Program-made: the position numbers and the translations under genes
Assembly: GCA_020847075.1 (NCBI GenBank)
Contig: JADLCS010000014.1
Span: forward strand, 1-64,000
Direction: 5' to 3'
Length of the DNA stretch: 64,000 nucleotides
Source of the DNA: Gammaproteobacteria bacterium
Lineage (GTDB): Bacteria; Pseudomonadota; Gammaproteobacteria; SZUA-140
Shown here: positions 1 through 64,000 of the stretch, piece after piece
Layout: every line of letters starts with the position of its first letter
Position numbering within the stretch: the stretch's first letter is position 1
Notes under the pieces: generated by a model
Told to the model about the DNA's origin: nothing
Database searches by the model: none
The model's input: only the letters and a program-made list of their open reading frames with translations

Positions 1-593
1 CGGCCATGGTGCGCGACTTCCAGTCCGTGATCGGGCGCGAGGCGCGCGCGCAGTGTCTCGCGCAGACGGGGCGCCTGCCGGACGCGCTGGTGGCTTGCGT
101 CGGCGGCGGCTCGAACGCGATCGGCCTGTTTCATCCGTTCCTGGACGACGGCGCAGTCGCGATCTACGGCGTCGAGGCCGCTGGCGACGGCATTCGCACC
201 GGGCATCATGCGGCGCCGCTGTGCGCCGGACGTCCCGGCGTCCTGCACGGCAACCGCACCTATCTGATGATGGACGACGACGGCCAGATCATCGAGACCC
301 ATTCGATCTCGGCCGGCCTGGACTATCCCGGCGTCGGCCCCGAACACGCCTGGCTGAAGGACAGCGGGCGCGCGAATTACGTCTCCATCACCGATGGCGA
401 GGCGCTCGATGCCTTCCATGCGCTGACGCGGATCGAAGGCATCATCCCGGCGCTGGAATCCAGCCACGCGCTGGCCTACGCGGCCCGCCTCGCGCCGACG
501 CTGCCCCGTGACCGCATCGTCGTGGTCAGCCTGTCCGGCCGTGGCGACAAGGACATCCATACGGTCGCCGCGCGCGACGGGATCAAGGTATGA
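1..593 (+). CDS. trpB: Tryptophan synthase beta chain, C-terminal part (5' end outside window)
   Basis: TrpB condenses indole, made by the alpha subunit, with serine in a PLP-dependent reaction to give tryptophan. About 197 codons are visible, continuing from upstream of the window. The glycine-rich loop that holds the PLP phosphate ([14 protein letters not shown]) is near the left end, and the conserved C-terminal block [11 protein letters not shown] is near the stop. The catalytic lysine lies outside the window. The stop codon overlaps the trpA start as ATGA at 590-593, so the two subunits are probably translationally coupled. The visible part looks intact and typical. Confidence 0.96.
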
Positions 594-1399
594 GCCGTCT
601 CGCCGGATGTTTCGACAGGCTGCGCGCCGCGGGCAGAAAGGCGCTGATCCCTTATGTGACCGCGGGCGATCCGGCCCCCGAAGTCACCGTGCCGCTGATG
701 CACGCCATGACGGCGGCCGGCGCCGACGTCATCGAGCTGGGCGTGCCGTTTTCCGATCCGATGGCCGACGGGCCGGTGATCCAGCGCGCGAGCGAACGCG
801 CGCTCGCCCATCGCGTCAGTCTGCGCGGCGTGCTCGACATGGTGCGGGAATTCCGCCGCCGTGACGACGCCACGCCGGTGGTATTGATGGGCTATCTCAA
901 TCCGGTCGAGGCCATGGGGTACGCTGCCTTCGCGCAGGCCGCGGCGGAGGCGGGGGCCGACGGCGTGCTGACCGTGGATCTGCCGCCGGAAGAGGCCGGC
1001 GACCTGCTCGGGGCGCTCGAGGCCCGCGGGCTGGATCCCATCTTCCTGGTGGCGCCGACCAGCACGCCGGAGCGTCTGCGTGCGATCAGTGCGGCGGCGC
1101 GGGGTTTCCTCTATTATGTGTCGCTGAAAGGCGTGACCGGGGCGGCCAATCTGGATGTGGACTCGGTCCGCTCCAAGGTGGCCGAGATCCGCGGCCGCAC
1201 GAACCTGCCGATCGGGGTCGGTTTCGGCATCCGCGACGCGGCCTCGGCGGCGGCGGTCGCGGGCGTGGCCGATGCCGTGGTGGTCGGCAGTGCGCTGGTG
1301 AAGATCGTGGAGGAGAGCGGGGCGGACGCGGAGGCCATGACGGCCAGGATCGGCGCCCGCCTGCGGGAGATGCGCGCGGCGGTCGATACCCCGCGCTGA
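590..1399 (+). CDS. trpA: Tryptophan synthase alpha chain
   Basis: TrpA cleaves indole-3-glycerol phosphate to indole and glyceraldehyde 3-phosphate and passes indole to TrpB. The 269-residue TIM-barrel protein has the usual family length. The two catalytic acids are present at the canonical numbers, Glu49 in [11 protein letters not shown] and Asp60 in PMADGPV. Phosphate-binding loops follow ([11 protein letters not shown] near 180, VGFGIRD near 213). The start overlaps the trpB stop by four bases, with an AAGG-like ribosome site inside trpB. accD follows 147 bases later, the order seen in many gammaproteobacteria. Confidence 0.97.
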
Positions 1400-1546
1400 G
1401 ACGGCGCGGACGCCGCCGTGCCCGGAACGTTTTCTGTGCGGCCCGGATGAGGTGCGGCGTCCTTCGGGCAAACCCTCCGGACGGCGGCGCCACGCGCCCG
1501 CGTCCGGGCCACATGTATCGATGAGTCATTTTCGAGGCGCCATGCC

Positions 1547-2407
1547 ATGAACTGGTTCGAGAAACTGCTGCCCTCGAAGATCCGCACGGAAGGCGGACGC
1601 AAGAAATCCATCCCCGAGGGCCTGTGGACCAAGTGCAACTCCTGTAATCAGATCCTCTATCGCGCCGAGCTCGAACGCAGCTACGGCGTGTGTCCGAAGT
1701 GCGGTTTCCATGAGCGCATCGGCGCCCGCGCCCGGCTCGACATGTTTCTCGACCCCGAGCCGCGCGTCGAGATCGGGGCCGAGATCGAGCCGCTGGATTT
1801 CCTGCGCTTCCGCGACTCCAAGAAGTATCGCGACCGCCTGATCCAGGCGCAGAAGTCGACCGGCGAGAAGGACGCGCTGGTCGTCATGACGGGCAAGGTG
1901 AAGGGGCTGCAACTGGTCGCGGCCGCCTTCGAGTTCAGTTTCATGGGCGGCTCCATGGGGTCCGTGGTGGGCGAGCGCTTCGTGCGCGGCGCCAATATCT
2001 GTCTCGAGCGCGGCATCCCGCTGGTGTGTTTCTCGGCCAGCGGCGGTGCGCGCATGCAGGAGGCGCTGGTGTCGCTCATGCAGATGGCGAAGACCAGCGC
2101 CGTCCTGGCGCGGCTGAACGCCAAGGGCATCCCGTTCATCTCCGTGATGACCGACCCCACGATGGGCGGCGTGTCCGCCAGCCTGGCGATGCTCGGCGAC
2201 ATCAACGCCGCCGAGCCCAACGCCCTGATCGGTTTCGCGGGCCCGCGCGTGATCGAGCAGACCGTGCGCGAGAAGCTGCCGGAGGGTTTCCAGCGCAGCG
2301 AATTCCTGCTCGAGCACGGGGCGATCGACCTGATCATCGACCGGCGCAACATGCGCGACAAGATCCACGGCCTGCTCGCGATGATGACCAAGCGCCCGCC
2401 GGCGTGA
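1547..2407 (+). CDS. accD: Acetyl-CoA carboxylase, carboxyltransferase subunit beta
   Basis: AccD forms the carboxyltransferase with AccA and moves the carboxyl group from biotin to acetyl-CoA, giving malonyl-CoA for fatty acid synthesis. The 286-residue protein starts with the family's zinc ribbon, cysteines 30, 33, 49 and 52 (CX2C-X15-CX2C). The crotonase-like catalytic domain follows, with [12 protein letters not shown] near 165-176 and [13 protein letters not shown] near 205. An earlier out-of-frame ATG overlaps the leader. The start at 1547 has a GAGG ribosome site about ten bases upstream. folC follows after 43 bases. Confidence 0.97.
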
Positions 2408-2450
2408 TCCCGCCGCGCGCCGTCCGCGCCCGCCCCTGAGTTCCCCCTCC

Positions 2451-3770
2451 ATGCGCTTCGACACCCTCGACGCCTGGCTCGCCTGGCTCGAAGATCTGCA
2501 TCCGCGCCGGATCGAACTCGGGCTCGAGCGCGTGCGCCGGGTCGCCGCCGCCCTCGGGCTCGGCGCCGCGTTGCCCTGTCCCGTGGTGACGGTGGCGGGG
2601 ACCAACGGCAAGGGTTCCAGCGTCGCCCTGCTCGAGGCGATCCTCTCCGCCGCCGGACAGCGCGTCGCCGCCTATACCTCGCCCCATCTGCTGCGCTACA
2701 ACGAACGCGTCCGCGTCGGCGGCCGCGAGGCGACGAACGCGGAGCTGTGCCAGGCCTTCGAGCGTGTGGACCGCGCGCGCGGCGAGGTCAGCCTGACCTA
2801 TTGCGAGTTCGGTACGCTGGCGGCGTTCGATCTCTTCGCGCGCGCCCGGCCCGACGTCGCCGTGCTCGAGGTGGGACTGGGCGGGCGCCTCGACGCAGTG
2901 AACGTGATGGATGGCGACGTGGCGCTGGTGACCGGCATCAGCCTCGATCACATGGACTGGCTCGGCCACGACCGCGAGAGCATCGGCGCGGAGAAGGCGG
3001 GGATCTTCCGCCGCGGCCGCCCGGCGGTCTGCGCCGATCCCGATCCGCCCCGGTCCCTCTCCGCGACGGCCGCGGCCACGGGGGCCGGGCTGCATCTGGC
3101 CGGGCGGGATTTCGGGTACGCGGTGGAGGAGGGCTCCGGCGCCTGGTCGTGGTGGGGCGGCGGCGTCCGCCGGGACGGGCTGCCGGCGCCCGCCCTGGCG
3201 GGCCGCTTCCAGTACCGCAACGCCGCGGGCGTCCTGATGGCGCTGCACCTGCTCCGGGACCGGCTGGACGTGGGGCGGGCTCCCCTGGAGGAGGGGTTGC
3301 GGAAGGTCTCTCTGCCCGGGCGGTTTCAGCGCCTGTCCGTGGACGGCGTGCCGTGCATCCTGGACGTCGCCCATAACCCGGAGGGCGCGCAGGCGCTGGC
3401 GCTCATGCTGGCGGAGCGCCCCGTGCCGGGCCGCACGCGCGCGGTGACCGCCATCCTCGACGACAAGGACATCGAGGGGATGATAGCGCCGCTGGCGGGC
3501 GTAGTGGACGACTGGTACCTGGGCGCGCTGGCGGTGGAGCGGGCGGCGCCGGTCGAGCGTCTGCGGGACGCCATCGCCGCCCGGGCGCCGGGGACGGCGG
3601 CGAGCGTCTGCGCGGACCCGCTGGCCGCCCGGCGGGCCGCCCGGGCCGCGGCGCTGCCCGGCGACCGGATCGTCGTCTTCGGTTCCTTCCATACCGTCGG
3701 GGCGGTATTGGGCGCGCTGCGGGACGGTATCATCGGCACGGGCTCTGAGCTAGAATCTGCACGGCCATGA
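2451..3770 (+). CDS. folC: Bifunctional dihydrofolate synthase / folylpolyglutamate synthase
   Basis: FolC adds glutamate to dihydropteroate and then extends the polyglutamate tail of folates, using ATP. The 439-residue length is normal. It carries the Mur-ligase type P-loop GTNGKGS at residues 50-56, the central-domain signature VLEVGLGGRLDAVN near 140-153, and HNPEGAQAL near 307 at the start of the C-terminal domain. Its stop overlaps the next gene's ATG by four bases (3767-3770), indicating coupled translation with the SPOR protein. It lies in the conserved accD-folC-dedD-cvpA-purF run. Confidence 0.96.
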   Translation: MRFDTLDAWLAWLEDLHPRRIELGLERVRRVAAALGLGAALPCPVVTVAGTNGKGSSVALLEAILSAAGQRVAAYTSPHLLRYNERVRVGGREATNAELCQAFERVDRARGEVSLTYCEFGTLAAFDLFARARPDVAVLEVGLGGRLDAVNVMDGDVALVTGISLDHMDWLGHDRESIGAEKAGIFRRGRPAVCADPDPPRSLSATAAATGAGLHLAGRDFGYAVEEGSGAWSWWGGGVRRDGLPAPALAGRFQYRNAAGVLMALHLLRDRLDVGRAPLEEGLRKVSLPGRFQRLSVDGVPCILDVAHNPEGAQALALMLAERPVPGRTRAVTAILDDKDIEGMIAPLAGVVDDWYLGALAVERAAPVERLRDAIAARAPGTAASVCADPLAARRAARAAALPGDRIVVFGSFHTVGAVLGALRDGIIGTGSELESARP

Positions 3771-4306
3771 AGGAGTACAGACAGCAGGAAGGCCGGCGGC
3801 CGAATCTCCAGCATCGCCTGGTGGGCGCCTTGGTGCTCATCGCGCTGGCGGTGATCGTCGTGCCGCTGGTGCTCGATTTCAACGCCGGGCAGTTGAACCC
3901 CTCCGCCCGGGACAATATCCCGGAGCAGCCCCGCGATTTCCGCGTCGAGGAAGTGCCGCTGGTCGCGGCGGGAGACAGCGTGCCGCCGGGCGACGCGGAA
4001 ATCGCCGCGCCGGCGGAGGCCGCGGCCCCCCCGGCCGCGGGCGGACCGCCGGCCTGGGTGGTCCAGGTGGGCAGCTTTTCCAGCCAGGAGAACGCCCGCG
4101 CCCTGCGCGATCAACTGCGCGCGAAGGGCTACAAGGCGGTGTTCATCGACCGGGAAGTGGTCGACGGCAAGCCGGTATTGCGCGTGCGCATCGGACCCGA
4201 GGTGGAGCGCGCCCGCAGCGAGCAGGTACGCGAGAAAGTGGCCCGCGAGATGAAGCTGGGCGCCGTGGTGGTCGCCTACGACGGGCGCGGTACGCGCACC
4301 GAATAG
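3767..4306 (+). CDS. dedD: SPOR-domain cell-division protein (DedD-like)
   Basis: This 179-residue membrane-anchored protein resembles DedD, which binds septal peptidoglycan denuded of stem peptides. A short basic cytoplasmic segment is followed by one transmembrane helix at about 22-40. A Pro/Ala-rich periplasmic linker comes next (about 50-90), then a C-terminal SPOR domain from WVVQVGSFSSQENA to the end. Position between folC and cvpA matches the usual location of dedD. The start codon overlaps the folC stop. The assignment rests on domain layout and synteny. Confidence 0.88.
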   Translation: MKEYRQQEGRRPNLQHRLVGALVLIALAVIVVPLVLDFNAGQLNPSARDNIPEQPRDFRVEEVPLVAAGDSVPPGDAEIAAPAEAAAPPAAGGPPAWVVQVGSFSSQENARALRDQLRAKGYKAVFIDREVVDGKPVLRVRIGPEVERARSEQVREKVAREMKLGAVVVAYDGRGTRTE

Positions 4307-4330
4307 TGGTAGAATAGGGGCCTTGCCGGG

Positions 4331-4810
4331 ATGACGTGGCTGGATGTGGTCATCATCGCCGTCATCGCGCTGTCGACACTGTTGAGTCTGTTCCGGGGCG
4401 TCGTAAAAGAGGTCCTTTCGCTGGCGGTATGGGTATTGTCGTTCTGGCTGGCCTTTCGTTACTCGTATCCGGCCTCCAGGCTGTTGGAGGGAGCGGTCCC
4501 CTATGAAAGTGTCCGGACGGGCGCGGCCTTCCTGCTCATATTCCTCGTCGTTCTGGTCACCGGCATGCTGCTGAGCAGTTTCGTTTCGCGGCTGGTGCAG
4601 ACGGGAGGGCTGGGGTTCGCCGACCGCGCCCTGGGGGCGTTGTTCGGTGCGTTGCGCGGCGTCGTGGTGATCGCCGTGCTGGTGATGCTGGCGGCGCTGA
4701 CGCCGCTGGCGCAGGAGGCGGGCTGGCAGCAGTCGCGCCTGATCGGTTATTTCACCATCCTGTCGGATTGGGCCATGGACGGGTTGGACGGCGTCGCGGA
4801 CGGAGGATAG
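4331..4810 (+). CDS. cvpA: CvpA family inner-membrane protein
   Basis: CvpA is a small multi-pass inner-membrane protein first linked to colicin V export. Its general role in the envelope is still poorly defined. The 159-residue product has four hydrophobic segments, at about 4-20, 28-45, 62-82 and 98-122, and opens with WLDVVIIAVIALSTLLSLFRG, typical of the family. purF starts four bases after the stop, and the cvpA-purF pairing is conserved in gammaproteobacteria. Nothing unusual was seen. Confidence 0.93.
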   Translation: MTWLDVVIIAVIALSTLLSLFRGVVKEVLSLAVWVLSFWLAFRYSYPASRLLEGAVPYESVRTGAAFLLIFLVVLVTGMLLSSFVSRLVQTGGLGFADRALGALFGALRGVVVIAVLVMLAALTPLAQEAGWQQSRLIGYFTILSDWAMDGLDGVADGG

Positions 4811-4813
4811 GCA

Positions 4814-6316
4814 ATGTGCGGCATTATCGGCGCGGTGCGCCGCAGCAATACGAACCAATCGCTGTACGACGGGCTCACGGTGCTGCAGCACCGCGGGCAG
4901 GACGCGGCGGGCATCATGACCTGCGAAGGCACCAAGTTCTACCTGCGCAAGGACAACGGGCTCGTGCGCGACGTGTTCGACACCTCGCACATGATCAATC
5001 TGCGCGGCAACTGCGGCATCGGCCATGTGCGCTATCCCACGGCGGGCTGCACGCTGTCGTCCGAGGCCCAGCCCTTCTACGTCAACTCGCCCTACGGCAT
5101 CGCGCTCGCCCACAACGGCAACCTGATCAACGCGGAGAAGCTCAAGCAGGACCTGTTCCGCGAGGACAAGCGCCACATCAACACCGAGTCCGACTCCGAG
5201 GTGCTGCTCAACGTCTTCGCCCACGAGCTGCAGAAGAGCGGCAAGATGCACATCGACGAGAATGACATCTTCGCCGCCGTCGCCGGCGTACATCGCCGCT
5301 GCCGCGGCGGCTACGCCGCGATCGCCATGATCACCGGTTATGGCGTCGTCGGTTTCCGCGACCCCTACGGCATCCGCCCCATCGTGTTCGGCAAGCGCGA
5401 GACGGATCAGGGCACCGAATACATGATCGCCTCCGAGAGCGTCGCGCTCGACGTGCTGGACTTCGAACTGGTGCGCGACATCGCGCCGGGGGAGGCCGTG
5501 TTCATCTCCATGGACGGCGCGCTGTATTCGCGCCAGTGCGCGGACAATCCGCAGCACTCGCCCTGCATCTTCGAGTACGTCTACCTCGCCCGCCCGGATT
5601 CGGTCATCGACGACATCTACGTCTACAAGGCGCGCCTGCGCATGGGCGAGCATCTGGCCGAGAAGATCAAGCGGGATTTCGCCGGCCATCACATCGACGT
5701 CGTGATCCCGATCCCAGACACCAGCCGCACCGCCGCGCTGGCGCTCGCCCACGACCTGGGCGTCAATTACCGCGAAGGGTTCGTCAAGAACCGCTACATC
5801 GGCCGCACCTTCATCATGCCGGGCCAGCAGATGCGCAAGAAGTCGGTGCGCCAGAAGCTGAACGCGATCGATCTCGAGTTCAAGGGCAAGAGCGTGCTGC
5901 TGGTGGACGATTCCATCGTACGCGGTACCACCTCCGACGAGATCATCCGCATGGCGCGCGACGCCGGCGCGAAGAAGGTCTATTTCGCCTCCGCCGCGCC
6001 GCCGGTGCGTTACCCCAACGTCTACGGCATCGACATGCCGGCGGCGCACGAACTGATCGCCCACAACCGCACCGAGGAGGAGGTGGCGCGCAGGATCGGC
6101 GCGGACGCCGTCTTCTACCAGGATCTGGACGACCTGATCCAGGCGGTGGGCAAGGGTAATACGCGCATCAAGCGCTTCGATACCTCGTGTTTCAACGGCG
6201 AGTACGTCACCGGCGACGTCACCAAGGACTATCTGCAGGAACTCGAGCGCCAGCGCAGCGACGAGAACAAGGTCCGGCGCAACCGGGAAACGGGCGGCAG
6301 CACGCTGAGCCTGTAG
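4814..6316 (+). CDS. purF: Amidophosphoribosyltransferase
   Basis: PurF makes 5-phosphoribosylamine from PRPP and glutamine, the first step of purine synthesis. The 500-residue protein starts MCGIIGAV, so removal of Met exposes the N-terminal nucleophile cysteine of the class II glutaminase domain. HRGQDAAGI follows near 32. The C-terminal phosphoribosyltransferase domain has the PRPP loop [15 protein letters not shown] near 362. Length matches the E. coli type without propeptide. It ends the trp-acc-fol run, and the low-GC DUF1697 gene separates it from metZ. Confidence 0.97.
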
Positions 6317-6487
6317 CCGTCCGCGGGCAGTGTTTCTGTTTGAAATCTGGCGATCTTGCGGCCGTCGGGAATAACCGATCAGGAGCGGTCCGGCCTTTCG
6401 TAACCTTGTTGTGCTAGCGCGGAAGCCGGCTCTAAGTTGCCGCCCGATGTCTAATACAATAAAGCAATCGGATTCAAAAGAGATAGT

Positions 6488-7000
6488 ATGGCTGCGGTCA
6501 TTGCCCTATTGCGTGCCGTGAATGTCGGTGGGACCGGCAAGCTGTCTATGGCCGAACTCAAAGCGATGTGCGTCGCCAAAGGGTGGTCGAAGGTTCAAAC
6601 TTACATTGCCAGCGGCAATGTCGTTTTCGAGACCAAGACGTCGCCAACAAGGATCAAAGCCGCACTTGAAGCGCGGTTAAGCACGTTTGCTGGCAAGTCC
6701 GTTGGCGTCATTGTACGTACGGCGGATGAAATGATTGCGGTTTTGAAAGCCAATCCTTTCCCGAAAGCGGCTCCAAATCGTACCCTCGTAATTTTTCTGG
6801 ACCAGCCGCCGAAGCCCGATGCGCTTGATAATTTGAGGCACCTCAAAGACGAGGAATTGCGATTGGGTGCGCGAGAAATCTATGTGCACTATGGCGACGG
6901 GATGAGGGACTCAAGGCTGGTGATCCCAGCCGCAAAACTCGGAACAGCCCGAAATATGAATACGGTAGCGAAGTTAGCCGAGATGGCCGCTAATCTTTAG
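6488..7000 (+). CDS. DUF1697 family protein
   Basis: This 170-residue protein belongs to DUF1697, small cytoplasmic proteins of unknown function. It shows the family's N-terminal signature LLRAVNVGGTGKLSMAELK, the block YIASGNVVFE near 39-48, and the C-terminal GTARNMNTVAKLAEMA. No signal peptide or membrane segment is visible. Its base composition and codon choice (caa, ttg, aaa, gat, third-position A/T) are clearly less GC-rich than all neighbours. The lower-GC zone spans roughly 6330-7110. It sits between purF and metZ, which are commonly adjacent in relatives, so it looks like a horizontal insertion. The ribosome site is weak (aagagata). Confidence 0.85.
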   Translation: MAAVIALLRAVNVGGTGKLSMAELKAMCVAKGWSKVQTYIASGNVVFETKTSPTRIKAALEARLSTFAGKSVGVIVRTADEMIAVLKANPFPKAAPNRTLVIFLDQPPKPDALDNLRHLKDEELRLGAREIYVHYGDGMRDSRLVIPAAKLGTARNMNTVAKLAEMAANL

Positions 7001-7119
7001 GCAGCGAATGACTATCGGCGAAAAGCGTGCGATCGAATGGTAGGCGCGAGTGGCAGCTTTGAGACTGGGTCCGGACGGCCAATGTTCCCGCCAACACTCA
7101 AACTGAGACACTACCCGTC

Positions 7120-7148
7120 CGCGCCGCGGCTTGACAAGCCGCGGCGCG
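7120..7148. other. Perfect 13-bp palindrome overlapping the metZ -35 box
   Basis: Two 13-base arms (7120-7132 and 7136-7148) are perfectly complementary around a GAC centre. The TTGACA hexamer lies on the centre. A TTTCC tract follows the right arm. It could terminate transcripts from the DUF1697 gene, or be an operator for a dimeric regulator at the metZ promoter. The sequence alone does not choose between them. Confidence 0.6.
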
Positions 7149-7159
7149 TTTCCTACCCT
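7131..7159 (+). promoter_or_regulatory. Candidate sigma-70 promoter of metZ
   Basis: A perfect TTGACA -35 (7131-7136) is followed after exactly 17 bases by TACCCT (7154-7159), which keeps the TA...T of the -10 consensus. The predicted start near 7166 coincides with the 5' edge of the SAM-II aptamer's P1 stem. That agreement is the main support. Confidence 0.6.
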
Positions 7160-7164
7160 TGCTG

Positions 7165-7220
7165 TGTGCGCCGATTTGATCTTCAGCTTGCGGGCGCGTA
7201 ATAAATGCGGCTAAAGCGGA
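7165..7220 (+). promoter_or_regulatory. SAM-II riboswitch aptamer upstream of metZ
   Basis: The segment reproduces the compact SAM-II pseudoknot. P1 strand 7165-7171 (GTGCGCC) pairs with 7193-7199 (GGCGCGT). P1 is followed by the conserved GATTTGATCTT loop start at 7172-7182. The 3' part has ATAAATGC and the hallmark GGCTAAAGCGG at 7209-7219. Loop bases TTGCG (7188-7192) can pair with TGCGG (7206-7210) to form the pseudoknot. SAM-II elements bind S-adenosylmethionine and repress methionine synthesis genes. The downstream gene, metZ, is a methionine-pathway enzyme, as expected. The class is best known from alphaproteobacteria. Confidence 0.88.
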
Positions 7221-7223
7221 ACA

Positions 7224-7255
7224 CCTGCTTTGGCGCGCGCCGATGCGGGTTTTTT
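7224..7255 (+). terminator. Intrinsic terminator of the SAM-II leader
   Basis: Bases 7224-7228 (CCTGC) pair with 7245-7249 (GCGGG), enclosing a GGC...GCC inner stem, and a six-T run follows at 7250-7255. It lies directly after the aptamer and 45 bases before the metZ start, so it is the likely expression platform. SAM binding would favour termination. Confidence 0.7.
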
Positions 7256-7299
7256 CGTTTATGGGCCATGGGTGGCCGCGTGCCGCCGGGAGGTGTGCG

Positions 7300-8487
7300 A
7301 TGACGGATGAGTTCGACCAGTACGGGTTCTCGACCCGCGGTATCCGCGCCGGGACGCTGCGTACCGAACAGGGGGAGCAGTCGGAACCGATCTTCACGAC
7401 GTCCAGCTTCGTGTTCGGCAGCGCTGAACAGGCGGCGGCGCGTTTCTCCGGCGCGGAACCCGGCAACGTCTATTCGCGTTTCACCAATCCCACCGTCAAC
7501 GCCTTCGAACGCCGGCTGGCGGTGCTCGAGGGCGGCGAGCGTTGCGTGGCGACCTCCTCCGGCATGGCGGCCATACTCACCGCCTGCCTGGGCCTGCTCA
7601 AGGCGGGTGATCACATCGTGAGCGCGCATGGGGTGTTCGGCAATACCGCGCTGCTGTTCGGCAATTACCTCGGCCGTTTCGGTGTCGAGACGAGTTTCGT
7701 GTCCCTGACCGATGCGGCCGCGTGGGAGTCCGCGCTGCGGCCGAATACCCGCCTGCTGTTCGTCGAGACGCCGGCCAATCCGCTGGCGCAGATCGCCGAC
7801 ATCGCGGCCCTCGCCGCGCTCGCGCACCGCCACGGCTGTCTGCTGATGGTCGACAACACCGTGTGCACGGCGGCGCTGCAGCGGCCCTTGTCCCTGGGGG
7901 CCGACGTCGTCGTGCTGTCGGCGACCAAGTACATCGACGGTCAGGGGCGCTGCGTCGGCGGCGCCATCGTCGGCCGCGAGGCGCTGGTCGGCAAGGAGGT
8001 GTACGGCGCGCTGCGCACCACCGGCGCCTGCCTCAGTCCGTTCAACGCCTGGGTGTTTCTCAAGGGACTGGAGACGCTGGCGGTGCGCATGCAGGCGCAC
8101 AGCGCCAGCGCGCAGCGCCTGGCCGAGTGGCTCGGGGGGCAGTCGGCGGTGCGGCGGGTGTATTACGCCGGCCTGCCGGATCACCCGCAGCACGCGCTGG
8201 CGCGGCGCCAGCAGAGCGGTTTCGGCGGTTTGCTGGCCTTCGAACTGGACGGCGATCGCGCCGAGGCCTGGCGTTTCATCAATGCGACGCGGCTGATCTC
8301 CATCACCGCCAACCTCGGCGACACCCGGAGTTCGATCACGCATCCGGCGACCACCACGCACGGGCGCCTCACCCAGGAGGCGCGCGAGGCGGCCGGCATT
8401 CGCGAAGGCCTGGTGCGCGTCGCAGTGGGGCTGGAAGACACCGCCGACCTCATGGCCGATCTGCAACGCGGATTCGACGCCCTGTAG
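7300..8487 (+). CDS. metZ: O-succinylhomoserine sulfhydrylase
   Basis: MetZ converts O-succinylhomoserine and sulfide to homocysteine, the direct sulfhydrylation route to methionine. The chosen start at 7300 gives 395 residues and has a GGGAGGTG ribosome site. An in-frame ATG at 7243 lies inside the leader terminator and is rejected. The protein is a Cys/Met-metabolism PLP enzyme. The PLP lysine is Lys210 in SATKYIDGQ, the SRFTNPTVNAFE motif is near 60, and TRSSITHPATTTHG near 345 binds the substrate carboxylate. Cystathionine gamma-synthase-like enzymes are close relatives, but the purF-metZ neighbourhood supports MetZ. Expression is predicted to be repressed by SAM. Confidence 0.92.
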   Translation: MTDEFDQYGFSTRGIRAGTLRTEQGEQSEPIFTTSSFVFGSAEQAAARFSGAEPGNVYSRFTNPTVNAFERRLAVLEGGERCVATSSGMAAILTACLGLLKAGDHIVSAHGVFGNTALLFGNYLGRFGVETSFVSLTDAAAWESALRPNTRLLFVETPANPLAQIADIAALAALAHRHGCLLMVDNTVCTAALQRPLSLGADVVVLSATKYIDGQGRCVGGAIVGREALVGKEVYGALRTTGACLSPFNAWVFLKGLETLAVRMQAHSASAQRLAEWLGGQSAVRRVYYAGLPDHPQHALARRQQSGFGGLLAFELDGDRAEAWRFINATRLISITANLGDTRSSITHPATTTHGRLTQEAREAAGIREGLVRVAVGLEDTADLMADLQRGFDAL

Positions 8488-8518
8488 GAAGCTGCGCGTC
8501 CGCGCGGGCAGGCCCCCG

Positions 8519-9757
8519 GTGAACCGCGACGCGCGCGCCGATCTGCTGGAGATCTATCGTCACGCCGTCGCCGCGGTGAACGGTCGCGCGCGGGTGCGCG
8601 CGTACCTGGCCGGCCGGGAGACGGGCCGACGCGTGCGCCTGGTCGCCGTCGGCAAGGCGGCGGGTCCGATGGCGCTCGGCGCCTGCGACGCGCTCGGGGC
8701 GGCGGTGGAGTCGGCGCTGGTCGTCACCAAATACGGCCATGCCGCGCCGGGGTTTCCCGCCGGTCTGCCGGTCGAGGTCATCGAGGCCGGCCATCCCCTG
8801 CCGGACGCGAACAGCCTGCGCGCGGGCGCGCGTCTGCTCGAGTTCGTCACCCGCCCGCCGGCACCGTCGGATTTCCTGTTCCTGATCTCGGGCGGCGCCT
8901 CCGCGCTGGTGGAAGTCCCGCCGGACCCGGTCGGGCTCGCCGAACTGCGGCGCGCGCACGACTGGCTGCTGGGGTGCGGCTGGGACATTGCCGCGATCAA
9001 CCGGGTGCGTACGCGGCTCTCGCGCATCAAGGGCGGGCGGCTGGCACCGTATCTCGGCGGCGTGCCCACGCGGCAATTGCTGATCTCCGACGTGCCCGGC
9101 GACGATCCCGCCGTGATCGGTTCCGGTCCGTTGAGCCCCGCCGCGCCCGCCGGGCCGCCGGGGCGGGAGCCGCCGGTGTGGCTGGCGCGGCTCGCCGCCC
9201 ATGCGGAGGCCCCGCCCGCCGTCGACGCCCCATGTTTCCGCGCCATCGAGACCCGGCTGATCGCCACGTCCGGTGATGCGCGCCGGGCCGCCGCGGAGCA
9301 CGCGCACGCCCTGGGGTATCGCGTGCGCCTGTATCCGAACCTGGTCACCGGCGAGGCGGAGCCGGCGGGCCGGCGTCTGGCGCACCGGTTGCGCGACGAG
9401 GGTCCGCTCCTGCACGTCTGGTCCGGCGAGACCGTGGTGACGCTGCCGGAGACGCCGGGCCGCGGCGGCCGCTGCCAGCAACTGGCGCTCGCCGCGGCCG
9501 TGGAGCTCGCCGGACTGTCCGGGCATGTCCTGCTCGCGGCCGGGACCGACGGCGGCGACGGCCCGGGGACGGCCGCGGGCGCGCTCGTCGACGGGGCCAC
9601 CGTGGCGCGCGGGCGCGGGCGCGGCCTGGATCCGGCGGACTGCCTCCGGCGTGCGGACGCCGGCGCCTTTCTCGAGGCCAGCGGCGACCTGATCCACACC
9701 GGCGCGAGCGGGACCAACGTGATGGACCTGATGCTCGCCTGCAGGGGCGCCGACTGA
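8519..9757 (+). CDS. Glycerate kinase, MOFRL/DUF4147 type
   Basis: The 412-residue protein resembles the glycerate 2-kinase (GckA/TtuD) family, which phosphorylates glycerate from glyoxylate or tartrate metabolism. Supporting motifs are the glycine-rich LISGGASALVEVP near 122-134, SDVPGDDPAVIGSGP near 190-204, and the C-terminal MOFRL block AGTDGGDGPGTAAGA near 340-354. The start is GTG at 8519, 31 bases after the metZ stop, with GGCAGG as a possible ribosome site. Some relatives were annotated as hydroxypyruvate reductase. The kinase call is preferred. It may be cotranscribed with metZ, though the pathway link is unclear. Confidence 0.85.
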   Translation: MNRDARADLLEIYRHAVAAVNGRARVRAYLAGRETGRRVRLVAVGKAAGPMALGACDALGAAVESALVVTKYGHAAPGFPAGLPVEVIEAGHPLPDANSLRAGARLLEFVTRPPAPSDFLFLISGGASALVEVPPDPVGLAELRRAHDWLLGCGWDIAAINRVRTRLSRIKGGRLAPYLGGVPTRQLLISDVPGDDPAVIGSGPLSPAAPAGPPGREPPVWLARLAAHAEAPPAVDAPCFRAIETRLIATSGDARRAAAEHAHALGYRVRLYPNLVTGEAEPAGRRLAHRLRDEGPLLHVWSGETVVTLPETPGRGGRCQQLALAAAVELAGLSGHVLLAAGTDGGDGPGTAAGALVDGATVARGRGRGLDPADCLRRADAGAFLEASGDLIHTGASGTNVMDLMLACRGAD

Positions 9758-9805
9758 GCGGGCCTGGGCATACGAAGCGTCGCGTCATCCTATCCGCCGT
9801 TTCTC

Positions 9806-9834
9806 TTGCTTTTGCCGGGGAATCATGTTTAAAA
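9806..9834 (+). promoter_or_regulatory. Weak candidate promoter for the PstS-like/porin pair
   Basis: TTGCTT at 9806-9811 and TTAAAA at 9829-9834 are 17 bases apart in the only AT-rich stretch of the gap after the glycerate kinase gene. The -10 match is poor, so this is tentative. Confidence 0.3.
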
Positions 9835-9928
9835 GCTTGCCATGCGGCATCCGATACCGGATGAATGTCGAAGGGCGGCGCAGACCGCCGGCCGCCGCTG
9901 GGCGGGTCCCGCCCGGCGCGCAAGAAAA

Positions 9929-9956
9929 CGGACGCCGGCGGTGTCTCCGGCGTCCG
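9929..9956 (+). promoter_or_regulatory. 10-bp stem-loop just upstream of a ribosome site
   Basis: Arms 9929-9938 and 9947-9956 are perfectly complementary with an 8-base loop. The structure ends about four bases before the GAGGAGAGAGAGG ribosome site of the gene at 9971. There is no T-run, so it is not a simple terminator. It could affect mRNA stability or translation initiation of the downstream gene. Confidence 0.5.
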
Positions 9957-9970
9957 CGAGGAGAGAGAGG

Positions 9971-10405
9971 ATGCCACGAGGCAGGATAGCGGGATGCGTG
10001 TCGGGCACGTTGCTGTCTTTCGTGCTGTCGGCCCTGGCCGAGGCCGGGGTGGTGGTGATCGGCGGTCCCGGCATCGACGTGCCGTCGCTGAGCGAGAAGA
10101 CCGTGCGCAATCTGTATCTGGGCAAGACCGTGCAGCTCGACAACGGCACCCGCGTCGAAGTGATCGATCTCCCGAACGGGAACCCGGTGCGCGAGGAATT
10201 CTACGAGAAGGTAATCGGTAAGGACACCACGCAGGTGAAGGCCTACTGGGCCAAGCGCATCTTCACCGGCAAGGGTTCGCCGCCGGAGACCAGGCTGGAC
10301 GAGCGCGCGGTGGTCAGATGGGTCGGCGAGGCGCCGGGCCGGATCGGCTACATCAGTTCGGAGGCGGTGAACGGTTCGGTCAGGGTGCTGTTGCGCAAAG
10401 AGTGA
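9971..10405 (+). CDS. Small PstS-like periplasmic substrate-binding protein
   Basis: The 144-residue product starts with a basic signal peptide (about residues 1-26, ending ...LSALAEA). The rest resembles the short phosphate ABC-transporter-type binding proteins (PBP-like), with VVVIGGPGIDVPSLSE, YWAKRIFTGKG and the C-terminal PGRIGYISSEAV. It is about half the length of a true PstS, and no Pst permease or ATPase genes are nearby. The start at 9971 is supported by a purine-rich ribosome site, and a longer frame from 9842 has no signal peptide at its N terminus. A porin-like gene follows after 49 bases and is probably in the same operon. Ligand unknown. Confidence 0.75.
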   Translation: MPRGRIAGCVSGTLLSFVLSALAEAGVVVIGGPGIDVPSLSEKTVRNLYLGKTVQLDNGTRVEVIDLPNGNPVREEFYEKVIGKDTTQVKAYWAKRIFTGKGSPPETRLDERAVVRWVGEAPGRIGYISSEAVNGSVRVLLRKE

Positions 10406-10454
10406 TCTCGTCCGGCGCGCGACGGTTGGTGTCGCCGGCGTAAGGGGGGCGGAC

Positions 10455-11558
10455 ATGATCAGGGGCAGACGGGCGTTCCGGGCGATGGCGGTGTGCGCGG
10501 TCGTATTCATGTGCGGCGGCAATACCGCGCGTGCGCTCGACCTCGGGGTCTTCGGCGATCTCAGTTACGTCGCCAGCGACGTACCCGACGACGAGGCGAA
10601 TTTCCAGATCGGCAGTCTCGACTTCTACGCCGCGCAATACATCGACGATAAGACCAAGGCCCTGTTCGAGCTGCAGTTCCAGACCTTCTCCGGCGATTTC
10701 GAATACGAGATCCAGCGTTACTGGGTCATGCGCGAATTCTCCGATGCCTTCCGCGTCGGTATCGGCAGGTTTCATACCCCGATCGGATACTGGAGCCGCC
10801 ACTTCCACCACGGCATCCTGCTGCAGGATACGGTGTCGCGGCCGTTCATGCTGAGCTTCGAAGGTTCGGTCAACGCCATCTTCCCGATGCACATGATCGG
10901 CCTGCTGGCCGAGGGCGACTGGGGCAACGGCCTGCACTACGAGGCGGGGATCGCCAACAGCAACATGATCGACACGGCCGACGCCTCCAGGCTGGAGGTC
11001 CCGATCCGGGACGATTACAGCCCGGAGAAATCCTTCTTCGGCCGCCTCAGCTACGTCAAACCCGAACTCTCGATCCTGCCCGGCCTGTTCGTCATGAGGA
11101 ACAACGTGATCGAGTCCGCCACCGCCGGCGGTCTGCTCGAGCGCGGCGACGACCTGGTGCGGCAGTCCCTGATCGGCTTCGACCTGCGCTATGAACGCGA
11201 TAAGTTTTCCCTGCTCACCGAGTTCTATCATCTCAGGAACGATTCCCAACCCGGCGTGGGTGACGCCGGGAACCACACGGCCACGGCGTACTACGCCCAG
11301 TTCGGCTATCAACTGACCAATCAGTGGAAGGCCACCTATCGGCGCGAGTCGCTGGACTTCGACGCCGACGACGCCTACTTCATGGATCCCGCCCTGATCG
11401 GGAGGGACGCGCTCGGCACCGAGACCCGCGACGTGTTCTGTCTGCGTTACGACTTCAGCGAGTCCAACGCCCTCATGCTGGAGGTCAATCTGCGCAATCC
11501 CGAACTCGCCCCGAGCACGACCATCGCGACCCTGAGCTGGGCGCTGGTGCTGTTCTAG
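10455..11558 (+). CDS. Outer-membrane porin-like beta-barrel protein
   Basis: The 367-residue protein has a signal peptide (about 1-27, cleaved after TARA). A long run of alternating aromatic and polar strands follows, as in phosphate-selective porin (OprO/OprP)-like or 'uncharacterised porin' proteins. Examples are FGDLSYVASD at the mature N terminus and RYDFSESNALMLEVNLR near the end. The last residue is Phe, the usual BAM-recognition signature for outer-membrane barrels. It starts with an AAGGGGGGCGG ribosome site. Pairing with a PstS-like protein suggests a role in uptake or sensing of an anion. Substrate specificity cannot be read from the sequence. Confidence 0.75.
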   Translation: MIRGRRAFRAMAVCAVVFMCGGNTARALDLGVFGDLSYVASDVPDDEANFQIGSLDFYAAQYIDDKTKALFELQFQTFSGDFEYEIQRYWVMREFSDAFRVGIGRFHTPIGYWSRHFHHGILLQDTVSRPFMLSFEGSVNAIFPMHMIGLLAEGDWGNGLHYEAGIANSNMIDTADASRLEVPIRDDYSPEKSFFGRLSYVKPELSILPGLFVMRNNVIESATAGGLLERGDDLVRQSLIGFDLRYERDKFSLLTEFYHLRNDSQPGVGDAGNHTATAYYAQFGYQLTNQWKATYRRESLDFDADDAYFMDPALIGRDALGTETRDVFCLRYDFSESNALMLEVNLRNPELAPSTTIATLSWALVLF

Positions 11559-11674
11559 TCGCGGCGCGGGCGCATCGTGTCCGCGCGGAACGAGAGGCGG
11601 GAATCGTCGCGGCGACGCATGTCCACCTTTTATTCCAACCCTGTTTATAGTCTGCGGGCTGTATCGATCAGCCC

Positions 11675-11752
11675 GTAGGTTGGGTCGAATGAAATAAAGC
11701 CCAACGCAGCCGGACAGGGACGTTGGGCTTCGCGTTGCTCGGCCCAATCTAC
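11675..11752. repeat. GTAG-headed REP inverted pair, copy 1
   Basis: The left unit (11675-11706) is GTAG followed by a stem GTTGGG...CCCAAC. The right unit (11721-11752) is the same element inverted and ends in CTAC. The architecture matches the GTAG REP elements described with REP-associated tyrosine transposases (RAYTs). No RAYT gene is in the window. Confidence 0.85.
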
Positions 11753-11793
11753 GATACTGTTTTTTTATCTTTAGAGAGGTCTGATTGATTCGC

Positions 11794-11856
11794 CATGCCC
11801 GCGCAGGCGGGTATCCAGGGTTTTGGATGTTCTGGATTCCCGCATTCACGGGAATG
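11794..11856. repeat. Inverted CCCGC-type intergenic repeat
   Basis: Two 25-base arms (11794-11818 and 11832-11856) are inverted copies matching at 20 of 25 positions. Each arm itself can fold as a small CCCGC...GCGGG hairpin followed by ATCCAG. This resembles the ATTCCCGC-type repeats scattered in many proteobacterial genomes. It separates the two REP pairs. Confidence 0.75.
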
Positions 11857-11868
11857 ACGATCCAGCCC

Positions 11869-11946
11869 GTAGGTTGGGCTGAATGGAGTAAAGCCCAACG
11901 TGGCCGGACAGGGATGTTGGGCTGCGCGCGGCTCAGCCCAACCTGC
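11869..11946. repeat. GTAG-headed REP inverted pair, copy 2
   Basis: This is a second copy of the pair at 11675-11752, with the same spacer (GGCCGGACAGGGA-like). It has the same flanks: GATC(C)AGCCC before and CGATACT...TATCTTTA after. The extended similarity indicates that a unit of about 194 bases was tandemly duplicated. Confidence 0.85.
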
Positions 11947-11966
11947 GATACTTCGCTTTTGTATCT

Positions 11967-14360
<2,394 letters not shown>

Positions 14361-14379
14361 GCGGTTTATCCCCGGGGTC

Positions 14380-16361
<1,982 letters not shown>

Positions 16362-16366
16362 TCACG

Positions 16367-18277
16367 ATGACCGCCGAAGTACACAAGGAAACCCTCGATT
16401 TCCAGGCCGAGGCCAGGCAACTGCTCCGGCTGATGATCCACTCCCTGTATTCCAACAAGGAGATCTTCCTGCGCGAGCTGATCTCCAACGCCTCCGACGC
16501 CTGCGACAAGCTGCGCTTCGAGGCCCTGACCGACGAGGCCCTGTTCGAGGGGGAGAGCGGGCTGCGGGTGCGCGTCTCCTGCGACCGGCAGGCCCGCACG
16601 CTGACGGTGACGGACAACGGCATCGGCATGAGCCGGCAGGAGGTCATCGACCACATCGGCACCATCGCCAAGTCCGGTACCCGGCAGTTCTTCGAGTCGC
16701 TCACCGGCGACCAGGCCGGGGACCTGCGGCTGATCGGCCAGTTCGGCGTCGGCTTCTATTCCGCCTTCATCGTGGCGGAGCGCGTCACGCTGACCACGCG
16801 CCGTGCCGGCCTCGGTCCCGAGCATGGCGTGCGCTGGGAGTCGACCGGCGAGGGCAGCTATACCCTGGAGACGGTGCCCTGCGAGCATCGCGGCACCGAG
16901 ATCGTGCTGCACCTGCGCGCGGACGAGGACGAGTTCCTCGACGGTCACCGGCTGCGGGAGATCATCCGCAGGTATTCCGACAGCGTGTCGCTGCCCGTTG
17001 AAATGCCGGTCGAGATGCCGGCCGAAACGCCGACGGCGGACGAGGGCGGGGCGGGCGAGTGGGAGACGGTCAACCGCGCCGCCGCGCTGTGGGCGCGCCC
17101 GCGCAAGGAGATCACCGCGGAGGAATACGACGAGTTCTACAGGCACGTCGCGCACGACTTCGAGGCGCCGCTGGCGCACGTGCATACCCAGATCGAGGGG
17201 ACCCAGTCCTACATCGCCCTGCTGTACCTCCCGAAGCGCGCACCCTTCGATCTGTGGGACCGCGAGCGTGGGCATGGCATCAAGCTCTACGTGCGGCGCG
17301 TGTTCATCATGGAGGACACCGAGCGGCTGATGCCGAATTACCTGCGCTTCGTGCGCGGCGTGGTCGATTCCGACGACCTGCCGCTGAACGTCTCGCGCGA
17401 GATCCTGCAGCACAATCGCCAGCTCGACGTGATCCGCGGCGCCTCGGTCAAGAAGGTGCTCGGCCTGCTCAAGGACATGGCCGAGGGCGAGCCCGAGAAG
17501 TACCAGGCCTTCTGGGCCGAGTTCGGCCGCGTGATGAAGGAAGGGCCGGCGGAGGACTACGCCAACCGCGAGCAGATCGCGAAGCTGCTGCGCTTCGCCA
17601 CCACGCACGGCGAGTCCGGCGCGCAGGACATCTCCCTCGACGACTACGTCGGGCGCATGAAGGAGGGGCAGGACAGGATCTATTACATCACCGCCGAGAG
17701 CCCGCTCGCCGCGCGCAACAGCCCGCATCTGGAGATCTTCCGCAAGAAGGGCATCGAGGTGCTGCTGCTGTCCGAGCGCGTGGACGAGTGGATGCTGACC
17801 GGGCTGACCGAATACGCCGGCAAGCCGCTGCAGTCCGTCGCCAAGGGCGAGCTTTCCCTGGGCGGGCTGGAGGACGCGGAGGAGAAGCGCGATCTCGACG
17901 TCGTCACGGAGGAGTTCAAGGGGTTGGCCGAGCGCATGGGCACGACGCTGGCCGGCAAGGTGAAGGAAGTGCGCGTCACCCATCGTCTGACCGATTCGCC
18001 CTCCTGCCTGGTGGTGGACCAGGACGACATGGGCATGAGCCTGCGCAAGCTGCTCGAGGCCACCGGCCAGAAGATTCCGGCCAATCCCCCGATCCTGGAG
18101 ATCAACCCCGAGCACCCGCTGGTGAAGACGCTGAAGCGGGAACAGGACGGCGTCCGCTTCGACGACTGGGCGCACCTGCTCTTCGAGCAGGCCATGCTGA
18201 GCGAGGGCGGCCAGCTCGAGGACCCGGCCGCGTTCGTGCGCAGGATGAATGCGCTGCTGCTGGCGCCGGCGGGCTGA
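16367..18277 (+). CDS. htpG: Chaperone HtpG (Hsp90 family)
   Basis: HtpG is the bacterial Hsp90, an ATP-dependent dimeric chaperone in the cytosol. The 636-residue protein has the GHKL ATPase domain: Glu37, Asn41 and Asp44 in LRELISNASDACDKLR, DNGIGMS near 84, and GQFGVGFYS near 125. The middle and C-terminal dimerisation domains follow. It is about 12 residues longer than E. coli HtpG, mainly through a Pro/Glu/Met-rich acidic linker at about 210-230 between N and middle domains. The start codon follows AGGGAGCCCG. No heat-shock promoter could be assigned with confidence. Confidence 0.97.
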   Translation: MTAEVHKETLDFQAEARQLLRLMIHSLYSNKEIFLRELISNASDACDKLRFEALTDEALFEGESGLRVRVSCDRQARTLTVTDNGIGMSRQEVIDHIGTIAKSGTRQFFESLTGDQAGDLRLIGQFGVGFYSAFIVAERVTLTTRRAGLGPEHGVRWESTGEGSYTLETVPCEHRGTEIVLHLRADEDEFLDGHRLREIIRRYSDSVSLPVEMPVEMPAETPTADEGGAGEWETVNRAAALWARPRKEITAEEYDEFYRHVAHDFEAPLAHVHTQIEGTQSYIALLYLPKRAPFDLWDRERGHGIKLYVRRVFIMEDTERLMPNYLRFVRGVVDSDDLPLNVSREILQHNRQLDVIRGASVKKVLGLLKDMAEGEPEKYQAFWAEFGRVMKEGPAEDYANREQIAKLLRFATTHGESGAQDISLDDYVGRMKEGQDRIYYITAESPLAARNSPHLEIFRKKGIEVLLLSERVDEWMLTGLTEYAGKPLQSVAKGELSLGGLEDAEEKRDLDVVTEEFKGLAERMGTTLAGKVKEVRVTHRLTDSPSCLVVDQDDMGMSLRKLLEATGQKIPANPPILEINPEHPLVKTLKREQDGVRFDDWAHLLFEQAMLSEGGQLEDPAAFVRRMNALLLAPAG

Positions 18278-18287
18278 TCATCATCAC

Positions 18288-18315
18288 CCCCTCTCCGCCT
18301 CGGGGCGGAGAGGGG
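18288..18315. terminator. Strong GC hairpin after htpG
   Basis: Arms 18288-18299 and 18304-18315 form a perfect 12-bp stem closed by a TCGG tetraloop, starting 11 bases after the htpG stop. No T-run follows, so it may act as an mRNA 3'-end stabiliser or a weak terminator. It belongs to a CCCCTCTCC/GGAGAGGGG type of intergenic repeat common in proteobacteria. Confidence 0.55.
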
Positions 18316-18344
18316 ATTGTCCACGGGAATCCTGGATGGATCTT

Positions 18345-18430
18345 GTAGGTTGGGCTGAGCAACGCGAAGCCCAACGGGGTGTAAGCCAGGCCATCGTTGG
18401 TTGGACTTCACTCCGTTCAGCCCAACCTAC
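18345..18430. repeat. GTAG-headed REP inverted pair, copy 3
   Basis: GTAGGTTGGGC at 18345-18355 starts the left hairpin, and CCCAACCTAC at 18421-18430 closes the inverted right unit. The internal sequence AGCAACGCGAAGCCCAACG matches the copy at 22547. A T-tract (18434-18439) follows. It lies between htpG and hemH. Confidence 0.85.
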
Positions 18431-18487
18431 ACTGTTTTTATAGATGTTCTTACTCCGGAAGTTTCTTCACAGCCAACGGGATCGTGC

Positions 18488-19498
18488 ATGAGCACAGCGA
18501 AAGAAGACAGCGGGACGGAACCTTCGGAAACCATCGGCGTATTGCTAAGCAACCTCGGCACGCCCGATCAGCCGACCGCGCCCGCGGTGCGGCGCTATCT
18601 GCGCGAGTTCCTCTCCGACCCGCGCGTCGTCGCGCTGCCGCGCTGGTTGTGGCTGCCGCTGCTGAACGGTGTCGTCCTGCAGGTGCGACCGCGCCGCTCG
18701 GCGCGGCTCTATGAGGGCGTGTGGACGCCGGAAGGTTCGCCGCTGCTGGTCTTCGCGCAGCGCCAGTTGCAGGCCCTGCGCGCGCGTTTCCCCGACGACG
18801 GGCGTGTGGTGTTCGCCCTCGGCATGCGTTATGGCACGCCTTCGATCCCCGCCGCGCTGGAGGAGCTGCGCGCTGCCGGCGCCGGGCGCCTGCTGGTGGT
18901 GCCGCTGTATCCGCAGTATTCCTCCTCGGCCACCGCCTCGACCTTCGACGCCGTCGCGCAGACGCTCGCGGGCTGGACCCGCGTGCCGGAACTGCGCATG
19001 GTCTCCGATTATCACGCCGAGCCCTGGTACATCCGCGCCCTGGCCGAGTCGATCCGCGATGCCTGGCGCGCGCAGCCGCCGGGCGAGCGCCTGTTGTTCT
19101 CCTTTCACGGCATGCCGAGCAAGACCCGCTCGCAGGGCGATCCCTATCACGACCAGTGCCAGCGCACGGCGCGCCTCGTCGCCGCTGAACTCGGCCTCCC
19201 CGCGGACCGCTGGAAGGTGGCCTTCCAGTCGCGCTTCGGCTACGCCGAATGGCTGCAACCCTACACCGACCAGACCCTGCGCGCCTGGGGCGGCTCGAAC
19301 GTCGCGAGCGTCGACGTGGTGTGCCCGGGGTTTTCCGCCGACTGTCTGGAAACCCTGGAGGAGATCGCGGTGATGAACCGCGATCTCTACGTCGAGGCGA
19401 GCGGCGGGCGGTTCCGCTATATCCCGGCGCTCAACGAGCGGCCGGATCATATCGAGGGACTCGCCGCACTGGTTCAGCGCCATCTCCAGGGTTGGTGA
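18488..19498 (+). CDS. hemH: Ferrochelatase
   Basis: HemH inserts Fe(II) into protoporphyrin IX, the last step of protoheme synthesis. The start at 18488 (MSTAKEDSG...) gives 336 residues. An earlier in-frame ATG at 18401 lies inside the REP repeat and is rejected. Family motifs are GVLLSNLGTPD near the N terminus, the catalytic His207 in FSFHGMPSKTRSQGDPY, and PGFSADCLETLEEI near 280, whose Glu is part of the metal site. Length and motifs match the soluble or peripheral proteobacterial type without iron-sulfur cysteines at the C terminus. Confidence 0.96.
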   Translation: MSTAKEDSGTEPSETIGVLLSNLGTPDQPTAPAVRRYLREFLSDPRVVALPRWLWLPLLNGVVLQVRPRRSARLYEGVWTPEGSPLLVFAQRQLQALRARFPDDGRVVFALGMRYGTPSIPAALEELRAAGAGRLLVVPLYPQYSSSATASTFDAVAQTLAGWTRVPELRMVSDYHAEPWYIRALAESIRDAWRAQPPGERLLFSFHGMPSKTRSQGDPYHDQCQRTARLVAAELGLPADRWKVAFQSRFGYAEWLQPYTDQTLRAWGGSNVASVDVVCPGFSADCLETLEEIAVMNRDLYVEASGGRFRYIPALNERPDHIEGLAALVQRHLQGW

Positions 19499-19513
19499 AA
19501 CCGGCGGCCGTCT

Positions 19514-20263
19514 TCAGCCCATTGGGCGGTCGGCGAGATCGTCCAGATCGAAATTACCCAGATGATAGCGCCCGTCGGCGTATTCCAGTGCGCTGCCGGT
19601 GTCATGCCAGTCGCCCAGCACGATGCGCTGGGCCGGCGCGCCGTCCAGCGTGAAGTCGTGGATGGCCTGCCGGTGGGTGTGGCCGTGGATCAGCCGGCGC
19701 ACGCCGTGGGCGCGCATGGTTTCCTCCACCGCGTGCTGGTTGACGTCCATGATCTCGGGCGGCTTGTCGCGCGACAGGCGCCGGCTCTCGCCGCGATAGT
19801 GTTCGGCCAGCGCGATGCGTTCGGCGAGCGACAGCGACAGGACGTGATCGCGGAAGGCCAGCGTGCGCACGCGGGCACGGTAGGCCTGGTATTCCTGATC
19901 GTCGGTGCACAGCGTGTCGCCGTGCATGAGCAGCACGCGTTGGCCGCCGAGTTCGATCACGGTGGGGTCGTCCAGCAGGCGGCAGCCGCTTTGCGCGGCG
20001 AAGCCCGCGCCGGCGAGGAAGTCACGGTTGCCGTGCATGAAGAAGAGGGTGACCCCGCGTTCGGCGGCGGCGCGCAGGTCGTCCAGCGCGAGGCGCTGGT
20101 CGGGGAGCACGGCGTCGTCGCCGAGCCAGGCCTCGAACAGGTCGCCGAGGATATAGAGCGTGTCACCGCCGCGCAGGCGGGAACGGAGGAAGCCGCGCAG
20201 CAGCGCGGCCAGTGCCGGGCGTTCGGCGCACAGGTGCAGGTCGGAGATGAAGGCGACGGTCAT
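19514..20263 (-). CDS. lpxH: UDP-2,3-diacylglucosamine diphosphatase
   Basis: LpxH hydrolyses UDP-2,3-diacylglucosamine to lipid X in lipid A synthesis, at the inner face of the inner membrane. The 249-residue protein has the metallophosphoesterase pattern: Asp8 and His10 (FISDLHL), Asp41 (LGDLFEAWLGDD), Asn79 (HGNRDF), His114 (LMHGDT), and His195/His197 (IHGHTHRQ). It overlaps nothing. It lies just downstream of the cyclophilin gene on the same strand, and the lpxH-ppi-cysS neighbourhood is conserved in gammaproteobacteria. It converges with hemH, whose stop is 15 bases away. Confidence 0.96.
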   Translation of the reverse strand: MTVAFISDLHLCAERPALAALLRGFLRSRLRGGDTLYILGDLFEAWLGDDAVLPDQRLALDDLRAAAERGVTLFFMHGNRDFLAGAGFAAQSGCRLLDDPTVIELGGQRVLLMHGDTLCTDDQEYQAYRARVRTLAFRDHVLSLSLAERIALAEHYRGESRRLSRDKPPEIMDVNQHAVEETMRAHGVRRLIHGHTHRQAIHDFTLDGAPAQRIVLGDWHDTGSALEYADGRYHLGNFDLDDLADRPMG

Positions 20264-20317
20264 CGGACGGCGCCGCGCCGCCCGGTCCGGCGGCGGGCGC
20301 CGCGCGGGCGCGCCGGC

Positions 20318-20932
20318 TCAGTGCGCCGCGGGCTGGTCCCCGGCGGAGACAACGGTCGCCTTTTCGATGATCACCATGGTCTTGGGCACGTCGCGCGGGA
20401 TCGGGCCGCCACCGCCGGTGGGGAGGTTTTCGATCTTGTCCACCGTTTCCATGCCCGCGACGACCTTGCCGAACACCGCGTAGCCCCAGCCGGTCTGGGT
20501 CTGGTCGCGGAAGTCGAGGAAGCCGTTGTCGACGGTGTTGATGAAGAACTGTGCCGTGGCCGATTGCGGGTTGGAGGTGCGCGCCATCGCGATGGTGCCG
20601 CGCAGGTTCTTGAGGCCGTTGTCCGCCTCGTTCTTGACCGGCGGGCGGGTCGGCTTCTGCTGGAAGTCGGTGGTCATCCCGCCGCCCTGGATCATGAAGT
20701 TCTTGATCACGCGGTGGAAGATCGTGCCGTCGTAGAAGCCGTCGCGCACGTAGGTCAGGAAATTATCCACGGTGACCGGCGCCTTCGCGCGGTCGAGTTC
20801 CAGCGTGATGTCGCCCTGGCTGGTCTGGAGCAGGACGCGGGGCGCGTCGTCGGCGCCATGAGAGGGGGTTGCGGCTAAGGTGGTCATGATGAGCAGGAGT
20901 TTCCCCAGGGTTGTCGTGAACGGTTTCGGCAT
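20318..20932 (-). CDS. ppiA: Periplasmic cyclophilin-type peptidyl-prolyl isomerase
   Basis: This 204-residue cyclophilin catalyses cis-trans isomerisation of proline peptide bonds. A signal peptide of about 26 residues (MPKPFTTTLGKLLLIMTTLA...) indicates export, so the PpiA-like periplasmic name is preferred over cytosolic PpiB. Catalytic-core motifs are FHRVIKNFMIQGGG with the active-site Arg (near 75), the block ARTSNPQSATAQFFIN, and FGKVVAGMETVDKIE near 170. It is divergent from cysS, separated by 133 bases, and upstream of lpxH. Confidence 0.93.
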   Translation of the reverse strand: MPKPFTTTLGKLLLIMTTLAATPSHGADDAPRVLLQTSQGDITLELDRAKAPVTVDNFLTYVRDGFYDGTIFHRVIKNFMIQGGGMTTDFQQKPTRPPVKNEADNGLKNLRGTIAMARTSNPQSATAQFFINTVDNGFLDFRDQTQTGWGYAVFGKVVAGMETVDKIENLPTGGGGPIPRDVPKTMVIIEKATVVSAGDQPAAH

Positions 20933-21065
20933 GACGGAAGGCCTTCAGTAAACAACGGTTGCGAGGCCGGTATTCTATCAGACCGGGCCACCTTTTGGCA
21001 CCCGGCGCCGGTTTCGGCTACCATGCCGGTTTGCGCGGGCGCAGCCGCGGGACGGACAGGCGACG

Positions 21066-22499
21066 ATGCTCCAGATCTACAACAGTTTGACGCGGCGGAA
21101 GGAGCCCTTCCGGCCGATCGAGGCCGGAAGGGCGCGCATGTATGTGTGCGGCATGACGGTCTACGACTACTGCCACGTCGGGCACGCGCGCGTCATGGTG
21201 GTGTTCGACGTGGTGGCGCGTTACCTGCGCGACCGCGGCTACGACCTCACCTACGTGCGCAATATCACCGACATCGACGACAAGATCATCCGGCGCGCGG
21301 CCGAGCGCGGCGAGACTATCGAGCAGTTGACCGATTTCTTCATCCGGGCGATGCACGAGGACGCCGCCGCGCTCGGCGTGCGGCCACCCGATCACGAGCC
21401 GCGCGCCACGACCTCGATCGACGAGATCGTCGCCATGATCGGGGCGCTGATAGACAAGGGCTACGCCTACGCCGCCGACAACGGTGACGTGTATTACGAC
21501 GTCAGCCGTTTCGACGGCTACGGCCGGCTGTCCGGCAAGAAGCTGGAGGACCTGCGCGCCGGCGAGCGCGTCGCCATCGGCGAGGCCAAGGACGATCCGC
21601 TCGACTTCGTGCTGTGGAAGGCCGCCAAGCCGGGCGAGCCGCAGTGGGATTCGCCGTGGGGGCCGGGCCGACCGGGCTGGCACATCGAGTGCTCGGCGAT
21701 GTCCACCCACTGTCTGGGCGACCATATCGATATCCACGGCGGCGGCATGGACCTGATGTTTCCGCACCACGAGAACGAAATCGCCCAGAGCGAGGCCGCC
21801 ACCGGCCACCGGTTCGTCAACGTCTGGATGCACAACGGCTTCGTGCAGGTGAACGAGGAGAAGATGTCGAAGTCGCTCGGCAACTTCTTCACCGTGCGCG
21901 AGGTGTTGAAGCGCTACGCGCCGGAGGTGGTGCGCTTTTTCATCCTGAGCAGCTATTACCGCAGCCCGCTGAATTATTCGGATGAGAACCTGAACGGCGC
22001 CAAGGCGGCGCTGGAGCGTTTTTATACCGCGCTGCGCGGTATCGCGGTCTCCGGCGCTGCCGTGGTCGATGAGGCCGATGAATATGTGCAGCGGTTCCGC
22101 GCGGCCATGGACGACGATTTCAACACCCCGGAGGCGATCGCGGCGCTGTTCGATCTCGCGCGCGACCTCAACCGCGCCAAGGCGGAAGGCCGGGAAGACG
22201 AGGCCGCGCGTCTCGCCGCCCTACTCCGGCGGCTGGGCGGCGTCCTCGGAGTGCTGCAGGACGACGCGGATCTCTTCCTGCAGGGAAAGGGGGCGGGCGT
22301 TTCCTCCACGGAGGACGGCGGCGCGATCGAGGATTCCGCGGGATTGAGCGAGGAAGGGATCGCGGCGCTCATCGCGCGGCGCATCGCCGCGCGCAAGGCC
22401 AGGGACTGGATCGAATCCGACCGCATCCGCGACGAACTCGACCGGCAGGGCATTGCCCTGGAAGATGGGCCGCAGGGGACGACGTGGAGAAGGAAGTGA
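21066..22499 (+). CDS. cysS: Cysteinyl-tRNA synthetase
   Basis: CysS charges tRNA-Cys. The 477-residue class I enzyme has zinc ligand Cys28 (VCGMTVYD), the HIGH-type motif HVGH at 37-40, and KMSKS at 266-270. Zinc and substrate residues appear in WHIECSAMS and [13 protein letters not shown]. The C-terminal tRNA-binding domain carries an acidic, Gly/Ser-rich insertion (about residues 408-428) before the conserved [15 protein letters not shown] helix. Its stop codon is followed after one base by the left heptad arm at 22501. It is convergent with folD. Confidence 0.97.
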
Positions 22500-22500
22500 C

Positions 22501-22711
22501 AGGACTAAGGACTAAGGGCTTAGGACTAAGTAAGGATTAAGTCTTCGTAGGTTGGGTTGAGCAACGCGAAGCCCAACGTTTTCCAGCGCGCCTCATGTTG
22601 GGCTTCATTCCATTCAACCCAACCTACGGCGATTCCGTGCATTCGAACTACAGCTGAATAGATATTGTTGTGGTCTTTTTACTTAGTCCTAAGCCCTTAG
22701 TCCTTAGTCCT
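22501..22711. repeat. 33-bp perfect heptad-arm inverted repeat (GGACTAA type)
   Basis: The arms 22501-22533 and 22679-22711 are perfect inverted copies over 33 bases. Each arm is a run of seven-base units: GGACTAA three times, GGGCTTA once, then a partial unit. The left arm starts just after the cysS stop. The right arm covers the folD stop and encodes the last residues of FolD (RTKD). The 145-base spacer contains a complete GTAG REP pair. Confidence 0.9.
22547..22627. repeat. GTAG-headed REP inverted pair, copy 4
   Basis: The left unit begins GTAGGTTGGG at 22547, and the inverted right unit ends CCCAACCTAC at 22627. The sequence is close to the copy at 18345. It is enclosed by the heptad arms at 22501-22533 and 22679-22711, in the convergent gap between cysS and folD. 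Confidence 0.88.
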
Positions 22712-23560
22712 ATGTAAAGTCTCCGCCGCCCACAGCGTATTCTCCATCAGCGTCGCCACGGTCATGGGGCCGACGCCGCCGGGCACCGGGGTGATCCAGG
22801 CGGCGCGTTCGGCGGCCGCTTCGAACTCCACGTCGCCCACCAGCCCGCCTTCCGCGTCGCGGTTCATGCCGACATCGATGACGATCGCGCCCGGGCGGAT
22901 CCATTCCCCCTTGATCAGGCCCGGTTTGCCGACCGCGACGACCAGCAGTTCGGCGCGCCGCACCTGCGCGGCGAGGTCGCGCGTGAAGCGGTGGCAGGTG
23001 GTGACCGTGCAGCCGGCCAGCAGCAGTTCGAGCGACATCGGCCGGCCGACGATGTTCGAGGCGCCGACCACCACGGCGTCGAGCCCGCGCAACGGGGTGC
23101 CGGTGCGTTCCAGCAGGGTCATGATGCCGCGCGGCGTGCAGGGGCGCAGCAGCGGCAGGCGCACGGCCAGGCGGCCGACGTTGTAGGGGTGGAAGCCGTC
23201 CACGTCCTTGTCCGGGCGGATACGCTCGATGACGGTCTCGGGGTCGATGTGCACCGGCAGCGGCAGTTGCACCAGGATGCCGTCGATCGCCGCATCCCGG
23301 TTCAAATCGTCAATCAGCTCAATCAGTTCCTGCTGGGTGACGGTCGCCGGCAGGTCATGGGAGCGGGACAGGATGCCGAGTTCCTCGCAGGCCTTGCGCT
23401 TGCTGCCGACGTACACCCGGGAGGCCGGATTGTCGCCGATCAGGACGACCGCGAGCCCGGGCGGGCGCAGGCCCTGGGCCTGGCGTTCGGCGATGCGCCG
23501 GCGGATCCGTTCGCGCAGTTCGGCGGCGATCGTCTTGCCGTCCAGCCGCCGCGCCGTCAT
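22697..23560 (-). CDS. folD: Methylenetetrahydrofolate dehydrogenase / methenyltetrahydrofolate cyclohydrolase
   Basis: FolD interconverts methylene-, methenyl- and 10-formyl-tetrahydrofolate using NADP. The 287-residue length is normal. The substrate motif [17 protein letters not shown] contains the catalytic Tyr and Lys. The nucleotide-binding motif is [11 protein letters not shown] near 165, and the C-terminal signature is [16 protein letters not shown]. The last codons and stop are made by a GGACTAA heptad repeat arm, so the C-terminal tail (HRTKD) is repeat-derived. It is convergent with cysS and divergent from leuC. Confidence 0.96.
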
Positions 23561-23767
23561 GGCCGGGGGCCCCGGGCGCGGGCGGCGGTGTGGCCGGTCG
23601 TGGTCGGCTGCGGCATGGCGTGGTCTCGGATCGGCGTATTCGTGAGCCCGGCATCATAGCACGGCGCCGGAGTTTGCGCCGCGTCGATATGTCAGGCCGT
23701 TGAAATACGTTAAGATAGTCGACTGACGAGCGAGCGGGCCGGCGCGGGATCCGGCGGGTGCGGAGAG

Positions 23768-25168
23768 ATGGCCAAGACCCTGTACGACAAGCTGTGGGAC
23801 GATCATGTGGTGCGCGATAACGGCGACGGCACCTGTCTGCTGTACATCGACCGCCACCTGGTGCACGAGGTGACCTCGCCGCAGGCCTTCGAGGGCCTGC
23901 GCCTGGCCGGCCGCCGGCCGTGGCGCGTCTCCAGCGTGCTCGCGGTGCCCGACCACAACGTGCCGACCACCGACCGCGAGCAGGGCATCAGCGACCCCAT
24001 CTCGCGCGAGCAGGTCGAGACCCTGGACGACAACTGCCGCGAATTCGACATCGTCGAGTTCCGGATGGACGACCCACGCCAGGGCATCGTGCACGTGATC
24101 GGGCCGGAGGAGGGCGCGACGCTGCCGGGCATGACGGTGGTGTGCGGCGACTCGCATACCTCGACCCACGGCGCCTTCGGCGCGCTCGCCTTCGGCATCG
24201 GCACCTCCGAGGTGGAGCACGTGCTGGCGACGCAGTGCCTGGTCCAGAAGAAGTCGCGCGCCATGCAGATCCGGATCGAGGGCCGCTGCGGTCCCGGCAT
24301 CACCGCCAAGGACATCGCGCTGGCCGTGATCGAACGCATCGGCACCGCCGGCGGCACCGGCTACGTGATTGAATACGCCGGCGCGGCGGTGCGCGCGCTG
24401 TCGATGGAAGGGCGCATGACGCTGTGCAACATGACCATCGAGGCCGGTGCGCGCGCCGGCATGGTGGCGGTGGACGACACCACCCTCGAGTATCTGCGCG
24501 GCCGCCCCTTCGCGCCCGCGGGCGAGCAGTGGGAGCGCGCCGTCGATGCCTGGCGCGGCCTGCAGAGTGATCCCGATGCCGTGTTCGACGCCGTGGTGGA
24601 GATCGACGCCGCGACGATCAAACCGCTGGTGACCTGGGGCACCTCGCCCGAGATGGTGACCACGGTCGACGGCCACGTCCCGCGGCCGGAGGCGTTCGCC
24701 GATCCGGTGAAGCGCCGCGGCGCGGAGCGGGCGCTGGAGTACATGGGGCTGACGCCGGGCATGCCGATCCGCGACATCCGGGTCGACAAGATCTTCATCG
24801 GTTCCTGCACCAACTCGCGCATCGAGGACCTGCGCGCGGCCGCCGCGATCGTGCGCGGGCGGCATGTCGCGGACAACGTCAGACTGGCGATGGTAGTACC
24901 GGGCTCCGGGTTGGTGAAGCGGCAGGCCGAGCAGGAAGGGCTCGACCGGGTATTCACCGCAGCCGGCTTCGAGTGGCGTGAGCCCGGCTGCTCGATGTGC
25001 CTGGCGATGAACGCCGACCGGCTCGAACCGGGCGAGCGCTGCGCCTCGACCTCGAATCGCAACTTCGAGGGACGCCAGGGGCCGGGTGGGCGCACCCATC
25101 TGGTCAGCCCGGCGATGGCCGCCGCGGCGGCCATCGCCGGGCATTTCGTCGATGTACGGGAGCTGTGA
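23768..25168 (+). CDS. leuC: 3-isopropylmalate dehydratase large subunit
   Basis: LeuC with LeuD isomerises 2- to 3-isopropylmalate in leucine synthesis. The 466-residue protein is an aconitase-type 4Fe-4S enzyme. Cluster cysteines are in GSCTNSR (near 346) and CSMCLAMN (near 408-411), and HTSTHGAFG near 133-141 is conserved. A GGAGAG ribosome site precedes the start. leuD lies 185 bases downstream, an unusually long gap for this pair, and the gap is filled by a heptad repeat and a GGGGACAG palindrome. Confidence 0.97.
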
Positions 25169-25230
25169 CGGCGGACGTGCGGACATCTGGGGGCGAGCGA
25201 GGCGGCCTGGGTGTGGAAATGGTCGGGTAG

Positions 25231-25281
25231 GTGATTAGTGATGGGTGAACGGTGATTAATAGCCGAATTCATCACTCATTG
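25231..25281. repeat. Partial heptad-arm repeat (TGATGGG type) between leuC and leuD
   Basis: The left arm (25232-25260) is built from seven-base units TGATTAG, TGATGGG, TGAACGG, TGATTAA. A short inverse piece, CATCACTCATT, follows at 25270-25280. It resembles the pgm-ppsA element but with a degenerate right arm. Confidence 0.65.
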
Positions 25282-25303
25282 CAGGTTCCCCTGAGTTACG
25301 AAT

Positions 25304-25327
25304 GGGGACAGACTTAAGTCTGTCCCC
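25304..25327. repeat. 24-bp perfect palindrome, GGGGACAGA family
   Basis: GGGGACAGACTT at 25304-25315 is followed directly by its exact inverse complement to 25327. The related element at 56275-56298 differs by paired substitutions. It ends 26 bases before the leuD start, so a hairpin would form in the leader of leuD within a leuCD transcript. Confidence 0.85.
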
Positions 25328-25353
25328 GTCTATACCATCACGCTGGAAATGAT

Positions 25354-26007
25354 ATGGAAAAACTCGACAAACTCACCGGAATCGTAGCCCCGCTCGATCG
25401 CGTCAACGTCGATACGGACGCGATCATCCCCAAGCAGTTCCTCAAGTCGATCAAGCGCAGCGGCTTCGGTCCGAACCTGTTCGACGAATGGCGCTATCTC
25501 GATCACGGCGAGCCGGGGATGGACGCGTCGAAGCGTGCCGTCAATCCGGACTTCGTGCTCAACCAGCCGCGCTACCGCGGCGCGACCATCCTGCTCGCGC
25601 GCGACAATTTCGGCTGCGGTTCCTCGCGCGAGCACGCGGTGTGGGCGCTGGCCGATTACGGTTTCCGCGTCGTCATCGCGCCGAGCTTCGCCGACATCTT
25701 CTATAACAATTGCTTCAAGAACGGCGTGCTGCCGGCGGTGTTGCCGGCGGAGGTCGTGGACGGCCTGTTCGCGGCGGTGGCAGCCGCGCCAGGCTATGCG
25801 CTCGCCGTTGATCTCGCCGCGCAGGAGATCGTCACCCCGGCGGGGGAGCGCCACGGCTTCGCGATCGACCCCTTCCGCAAGCACTGCCTGTTGAACGGGC
25901 TCGACGAGATCGGGCTCACGCTGGAACATCGCGCCGAGATCGCCGCTTACGAGGAAAACCGCCGGCGCACCGCGCCCTGGCTGTTCACGACGGGCACCGC
26001 CGGGTAA
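25354..26007 (+). CDS. leuD: 3-isopropylmalate dehydratase small subunit
   Basis: LeuD is the swivel subunit of isopropylmalate isomerase. The 217-residue protein has the family's start [20 protein letters not shown], and the substrate loop [14 protein letters not shown] near 85-98. Length fits the proteobacterial long type. The ribosome site is weak (TGGAAATG). leuB begins 14 bases after the stop with a GAGG site, so leuD and leuB are cotranscribed. The repeat-filled gap upstream may lower read-through from leuC or attenuate it. Confidence 0.97.
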
Positions 26008-26021
26008 ACGACCGAGGAAAC

Positions 26022-27098
26022 ATGAGCAAGAAGATACTGGTTCTGCCGGGTGATGGCATCGGCCCCGAGATCATGGCGCAGGCGCTCGCGGTGCTCGCGC
26101 GCCTGCAGCGCGACTTCGGCCTCGATATCGAGATCGAGCATGCCCTGGTCGGCGGCGCCTCCTACGAGGCGAGCGGGCGACCGCTGACAGACGAGACGCT
26201 GCAGCGCGCGCGCGCGGCGGATGCGGTGCTGCTGGGCGCGGTCGGCGGCCCGCGCTGGGAGTCGCTCGATATCTCGCTGCGCCCGGAGAAGGGGCTGCTC
26301 GGGCTGCGCGCCGGCCTCGGCCTGTTCGCCAATCTGCGTCCCGCCGTGCTCTATCCGCAGCTCGCCGCCGCCTCCACGCTGAAGCCTGAGGTGGTCAGCG
26401 GACTCGACCTCATGATCGTGCGCGAGCTGACCGGTGGCATCTATTTCGGCCAGCCGCGCGGCATCCGCCGGCTCGACAACGGCGAGCGCCAGGGCTTCAA
26501 CACCCTGGTGTACAGCGAATCCGAGATCGAGCGCATCGGGCGCGTCGCCTTCGAGACCGCGCGCAAGCGCGGCAAGCGCCTATGCTCGGTGGACAAGGCC
26601 AACGTGCTGGAGTGCACCGAGCTGTGGCGCGAGGTGATGACGCGCCTGCAGCGCGACTATCCGGACGTCGCGCTCACGCACATGTACGTCGACAACGCCG
26701 CGATGCAACTGGTGCGCGCGCCGAAGCAGTTCGACGTCATGGTGACGACCAACATGTTCGGCGACATCCTGTCCGACTGCGCCTCGATGCTGACCGGCTC
26801 GATCGGCATGCTGCCCTCCGCGTCGCTGAACGCCGCGGGCCAGGGCATGTACGAGCCGATCCATGGCTCGGCGCCGGACATCGCCGGCCAGGGGATCGCC
26901 AATCCGATCGGGACCATCCTGTCGGCGGCGATGATGCTGAAGTATTCCCTGGGCGCACCGCAGCTCGCGGAGCGGGTCGAGCGGGCGGTGTCCGCGGTGC
27001 TGGACCAGGGGCTGCGCACGGCGGACATTCACACGCCGGACACGCGCCGCGTGGGGACCGGGGAGATGGGCGCGGCGATCGCCGCGGCACTGGGCTGA
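26022..27098 (+). CDS. leuB: 3-isopropylmalate dehydrogenase
   Basis: LeuB oxidises and decarboxylates 3-isopropylmalate with NAD to the leucine keto acid precursor. The 358-residue protein has GDGIGPEI at the N terminus and [10 protein letters not shown] near 130. The substrate-binding stretch around [16 protein letters not shown] (near 190) and the metal/NAD block [13 protein letters not shown] near 241-253 follow, with [14 protein letters not shown] near 279. It is separated from asd by 45 bases and continues the leuDB-asd-fimV order typical of gammaproteobacteria. Confidence 0.97.
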
Positions 27099-27143
27099 GA
27101 CCGTACTGAAACGACACGTATCGAGCGTAAGGGACGAGAGACT

Positions 27144-28169
27144 ATGGGCAAGAAGGTGAATGTGGCGGTGGTGGGGGCGACCGGGGCCGTGGGTGAGACC
27201 ATGATCTCGATCCTCGAGGAGCGCGATTTCCCCGTCGCCGAGCTGTTTCCGCTGGCGAGCAGCCGCTCGGCCGGCAAGCGGGTCGGGTTCCGCGGCAAGT
27301 CCATCCCGGTAGGGGATCTCGAGACCTTCGATTTCTCGCGGGCGCAGATCGGGCTGTTTTCGGCCGGGGCCAGCGTCTCCAAGGTGCACGCGCCCCGCGC
27401 CGGCGCGGCGGGCTGCATCGTGATCGACAACACCTCGCAGTTCCGCTACGAGGACGATATCCCGCTGGTGGTTCCGGAGGTCAATCCGCACGCGATCGCC
27501 CGTTATCCCGGCCACAACATCATCGCGAACCCGAATTGCTCCACGATTCAGATGGTTGTGGCGCTCAAGCCGATCCACGACGCGGTCGGCATCGAGCGCA
27601 TCAACGTGTGCACCTATCAGGCGGTGTCGGGCACCGGGCGCAAGGCGATCGAGGAACTGGCGGGTCAGACGGCGAACCTGCTCAACGCCAAACCGATCAC
27701 GCCGGCGGTCTATCCCAAGCAGATCGCGTTCAACGTCATCCCGCAGATCGACGTCTTCCTGGACAACGGTTACACCAAGGAAGAGATGAAAATGGTGTGG
27801 GAGACTAAAAAAATCCTGGAAGATGACGCTATCCTTGTGAACCCGACCACGGTCCGGGTTGCGGTGTTTTTCGGGCATTCCGAGGCCGTTCATATCGAGA
27901 CCCGGGAGAAGATCACCGCCGAGCGGGCCCGGGCGCTGCTGGAGCGCGCGCCCGGGGTCAGGGTCCTCGACGATCACGCGCCCGGGGGATACCCCACCGC
28001 CGTGACCGAGGCGGCGGGGCACGATCCGGTGTTCGTGGGACGTATCCGGGAGGATATCTCCCACCCACGCGGCCTGGACCTGTGGGTGGTCGCGGACAAT
28101 GTCCGCAAGGGGGCGGCCCTGAACAGTGTCCAGATCGCCGAGATCCTGCTGCGGGACTATCTGGATTGA
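27144..28169 (+). CDS. asd: Aspartate-semialdehyde dehydrogenase
   Basis: Asd reduces aspartyl phosphate to aspartate semialdehyde, the branch point for lysine/diaminopimelate, methionine and threonine. The 341-residue protein has the NADP-binding start VAVVGATGAVGETMI. The catalytic Cys132 is in NPNCSTIQM, and the active-site His region is near 245-250 (FGHSEAVHIET). Length matches the shorter Asd class seen next to leuB in Pseudomonas rather than the 367-residue E. coli form. fimV starts 91 bases downstream. Confidence 0.96.
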   Translation: MGKKVNVAVVGATGAVGETMISILEERDFPVAELFPLASSRSAGKRVGFRGKSIPVGDLETFDFSRAQIGLFSAGASVSKVHAPRAGAAGCIVIDNTSQFRYEDDIPLVVPEVNPHAIARYPGHNIIANPNCSTIQMVVALKPIHDAVGIERINVCTYQAVSGTGRKAIEELAGQTANLLNAKPITPAVYPKQIAFNVIPQIDVFLDNGYTKEEMKMVWETKKILEDDAILVNPTTVRVAVFFGHSEAVHIETREKITAERARALLERAPGVRVLDDHAPGGYPTAVTEAAGHDPVFVGRIREDISHPRGLDLWVVADNVRKGAALNSVQIAEILLRDYLD

Positions 28170-28260
28170 GGATCGCCGGGTAAGGAATCCGGCCGCGCGC
28201 TCCGCCCCTGGGTTGCCCTGGCAGGGCATTTGCATACAACTACAATGGATGTAACGACGT

Positions 28261-30834
28261 ATGAAAGACCAATTACGCGGACAATCTGACGGAGGCGGGT
28301 CCTTGCACCGATTTATCAGGCGGCTGGCCGTGCTCGCGCTGCTCATGCCGATGGGGGCTTCCCCGCTCGGCCTGGGCGATATCACCCTGCATTCGGCCCT
28401 GAATCAACCCCTGGACGCGGAGATCGAACTCACGGCGCTGGGGCAGACCCAGGGCGAGGAAATCACCGTCGCCCTGGCCTCTCCGGCGGCCTTCGAGAAC
28501 GCCGGGATCGACCGTTCCCTGACGCTCGCCGGCCTCACGTTCGAGGTCATGGCGGAAGACGGGCGTACCCCATATATCAGAGTGAGCTCCACGGACCCGG
28601 TCAAGGAGCCCTTCCTGGATTTCCTGGTCGAGATCGACTGGCCGAGCGGGCATCTGCTGCGTGAATACACGCTGCTGCTCGATCCGCCGGTGGTGGTCGA
28701 CGAGGAGCCGCTGCCGGTCGAGTCGGCGGTCGCGGGAGACGGGCCCGTCGTGTCCCCGGCGGAGTCCGCCCTGCATGACGGATCCGCGACGTCCCCCGAA
28801 TCCTCCGCGCGGACGACGCCGGTCGTCGACGCGCTGAGCTACGGCCCGGTGCAGCGCAACGACACCCTGTGGTCGATCGCGAGCCGGATGCAGGAGGCCA
28901 ATACCGCCGCGACGGTGGAACAGATCATGATGGCCCTGCTCAAGGCCAATCCCGAGGCCTTTTATCAGGGCAACGTCAACGAACTCAAGGCGGGTTACGT
29001 GCTGCGGGTGAGCGATCCCGCGCTGTTGACCGCGATGAGCCGGGCCGCCGCACTGGCCGAGGTGCGCCGCCAGAACGAACAGTGGATGGATTCCAAGCAG
29101 GCACGCGCCGGGATGGCCGGCGGTACGCCGCAGGGCGGTCCCGAGGCCGCCCCGGCAGGCGTCGCGGGTAGCGGGGACGGCGATGCCGGGCCGCGCCTGC
29201 GCCTGAGCGTTCCGGAGGCGACGGCCACCGGCATGGCCCTGGAAGGGATCCCCGAAGGGCAGGAGGGCGGCTCGCCGGCCTCCGAGATCGCGCGGCTCAA
29301 GGGCGAACTCGCGGCGGCGCTGGAGACCTCCGAGGCTTCGCGCCAGGAGAACACCGAGCTGCGCGAGCACCTGGCGACCCTGCAGGAACAGATCGATGCG
29401 ATGCAGAGGCTGACGAGCCTGCAGGACGACACCCTGGCCGCGCTGCAGGCGGGCGCCTCCGCCCCGGCGGCCGCCGAGGCGCCGAAGCCGGTGGAGGAAC
29501 CGGCGTCGGAGGCCGTCAAGAAAGACGCGGACAAGGCCGCCAAGGCCGCCGGAAAACCGGCCCGCAAGCCCGAGGCCCCGGCCAAAGAGGGCGCGGGCGG
29601 TCTGCTGGATGATCCCAATCTCCTGGCCATCGGCGGCGCCGTCGGCGCCGCCCTGCTCGTGCTGATATGGCTGGTGATGCGCCGGCGCCGGACCGCCGCG
29701 ATGCTGGACGATCTCGCCGCGACGGAAACGGAGAGCGCGGCGCACGACGAATTCATACCACCCACCTGGGCGACCGTCACGCCGCCGCCGGCCGCCGCGC
29801 CGGTCGCGCCGGAACGGACCGCGGCCGTGGCGGAGACCGCGGAGGCGGAGGACGGCGGGCTCGATCTCATGCAGGCCGATGACGACGAGATCGACGTGCT
29901 GGCCGAGGCCGACGTGTATCTCGCCTATCGCCGCTTCGACAAGGCGGAGGAATTGCTCAGGGAGGCCATCAAGGCCGATCCCGCCCGCAACGACCTCGTC
30001 CTGAAACTGCTCGAGGTGCAGGCGGCGAGCGGCAACAAGAATGCCTTCATCACCCAGGCGGAGTCGTTCAAGGCCATGGTCGGTCCCGGTGAATCCAATC
30101 TGTGGGACAAGGTCGTGGTGATGGGCCGGCGCATCGCCCCGGAGCACGTGCTCTTCGGCGGCGCGGCGACGGCCGCCGTCGCCGCGGTGGCGGATGCCGC
30201 GCCGGCGGCCGGTGATACGGGGCTGGAACTGAGCGACGAGCTGCCCGTGCTGGAGCTGGATGCGGATATCGCGGCCGAACTCGACCGGCTGGCGGGCAAC
30301 GGCGCGGAGGGCCCCGTGGCCGGGGCGTTCACGGCTTCGGATCTCGCCGACGAGGCCTCCTCCCTGCCGGAGATCGATCTCTCCCTGGACGAGGCGGTCG
30401 TGTCGGAGATGCCGCAGGACGGTCTGGGCGACCTGGTCGGGGAGGCGGACCGCGCGGAGCCGACGCACGCCGGGGATTTCGGCGGCACGAGCAATGTGAT
30501 CAACTTCGAGTCCAGGACCGGCCTGGGCCAGGGCGCGTCCGGCCTGCCGCAGGACGATGCGGCCGGCGCGACGGGTGGCGGGGGCGTGGACCGGGACCTC
30601 GACTGGCTGACCGGGAGCGACGAGGACTTCGGCCCGCTCGACGATGTCGAGGGCGACGATTTCAGCAGCCTGATCTCGGGCGAGGACGAGGTCGGCACCA
30701 AGCTGGATCTCGCCAAGGCTTATATCGACATGGGCGATCAGGAGAGCGCGCGCAATATCCTGAGCGAGGTGGTGCAGGAAGGCACGCAGGATCAGCAGCG
30801 CGAGGCGAACGACCTGATGCGCCAGATCGGGTGA
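28261..30834 (+). CDS. fimV: FimV/HubP-like polar peptidoglycan-binding protein
   Basis: FimV-type proteins organise the cell pole and support type IV pilus assembly and twitching. The 857-residue product has a signal-like hydrophobic segment (about 22-38). The N-terminal FimV domain contains GLGDITLHSALNQPLDAEI, followed by a periplasmic LysM domain at about 194-248. A coiled coil at 340-396 and one transmembrane helix at about 455-477 follow. A long acidic cytoplasmic tail carries a TPR-like segment near 555-595 and ends in the conserved FimV C-terminal TPR domain (about 810-857, DLAKAYIDMGDQESARNILSE). It follows asd as in Pseudomonas. No truA follows here. Confidence 0.93.
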   Translation: MKDQLRGQSDGGGSLHRFIRRLAVLALLMPMGASPLGLGDITLHSALNQPLDAEIELTALGQTQGEEITVALASPAAFENAGIDRSLTLAGLTFEVMAEDGRTPYIRVSSTDPVKEPFLDFLVEIDWPSGHLLREYTLLLDPPVVVDEEPLPVESAVAGDGPVVSPAESALHDGSATSPESSARTTPVVDALSYGPVQRNDTLWSIASRMQEANTAATVEQIMMALLKANPEAFYQGNVNELKAGYVLRVSDPALLTAMSRAAALAEVRRQNEQWMDSKQARAGMAGGTPQGGPEAAPAGVAGSGDGDAGPRLRLSVPEATATGMALEGIPEGQEGGSPASEIARLKGELAAALETSEASRQENTELREHLATLQEQIDAMQRLTSLQDDTLAALQAGASAPAAAEAPKPVEEPASEAVKKDADKAAKAAGKPARKPEAPAKEGAGGLLDDPNLLAIGGAVGAALLVLIWLVMRRRRTAAMLDDLAATETESAAHDEFIPPTWATVTPPPAAAPVAPERTAAVAETAEAEDGGLDLMQADDDEIDVLAEADVYLAYRRFDKAEELLREAIKADPARNDLVLKLLEVQAASGNKNAFITQAESFKAMVGPGESNLWDKVVVMGRRIAPEHVLFGGAATAAVAAVADAAPAAGDTGLELSDELPVLELDADIAAELDRLAGNGAEGPVAGAFTASDLADEASSLPEIDLSLDEAVVSEMPQDGLGDLVGEADRAEPTHAGDFGGTSNVINFESRTGLGQGASGLPQDDAAGATGGGGVDRDLDWLTGSDEDFGPLDDVEGDDFSSLISGEDEVGTKLDLAKAYIDMGDQESARNILSEVVQEGTQDQQREANDLMRQIG

Positions 30835-30940
30835 CCGGGCGCCGCGGCGCCCGGTATTCCCCGCTGTTCCTTCCCCCGTTGTACAATGCCGCGTCATGTC
30901 CCGCCCCGCCGGGGCGGACGCGATCCGGTCGTGAACCGCC

Positions 30941-31636
30941 GTGCATCCACTGATACGCGTCGTCTGCTTTCTGGTCTTCTCCGCCTGTCTCGCCTTCGGT
31001 CGCGGGGCGGATCTCCTGTGCGGCGCCCTGCTGCTCGCCGCCGCTTACCTGATGACGTCTCCCCGTCTGCTGCTGTCCGCCGCGCGCATGGTCTCGCGGA
31101 TGCGCTGGTTCCTGTTGTCGCTGCTGATCGTGTATGGATGGTTCACCCCGGGGCCGCCGCTGTTCGGCGACGAGGGCGCGCGCTTCGCGGCCCTGTGGCC
31201 GAGCCGCGAGGGGCTGGAGGAGGGGGTACTGCGCGCGGCGCTGCTGGCGGCGATCGTCGCCGGGGCGAATCTGCTGCTGCGGACCACCTCGCGCGAGCAG
31301 ATGCTGCTCGCGGTCTACGGGCTGGCGCGCCCGCTCGCCCTGTTCGGCGTGTCGCGGGAGCGGGTAGCCGTTCGCATGGTGCTGGTCATCGAGGCGCTGG
31401 ACCCGGTACGGCGCATTGTGACGGAGCGGATGGCCGCCGCGCCGGGCGGGCGGCCGGATCTGCGTTCGGCCGGCCGTTTCGCCTCCGGCCTGATGCAGCA
31501 CGTGGTGCGCGAGTCCGAGACGGTCGCCTGCGGCAGCGTCCAACTGTCCGGCGCGGGGGCCCCGCCGCCCGCGCAGTGGGTCTATCCCGTATTGCTGTGG
31601 GGCCTGTTCTACGCCGTCGCGCGGATGGGGGGCTGA
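30941..31636 (+). CDS. CbiQ-like (ECF transporter T-component-like) membrane protein
   Basis: The 231-residue protein has several hydrophobic segments, at about 5-20, 25-40, 52-66, 92-110, 122-135 and a C-terminal one near 212-227. The overall layout is like CbiQ/EcfT transmembrane subunits, including a charged cytoplasmic region after the middle helices (LARPLALFGVSRERVAVRM). The start is GTG at 30941. No ATPase or substrate-binding S-component gene is adjacent, so function is uncertain. It follows fimV by 106 bases and ends nine bases before the convergent glgB stop. The family assignment is a similarity judgement, not proven. Confidence 0.55.
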   Translation: MHPLIRVVCFLVFSACLAFGRGADLLCGALLLAAAYLMTSPRLLLSAARMVSRMRWFLLSLLIVYGWFTPGPPLFGDEGARFAALWPSREGLEEGVLRAALLAAIVAGANLLLRTTSREQMLLAVYGLARPLALFGVSRERVAVRMVLVIEALDPVRRIVTERMAAAPGGRPDLRSAGRFASGLMQHVVRESETVACGSVQLSGAGAPPPAQWVYPVLLWGLFYAVARMGG

Positions 31637-31645
31637 GCCGCGGTC

Positions 31646-33829
31646 TCAGCCCGGAACCGGGCTGAGGATCACGCCGGCCAGCGGCGGCAGGGTGATGACG
31701 ATGGAATACGGCCGCCCCATCCAGGGGACGGCCTCCGCGCAGAGGCCGCTGCCGTTGCCCTGATTGCTGCCGGCGTAGTGCTCGGAATCCGAGTTCAGGA
31801 TCTCGCGATAGAGCCCGGGGCGGGGAACGCCGATGCGGTAATCCTGGCGCGGCACCGGAGTGAAGTTGAGCGCCACCACCAGGGCGTCGTGTTCGCCCTG
31901 GCGCAGGTAGGTCAGCACGGATTGCGACGAATCGTGGCAGTCGATCCATTCGAAGCCGCGCCCCTCGAAGTCGAACTGATGCAGGGCCGCCGATTCGCGG
32001 TACAGCCGGTTGAGGTCGCGCACCAGCTTCTGCACGCCCTGGTGATAGGCGTAGTCGAGCACATACCAGTCGAGTTGCACGCTGTCGTCCCACTCGCGTC
32101 CCTGGCCGAACTCGCACCCCATGAACAGCAGCTTCTTGCCGGGATGGGTGTACATATAGACGTAGAGCAGGCGCAGGTTGGCGAAGCGCTGCCATTCGTC
32201 GCCGGGCATCTTGTTGAGCAGGGACTGTTTGCCGTGCACCACCTCGTCGTGCGAGAACGGCAGCACGAAATTTTCGGTGTAGGCGTACAACTGGCTGAAG
32301 GTCAGCATGTCATGCTGGTATTTGCGATACACCGGGTTCTGGCTCATGTAGGCGAGCGTGTCGTTCATCCAGCCCATGTTCCATTTCATGCTGAAACCGA
32401 GGCCGCCGAGCCAGATCGGTCGGGACACCATGGGCCAGGCGGTACTCTCCTCGGCGAGCATCAGGGTGCCGGGGTGGAGTTCGTGCGTGAGCTGATTGAG
32501 CCGGCGCAGGAAGTCGATGGCCTCGAGGTTCTCGTTGCCGCCGTGGATGTTCGGCGTCCAGTCGCCGGGCTCGCGCGAGTAGTCGAGGTACAGCATCGAG
32601 GCCACGGCGTCGACGCGCAGGCCGTCGATGTGGAATTCCTCCAGCCAGTACAGCGCGCTCGAGACGAGAAAATTACGCACCTCGTTGCGCCCGGAGTTGA
32701 AGATCAGCGTGCCCCAGTCGCGATGCTCGCCGCGGCGCGGGTCCTCGTGCTCGTACAGCGCGCTGCCGTCGAAGCGGGCGAGGCCGTGGGCGTCCTTGGG
32801 GAAGTGTCCCGGGGCCCAGTCCAGGATGACGCCGATGCCGTGCCGGTGGCAGTGATCGACGAAGTAGCGGAAATCCTCCGGCGTTCCGTAGCGGCTGGTG
32901 GGGGCGTAATAGCCGGTGGTCTGGTAGCCCCAGGAGGCATCGAACGGGTGCTCGGTGATGGGCAGCAGCTCGATATGGGTGAAACCCATGTCGAGCACAT
33001 AGGGCACCAGCCGGTGTGCCAGTTCGCGGTAGTCGAGGAATTCGCCATGCGCGCCGCGGCGCCAGGAGCCGAGATGCACCTCGAAGATCGAGAGCGGGGC
33101 GTGGAGCCAGTTCATGCCCCGGCGCCGTTCGATCCAGCCCTGGTCCTGCCAGGGATACGGCGCGGGGTCGGCGACGATCGAGGCGGTGTGGGGGCGGACC
33201 TCGAATTGTTGACCGTAGGGGTCGGTTTTCAGGTGGATGGCGCCGGTCTCGCGGTGGCGGATCTCGAACTTGTACAGGGTCCCGGCCGCGAGTCCGGGGA
33301 TGAACAGCTCCCAGATCCCGCTGCCGCCGCGGCTGCGCATCGGATGCCGGCGCCCGTCCCAGGCATTGAAGTCGCCGACCACGCTGATCCGTCCGGCATT
33401 GGGCGCCCAGACGGCGAACAGGGTGCCGTGGATGCCGGAAACGCTGTGCGGATGGGCGCCCAGAAAGCGGTAGGCGTGCTGATGATTGCCTTCGCCGAAC
33501 AGATGGAGATCGAAATCGGAGAGCTGCGGGTCGAAGCAGTACGGATCGTAGGCGGTGTGCGCCGCGCCGCCACCGGTCCACGTGAGTCGATAGTGGTCGG
33601 GCACCGTCCCCGGGCGGCCGCGCCATTCGAACAGGTCGGTGTCGTGCAGGCGGGCCAAGGACAGCTCCGGTTCCGCGATGCCGACGCGGGTCGCGCCGGG
33701 GATGTACGCGCGCACCACCTCCATGTCGCCGTCCCGGTGCCGGCCGAGAAACGCGAACGGGTCATGATGCCGGGCGGACAGGATTTTCTGCACTTCGTCG
33801 GGGACGGCGGCGACCGGCTCTTTTTTCAT
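31646..33829 (-). CDS. glgB: 1,4-alpha-glucan branching enzyme
   Basis: GlgB introduces alpha-1,6 branches into glycogen. The start at 33829 (MKKEPVAAV) gives 727 residues, matching E. coli GlgB. A longer in-frame start at 33979 would add 50 residues lacking family similarity. N-terminal CBM48 modules precede the GH13 barrel. The nucleophile is Asp407 (GLRVDAVAS), the acid/base Glu460 (MLAEESTAW), and [11 protein letters not shown] lies near 518. It is divergent from glgC, so the 152-base gap between them should hold promoters for both directions. Confidence 0.96.
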
Positions 33830-33981
33830 CTGACGTTTTTGTGCTGGAATGTGGGCGTGAGCAAGGTCGTCCTCCGCGCGTTTTAGACTCGCCTGGATCG
33901 GGGCATTGATGATAGCATAAGCGCAGTTCGCGGGCTCGCGCGGAAGGTTCCCCGCGAGGATCGTCAAAGAAAAAGACAACG

Positions 33982-35262
33982 ATGAAACGCATGGATAAAC
34001 ACGGACAGATCACCCGCTTCGTCAGCCGGCTCACCCGCGACACCATCGCCCTCATCCTGGCGGGCGGGCGCGGTTCCCGCCTGAAGCATCTGACCCAGTG
34101 GCGCGCGAAGCCCGCGGTGCCGTTCGGAGGCAAGTTCAGGATCATCGACTTTCCCCTGTCGAACTGCGTGAATTCCGATATCCGGCGCATCGCGGTGCTG
34201 ACCCAGTACAAGTCGCATTCGCTGATACGGCACATCCAGCAGGGATGGAATTTCCTGCGCGGCGAGCTCGGCGAGTTCATCGAGGTGGTGCCGGCGCAGC
34301 AGCGGATCGCGACCTCGTGGTACACCGGCACCGCCGATGCGGTGTTCCAGAATCTCGACATCATCCGGAACTACGACGTCTCCTATGTGCTGATCCTCGC
34401 CGGTGATCATATCTACAAGATGGACTACGGCCCGATGCTGGCGGCGCACGTCGAGTCGAAGGCCGACATGACCATCGCCTGCATCGAGACCCCGATCGAG
34501 CGCGCGCGCGCCTTCGGCGTGATGTCCGTCGACGAGAACTGGATGGTGACGGATTTCCAGGAGAAGCCCGCGTCGCCGCAGCCGCTGCCCGGCAACGAGG
34601 ACGTCGCGCTGGTCTCGATGGGGATCTACGTCTTCAATACCCTGTTCCTGTTCGAGCAGTTGGTGAAGGACGCCGACATCTCTTCGTCGAGCCATGACTT
34701 CGGCAAGGACATCATCCCGTCCGCGATCAAGAAATACCGCGTGCATGCCCACCCCTTCAAGGATCCGGTGACCGGCGATCAGGCCTACTGGCGCGACGTG
34801 GGGACCGTCGACGCGTTCTGGGAGGCCAACATGGAGCTGATCGGCGTGACGCCGGAGCTCAACATGTACGACGAGGACTGGCCGATCTGGACCTACCAGG
34901 CCCAGCTCCCGCCGGCCAAGTTCATCTTCGACGACGAGGGCCGGCGCGGGATGGCCGTCGATTCCATGGTGTCGGGGGGCTGTATCGTCTCCGGCGCCCA
35001 GGTGCGGCACTCCCTGCTGTTTTCCAACGTGCGGGTGGATTCGTACAGCGTCATCCAGGACTGCGTCGTGCTGCCGGACGTGGAGATCGGCGAGGGCTGC
35101 CGCCTGTGCAAGGTCGTGGTCGACAAAGGGTGCCGCATCCCGCCCGGGACGGTCATCGGCGAGGATCCGGCCCAGGATCTCAAGCGGTTCTATGTCAGCG
35201 AGAAGGGCGTGGTGGTGGTGACGCCGGAGATGCTGGGGCAGGATTATCACCGTGCCCACTAA
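33982..35262 (+). CDS. glgC: Glucose-1-phosphate adenylyltransferase
   Basis: GlgC makes ADP-glucose from glucose 1-phosphate and ATP, the committed step of bacterial glycogen synthesis, usually under allosteric control. The 426-residue protein has the nucleotide loop [13 protein letters not shown] at about 22-34, [15 protein letters not shown], the [10 protein letters not shown] block near 116, and a C-terminal left-handed beta-helix. Its stop overlaps the GTG start of the GH57 gene by 11 bases, so translation is probably coupled. No glgA lies in the window. Confidence 0.96.
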
Positions 35263-36967
35263 AGGCGGCCGGCTGAAGGTGGTGCTGTGCTGGCACATGC
35301 ACCAACCCGAGTATCGGGATTATTCCAGCGGCGAGTACCGCCTGCCGTGGACCTATCTCCACGCGATCAAGGACTACACCGACATGGCCGCCATCCTGGA
35401 GCAGATCCCGGGCGCCAGGGCGGTGATCAACTTCGTGCCGATCCTGCTGGATCAGTTGGAGGATTACTCCGCGCAGTTGCGGGCCTATCTTTCCGAGCGC
35501 CGGCCCTTGTGCGATCCGCTGCTGGCCGCGCTGGTGAGCGAGACCTTCCCGCCCGAGGCCGAATGGCGTGCCCCGCTGGTGCGCGCCTGCCTGCGCGCCA
35601 ACGAACAGCGGTTGATCAATCGTTTCCCGATGTTCCGGCGTCTGGTCGATCTCGCGGTGTCGATGAAAGACGATACCGACAACCTGAGCTATCTGGGCGA
35701 TCAGTATCTGGCGGACATGCTGACCTGGTATCACCTGGCGTGGATGGGGGAGACCGTCAGGAGGAGCGACCCCCGCGTCCAGCGCCTGATCGAGAAGGCG
35801 CGCTTCTTCTCGCTGGAAGATCGCCGGCAACTGCTCGAGGTGATCCATGGCCTGATCGACGCCGTCATTCCGCGTTATCGCCGTCTGGCCGAGAACGGGC
35901 AGGCGGAGTTGTCCATGACCCCCTATGCCCATCCGATGGTACCGCTGCTGCTCGATTTCGCCAGCGCCCGCGAGGCAGTGCCCGAGATGCCGCTGCCGGC
36001 GACGGAAGGGTACCCCGGCGGGCCGGAGCGCGCGCGCTGGCACGTGCGGGAAGGCATCGCGGCGTTCGAGCGCCATTTCGGGTTCGTTCCGCAGGGTTGC
36101 TGGCCGGCCGAGGGCGGGCTCAGCACGGAGACGGTGCGGCTGCTGGGCGAATACGGTTTCAAATGGACGGCGACGGGCGAAAGCGTGCTGCGCAACAGCC
36201 TGGCGCGCGATGCCGCCGCCCAGGGGCCGGGCGCCGGCAGGAGCCTGCACTGTGTCTATCGTATCGACGCGGCCGAGCCCGCCTGTTTCTTCCGCGACGA
36301 CGGCCTGTCCGATCTGATCGGCTTCACCTATCATGACTGGCACGCCGACGACGCCGTCGCCAACATGATCCACAACCTGGAGAATATCGCCAAGGAGTGC
36401 AAGGGCAGCCCCGATCACGTGGTGTCGATCGTCCTCGACGGTGAAAATGCGTGGGAGGCCTATCCCGACAACGGATATCATTTCCTCACCGCGCTCTACC
36501 GGCGCCTGGTCGAGCATCCGGCCCTGGAGTTGACCACGTTCTCCGACAGTCTCGCCGGCGGCATCGAGCGCTGCCGGCTGCCGTCGCTGGTCGCCGGCAG
36601 CTGGGTGTACGGGACCTTCTCCACCTGGATGGGCAGTCCCGACAAGAACCGCGGCTGGGAGCTGCTGTGCGAGGTCAAGCGCACGTGCGACTCCGTCCTC
36701 GCCAGCGGGGCGCTCCCGGAGGAGCAGCGCCAGCGCATCCTCCGGCAACTGGCGGTCTGCGAGGGTTCGGACTGGTGCTGGTGGTTCGGCGACTACAATC
36801 CTTCCGACTCGGTCGGGGACTTCGAGCGGCTCTACCGCCTGCACCTCAGCAATCTCTACCGTCTGCTCGGCGCGCAACCGCCCGAGACCCTGGCGCGCAG
36901 TATCAGCGCGGGCGGCGGCCAGCCTCAGCTTGGGGGCGTGATGCGGCGCGGATCAGAAGCCCGCTGA
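35252..36967 (+). CDS. GH57 family alpha-glucan-acting glycoside hydrolase
   Basis: This 571-residue protein belongs to glycoside hydrolase family 57 (alpha-amylase, amylopullulanase or glucanotransferase type). Features are the N-terminal [12 protein letters not shown], the nucleophile region [10 protein letters not shown] with Glu287, and [10 protein letters not shown] with Asp396 as likely acid/base. It starts with GTG at 35252, inside the end of glgC, and malQ starts one base after its stop. The three genes look like one operon, pointing to a role in intracellular glycogen or maltodextrin turnover. No signal peptide is present. Exact activity (hydrolysis, debranching or transfer) is not readable from sequence. 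Confidence 0.9.
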
Positions 36968-36968
36968 A

Positions 36969-38468
36969 GTGGCGCCGGCGACCGCACAAGCGCTCACCCT
37001 ACGCCGATCAGGTATCCTGTTGCATCCGACCTCGCTGCCGGGGCCGCACGGCGGCGGCAGCTTTGGCGACGACGCCTATCGGTTCCTGGATTTCCTCTCC
37101 GCCGCCGGCCAGACCCTGTGGCAGATGCTGCCGCTCGGCCCCACGCACGCCAACGGTTCCCCCTATCAATGTCTGTCCGTGCACGCGGGCGATCCCCGGC
37201 TGATCTCGTTCGACCGGCTGGCGCGGTGGGGTTGGCTGGAGCCCGAGGCCGTCGCCCGGAGGGAGGCCGCCGGCGATGAGGCGGGGCGTGAGGCGCTGCT
37301 GGATCTGGCGCGCGCGGGCCTGCTCGAGCGGGCGCCGCCGGCGGACCGGGCCGCCTGTGACGATTTCATGTCGGCGCAGCGGGACTGGCTGCCCGACTAC
37401 GCCTTGTTCCGGGCCTTGCGGACGCAGTACGAGGGCGCCGACTGGTCGCGCTGGCCCGGCGCGCTGCGCGACCGTGACCCCGCCGCGCTGGAGAAGGCGC
37501 GGCGCAAGCATCGCGCGGCCATCGACCGCGTCTGCTTCGAGCAGTTTGTGTTCTATCGCCAGTGGGGCGAGGTGCGGGCCGAGGCGAATCGGCGCGGCAT
37601 CCTGATCCTGGGCGACATGCCGATCTTCGTCGCCCACGACAGCGTCGACGTGTGGGTGAACCAGTCCCTGTTCGAGCTGGACGACAAGGGCTGCCCCACG
37701 GTGGTGGCCGGCGTGCCCCCGGATTATTTTTCCGCCACGGGTCAGCGCTGGGGCAATCCCCACTACCGCTGGACGCGGATGGAGGAGGACGGTTTCGCCT
37801 GGTGGATGCAGCGCATCGAACGTCAGATGAAGATGTTCGATCTGGTCCGCATCGATCATTTCCGCGGTTTCGATGCCTACTGGGAGATCCCGGCGGATCA
37901 GCCCACCGCGATGGGCGGGCGCTGGGTCGAGGGACCCGGGGGACGGTTCTTCGAGGCGGTGCTGCGCCGCTTCGGGACGCTGCCGTTCGTGGCCGAGGAC
38001 CTCGGCCTGATCACGCCGCCGGTGCATGCGCTGCGCGAGCGGTTCCACCTGCCCGGCATGCGCATACTGCAGTTCGCCTTCGAGGGCGGGAGCGACAACC
38101 CCTATCTGCCGCACAACCATGTGAGAGACGCCGTGGTCTACACGGGTACGCACGACAATGACACGACGCTGGGCTGGTTCGGCGGCCTCGACGGGCCGGC
38201 ACAGGGGAGGGTGCTGGACTATCTCGGGCAGCCGCGGGAACCCATGCCGTGGCCGCTGATCCGCGCGGCGCTGGCCTCGGTGGCCAATACCGCGGTGATC
38301 CCGCTGCAGGACGCGCTCGCCCTGGGGGGCGAGCACCGCATGAACACGCCCGGGACCACGCAGGACAACTGGCGCTGGCGCTTCGCCTGGGAGCAGGTGG
38401 CGCCGGATCTCGCCGCCCGCCTGCGTCACCTGAGCGGGCTCTACGGGCGCATCCCTTCCGGCGGCTGA
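36969..38468 (+). CDS. malQ: 4-alpha-glucanotransferase (amylomaltase)
   Basis: MalQ disproportionates maltodextrins. The 499-residue GH77 protein is of the shorter type, without the long N-terminal extension of E. coli MalQ. It has ILLHPTSLPGPHGGGSFGDDA near the N terminus, the nucleophile Asp296 in RIDHFRGFD, Glu343 in VAEDLGLI, and YTGTHDNDTTLGW near 391. The start is GTG, one base after the GH57 stop, so it is cotranscribed with glgC and the GH57 gene. It is convergent with glgP, with 28 bases between stops. Confidence 0.95.
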   Translation: MAPATAQALTLRRSGILLHPTSLPGPHGGGSFGDDAYRFLDFLSAAGQTLWQMLPLGPTHANGSPYQCLSVHAGDPRLISFDRLARWGWLEPEAVARREAAGDEAGREALLDLARAGLLERAPPADRAACDDFMSAQRDWLPDYALFRALRTQYEGADWSRWPGALRDRDPAALEKARRKHRAAIDRVCFEQFVFYRQWGEVRAEANRRGILILGDMPIFVAHDSVDVWVNQSLFELDDKGCPTVVAGVPPDYFSATGQRWGNPHYRWTRMEEDGFAWWMQRIERQMKMFDLVRIDHFRGFDAYWEIPADQPTAMGGRWVEGPGGRFFEAVLRRFGTLPFVAEDLGLITPPVHALRERFHLPGMRILQFAFEGGSDNPYLPHNHVRDAVVYTGTHDNDTTLGWFGGLDGPAQGRVLDYLGQPREPMPWPLIRAALASVANTAVIPLQDALALGGEHRMNTPGTTQDNWRWRFAWEQVAPDLAARLRHLSGLYGRIPSGG

Positions 38469-38496
38469 GGCCGCGGTCCGGTCGCGCGGCCGCCCG

Positions 38497-41058
38497 TCAC
38501 AGCCAGAGCATGAAGCCGGCCTCGAAGCGGCGGCTCAGCAGCTTGTGATAGGGATACATGCGGATCTTGTAGTGCTGCAGCCCGGGTAATGGCGGATGCA
38601 GCTCGAGCGTGAAGATCGTCTCGCCGTGCTCGCCCTGGCCGTCGGCGTGAAAGCGGTGGACGCTGTGATTGTTGAAGCCGCCCGGCTCGGGTTCGGTGCC
38701 GACCAGGCATTCGAGATAGACGTCTTCCACCTTGAGCCCGTTGAGGCGCGCCGCGATCTGGATCTTCAGCTCTTCGCTCGCCAGCAGGGTATTGCGTCCG
38801 TCGTCCACGCGGCGGATCGATACGCCGGACCAGGCCTTCGCGACCGTCTGTTTCCACTCGGCGAGCCGGCGCGCCGGTTCGCCGCCGTTCTCGCCCAGCA
38901 GCGCGCGCTGGCGGATGGCGCGGCCGTAGAGCTTCTCCGCGTAGTCCATCACCATGCGCTGGGCGTTGAAGCGCGGCATCAGCGATTTCATCGAGGCCTT
39001 GGCCATTTTCACCCAGGAATGCGAGTATCCCTGGGTCCGGCGGCTGTAGTACAGGGGGACCACCTGAGTCTCGAGCAGATCGAACAGTTCGTTGGTCTCC
39101 TCCCGGTTGCGGAAGCCCTCGTCGAAATGCTGCCCGTGCGGCGTGATCGCCCAGCCGTTCTCGCCGTCGTAGCCTTCGCCCCACCAGCCGTCGAGCACGC
39201 TGAGGTTGATGACGCCGTTGAGGCCGGCCTTTTCGCCCGAGGTGCCGCTGGCCTCCATGGGATAGGCGGGATTGTTGAGCCAGACATCGACGCCGGTGAC
39301 GAGCTTGCGCGCGAGCGCGAGGTCGTAGCCTTCGACGAGCAGGATGCGTCCCTCGAATTCGGGCCGGTGCGAGAATTCATGGATGACCTGCAGCAGGCGC
39401 TGGCCCGGGATGTCGAGCGGGTGCGCCTTGCCGGCGAAGATGAACACGATCGGACGCTCGGGGTCGTTGACCAGGCGCGCGAGACGCTCCGGATCGGAAA
39501 ACAGCAGGGTGGCGCGCTTGTAGGTGGCGAAGCGGCGCGCGAAACCGACCGTCAGGATGTCCGTTTCGGGCATCGTGAGGTAGCGCGTCAGGCGCTCGAC
39601 CTGGGTCGGGCTGGTGCCGTTGCGCCGCTGCTGATTGCAGACCCGCCGGTAGATGTCCTCGTAGAGCTTGGATTTCAGCGTCTGGCGGATGCTCCAGAAG
39701 CTGTGGTCGGGGATATCGTCGACCACCGACCAGTATTCCTCGTTGAGCAGCTCGTTGCGCCAGCCCGGGCCAAGATGCATATCGAACAGATTGACCCATT
39801 CCTGCGCCAGGAAGGTCGGTACGTGCACCCCGTTGGTCACATAGCCGATGGGGTTTTCCGCCGGCGGGATCTGCGGCCAGATGTAGCCTTCCATCTGTGA
39901 CGCGACGTCGCCGTGGATGCGGCTGACGCCGTTCTGGAAGCGCGAGCCGCGCAGCGCGAGCGCGGTCATGTTGAAACCCTTGTCGTTGGTGGGGTAGGCG
40001 CCCAGGGCGAGGAACTTCTCCTTGCCGATGCGCGTGTCGCGGATGTAGCGATCGAAGTACGACAGGATCAGGTCGTGATGGAAGATGTCGTGGCCGGCGG
40101 GCACCGGGGTATGGGTGGTGAACACGGTGCCGGCGGCGACCAGCTCCAGGGCGGCCTCGAAGCTCAGGCCCTGCTGCATGCGATCCTGGCAGCGCTCCAG
40201 GATCTGGAACGCCGCGTGACCTTCGTTGATGTGCCAGACGGTGGGTGCGAGGCCCACCGCGCGCAGCGCGCGCACGCCGCCGATGCCGAGCACGATCTCC
40301 TGCTGGATGCGCGTGTTGATATCGCCGCCGTAGAGCTGATAGGTGATGCGGCGGTCGTGCTCGTTGTTCTCCGGCAGATCGCTGTCGAGGAGATACAGCG
40401 TGATGTGGCCCGCCTTGGCGCGCCATACCTTGAGCGCGACGCTGCGGCCGGGCATTTCCACCCGCACGGGCACGTCCTGGCCGTGGGCGTCGCGCGCCGG
40501 GGTGATGGGCAGCACCTCCGGGCTGGTATTGAAATAGTGCGCGACCTGGTTGCCGTTGCCGTCGATGGTCTGGTGGAAATAGCCTTCCCGGTACAGCAGG
40601 CCCACCGCGACGAAGGGGATGCCGAGGTCGCTCGCCGCCTTGCAGTGGTCTCCCGCCAGGATGCCGAGCCCGCCGGAATAGATCGGAAAGCTCTCGTGCA
40701 GGCCGAATTCGGCGCAGAAATAGGCGACCAGGTCGGAATCCGGATCGAAGATATTGAGCCCGCGCCGGTTCGCGTGGCGGTGCTTGAGATAAGAATCATA
40801 GGCCGCGAGGATGCGGTCGTAGTCCTGCAGATAGACGGTGTCGGCCGCGGCGGTCTCCAGCACGTGCTGCGAGATGCGGCGCAGGAATACCTTGGGGTTA
40901 TGGCCGCAGCGCTCCCACAGATCGGGGTCGAGGCGGACGAACAGGCCGCGGACCTGGCTGTCCCAACTGTAGAGCAGATCGTTCGCGAGTTCGTCGAGCC
41001 TGCCGAGACGTCCCGGGATCACCGGGCGGACTTCGAGGGAAAAGCGCGTGCCTGTCAT
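38497..41058 (-). CDS. glgP: Alpha-glucan (glycogen) phosphorylase
   Basis: GlgP releases glucose 1-phosphate from alpha-1,4-glucans. The 853-residue protein is of the GT35 'alpha-glucan phosphorylase' type with an N-terminal DUF3417-like region (PGRLGRLDELANDLLYSWD), not the E. coli GlgP/MalP type. The PLP-lysine motif is EASGTSGEKAGLNG with Lys610. The usual Met before the lysine is Glu here, as in this subfamily. The start has a GGAAGGTAAG ribosome site. tRNA-Leu lies 220 bases upstream on the same strand. It converges on malQ, closing the alpha-glucan cluster. Confidence 0.93.
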   Translation of the reverse strand: MTGTRFSLEVRPVIPGRLGRLDELANDLLYSWDSQVRGLFVRLDPDLWERCGHNPKVFLRRISQHVLETAAADTVYLQDYDRILAAYDSYLKHRHANRRGLNIFDPDSDLVAYFCAEFGLHESFPIYSGGLGILAGDHCKAASDLGIPFVAVGLLYREGYFHQTIDGNGNQVAHYFNTSPEVLPITPARDAHGQDVPVRVEMPGRSVALKVWRAKAGHITLYLLDSDLPENNEHDRRITYQLYGGDINTRIQQEIVLGIGGVRALRAVGLAPTVWHINEGHAAFQILERCQDRMQQGLSFEAALELVAAGTVFTTHTPVPAGHDIFHHDLILSYFDRYIRDTRIGKEKFLALGAYPTNDKGFNMTALALRGSRFQNGVSRIHGDVASQMEGYIWPQIPPAENPIGYVTNGVHVPTFLAQEWVNLFDMHLGPGWRNELLNEEYWSVVDDIPDHSFWSIRQTLKSKLYEDIYRRVCNQQRRNGTSPTQVERLTRYLTMPETDILTVGFARRFATYKRATLLFSDPERLARLVNDPERPIVFIFAGKAHPLDIPGQRLLQVIHEFSHRPEFEGRILLVEGYDLALARKLVTGVDVWLNNPAYPMEASGTSGEKAGLNGVINLSVLDGWWGEGYDGENGWAITPHGQHFDEGFRNREETNELFDLLETQVVPLYYSRRTQGYSHSWVKMAKASMKSLMPRFNAQRMVMDYAEKLYGRAIRQRALLGENGGEPARRLAEWKQTVAKAWSGVSIRRVDDGRNTLLASEELKIQIAARLNGLKVEDVYLECLVGTEPEPGGFNNHSVHRFHADGQGEHGETIFTLELHPPLPGLQHYKIRMYPYHKLLSRRFEAGFMLWL

Positions 41059-41278
41059 TGCCTGTCTTACCTTCCGATGGTTGGATCGATGGATGGGAGG
41101 ATGCCGTCACCGGGGGGCGAAAACATCGTCGATGCCACTGTTATCGGGCAGTGGGCCCGATTCCTGAGCCCGGGGGGATACAGGGCGGCGATGGCCCCGC
41201 GGCGGGGCCGCGGAACGGGATGGAGCGGCAGTTGTGGTATAGTCTCTCGGCATTTTTCGCCGGATGTATCAGTGCGTG

Positions 41279-41365
41279 TGGTGCCGGGAGAGAGACTCGA
41301 ACTCTCACGGTCGTGAAACCACCGGATTTTGAGTCCGGCGCGTCTACCTGTTCCGCCACCCCGGC
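41279..41365 (-). tRNA. tRNA-Leu (anticodon CAA)
   Basis: An 87-base tRNA with a long variable arm, typical of leucine tRNAs, and an encoded CCA end (41279-41281). The acceptor stem pairs GCCGGGG with TCCCGGC. The anticodon stem CCGGA/TCCGG encloses the loop CTCAAAA, giving anticodon CAA at 41329-41331, which reads UUG. The T loop GTTCGAGTC is present. Confidence 0.97.
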
Positions 41366-41377
41366 GCGCAGCGTGAG

Positions 41378-41407
41378 AGTATACAAGCCCCCGTATGGCC
41401 ATGACAA
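41378..41407 (-). promoter_or_regulatory. Promoter of tRNA-Leu(CAA)
   Basis: On the minus strand TTGTCA (41402-41407) and TATACT (41378-41383) are 18 bases apart, each five of six to consensus. They lie 12 bases before the mature 5' end. The segment after the -10 is GC-rich, as in stringently controlled stable-RNA promoters. Confidence 0.75.
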
Positions 41408-41450
41408 CAACACGCCCCGCGGCGGGTTCCCGCCCGCGCGCACCAATGTG

Positions 41451-42473
41451 ATGCGTCGCTCCGATTTCTCCTACGAGCTGCCCGACGAGCTCATCGCCCA
41501 GACCCCTCTGCCGGTGCGCAGCCACAGCCGCCTGTTGTGTCTCGAGCGGGAGAGCGGGGAATGTCGCGATCGCATGATCACGGATCTGCCCGGGCTGTTG
41601 CGGGCGGGCGATCTGCTGGTCTTCAACGATACCCGCGTCATGCCCGCGCGCCTGGCGGGCGTCAAGGACAGCGGTGGCCGCATCGAGGTGCTGGTCGAGC
41701 GCGTGCTCGCGCGGGATACGGCGCTGGTGCAGATCCGCGCGAGCAAACCCCTGCGCGCCGGCGGCCGCATGACGCTGGAGGGCGGGGCGGGCGCCGAGGT
41801 GCTCCGGCGCGCGGACGGGGGGTTCTATGAGCTGCGCCTCGACGGCGGAAACGACTTCGGCGAGATCATGCACTCCCACGGCGCGCTGCCCTTGCCGCCG
41901 TATATCACCCGTCCCGCCGACGAGGTCGATCGCGAGCGTTACCAGACCGTCTTCGCGCGCCGCGAGGGCGCGGTCGCTGCGCCGACGGCTGGACTGCATT
42001 TCGATACCGGGCTGCTCGAGCGCCTGGACGCGGCCGGGGTGGCGCGCGCCCAGGTCACGCTGCATGTCGGTGCCGGGACCTTCCAGCCGGTGCGCGGTGA
42101 GGACCTGGGGCGGCACCGTATGCACAGCGAGCGGGTCGAGGTGGGCGCGCCGGTCTGTGCGGAGATCCGGGCGGTGCGGGCGCGCGGCGGCCGCGTCATC
42201 GCGGTCGGCACGACGGTGGTGCGCGCGCTGGAGGCCGCCGCGGGCCCTGACGGGCCGCGGCCGTTCCATGCGGAGACGGATATCTTTATCACGCCGGGCT
42301 ATCGTTTCCGCGCCATCGACGGCATGATCACCAATTTCCACATGCCGCATTCCACGCTGCTCATGCTGGTCTGCGCCTTCGGCGGCTACGGGCCGGTGAT
42401 GTCGGCCTACCGTCACGCGGTCGCGGCGCGTTACCGGTTCTTCAGTTACGGCGACGCGATGTTGATCATTTAA
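41451..42473 (+). CDS. queA: S-adenosylmethionine:tRNA ribosyltransferase-isomerase
   Basis: QueA moves the ribosyl part of SAM onto preQ1-modified tRNA to form epoxyqueuosine. The start at 41451 (MRRSDFSYELPDELIAQ) gives 340 residues, normal for the family. The same frame is open back through the tRNA gene, but that part cannot be coding. Conserved blocks include LLVFNDTRVMPARL near 57, GLHFDTGLLERL near 181, and ITNFHMPHSTLLMLV near 287. tgt follows, separated by a heptad repeat, and both act in queuosine synthesis. Confidence 0.95.
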   Translation: MRRSDFSYELPDELIAQTPLPVRSHSRLLCLERESGECRDRMITDLPGLLRAGDLLVFNDTRVMPARLAGVKDSGGRIEVLVERVLARDTALVQIRASKPLRAGGRMTLEGGAGAEVLRRADGGFYELRLDGGNDFGEIMHSHGALPLPPYITRPADEVDRERYQTVFARREGAVAAPTAGLHFDTGLLERLDAAGVARAQVTLHVGAGTFQPVRGEDLGRHRMHSERVEVGAPVCAEIRAVRARGGRVIAVGTTVVRALEAAAGPDGPRPFHAETDIFITPGYRFRAIDGMITNFHMPHSTLLMLVCAFGGYGPVMSAYRHAVAARYRFFSYGDAMLII

Positions 42474-42477
42474 CGGA

Positions 42478-43722
<1,245 letters not shown>

Positions 43723-43765
43723 TAGCCCGCTTTATGGGTAGGGTCGATTTCAGAGGAGAATGATC

Positions 43766-44104
43766 ATGGAGTTCTTCATCAACGACGCATGGGCTCAGAC
43801 CGGGGCGGCGCCCGCGCAATCCGGATTCGCCAGCCTCATCCCGCTCATCCTCATCTTCGTCATCTTCTATTTCCTCCTGCTGCGGCCGCAGATGAAGCGC
43901 GCCAAGGAACACAAGAAGATGGTCTCCGCGCTGGGCAAGGGCGACGAGGTGGTGACCACCGGCGGACTGCTCGGCCGGATCACCAAGGTCGACGACAATT
44001 TCGCGACGGTGGAGATCGCCGACGGCGTCGTGGTCAGGATGCAGAAGGCGGCCATCACCTCCATGCTCCCCAAGGGTACCCTCGGCAAGGAAAAGGGAGA
44101 CTGA
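43766..44104 (+). CDS. yajC: Sec translocon accessory protein YajC
   Basis: YajC is a small inner-membrane partner of SecDF. The protein has one transmembrane helix at about 18-37 (LIPLILIFVIFYFLLLRPQ) followed by the basic MKRAKEHKKMVSAL cytoplasmic start and a small soluble domain. Two in-frame ATGs exist, at 43760 and 43766. The AGAGGAG ribosome site at 43752-43758 is one base from the first but seven from the second, so 43766 (112 residues) is preferred. secD begins 24 bases after the stop. Confidence 0.94.
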   Translation: MEFFINDAWAQTGAAPAQSGFASLIPLILIFVIFYFLLLRPQMKRAKEHKKMVSALGKGDEVVTTGGLLGRITKVDDNFATVEIADGVVVRMQKAAITSMLPKGTLGKEKGD

Positions 44105-44128
44105 TCCGGTCCGCCGGACGCGCCCGCC

Positions 44129-45982
44129 ATGAACCGCTACCCCTTGTGGAAGAATCTGATGATCCTCGCGATCATGATCGCGGGGGTCCTGTACGCGATC
44201 CCGAATCTGTACGGGGAAGTGCCGGTGGTCCAGATCTCTCCGCTGCGCGGGGCCAGCCTCGGCGATGCGGAGAAGACCCGCATCGAACAGGTGCTGAAGG
44301 GCGCGAATCTGGAGATTCTCGCGCTGGAACAGGAGAGCGACAGGATCACCCTGCGTTTCGCCGACACCGAGATCCAGTTGAAGGCGCAGGATCAGTTGCT
44401 GGAGGCGCTGGGCGAGGACTATGTGGTGGCGCTGAACCTGGTGCCCGCCACGCCGAAGTGGATGGAGACCCTGAACGCGGCGCCGATGTATCTCGGACTC
44501 GACCTGCGCGGCGGTGTCCACTTCCTGATGGAGGTGGACATGGACGCCGCGGTGACCCAGGCCGAGGAGCGTTACGTGAGCGACCTGCGCGCGCTGCTGC
44601 GCGACGACAAGATCCGTTACCTTTCCATCGGTCGCACCAGCGGCCGGGTGGAGGCCAAGTTCCGCAGCGCGGACGATCGCGCCGCGGCCCGGGACAAGAT
44701 CAGCCGTGAGTATCCGGCGCTGCTGTTGAACGAGAACGACGCGGACGGCGCCTATTATCTGCTGGGGTCGCTCAGCGACAAGGAAGTGATCGAGGCGAAG
44801 AACTTCGCGTTGCAGCAGAACGTCCTCACCCTGCGCAACCGCATCAACGAGCTCGGCGTCGCCGAGCCGGTGATCCAGCGCCAGGGCAGCGACCGCATCG
44901 TGGTGCAGTTGCCCGGCGTGCAGGACCCGGCCCGGGCCAAAGAGATCCTGGGGGCCACCGCCACGCTCGAATTCCGCATGGTGGACGTCAACGGTGACAT
45001 CACCGCCGCGCTGGGCGGCCGGGCTCCGGTGGGCTCGCGCCTGTACCGGGAGCGCAACGGCAATCCGGTCCTGCTCGAGCGCCGCATCATCGTCACGGGC
45101 GACCAGATCATCGACGCGGCCTCGGGGCTGGATCAACAGAGCGGATCCCCCGCGGTCTACGTCACCCTGGACAGCAAGGGCGCGCGCCAGATGCTGCAGA
45201 CGACCAAGGAGAGCATCGGCAAGCCCATGGCGGTGGTCTTCATCGAGAAGAAGCCCCATACCCGCATGGTGGACGGCACGCCGGTGAAGGAGACGAAGAC
45301 GGTCGAGGAGGTGATCAACGTCGCCACCATCCGCGACCAGTTCAGCAAGCGTTTCCAGATCACCGGCCTGGACAGCCCGACCGAGGCGCGCAATCTCGCC
45401 CTGCTGCTGCGCGCCGGCGCGCTCGCGGCCCCGATCGAGATCGTCGAGGAGCGGACCGTCGGCCCCAGCCTGGGGGCGCAGAACATCAAGCGCGGTTTCG
45501 ATTCGACCCTGATCGGTTTCGTCGCGATCGTGTTGTTCATGAGCTTCTATTACCGCGTCTTCGGCCTCATCGCCTCCGTCGCGCTGTTCGGCAACCTGGT
45601 GCTGCTGGTGGCGATCCTGTCCCTGCTGCAGGCGACGCTGACCCTGCCCGGCATCGCCGGCATCGCGCTGACGATCGGTATGGCCATCGACGCGAACGTG
45701 CTCATCTTCGAGCGCGTGCGCGAGGAATTACGCCTCGGCAACTCTCCCCAGGCCGCCATCCATGCGGGGTACGAGCGCGCCTGGGGCACGATCATCGACT
45801 CGAACGTCACTACACTGATCGCCGGTTTTTCCCTGTTCCTGCTCGGTTCGGGGCCAGTGCGCGGATTCGCCGTGGTGCTGTGCATCGGCATCCTCACCTC
45901 GATGTTCAGCGCCGTGATGGTGTCACGCTCCATCGTGAACCTGGTGTACGGCGGGCGCAAGGTGAACAAGCTGGCGATCTAG
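44129..45982 (+). CDS. secD: Protein translocase subunit SecD
   Basis: SecD, with SecF and YajC, uses proton motive force to help release exported proteins on the periplasmic side. The 617-residue protein has an N-terminal transmembrane helix (about 10-27) and a large periplasmic region including the P1 start YLGLDLRGGVHFLMEVD. The C-terminal five-helix domain begins near 450, with the conserved TIGMAIDANVLIFERVREE near 525. Length is typical. secF starts 10 bases downstream. Confidence 0.97.
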   Translation: MNRYPLWKNLMILAIMIAGVLYAIPNLYGEVPVVQISPLRGASLGDAEKTRIEQVLKGANLEILALEQESDRITLRFADTEIQLKAQDQLLEALGEDYVVALNLVPATPKWMETLNAAPMYLGLDLRGGVHFLMEVDMDAAVTQAEERYVSDLRALLRDDKIRYLSIGRTSGRVEAKFRSADDRAAARDKISREYPALLLNENDADGAYYLLGSLSDKEVIEAKNFALQQNVLTLRNRINELGVAEPVIQRQGSDRIVVQLPGVQDPARAKEILGATATLEFRMVDVNGDITAALGGRAPVGSRLYRERNGNPVLLERRIIVTGDQIIDAASGLDQQSGSPAVYVTLDSKGARQMLQTTKESIGKPMAVVFIEKKPHTRMVDGTPVKETKTVEEVINVATIRDQFSKRFQITGLDSPTEARNLALLLRAGALAAPIEIVEERTVGPSLGAQNIKRGFDSTLIGFVAIVLFMSFYYRVFGLIASVALFGNLVLLVAILSLLQATLTLPGIAGIALTIGMAIDANVLIFERVREELRLGNSPQAAIHAGYERAWGTIIDSNVTTLIAGFSLFLLGSGPVRGFAVVLCIGILTSMFSAVMVSRSIVNLVYGGRKVNKLAI

Positions 45983-45992
45983 CGGAGGCCGC

Positions 45993-46931
45993 ATGATAGA
46001 GTTCTTTCACATAAAGAGAGACATCCCCTTCATGAAGTACGCCCGGTCGACGACCGTGGTGTCGGCCATCCTGTTCGTCTCGGCGGTGGCCGCCCTGGCG
46101 ACGCGGGGGCTGAATCTGAGCATCGAGTTCACCGGCGGCCTCCTGGTCGAGGTGCGCTATGAGCAGGCGGCGGACCTGCAGCAGATCCGGTCCGTGCTGG
46201 AGGAGGGGAAGTATCGCGACGTCACGGTGCAGAATTACGGCACCCCGCAGGATGTGCTCATCCGCCTGCGGCTGCATCCGAACGAATCCTCTGCCCAGGT
46301 CAGCCAGGCGGTGCTGGCCCTGCTGAAGGAGCAGGACCCCGCCGTCAATCTGTTGCGCGTGGAGTTCGTCGGCCCGCAGGTCGGCGAGGAGCTTTACGAC
46401 AGCGGCGGCCTGGCCCTGCTGCTGGTCTGCGCGGGTATCATGTTCTATCTGGCCATGCGCTTCGAGTGGCGCTTCGCCGTCGCGGGCATCATCGCCAATC
46501 TGCACGACGTGGTCATCATCCTGGGCTTCTTCGCCTTCTTCCAGTGGGAGTTCACGCTCGCCGTGCTGGCCGGCGTACTGGCGGTACTCGGCTACTCGGT
46601 CAACGAATCCGTGGTCATCTTCGATCGTATCCGGGAGATCTTCCGCAAGAAACGCAAGATGCCTGTGCCGCAGACCATCGATCACGCCCTCACGGTGACG
46701 ATGTCCCGTACCGTCATCACCCATACGATGACCGAGCTGGTGGTGCTGTCCATGCTGTTATTCGGCGGCGAGGTGCTGTTCTATTTCGCGCTGGCGCTGA
46801 CCATCGGCATCGTGTTCGGCATCTATTCCTCCATGCTGGTCGCCAGCCCCATCGCCATGTGGCTGGGGGCATCGCGCGAAAATCTGCTGCAGGTGAAGAA
46901 GGAAGGCGCGGAGGCCGACGCGACACCGTAG
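45993..46931 (+). CDS. secF: Protein translocase subunit SecF
   Basis: SecF forms the RND-like partner of SecD. The 312-residue protein has a first transmembrane helix at about 18-36, the motif LNLSIEFTGGLLVEVRY (near 40-56), a periplasmic domain, and five further helices with GYSVNESVVIFDRIREIF near 203-220. Length is normal. It ends the queA-secF run. A long imperfect inverted repeat separates it from the convergent GGDEF gene and could terminate both. Confidence 0.97.
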   Translation: MIEFFHIKRDIPFMKYARSTTVVSAILFVSAVAALATRGLNLSIEFTGGLLVEVRYEQAADLQQIRSVLEEGKYRDVTVQNYGTPQDVLIRLRLHPNESSAQVSQAVLALLKEQDPAVNLLRVEFVGPQVGEELYDSGGLALLLVCAGIMFYLAMRFEWRFAVAGIIANLHDVVIILGFFAFFQWEFTLAVLAGVLAVLGYSVNESVVIFDRIREIFRKKRKMPVPQTIDHALTVTMSRTVITHTMTELVVLSMLLFGGEVLFYFALALTIGIVFGIYSSMLVASPIAMWLGASRENLLQVKKEGAEADATP

Positions 46932-46932
46932 G

Positions 46933-47050
46933 GAAACCGGGGACAGACCACGGTTTCACTAGCTCAATGCGGCCTATCCCCTGGCGTGGGATCGTTCTGG
47001 CCGACCGGCCCTGGGATGGATGACAGAACCGTGGTCTCTCCCCGGTTTCG
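46933..47050. repeat. Long inverted repeat between secF and the GGDEF gene
   Basis: AAACCGGGGACAGACCACGG at 46934-46953 and the matching inverse at 47029-47048 pair almost completely, with about 75 bases between. The GGGGACAG core links it to the palindromes at 25304 and 56275. It fills the 121-base convergent gap and may serve as a two-way terminator. Confidence 0.75.
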
Positions 47051-47052
47051 AC

Positions 47053-48426
47053 TCAGCGTGGGGCGGGGTCGGCGGCGTCGTGCGGCGCCAGCTCGATACG
47101 GTTGCGTCCGGTGCGCTTGGCCTGATACAGGGCCCTGTCCGCCCGCTCGATCAGATTGCCCGGCGTCTCCCCCGGTTTGTACAGTGAGATGCCGGCCGAA
47201 AACGTCGGCATCGGCATCGTCTGGCCGTCGAGCTGGTAGGAGCTCTCCGAATTGCGCTTCTTGACCTTTTCCAGGGCGCGCAGGGCGCCGGCCTTGTCGG
47301 TGTTCGGCAGCAGCACGGCGAACTCCTCGCCGCCGTAGCGCGCCACCATGTCGTGGTGGCGGAAGATGGACAGGATGTTGGTGGAGAAGTTGCGCAGTAC
47401 CTCGTCCCCGGCCGCGTGGCCGTACTTGTCGTTGACCGCCTTGAATCCGTCCATGTCGATGAGCGCCAGCGACAACGGGTAACCGTAGCGCTGCACGCGG
47501 GCCACCTCGTCTTCCAGCCGCCGCATGAAGGCGCGCCGGTTCGGCAGTTCCGTCAGTTCGTCGGTCAGGCTGAGGATGTGGACCCGGGTCAGTTCGTCGT
47601 TGAGGTACTGTCCCTCGGTCTCGATGATCTGCAGGTAGTTGCTCGCCATCTCGAGTTTCTTGGCCAGCGCGTTGTGGCCCTCGCGCAGCGTGACCACCTC
47701 GGCGATGAGCGACTGTTTCAGTTGCCGCAGGTCCGCGTCGTCGCCGCTGCGCAGCAGGTTTTCGTGCTCGCTGGAGAGCAGGGCGCCGAAGCGTTCGTTC
47801 TGCTTGATGACATCGCGCACCTGGTGCGCCAACGTCTCTTGCACCTTTTGTACGCGGGCGCGTTTCTCGTCGATCTGGCGGCGCTGGGCGACGTCCAGCC
47901 GCCGGTCTTCACCGCCGGCTTCCCCGTCCGCCGGGGGTTCCTGGTCGGGAGCGGCCGCCTCGGTCGGGATATCGGGAGACTCCGCCTGCGGGGGCTCCGC
48001 CGTTTCGACAGGGACCGGGGCGTCCGGCGCCGGGGGTTCCCCGGGCTCGGGAAAGGGTTCCGGCGCCACCGGCCCGGCGGCGGGAAGGGCCTTGTTCACC
48101 GCATCGGCCAGCGCGCCGATGTGGTGTCTCAGTTGTTCCAGTTGGCCGAGGTCGGGGTGCTGGGCGAGGCGCAGCCCGAGCAGCCTGGCCTCCAGCCGTT
48201 GCGGGCTCGAGGCGGGAAACAGGTTCCCGTAGACCCCCAGCAGCTCATGCAGCAGCGAAGCGCATAGCGCCAGGCTCTGCTCGGTCTCATGCTCGTGGGT
48301 GGCGAGGATTTCCCGCACATGACGGGTGATGACCCCGACGGAGGGGGTCTGCTCCTGCTCGGCAAGCAGCTGCAAGACCTTGGATGTCAGCGGCGGGGTG
48401 GTGATGTTGGACTCTGGTCCTGCCAA
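47053..48426 (-). CDS. GGDEF-domain diguanylate cyclase
   Basis: The 457-residue protein should make cyclic di-GMP from GTP. The catalytic motif is intact as GGEEF at 365-369 (RYGGEEFAVLLPN). An RxxD inhibitory site, RHHD at 356-359, lies five residues before it, so product feedback is expected. The N-terminal 110 residues are helical and have no recognised sensor domain. A Pro/Glu/Ala-rich linker at about 115-175 and a predicted coiled coil at about 175-290 follow. No signal peptide or membrane helix is seen, so it is cytoplasmic. It is divergent from glyA across a 405-base gap. Its input signal is unknown. Confidence 0.93.
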   Translation of the reverse strand: MAGPESNITTPPLTSKVLQLLAEQEQTPSVGVITRHVREILATHEHETEQSLALCASLLHELLGVYGNLFPASSPQRLEARLLGLRLAQHPDLGQLEQLRHHIGALADAVNKALPAAGPVAPEPFPEPGEPPAPDAPVPVETAEPPQAESPDIPTEAAAPDQEPPADGEAGGEDRRLDVAQRRQIDEKRARVQKVQETLAHQVRDVIKQNERFGALLSSEHENLLRSGDDADLRQLKQSLIAEVVTLREGHNALAKKLEMASNYLQIIETEGQYLNDELTRVHILSLTDELTELPNRRAFMRRLEDEVARVQRYGYPLSLALIDMDGFKAVNDKYGHAAGDEVLRNFSTNILSIFRHHDMVARYGGEEFAVLLPNTDKAGALRALEKVKKRNSESSYQLDGQTMPMPTFSAGISLYKPGETPGNLIERADRALYQAKRTGRNRIELAPHDAADPAPR

Positions 48427-48831
48427 GTTCGTGCCCGTCTTGCTCTGTCTGTCTTTCTTTAGTTTTGTGTCTCAAGATATGGATTTAAAAGCTGAATCCA
48501 TATCGCCGCGCCCCGGTCGCGGGGGGCGTCGGCGGGGGCCTTCCCGCGCGGTCCCCGGTGCGGTCGGCTTCCGAACCGTAATGAAGCGGAAGTCTATCAC
48601 ACGGCCCCGTCAAATAATAGACGCTGCCTTGCCCGGGAGTTTACTATTTGTCGTAAGAACAACGAGATATTTCTTCGACGGGGTGAAGCGTCAAAATTTT
48701 GTGTGATGGCGCCGCCCATCCGAAAGGGGTTTGCCGTTTCCGGGGCCCGGGTTAGGCGATCGGCCTCGATATCCTGTATGCTTTACCATTTTTCCGGGCG
48801 GTCCACGTTCAATTTTCAGATAAGGTGTGAG
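48427..48831. other. 405-base divergent intergenic region, GGDEF gene / glyA
   Basis: No supported gene was found. The middle is GC-rich. The stretch 48600-48720 is AT-richer and holds an imperfect inverted repeat (48611-48622 with 48639-48650, 10 of 12 positions). A possible -10 (TATGCT, 48777-48782) lies about 50 bases before the glyA start, without a clear -35. Promoters for both genes should be here. Confidence 0.6.
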
Positions 48832-50088
48832 ATGTTCGCAACGAAGATGCAGATTGCCGGTTTCGACGACGATCTCTGGGCGGCGATCCAGGGCGAGGCG
48901 AGGCGCCAGGAGGACCATATCGAGCTCATCGCGTCGGAAAACTACGCGAGCCCGCGCGTGTTGCAGGCCCAGGGATCGGTGCTGACCAACAAGTACGCGG
49001 AAGGCTATCCGGGCAAGCGTTATTACGGCGGCTGCGAATATGTCGATGTCGCCGAGCAGCTCGCCATTGAGCGCGCGAAACGGCTGTTCGGCGCCGATTA
49101 CGCCAACGTGCAGCCGCATTCCGGTTCGCAGGCCAACGCGGCGGTCTACATGGCCCTGCTGCAGCCGGGAGACACCATCCTCGGCATGAGCCTGGCGCAC
49201 GGCGGTCATCTGACCCACGGCGCCAAGGTGAATTTCTCCGGCAAGATCTATAACGCCATCGGTTACGGCCTCGATTCCGCCACCGGCGAGATCGACTACG
49301 CCCAGGTCGAGGCGCTGGCGCGCGAGCACAGGCCGAAGATGGTGGTCGCTGGCTTCAGCGCCTATTCGCGCGTGATCGACTGGCAGCGTTTCCGCGCCAT
49401 CGCCGACGCGGTGGGCGCTTACCTGTTCGTCGATATCGCCCACGTGGCCGGCCTGATCGCCGCCGGCTGTTATCCGAATCCGGTGCAGATCGCGGACATC
49501 ACCACCTCGACCACCCACAAGACGTTGCGCGGTCCGCGCGGCGGGCTCATCCTGGCGCGCGCCAACGAAGAGATCGAGAAGAAGCTCAATTCGATGGTCT
49601 TCCCCGGCACGCAGGGCGGGCCGCTGATGCACGTTATCGCGGCCAAGGCGGTGGCCTTCAAGGAGGCGCTGGCGCCGGAGTTCCGCGTCTATCAGCAGCA
49701 GGTGCTCGCCAATGCGCGCGCCATGGCGGGACGCATGCAGGAACGCGGTTACCGGATCGTCTCCGGCGGCACCGACAACCACCTGTTCCTGGTCGACCTG
49801 ATCGACAAGGCAATCACCGGCAAGGACGCCGACGCCGCGCTCGGCGCGGCCAACATCACGGTCAACAAGAACAGCGTCCCGAACGATCCGCGTTCCCCCT
49901 TCGTCACCAGCGGCATCCGCATCGGCACCCCGGCGGTGACCACGCGCGGATTCAAGGAGACTGAGGTGCGCACGCTGGCGGACTGGATCTGCGACATCCT
50001 CGACCACCCCGGCGATACGGCGGTGATCGACCGGGTGCGCGCGCAGGTGCTGGACATCTGCCGGCGTCATCCGGTCTATGGGGCCTGA
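48832..50088 (+). CDS. glyA: Serine hydroxymethyltransferase
   Basis: GlyA converts serine and tetrahydrofolate to glycine and methylene-tetrahydrofolate. The start at 48832 ([10 protein letters not shown]) gives 418 residues. The frame is open further upstream but that part lacks family similarity. The PLP lysine is Lys230 in [15 protein letters not shown], with [11 protein letters not shown] near 96-106 and [14 protein letters not shown] near 27. It heads the glyA-nrdR-rib run, with nrdR starting 61 bases after its stop. Confidence 0.97.
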
Positions 50089-50149
50089 TGCGTAATCCTC
50101 GCGCCGGCGGACATCCCTCGCGGGTGCGCCGGCGCCGAGGCCGATCCTG

Positions 50150-50659
50150 ATGCGATGCCCATTCTGCGGTGCCGGCGATACCCGGGTGATCGACTCCCGC
50201 CTCGCGAACGAGGGCGCCTCCATCCGCCGCCGGCGCGAGTGCGTCACCTGCACGGAACGCTTCACGACCTTCGAGAGCGCCGAGCTGGTGTTCCCGCACA
50301 TCGTCAAGCACGATGGGACGCGAGAGCCCTTCAACGAGGAAAAGCTGCGGCGCGGCATGTTGCGCGCGCTGGAAAAGCGCCCGGTGGACATCGAGGCCAT
50401 CGAGTCCGCCGTCAACCACATCAAGCACCGCCTGCACGTCTCGGGTGAGCGCGAGATCCGCGCGCGCGAGCTGGGCGAGTGGGTGATGGGCGAGTTGCGC
50501 GACCTCGACGAGGTGGCCTATGTCCGCTTCGCCTCCGTGTACCGCCGTTTCCAGGACGTGAACGCCTTCCGCGAGGAGATCGAACGCCTGCAGAACGACG
50601 CCTCCTCCGAACTCAGGAAGCGGCAGTATTCCCTGCTCACGCCGGATGAAGACACCTGA
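50150..50659 (+). CDS. nrdR: Transcriptional repressor NrdR
   Basis: NrdR represses ribonucleotide reductase genes when it senses ATP/dATP levels. The 169-residue protein has the zinc ribbon (Cys3, Cys6, Cys31, Cys34) followed by an ATP-cone domain from about 48 to 138 ([20 protein letters not shown]). Length is slightly above the usual 150-160 owing to a C-terminal tail. It lies between glyA and ribD, as in many gammaproteobacteria. No NrdR boxes or nrd genes were noticed in the window. Confidence 0.96.
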
Positions 50660-50692
50660 AGGGCGGCGCCGCGACGACGGCGCCGGTGGTCG

Positions 50693-51823
50693 ATGAACGA
50701 TCGCCCGGATCACGAAATGATGGCGCTGGCCCTGCAACTGGCGCGGCGGGGATGGTATACCACCCGGCCCAATCCGCGCGTCGGCTGCGTCCTCGCGCGG
50801 GACGGGGAGATCGTCGGCTTGGGCTGGCACGAGCGCGCCGGCGGACCGCATGCCGAGGCGGCCGCGCTCGCGCAGGCCGGCGCGCGTGCGCGCGGGGCCA
50901 CGGCCTATGTCACGCTCGAGCCGTGCTGCCATCACGGCCGCACGCCGCCGTGCGCGGACACGCTGATCGCGGCCGGGGTGAGGCGCGTGGTCGCCGCGAT
51001 GACGGACCCGAATCCGCAGGTGGCCGGCGCCGGGATACGGCGGCTGCGCGAGGCCGGTATCGAGGTGGAGGTCGGTCTGATGGGCGCCGAGGCCGCGGCG
51101 CTCAATCCCGGTTTCATCCTGCGCCATCGCGCGGGGCGGCCCTACGTCCGCGCCAAGCTGGCCATGACGCTGGACGGACGCACGGCGGCGGCGGACGGGC
51201 GCAGCCAGTGGATCACCGGCGCCGCCGCGCGGCGCGACGTGCAGCGCCTGCGGGCGCGGAGCTGCGCGATCGTGACCGGCATCGGTACCGTGCTCGCCGA
51301 CGATCCGGCGCTGACGCTGCGGCCGGACGAGCTGGATCCCGGCGAGTTCGCGACCCACGTCGATGCGCGCACAATCCCGCCGCCCCTGCGCGTGATCGTC
51401 GACAGCCGCGGCCGCACGCCGGCGCGCGCGCGCCTGCTGGCCGCGCCCGGGCCGGTGCTGATCGCCACCGCGGGCGCGGAGGGAGACGCGGAAGGTCCGG
51501 TCGAATACGGTTGTTTCCCCGGTCCGGACGGGCGCGTGGATCTGTCCGCGCTGCTGGCCGGTTTGGCGCAACGTCAGGTCAATGAGGTACTATTGGAAGC
51601 GGGCGCCGTCCTGAGCGGCGCCATGTTGCGGGCGGGCCTGATCGACGAACTGGTGCTCTACATCGCCCCGAAGCTGTTGGGCGAGCGCGGCCGCGCGTTG
51701 TTCGATCTGGGGGAGGTGCTCGCGCTCGGACAGGCCGTTCCGCTGGCCATCGCGGATCTGCGCGCGGTGGGCGACGACTGGCGCCTCACGGCGCATCCGA
51801 AGACCTCCGCCGGAGGCGTTTGA
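50693..51823 (+). CDS. ribD: Riboflavin biosynthesis deaminase/reductase RibD
   Basis: RibD deaminates and then reduces the GTP-derived pyrimidine in riboflavin synthesis. The 376-residue protein has the deaminase zinc site His53/Glu55 (HAEAAAL), Cys78 and Cys87 (EPCCHHGRTPPC). The C-terminal reductase domain follows from about 150 (RPYVRAKLAMTLDGRTAAADG). It follows nrdR by 33 bases, and ribE begins three bases after the stop. No FMN riboswitch is visible in the short leader. Confidence 0.96.
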   Translation: MNDRPDHEMMALALQLARRGWYTTRPNPRVGCVLARDGEIVGLGWHERAGGPHAEAAALAQAGARARGATAYVTLEPCCHHGRTPPCADTLIAAGVRRVVAAMTDPNPQVAGAGIRRLREAGIEVEVGLMGAEAAALNPGFILRHRAGRPYVRAKLAMTLDGRTAAADGRSQWITGAAARRDVQRLRARSCAIVTGIGTVLADDPALTLRPDELDPGEFATHVDARTIPPPLRVIVDSRGRTPARARLLAAPGPVLIATAGAEGDAEGPVEYGCFPGPDGRVDLSALLAGLAQRQVNEVLLEAGAVLSGAMLRAGLIDELVLYIAPKLLGERGRALFDLGEVLALGQAVPLAIADLRAVGDDWRLTAHPKTSAGGV

Positions 51824-51826
51824 GGC

Positions 51827-52483
51827 ATGTTTACCGGAATCGTATTGGGGCGGGGCGCGGTGCGCGCGCTGGAACGGCGCGGCGAGGACATGCGCCTGGG
51901 CATCGACGGCGCGGGGCTCGATCTGGCGGATCTGCGCGCCGGCGACAGCGTCGCGGTGAACGGCGTCTGTCTGACGGCGCTCGCGCCCGGCGGCAACGCG
52001 TTTTCCGCCGACGTCTCGCTCGAGACGCTCGCGCGCACGACGCTGTCGGATCTGCGCGCGGGGGCCGGGGTCAATCTCGAACTGGCCCTGCTGCCGACCA
52101 CCCGGCTCGGCGGACATCTGGTCAGCGGCCATGTCGATGGCGTCGGCCGGGTGGTCGATCTGGGCGAGGCGGGCCGTTCGCGCCGGCTGCGCATCGAGGT
52201 GCCGGCCGGACTCGCGCGCTACCTGGCGGCCAAGGGATCGATCTGCGTCGACGGCGTGAGCCTGACAGTCAACGCGGTGGCGGGGGCGGAATTCGAGGTC
52301 AACGTGATCCCCCATACCCTGGAGCAGACGGTCATCGGCGCCTATCGCCGCGGCACGCGCGTGAACCTCGAGGTCGATCTGGTGGCGCGTTACATCGAGA
52401 GCCTGCTGGCCGGACGCGCGGCGCCGGCGGCGGGTATCAGCCGTGAATTTCTGGAGCAACATGGATTCGTTAAGGATGTCTAG
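51827..52483 (+). CDS. ribE: Riboflavin synthase alpha chain
   Basis: Riboflavin synthase dismutates two lumazines into riboflavin and the pyrimidine substrate. The 218-residue protein starts MFTGIV and has the two tandem lumazine-binding domains, the first with GDSVAVNGVCLT near 42 and the second with GSICVDGVSLTVN near 140. Length is normal. It is tightly linked to ribD and followed by the RibB fusion gene. The name ribC is used in E. coli. Confidence 0.95.
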   Translation: MFTGIVLGRGAVRALERRGEDMRLGIDGAGLDLADLRAGDSVAVNGVCLTALAPGGNAFSADVSLETLARTTLSDLRAGAGVNLELALLPTTRLGGHLVSGHVDGVGRVVDLGEAGRSRRLRIEVPAGLARYLAAKGSICVDGVSLTVNAVAGAEFEVNVIPHTLEQTVIGAYRRGTRVNLEVDLVARYIESLLAGRAAPAAGISREFLEQHGFVKDV

Positions 52484-52511
52484 TCTGGGCGACTACAGGG
52501 GGCGGGACGAT

Positions 52512-53663
52512 ATGGCGGAGATCGCCGCGATGCGCGACGACGATGCGCACTTCAATTCCACGGCGGAGCTGGTCGAGGAACTGAAGCGCGGGCGGATGAT
52601 CGTCCTGATGGACGACGAGGAGCGCGAGAACGAGGGCGATCTGCTCATGGCGGCCGCCTGCGTGAGGCCGGAGGACGTCAACTTCATGGCCCGCTATGGC
52701 CGCGGCCTGATCTGCCTGACCCTCACGCGCGAGCGCTGCGAACAACTGCGCCTGCCGCTGATGGTGAGCGATACCAACGCCAAGCACCTGACCAATTTCA
52801 CCGTCTCGATCGAGGCGGCGCGCGGGGTGACGACCGGCATCTCGGCCGCCGACCGCGCCACCACCATCCGCGCCGCGGTGGCCGCCGAGGCGCGGCCGTC
52901 CGATCTCGTGCAGCCGGGCCATATCTTTCCCCTGATGGCGCAGCCCGGCGGCGTGCTCGCCCGCGCGGGACACACCGAGGCCGGCTGCGACCTGGCGCGC
53001 CTGGCGGGCTTCGAGCCGGCGGCGGTGATCGTCGAGATCCTCGACGAGGACGGCGGCATGGCGCGCCGCCCCCAGTTGATGCGCTTCGCGCGTGAGCATG
53101 GCCTGAAGATCGGCACCATCGCCGATCTCATCCACCATCGCATGCAGCATGAACAGACGGTGGAGCCGGTCGCCGAATGCTCGCTGCCGACGATCCACGG
53201 CGACTTCCGGCTCAAGGCCTATCACGACGCCGCCGATGACCAGTTGCATCTGGCGCTCATCCGCGGGGTGATCCACCCCGATGAACCGGTGCTGGTGCGT
53301 GTGCATATGGAGGATCGGCTGTGCGACATGCTCGGCACTACCTTCCATGAGACGAGCTGGAGTCTGCGCGAGGCGCTGGAGCAGGTGGCGCGGGAGCCGG
53401 CCGGCGGCGTCGTGGTGCTGCTGCGCGGCGGCGAGGACGCGCGCGGCCTGCTGCGGCGCATCATGGACCACCAGTTGCACGACAAGGGCATCGAACTGCC
53501 CAAGTCGCCGAAGAGTTCGGAGCTGCGCACCTTCGGCGTCGGCGCCCAGATCCTCGCCGATCTCGGCGTGCGCCGCATGCGTGTGATGGGCTCGCCCAAG
53601 CGCTTGCTGGGGCTGTCCGGGTTCGGGCTCGAGATCGTCGAGTACGTGCCGGGGAATGGCTGA
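52512..53663 (+). CDS. ribB: 3,4-dihydroxy-2-butanone 4-phosphate synthase with degenerate GTP cyclohydrolase II domain
   Basis: The N-terminal domain (about 15-215 of 383) is a complete RibB, which makes the four-carbon unit of riboflavin. It has the acidic motif [16 protein letters not shown] and [13 protein letters not shown]. The C-terminal half resembles GTP cyclohydrolase II. It lacks that enzyme's zinc cysteines: the usual HSECLTGD...RCDCG region reads [19 protein letters not shown]. Such RibBX-type proteins are known and lack RibA activity, so a separate ribA is expected elsewhere. The start at 52512 follows an AGGGGGCGGGA site. An in-frame ATG at 52443 overlaps ribE and is less likely. 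Confidence 0.92.
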
Positions 53664-53716
53664 GCGCGGGGCGCATCGGTTACACTAGCGGCACATCCAG
53701 GTCGAACGGAAACGAG

Positions 53717-54193
53717 ATGACGGACATACGTACCATAGAAGGCGATTTCTCCGCGACGACGGCCCGCTATGCCATCGTCGCCTCGAGGTTCAACAGCTTC
53801 ATCGTCGATTCGCTCCTGGGCGGCGCCCTGGACGTCCTGCGCCGGCACGGCGTGGAGGACAAGGCGATCGAGATCGTGCGCGTGCCGGGGGCCTTCGAGC
53901 TGCCGCTGGTCGCCAAGCGGCTCGCCGCCACCCGGCGTTACGACGCGGTGATCGCGCTGGGCGCGGTGATCCGCGGCGGCACCGCACATTTCGATTACGT
54001 GGCGGGCGGCTGCGCGCGCGGGTTGGCCGAGGTGGCGTTGAGCTGCGATCTGCCGGTGGTCTTCGGCGTGCTGACCGTCGACACGATCGAGCAGGCCATC
54101 GAGCGCGCCGGCGCCAAGGCCGGCAACAAGGGCGCCGATGCGGCGCTCACCGCGCTCGAGATGGTCAGCCTGCTGCGCAAGCTGGATGCCTGA
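53717..54193 (+). CDS. ribH: 6,7-dimethyl-8-ribityllumazine synthase
   Basis: RibH joins the RibB product with the ribityl-pyrimidine to form lumazine. The 158-residue protein has the N-terminal [32 protein letters not shown] near 57, and the catalytic His in [10 protein letters not shown] near 91. Length is that of the capsid-forming or pentameric family. It is followed 34 bases later by nusB, a common pairing. Confidence 0.97.
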
Positions 54194-54227
54194 TTCCACC
54201 GCCCCGATTCCGTTGAAGGGAAACCGC

Positions 54228-54677
54228 ATGAACAGCGCGCGCAGCCGGGCCCGGCGCTGTATCGTCCAGGCCCTCTACCAGTGGCAGTTGACCGGACGCG
54301 ACGCCGGCGCCCTCGACGCCCAGTTCTTCATCGACGAGGGTGAAGGCGAGATCGAGCGCGCGTTCTTCGATGGCGTGCTGGCGGAGGCGCTCGCCCATGC
54401 CGACGTGCTCGACGGGCTGATCGCGCCGCTGCTCGACCGCCCGCTCCAGGAGGTGGATCCGGTGGAGCTGGCCATTCTGCGCCTCGGCGCCTGCGAGCTG
54501 CGCTACCATCCCGAGGTCCCGTTTCGCGTCGTGATCAACGAGGCGGTGGAGCTGGCGAAGCTGTTCGGTGCCCATCACGGACACAAATACGTCAACGGCA
54601 TCCTCGACCGGCTCGCGGCCCGCCTGCGCGCCGAGGAGGTGCCCGCCGCCGGCGGGGGCGGTTCCGCGCCGAAGTGA
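54228..54677 (+). CDS. nusB: Transcription antitermination factor NusB
   Basis: NusB joins NusE and boxA RNA in rRNA antitermination. The start at 54228 (MNSARSRARRCIVQALYQW) gives 149 residues and has a GAAGGG ribosome site. An earlier in-frame start lies within ribH. The all-helical family is recognised by ALYQWQLTG near the N terminus and by VPFRVVINEAVELAKLFG near 100-117. Its end lies 44 bases before the thiL start. Confidence 0.95.
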   Translation: MNSARSRARRCIVQALYQWQLTGRDAGALDAQFFIDEGEGEIERAFFDGVLAEALAHADVLDGLIAPLLDRPLQEVDPVELAILRLGACELRYHPEVPFRVVINEAVELAKLFGAHHGHKYVNGILDRLAARLRAEEVPAAGGGGSAPK

Positions 54678-54721
54678 TCCGGCGTGTCTCCCCGCTGCGC
54701 GGCCGCCGCGGAGGGGGGCCT

Positions 54722-55747
54722 GTGAGTTCTCCGGAGTTCGATCTGATCGCGCGCCATTTCGCGCCGCCCGGCGCCGCCGGCCGCGGCGACGTCGTGCTCG
54801 GCATCGGCGACGATGCCGCCCTGTTGCGCCCGCCGTCCGGGATGGAACTCGTGGCCACGCTCGACACCCTGGTCGCGGGCGTTCACTTCCCTCTCGATAC
54901 CGACGCCGAATCGATCGGCCACAAGGCGCTGGCGGTCAATCTGAGCGACCTGGCGGCGATGGGCGCGGAGCCGGCCTGGGCCCTGCTGGCGCTCACCCTG
55001 CCGGAGGCGGACGAGCGCTGGCTGGCGGATTTCGCGCATGGATTCTTTGCGCTGGCGCGCGGGTACGGCGTCGCGCTCGTCGGCGGCGACACCACGCGCG
55101 GACCGCTCAGCGTCAGTGTGCAGGTGCAGGGCTTCGTCCCGCCGGGGGCCGCGTTCCGGCGCGACGGCGCGCGGCCGGGCGATCTGATCTATGTCACCGG
55201 CACGCTGGGCGATGCCGGGCTCGCCTTGCGGTTGAGGGAGGCGTCGGCTATCGGTGCGCCCGGGGCGCGGGCGTTTCTGCGCCTACGCCTCGACCGTCCG
55301 CAGCCGCGCGTGCAAGAGGCCCTGCGCCTGCGTGGGTTGGCGCGCTCGGCGATCGATGTCTCCGACGGCCTGCTCGCGGATCTGGGGCATATCCTGCGGG
55401 CGAGCGGCGTCGGGGCGACGCTCGAGCTCGCGCGGTTGCCATTGTCCCCAGCGTTCCGTGCCTGCCTCGCGGCCGTGGAGGCCGGAGGGCATCCGGCCTT
55501 GCGATCGTTCAGGCCCGGTCTGGCCTGGGCGGATCTCGCGCTCGCCTCGGGCGACGATTACGAACTCTGTTTCACCGTGGACCCGGCGCACCGCCCCCGC
55601 CTGGAGGCCCTCGCCGCCGACGGGCTGCCGTGTACCTGCATCGGTACGGTCGATGCGGAGGCGGGTCTGCGTTGCCGGCTCGCCGACGGTACGCCCTATC
55701 TGCCGTCGCGGCGCGGCTACGATCACTTCGCCGGAGAGGGGTCATGA
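54722..55747 (+). CDS. thiL: Thiamine-monophosphate kinase
   Basis: ThiL phosphorylates thiamine monophosphate to thiamine diphosphate. The chosen GTG start at 54722 (SSPEFDLIARHF) has a GAGGGGGGCC ribosome site and the family's usual N terminus, giving 341 residues. A GTG at 54674 overlapping nusB is possible but lacks family sequence. Motifs: GIGDDAALL near 27-35, GHKALAVNLSDLAAMGAEP near 62-80, VGGDTTRGPL near 121, and DVSDGLLADLGHI near 215. Its stop overlaps the pgpA start (ATGA). Confidence 0.94.
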   Translation: MSSPEFDLIARHFAPPGAAGRGDVVLGIGDDAALLRPPSGMELVATLDTLVAGVHFPLDTDAESIGHKALAVNLSDLAAMGAEPAWALLALTLPEADERWLADFAHGFFALARGYGVALVGGDTTRGPLSVSVQVQGFVPPGAAFRRDGARPGDLIYVTGTLGDAGLALRLREASAIGAPGARAFLRLRLDRPQPRVQEALRLRGLARSAIDVSDGLLADLGHILRASGVGATLELARLPLSPAFRACLAAVEAGGHPALRSFRPGLAWADLALASGDDYELCFTVDPAHRPRLEALAADGLPCTCIGTVDAEAGLRCRLADGTPYLPSRRGYDHFAGEGS

Positions 55748-56226
55748 AACGGTCGGCGTTGCCCCCCGGTCTCCTGAGAGACCCGCGCCACTGGCCGGCG
55801 CTCGGCTTCGGTCTCGGCGCCGCGCCGTTCGCGCCCGGCACCTTCGGCACCTTGCTGGGGATCCCGGTCTATCTGCTGCTCGCGGGCGCATCGCTCCCGG
55901 TCTATCTGGCCGCGGTCGCCGCGCTGTTTCTGCTCGGGATCGCGGCCTGCCGCGTCACGGCGCGCGCGCTCGGCGTGCACGATCATCCGGCCATCGTGTT
56001 CGACGAGGTGGTCGGGTTCCTGATCACGATGACGCTGGCCCCGGCCAGCGCCGGATGGATCGTCGCGGGCTTCGCGCTGTTCCGCCTGTTCGACATCTGG
56101 AAACCCTGGCCGATCCGCTGGATCGACCGCCGCGTGCACGGCGGTCTCGGCATCATGCTGGACGACGCGCTGGCCGGCGTGTACGCGCTGCTGGTATTGC
56201 AGGCGGTCGCCTGGGCGGTGCGCTGA
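55744..56226 (+). CDS. pgpA: Phosphatidylglycerophosphatase A
   Basis: PgpA dephosphorylates phosphatidylglycerophosphate to phosphatidylglycerol in the inner membrane. The start at 55744 overlaps the thiL stop by four bases and gives 160 residues. The frame is open upstream through thiL, but only this start gives the family N terminus (LGFGLGAAPFAPGTFGTLLG). Three or more hydrophobic segments are present. Asp-rich motifs DHPAIVFDEVVGF near 80-92 and IMLDDALAGVYA near 137 are characteristic. It ends the rib-nus-thi run. Confidence 0.94.
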   Translation: MKRSALPPGLLRDPRHWPALGFGLGAAPFAPGTFGTLLGIPVYLLLAGASLPVYLAAVAALFLLGIAACRVTARALGVHDHPAIVFDEVVGFLITMTLAPASAGWIVAGFALFRLFDIWKPWPIRWIDRRVHGGLGIMLDDALAGVYALLVLQAVAWAVR

Positions 56227-56274
56227 CAGGAGGCCGAGGAAAGGGGCAGCCTCGCAGGTTGGGCGCCCGGAAAT

Positions 56275-56298
56275 GGGGACGGACTTCAGTCCGTCCCC
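56275..56298. repeat. GGGGACGGA palindrome, same family as 25304
   Basis: An 11-bp perfect stem (56275-56285 with 56288-56298) with a two-base centre. Compared with 25304-25327, A-T pairs are replaced by G-C pairs on both sides. Just upstream, GCAGGTTGGGCGCCCGG (from 56254) looks like a decayed GTAG REP head. It lies between pgpA and the convergent amidotransferase gene and may terminate both. Confidence 0.8.
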
Positions 56299-56301
56299 TA
56301 G

Positions 56302-57000
56302 TCAGGCCGGGTTCAGCCAGTAGTCGTACAGGGTGTCCGCTACGCGGTGCAGCGCGGTGATCCGCTGTTCGAGACGCGCCGTCATTTCCTCTTCGCTCTG
56401 CACGGCGGTCCGGCCGGCATTCTGGGCGAGTTCGTCGCGGTACTCCGCGCACCATTCCCGCACCATCGCGCCCGTCACCTCGACGTGGAACTGCAGGGCG
56501 AGGGCGCGGTCCTTCAGGAAGGCCTGATGGCGGCAATGCGCGCTGCTCATGAGCAGCGTGGCGCCGGGCGGCAGCCCGAAGGTCTCGCCGTGCCAGTGGA
56601 AGCCCTCGAAGCGTGCGGGCATCCGCCCGTGCAGGTTCCGCGCCGCGTCCGTGGAGACGATCTCGTGCCAGCCGATCTCCTTGACCGGGTTGGCGTCGAC
56701 CTCGGCGCCGAGCGCCTTCGCGATCAACTGCCCACCGAGGCAATGGCCGAGCACCGGGAGGCCGTCGGCGCAGGCGCGGCGGATCAGGGCGAGTTCCCGC
56801 GCGACCCACGGCAGCGGGTCGTACACGCTCATCGGGCCACCCATGAAGACGAGGGCGCCGGCGTCGTCGATGCGCTCGGGCACGGGTTCTCCCTCATCGA
56901 CGTGGATGACGCGGCAGGGGATCGCGCGCGCGGCGAGGAATTCGCCCAGATACCCGGGCCCCTCGCACCCGATGTGGCGGAACACCAGGACCGGCTTCAT
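56302..57000 (-). CDS. Class I glutamine amidotransferase (GMP synthase-like)
   Basis: The 232-residue protein is a stand-alone class I glutaminase fold of the YfeJ type. The catalytic triad is intact: Cys87 in LGHCLGGQ, His172 and Glu174 in QFHVEVTG. There is no synthetase domain, so its ammonia acceptor is unknown. Related proteins are annotated as GMP synthase-like or gamma-glutamyl-type hydrolases. It is the last gene of the minus-strand run and follows folE2 by 34 bases, so it is probably cotranscribed with it. Confidence 0.85.
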   Translation of the reverse strand: MKPVLVFRHIGCEGPGYLGEFLAARAIPCRVIHVDEGEPVPERIDDAGALVFMGGPMSVYDPLPWVARELALIRRACADGLPVLGHCLGGQLIAKALGAEVDANPVKEIGWHEIVSTDAARNLHGRMPARFEGFHWHGETFGLPPGATLLMSSAHCRHQAFLKDRALALQFHVEVTGAMVREWCAEYRDELAQNAGRTAVQSEEEMTARLEQRITALHRVADTLYDYWLNPA

Positions 57001-57034
57001 GCCGCGGTCTTCCGCCGCAGTGCCGGACCACGCG

Positions 57035-57841
57035 TCACGGGCAGGGGTGCATGCCCTTCGCGATCAGGGCGTAGGCGGAGTGGTTGTGGATGGACTCGAA
57101 GTTTTCCGACTCGAGGATATAGCCCTCGATGCGCTGGTCGGCGTTGAGGCGGGCGGCGACGTCGCGCACCATGTCCTCGACGAACTTCGGGTTGTCGTAG
57201 GCGCGTTCGGTGACGTATTTCTCGTCCGGCCGCTTGAGCAGGCCGTAGATCTCGCACGAGGCCTCCTGCTCGACGATGTCGATCAGGTCCTCGATCAAGA
57301 CGAAGCCCTTGGTGCGCGCCGTCACTGTCACATGGGAGCGCTGGTTGTGCGCGCCGTATTGCGAGATCTCCTTGGAGCACGGACACAGGCTGGTGACCGG
57401 CACCACGACCTTGACCGTCATCTGCGCCTTGTCGGCGGTCGCCTCGCCGATCAGCGTGACGTCGTAATCGAGCAGGCTCGGCACGCCGGAGACCGGCGCC
57501 GCCTTGTTGACGAAGTAGGGGAAGCGCATCTCCATATGCGCGGAGGCGGCGTTGAGCGTCTCGCGTATCTTCGCCAGGATCTCCTTGAACGAGGCGACGG
57601 TGATCTCGCGCTCGTGGGAATTGAGCAACTCGACGAAGCGCGACATGTGCGTGCCCTTGAAGTTGTGCGGCAGGTCGACGTACATGTTGAAGGCGGCGAC
57701 GGTATGCTGCTCTCCGCCGCTGCGGTCGCGCACGCGCACCGGATGGCGGATATGCTTGATGCCGACCTTGTCGATGGGGAGCTTGCGGGTATCCGGGCTG
57801 CCCTGGACGTCGGCGATGACTTCGGCATTGATCGGGTTCAT
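57035..57841 (-). CDS. folE2: GTP cyclohydrolase FolE2
   Basis: FolE2 (type IB) converts GTP to dihydroneopterin triphosphate, feeding folate and queuosine synthesis. The 268-residue protein has the family motif [20 protein letters not shown], with the conserved cysteines and histidine of the metal site. FolE2 works with metals other than zinc and is often used under zinc limitation, but no Zur box was recognised. Its ATG overlaps the queD stop by four bases, coupling it to queD, whose substrate it makes. Confidence 0.95.
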
Positions 57842-58227
57842 CGGTCGTTCACCTCGCTGTAGCGGACTCCGGCGCTATCGGTCTCCCACAGCATCACTGC
57901 GACGACGCGTACCGTGTCGGTGTTCAGGACCTCGGACAGTCCATGATAGAAAAAGGCCGCGATGTTCTCCGCCGTCGGGTTGATCCGATCGAACGGCGGC
58001 AGATCGTTCAGGTTGCGGTGATCCAGCGTGCCGGCGAGGTCCCGCGCTGCCTGCTTGATGACCTTGAAGTCCACGCCCATGCCCACGCCGTTGAGCGCGG
58101 TGGCCTCGACTTCGACGTCGACCTTCCAGTTGTGTCCGTGCAGCCGGCTGCAGTCGCCTGGATAGTCGCGCAGGCTGTGGGCCGCCGCGAAACCCGTGGA
58201 TACCTTGAGCAAATAGCGTGACCGCAT
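57838..58227 (-). CDS. queD: 6-carboxy-5,6,7,8-tetrahydropterin synthase
   Basis: QueD makes 6-carboxytetrahydropterin from dihydroneopterin triphosphate, an early queuosine step. The 129-residue protein has the zinc histidines His17, His30 and His32 ([17 protein letters not shown]) and the catalytic Cys26. TLDHRNLND near 67-75 and PTAENIA near 85 complete the fold. It starts 17 bases after the dxs stop and overlaps folE2, so the four genes xseB-ispA-dxs-queD-folE2 may share a message. Confidence 0.94.
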
Positions 58228-58244
58228 GGCAATACTTGACTAAA

Positions 58245-60152
58245 TCAGTAGGAATTTACGCCAAGCGGCAGGATTTGGCAAGGATGACTTGCCAGCCAGG
58301 CGCTCACGGCGCGCTGGATACCCGGGGCATCCAGCCCGCATTCGGCGAGGAGTTCGGCCCGGCTGCCGTGTTCCCCGAACAGGTCCGGCAGGCCGAGGTT
58401 GATCACCGGCAGCGCGATGCCCCGGGCGGCGAGGAATTCGTTGACGGCGCCGCCGGCCCCCCCCTGCACGGCGTTTTCCTCCACCGTGACGAGCAGGTCG
58501 TGGGTGGCGGCCTGGTGCAGCACCGTGTTCTCGTCCAGGGGTTTGACGAAGCGCATGTTGACCACGCTGGCGTCGAGGGCCTCGCCGGCCTCCAGGGCGG
58601 GCTGGACCATGCTGCCGAAGGCGAGCAGGGAGACGCGGCGCCCCTTGCGCCGCACTTCGGCGCGCCCGATCGACAGGGCGGCCGCGGGCTTGCGCACGGC
58701 GCGCCCCGGGCCGGTGCCGCGCGGATAGCGCACCGCGCAGGGGCCGGGATGGTGGTAACCCGTCGTCAGCATCTGGTAGCACTCGTCCTCGTCGGCCGGT
58801 GCCATGACGACCATGTTCGGGATGCAGCGCAGGAAACTCAGGTCGAAGCTGCCGGCATGGGTCGGGCCGTCGGGGCCGACCACGCCCGCGCGATCGACGG
58901 CGAACAGCACCGGCAGATTCTGCAGCGCGACGTCGTGGATGAGCTGGTCGTAGGCGCGCTGCAGGAAGGTCGAATAGATGGCGACGACGGGCTTCAGGCC
59001 GCCACAGGCCAGTCCGCCGGCCAGCGTCACGCTGTGCTGTTCCGCGATGCCGACGTCGATGAACTGCGCCGGGAAACGGCGGGCGAACTCGTTCATGCCC
59101 GAACCGTCGGACATGGCGGGGGTGATGGCGACCAGCGTTTCATCGGCGGACGCCGTGTCGCACAGCCATTCGCCGAAGATCTGCGAATAGGTGGGGCCGC
59201 CGCCGTTCGCGCCGAGCATGCGGCCGCTCGCGGGATCGAAGGCGTTGACCCCGTGGAAGGCGCAGGGGTTCTCTTCCGCCGGAGAGAAGCCCTTGCCCTT
59301 GCGCGTCACCACGTGGAGGAACTGCGGTCCCTTCAGCGAATAGAGATTCTTCAGCGTCGCGACCAGGGTGTCGATGTCGTGTCCGTCGATGGGGCCGATG
59401 TAGTTGAAGCCGAGTTCCTCGAACAGCGTGCCCGGGACGACCATGCCCTTGACGTGCTCCTCGGCGCGGCGGGCCAGCTCCCAGACCGGCGGCGGCAGCG
59501 CGCTCAGGACCTTCTTACTGCCCTCGCGCACGGAGGAATAGAGGCGGCCGGAGAGCAGTTTGGCGAGGTAGTTCGAGATACCGCCGACGTTGCGCGAGAT
59601 CGACATCTCGTTGTCGTTGAGGATTACCAGCAGGTCGGCCTCGCTGTTGCCGGCGTGGTTGAGCGCCTCGAAGGCCATGCCCGCGGTCATGGCACCGTCG
59701 CCGATCACCGCCACCGTCTTGCGGTCCTCGCCGCGGCGCTGCGCCGCGATCGCCATGCCGAGCGCGGCGCTGATCGAGGTGCTGGAATGGCCCGCGCCGA
59801 AACAGTCATAGGGGCTCTCGCCGCGTTTCAGGAAACCGGACAGGCCGTCCTTCTTGCGCAGGGTCGCCATCGCCCGGCGGCGGCCGGTCAGGATCTTGTG
59901 CCCGTAGGACTGGTGGCCGACGTCCCAGACCAGCGAGTCGCGCGGCGTATTGAACACGTAATGCAGGGCGATGGTCAGCTCCACCGTGCCGAGACTGGAC
60001 GATAGGTGCCCGCCGGTGCGGGAGACGGACTGGATGATGAACGCGCGCAGCTCATCGCCGAGCTGGCGCAGCTGGTGCGGTCGCAGCTGACGCAGCTCGG
60101 AGGGATCGTCGATGCCTTCCAGCAGCGGGAAGCCAGGTCTCTTGTCCGTCAT
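58245..60152 (-). CDS. dxs: 1-deoxy-D-xylulose-5-phosphate synthase
   Basis: Dxs condenses pyruvate and glyceraldehyde 3-phosphate with thiamine diphosphate, the first step of the MEP isoprenoid pathway and a source for thiamine and pyridoxal. The 635-residue protein has the thiamine-diphosphate/Mg motif [18 protein letters not shown] near 151-168 and [11 protein letters not shown] near 121. The transketolase pyrimidine domain carries [18 protein letters not shown] near 425. An AAGG ribosome site precedes the start. ispA is 90 bases upstream. Confidence 0.97.
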
Positions 60153-60242
60153 CCGTCTTTATGCCCTTGATCTACGTATGGAATAATGCGTGCTTTGGGC
60201 GGGTGATGCAAGGGTCGCCCGCCATCGTCCGCCCGCAGCCGT

Positions 60243-61115
60243 TCAACGGAGGCGTCGGATGATGTAGGCCGAGATCTCGCGCAGCAGGTCCACTTCCGCG
60301 CCCAGTCCCCGCAGATGGGCCACCGCCTCGCGGTGCAGTTCGTCCGCCAGGCGCTTCGCCGCCTCGACCCCGAGCAGGGTGGCGTAGGTCGGTTTGTTGT
60401 GGTCGCGGTCGCTGCCCGAGGTCTTGCCCAGCGTGGAGGTATCGCCCTCGGCGTCGAGCACATCGTCGCGGATCTGGAAGGTGAGGCCGATGCAGCGCGC
60501 GTAGTCGCCGAGCGCGGCAAGCGCCTCCGGGGGCAGTCCCTCGGCGGCGAGCGCCCCCAGGAGCACGCTGGCGCGGATCAGCGCCCCGGTCTTGCGTGCG
60601 TGCATGTCCTCCAGTTCGGCGAGGCCGAGCGAGTGGCCGACGGCGGCGAGGTCGATGGCCTGGCCGCCCGCCATGCCGAGCGAGCCGCCGGCGCGGGCGA
60701 GGGCGTCGATCATGCGCAGGCGTTGTGCCGGGGGGATGCCGGGCGCGGGATCGGCCGCCAGGATGTGGAAGGCCAGCGCCTGCAGGGCGTCGCCGGTCAG
60801 GATGGCGGGCGCCTCGCCGAAGGCGGCGTGGCAGCTCGGCTTGCCGCGTCTCAGCAGGTCGTTGTCCATCGCGGGCAGGTCGTCGTGCACCAGCGAGTAG
60901 GCATGGATCAGTTCCACCGCGCAGGCGGCGCCGTCCAGGTGCTCCGGCGCGACGCCGAAGGCGTGACCGGTGGCGTACACCAGCAGCGGCCGCACGTATT
61001 TGCCGCCGGCGAGCGTGGCGTAGCGCATCGCGCGATGGAGATCGCGCGGCTCCGTCTCCGCGGACGGCAACCAGCGGTCGAGGGCGGCCTCGACGCGGGC
61101 GCGGGACAGCTCCAT
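60243..61115 (-). CDS. ispA: Farnesyl diphosphate synthase (polyprenyl synthetase)
   Basis: IspA builds geranyl and farnesyl diphosphate. The start at 61115 (MELSRARVEAALDRWLP) gives 290 residues and avoids a 46-base overlap with xseB that the longer in-frame start at 61187 would cause. The first aspartate-rich motif is DDLPAMD (near 84-90) and the second DDVLD (near 220). LAGGKYVRPLLV lies near 34. It lies between xseB and dxs in the usual order. Confidence 0.94.
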   Translation of the reverse strand: MELSRARVEAALDRWLPSAETEPRDLHRAMRYATLAGGKYVRPLLVYATGHAFGVAPEHLDGAACAVELIHAYSLVHDDLPAMDNDLLRRGKPSCHAAFGEAPAILTGDALQALAFHILAADPAPGIPPAQRLRMIDALARAGGSLGMAGGQAIDLAAVGHSLGLAELEDMHARKTGALIRASVLLGALAAEGLPPEALAALGDYARCIGLTFQIRDDVLDAEGDTSTLGKTSGSDRDHNKPTYATLLGVEAAKRLADELHREAVAHLRGLGAEVDLLREISAYIIRRLR

Positions 61116-61140
61116 GAAGCCGTCGAGCGCGACGGCGGGC

Positions 61141-61398
61141 TCAGTCTTCGGCTTCGTCGGTGAAGGCACGGGTGTCGGTCTTCCCATTTTCCTCGATCAG
61201 GATCTGCACCTTCTGCTCGGCCGCCTTCAGGGACTGCTGGCAGGCCCGGGTGAGCGCGATCCCGCGTTCGAACTGGCGCAGCGATTCCTCCAGCGGCAGG
61301 TCGCCCTGTTCGAGCTGCGCCACGATGGCCTCGAGCTCCTGCAGGGATTGTTCGAAATCCGGCGTCTCGTCCTGTTTACGTTCGTTTTTTTTCGCCAC
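61141..61398 (-). CDS. xseB: Exodeoxyribonuclease VII small subunit
   Basis: XseB is the small subunit of the single-strand exonuclease VII. A GTG start at 61398 gives 85 residues ([19 protein letters not shown]...), the family's usual size. The open frame reaches an ATG at 61488, but that 30-residue extension is unlike XseB and lacks a clear ribosome site. The conserved [19 protein letters not shown] and [15 protein letters not shown] helices are present. The large subunit gene is not in the window. It heads the minus-strand ispA-dxs run. Confidence 0.9.
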
Positions 61399-61607
61399 TC
61401 GGTATGCCTGCTCGGTCGCGCGATGAAGGTCGGGCCCCGCTCCATCCATTCTGATAGGGAGCCGTACGGTGCGGCGGGGATGGCGCATTATATATCATTT
61501 TCCTCCCCTCATCCGGCGGAACCGGGGCCCACGCCGGCTTGCCCCCGTCGCGGCGCTTCATGGTAGACTTCCGGCGTTTTTGCAGCCAGGACGGACGAAT
61601 ACGAGCA

Positions 61608-63497
<1,890 letters not shown>

Positions 63498-63501
63498 AAG
63501 A

Positions 63502-64000
<499 letters not shown>

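Follow-up and report, generated by a model that had tools for sequence, protein, structure and literature searches.

SAM-II riboswitches (Rfam family RF00521, SAM_alpha) are built from a P1 stem and an H-type P2 pseudoknot with the conserved segments GAUUUGA, GCUUGC and GCUAAAG, and it is usual for them to have a near-consensus promoter just before P1, a terminator after P2 and a methionine gene downstream (Corbino 2005, PMC1273637). The leader of metZ analysed here (about 7131-7299, forward strand) resembles them in each of these respects. It lies in a 64,000-nucleotide stretch of gammaproteobacterial DNA (assembly GCA_020847075.1, contig JADLCS010000014.1), the whole of which is referred to below as the window. 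The leader differs from RF00521 in that its P1 is formed by GCGCC and GGCGC with a CAGCUUGC loop end, in that its P2 is short in the outer portion, and in that it scores below the Rfam cut-off.

SAM-II was reported in gammaproteobacteria by Barrick and Breaker in 2007 (PMC2258182) and again in 2009 (PMC2704228), so that its occurrence here is not the unusual event that an initial annotation of this DNA had taken it to be. That annotation had also set the locus against many SAM-II members said to act on ribosome access, but the literature has it the other way round: most SAM-II riboswitches are considered transcriptional and a translational example is rare (PMC6061858), and the alpha- and betaproteobacteria are where the 2007 survey most often saw the class accompanied by regulatory terminators (PMC2258182). 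The layout of promoter and terminator and the metZ target, to which the annotation also drew attention, have precedents in the original description of the class (PMC1273637) and in S. meliloti (PMC9373788). For the S. meliloti metZ SAM-II a terminator is predicted and a terminated leader RNA, RZ, is described, and it shares with the present leader both the gene and the predicted mechanism; it belongs to an alphaproteobacterium, in which RNA levels were measured (PMC9373788), whereas the present analysis is computational. SAM-V has a binding core of near-identical fold but is translational and differs in the lengths of P1 and P2 (PMC6061858); no match to the SAM-V family was listed for the leader up to E = 10. 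Judged by its sequence, the metZ leader is a SAM-II riboswitch of the ordinary kind whose termination platform is well formed, and as a single locus it carries little weight, since it adds one more well-formed SAM-II where the type was already known.

A further system that must be considered is the metXZ RNA element of betaproteobacteria, which Leyn 2014 presents as a new element, with no ligand given, in which a pseudoknot is followed by a terminator; its targets are metX or metZ, and it lies before metZ in Methylophilales, Nitrosospira and Thiobacillus (PMC4239095). Compared by that description, the present leader is like the element in its metX/metZ target, its pseudoknot topology and its downstream terminator, and is unlike it in that the element was published as new and without a ligand. 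The same survey, of about 200 proteobacterial genomes, gives no SAM_alpha regulon for its gammaproteobacterial groups in the part of its table considered here (PMC4239095).

The aptamer and its target gene

The features of the locus are collected in Table 1. The metZ product exceeds the curated cut-offs of both protein models (522 for NF006003, 510 for TIGR01325), which upholds the choice of metZ as the riboswitch target in the initial annotation and places a methionine gene directly downstream of the aptamer. Its ATG lies 45 bases past the T run and is preceded, at about 7289-7294, by a GGAGGT ribosome site. Upstream of the metZ leader, a DUF1697 gene at 6488-7000 separates it from purF. In this genome, of which about 90% is present in the assembly, a search for MetJ gave no hit, and a search for the SAH riboswitch was uninformative because it produced no match in any control genome.

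Table 1. Features of the metZ leader and gene in the window.
Feature	Positions	Strand	Details
Putative promoter	7131-7159	+	TTGACA 7131-7136, 17-base gap, TACCCT 7154-7159; predicted start near 7166
SAM-II aptamer	7165-7223	+	Limits from the custom covariance model; 74.6 bits, E = 2.8e-18
P1 hairpin	7165-7200	+	GCGCC 7168-7172 with GGCGC 7193-7197 (five core pairs), extendable to 8 pairs; both-side changes
P2 pseudoknot	7182-7220	+	TTGC 7188-7191 with GC(T)AA 7210-7214, plus outer pairs; register in 225 leaders
Candidate antiterminator hairpin	7207-7238	+	GCGGCUAAAGCGG 7207-7219 with CUGCUUUGGC 7225-7234 and CGC 7236-7238
Predicted intrinsic terminator	7223-7255	+	ACCUGC.UUGGC GCGC GCCGA.GCGGGU (7223-7250), six T 7250-7255; about -16.4 kcal/mol
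metZ, O-succinylhomoserine sulfhydrylase, 395 aa	7300-8487	+	NF006003 647.9 bits, TIGR01325 565.4 bits

A search with RF00521, which the initial annotation had proposed, gave a full-length alignment at 7158-7235 (+) that is significant by its E-value (4.8e-4) and falls, at 26.0 bits, under the curated gathering score of 36 bits. Membership of SAM-II by that score therefore fails, and a scan of the whole window at gathering scores reports one tRNA and no SAM-II. When the leader is scanned with an E-value threshold, SAM_alpha is the best of all 4227 Rfam families, and the leader is the sole convincing RF00521 match in the whole genome. A sub-threshold match of this kind requires independent support, and it is the relatives that supply it. 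In related genomes RF00521 matches at the same place before metZ, above the cut-off in 8 of 39. A custom covariance model built from 30 diverse leaders, from which the window's own bacterial family had been left out, finds a single match in the window, the aptamer of Table 1, and matches 12 of the 20 genomes of that family.

The aptamer core that the initial annotation had read is present where it was placed (GATTTGATC at 7173-7181, ATAAATGC at 7201-7208 and GGCTAAAGCGG at 7209-7219), and the P1 loop (7173-7191) contains GATTTGA and GCTTGC. All of the SAM-II core nucleotides (GAUUU, UUGC and GCUAAA) occur in the window; the assignment of single SAM contacts to them follows the 2QWY structure.

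Among the 30 leaders, both-side changes are found in all six P1 pairs considered and also in two P2 pairs, and the named structure collects 33 cells with both-side changes compared to 11.4 in shuffles, all slid controls being far lower. Nine P2 pairs are possible in the window, of which four are inner (C7191-G7210, G7190-C7211, U7189-A7213 and U7188-A7214) and five outer (C7187-G7216, G7186-C7217, C7184-G7218, U7183-G7219 and U7182-A7220). The four inner pairs are invariant and hence give no covariation signal for or against. It is the outer pairs that support the register with one bulged base, which over 225 leaders is 60% paired, the best of seven, compared to 39-47% for the six shifted registers; an unbulged register was dropped because it pairs less well in these leaders. 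When the leader is folded as a whole by nested energy minimisation, a method blind to the pseudoknot, it does no better than shuffles (z = -0.63). Comparison of leader sequences establishes the identity of the aptamer, its P1, its P2 register and its target gene, and we identify the leader with very high confidence, close to certainty, as a SAM-II riboswitch.

Promoter, terminator and antiterminator

The hexamers and 17-base gap from which the initial annotation had derived a promoter are present in the window, and the arrangement recurs in relatives: in 124 of 225 leaders, compared to 2 in shuffles, the 90 bases ahead of the aptamer contain an exact TTGACA, mostly at 40-49 bases before GATTT, and in 78 leaders it is followed at a spacing of 17 by TANNNT. 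The reading of the -10/-35 pair as a promoter is supported by these sequences, as is the start that had been predicted near 7166, at the 5' edge of P1, where it agrees with the pattern described by Corbino 2005. The -10 hexamer is weak, with TACCCT matching TATAAT at 3 of 6 positions, which accounts for the fact that a simple promoter scan reports nothing at the metZ leader. The -35 hexamer is spanned by a perfect inverted repeat at 7121-7147 (GCGCCGCGGCTT-GAC-AAGCCGCGGCGC, with 12-base arms), whose centre is kept in a sister genome (L020) and has no other exact copy in this genome; the repeat could be an operator or could have arisen by chance.

The hairpin and six Ts that the initial annotation had seen before metZ are likewise present. 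The stem consists of two blocks parted by a U-U mismatch, and this mismatch is probably why a terminator scan finds nothing at 7223-7255. Of 131 unique metZ/Y leaders, 115 have a detected terminator, so that both promoter and terminator recur in the comparison. The metZ leaders of two relatives (L017 and L008) carry the aptamer with no visible T-run terminator, and their expression platform may be different.

The 5' arm of the terminator complements the 3' strand of the aptamer, which means that P2 and the antiterminator compete for this strand and cannot both contain it. In the window the antiterminator complementarity exceeds that of 20 out of 20 shuffles, and in 96 of the 131 metZ/Y leaders the segment that complements the aptamer overlaps with the terminator 5' arm. 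Ungapped complementarity beats shuffles at the 0.05 level in only 53% of metZ/Y leaders, and to judge from these sequences the antiterminator is a general tendency among them rather than a universal feature. When the window's leader is folded, the pairing of the terminator 3' arm rises from 0.23 in the free RNA to 0.83 with the aptamer locked, in a calculation that uses nested folds with an imposed block and so shows that the switch could work in this way rather than that it does; for some relatives the corresponding values are unreliable, as their first T run falls within the loop of the terminator. Sequence and folding thus point to mutually exclusive terminator and antiterminator structures.

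Very probably, then, the leader is a SAM-II riboswitch and shuts metZ off by terminating transcription, and confidence in this mechanism, which draws on sequence, folding and precedent, is high. RNA polymerase would start near 7166. With little SAM in the cell, the aptamer 3' strand GCUAAAGCGG would pair with the terminator 5' arm, the terminator would be blocked and metZ would be transcribed. When SAM is plentiful, the GCUAAAGCGG strand would be locked in the P2 pseudoknot and the terminator arm freed, and transcription would stop near 7255, in the T run, to give a leader RNA about 90 bases long. Since the aptamer 3' strand may pair either in P2 or with the terminator 5' arm, the binding of SAM should free the terminator; that SAM binds, that the switch runs in this direction and that transcription terminates in the cell is what we infer. 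The termination layout proposed in the initial annotation accordingly finds support in the sequence of the two alternative hairpins, in their recurrence and in the folding.

Alternative readings of the leader

It is extremely unlikely that the resemblance to SAM-II is a product of chance, with a score of 26 bits, where the cut-off is 36, representing nothing but sub-threshold Rfam noise, since the independent covariance model reaches E = 2.8e-18, the motif sits before metZ in relatives and covariation is present in the aptamer; comparison with relatives rules this reading out. It is also very unlikely that the leader belongs to the metXZ element as a class apart from SAM-II with an unknown ligand. 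The target genes, the pseudoknot topology (regions 1-4 and 2-6) and the following terminator given in the description of that element (PMC4239095) are the same as here, and the motif found here is carried by the metZ leaders of Nitrosospira, Methylophilales and Hydrogenophilales, as the SAM-II motif is before metZ in Nitrosovibrio. These betaproteobacterial leaders, however, contain the core of SAM-II and conform to its register, which makes it the likelier reading that the metXZ element is SAM-II. On the motif, and as far as the published description of the element extends, the metXZ element is probably itself SAM-II, and if so its separate publication may be redundant with that class.

The remaining alternative concerns the mode of action. 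A SAM-II-type aptamer might act mainly on ribosome access or RNA stability, the hairpin and T run serving as a constitutive terminator of partial strength from which a small RNA results, as at S. meliloti metA, where no switching of the leader terminator by SAM is predicted (PMC9373788). The two relatives in which no terminator is visible are in keeping with such an arrangement, which is nevertheless unlikely for the present leader: P2, with its end at about 7220, stops some 70 bases short of the ribosome site of metZ and so cannot cover that site directly, while the complementarity between the terminator 5' arm and the aptamer 3' strand, together with the response of the terminator pairing to aptamer locking in the folding, argues against a constitutive terminator.

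Occurrence in beta- and gammaproteobacteria

In the GTDB class that was sampled, which takes in the betaproteobacteria and to which these counts therefore refer, RF00521 gives a match with E <= 0.001 in 118 of 369 genomes, of which only 30 reach the cut-off, and in 0 of 14 control genomes. The 36-bit limit is a curated score rather than a structural feature: 88 of these 118 genomes also fall below it, and a model with beta- and gammaproteobacterial leaders among its sequences gives the window 74.6 bits. The gathering score appears to be too strict for beta- and gammaproteobacteria, and surveys based on RF00521 would understate SAM-II in the class because the cut-off hides most of its members. 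The absence of the regulon from the gammaproteobacterial groups in the part of the PMC4239095 table considered here fits a cut-off that misses a SAM-II subtype.

Matches to the motif by pattern include Ectothiorhodospira, Legionella, Nitrosospira and Burkholderia, and the P1 and CAGCUUGC loop end by which the window's leader departs from RF00521 are common to the beta- and gammaproteobacterial leaders collected. We consider it likely that these leaders form one SAM-II subtype which is class-wide, lies mostly below the cut-off and includes the metXZ element of 2014.

The gene most often found downstream of the motif is of the metZ/Y family (141 of the 251 matches that have a downstream gene), and other downstream clusters have MetX, MetK, MetH, MetF and a MetN-like transporter protein as representatives. 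Two leaders (L045 and L053) contain two SAM-II-like aptamers in tandem, with downstream cluster representatives that match no NCBIfam model at the limit used. In four cases (L196, L043, L055 and L060) SAM-II-like leaders, several of them with a terminator, lie ahead of metK, the gene for SAM synthetase.
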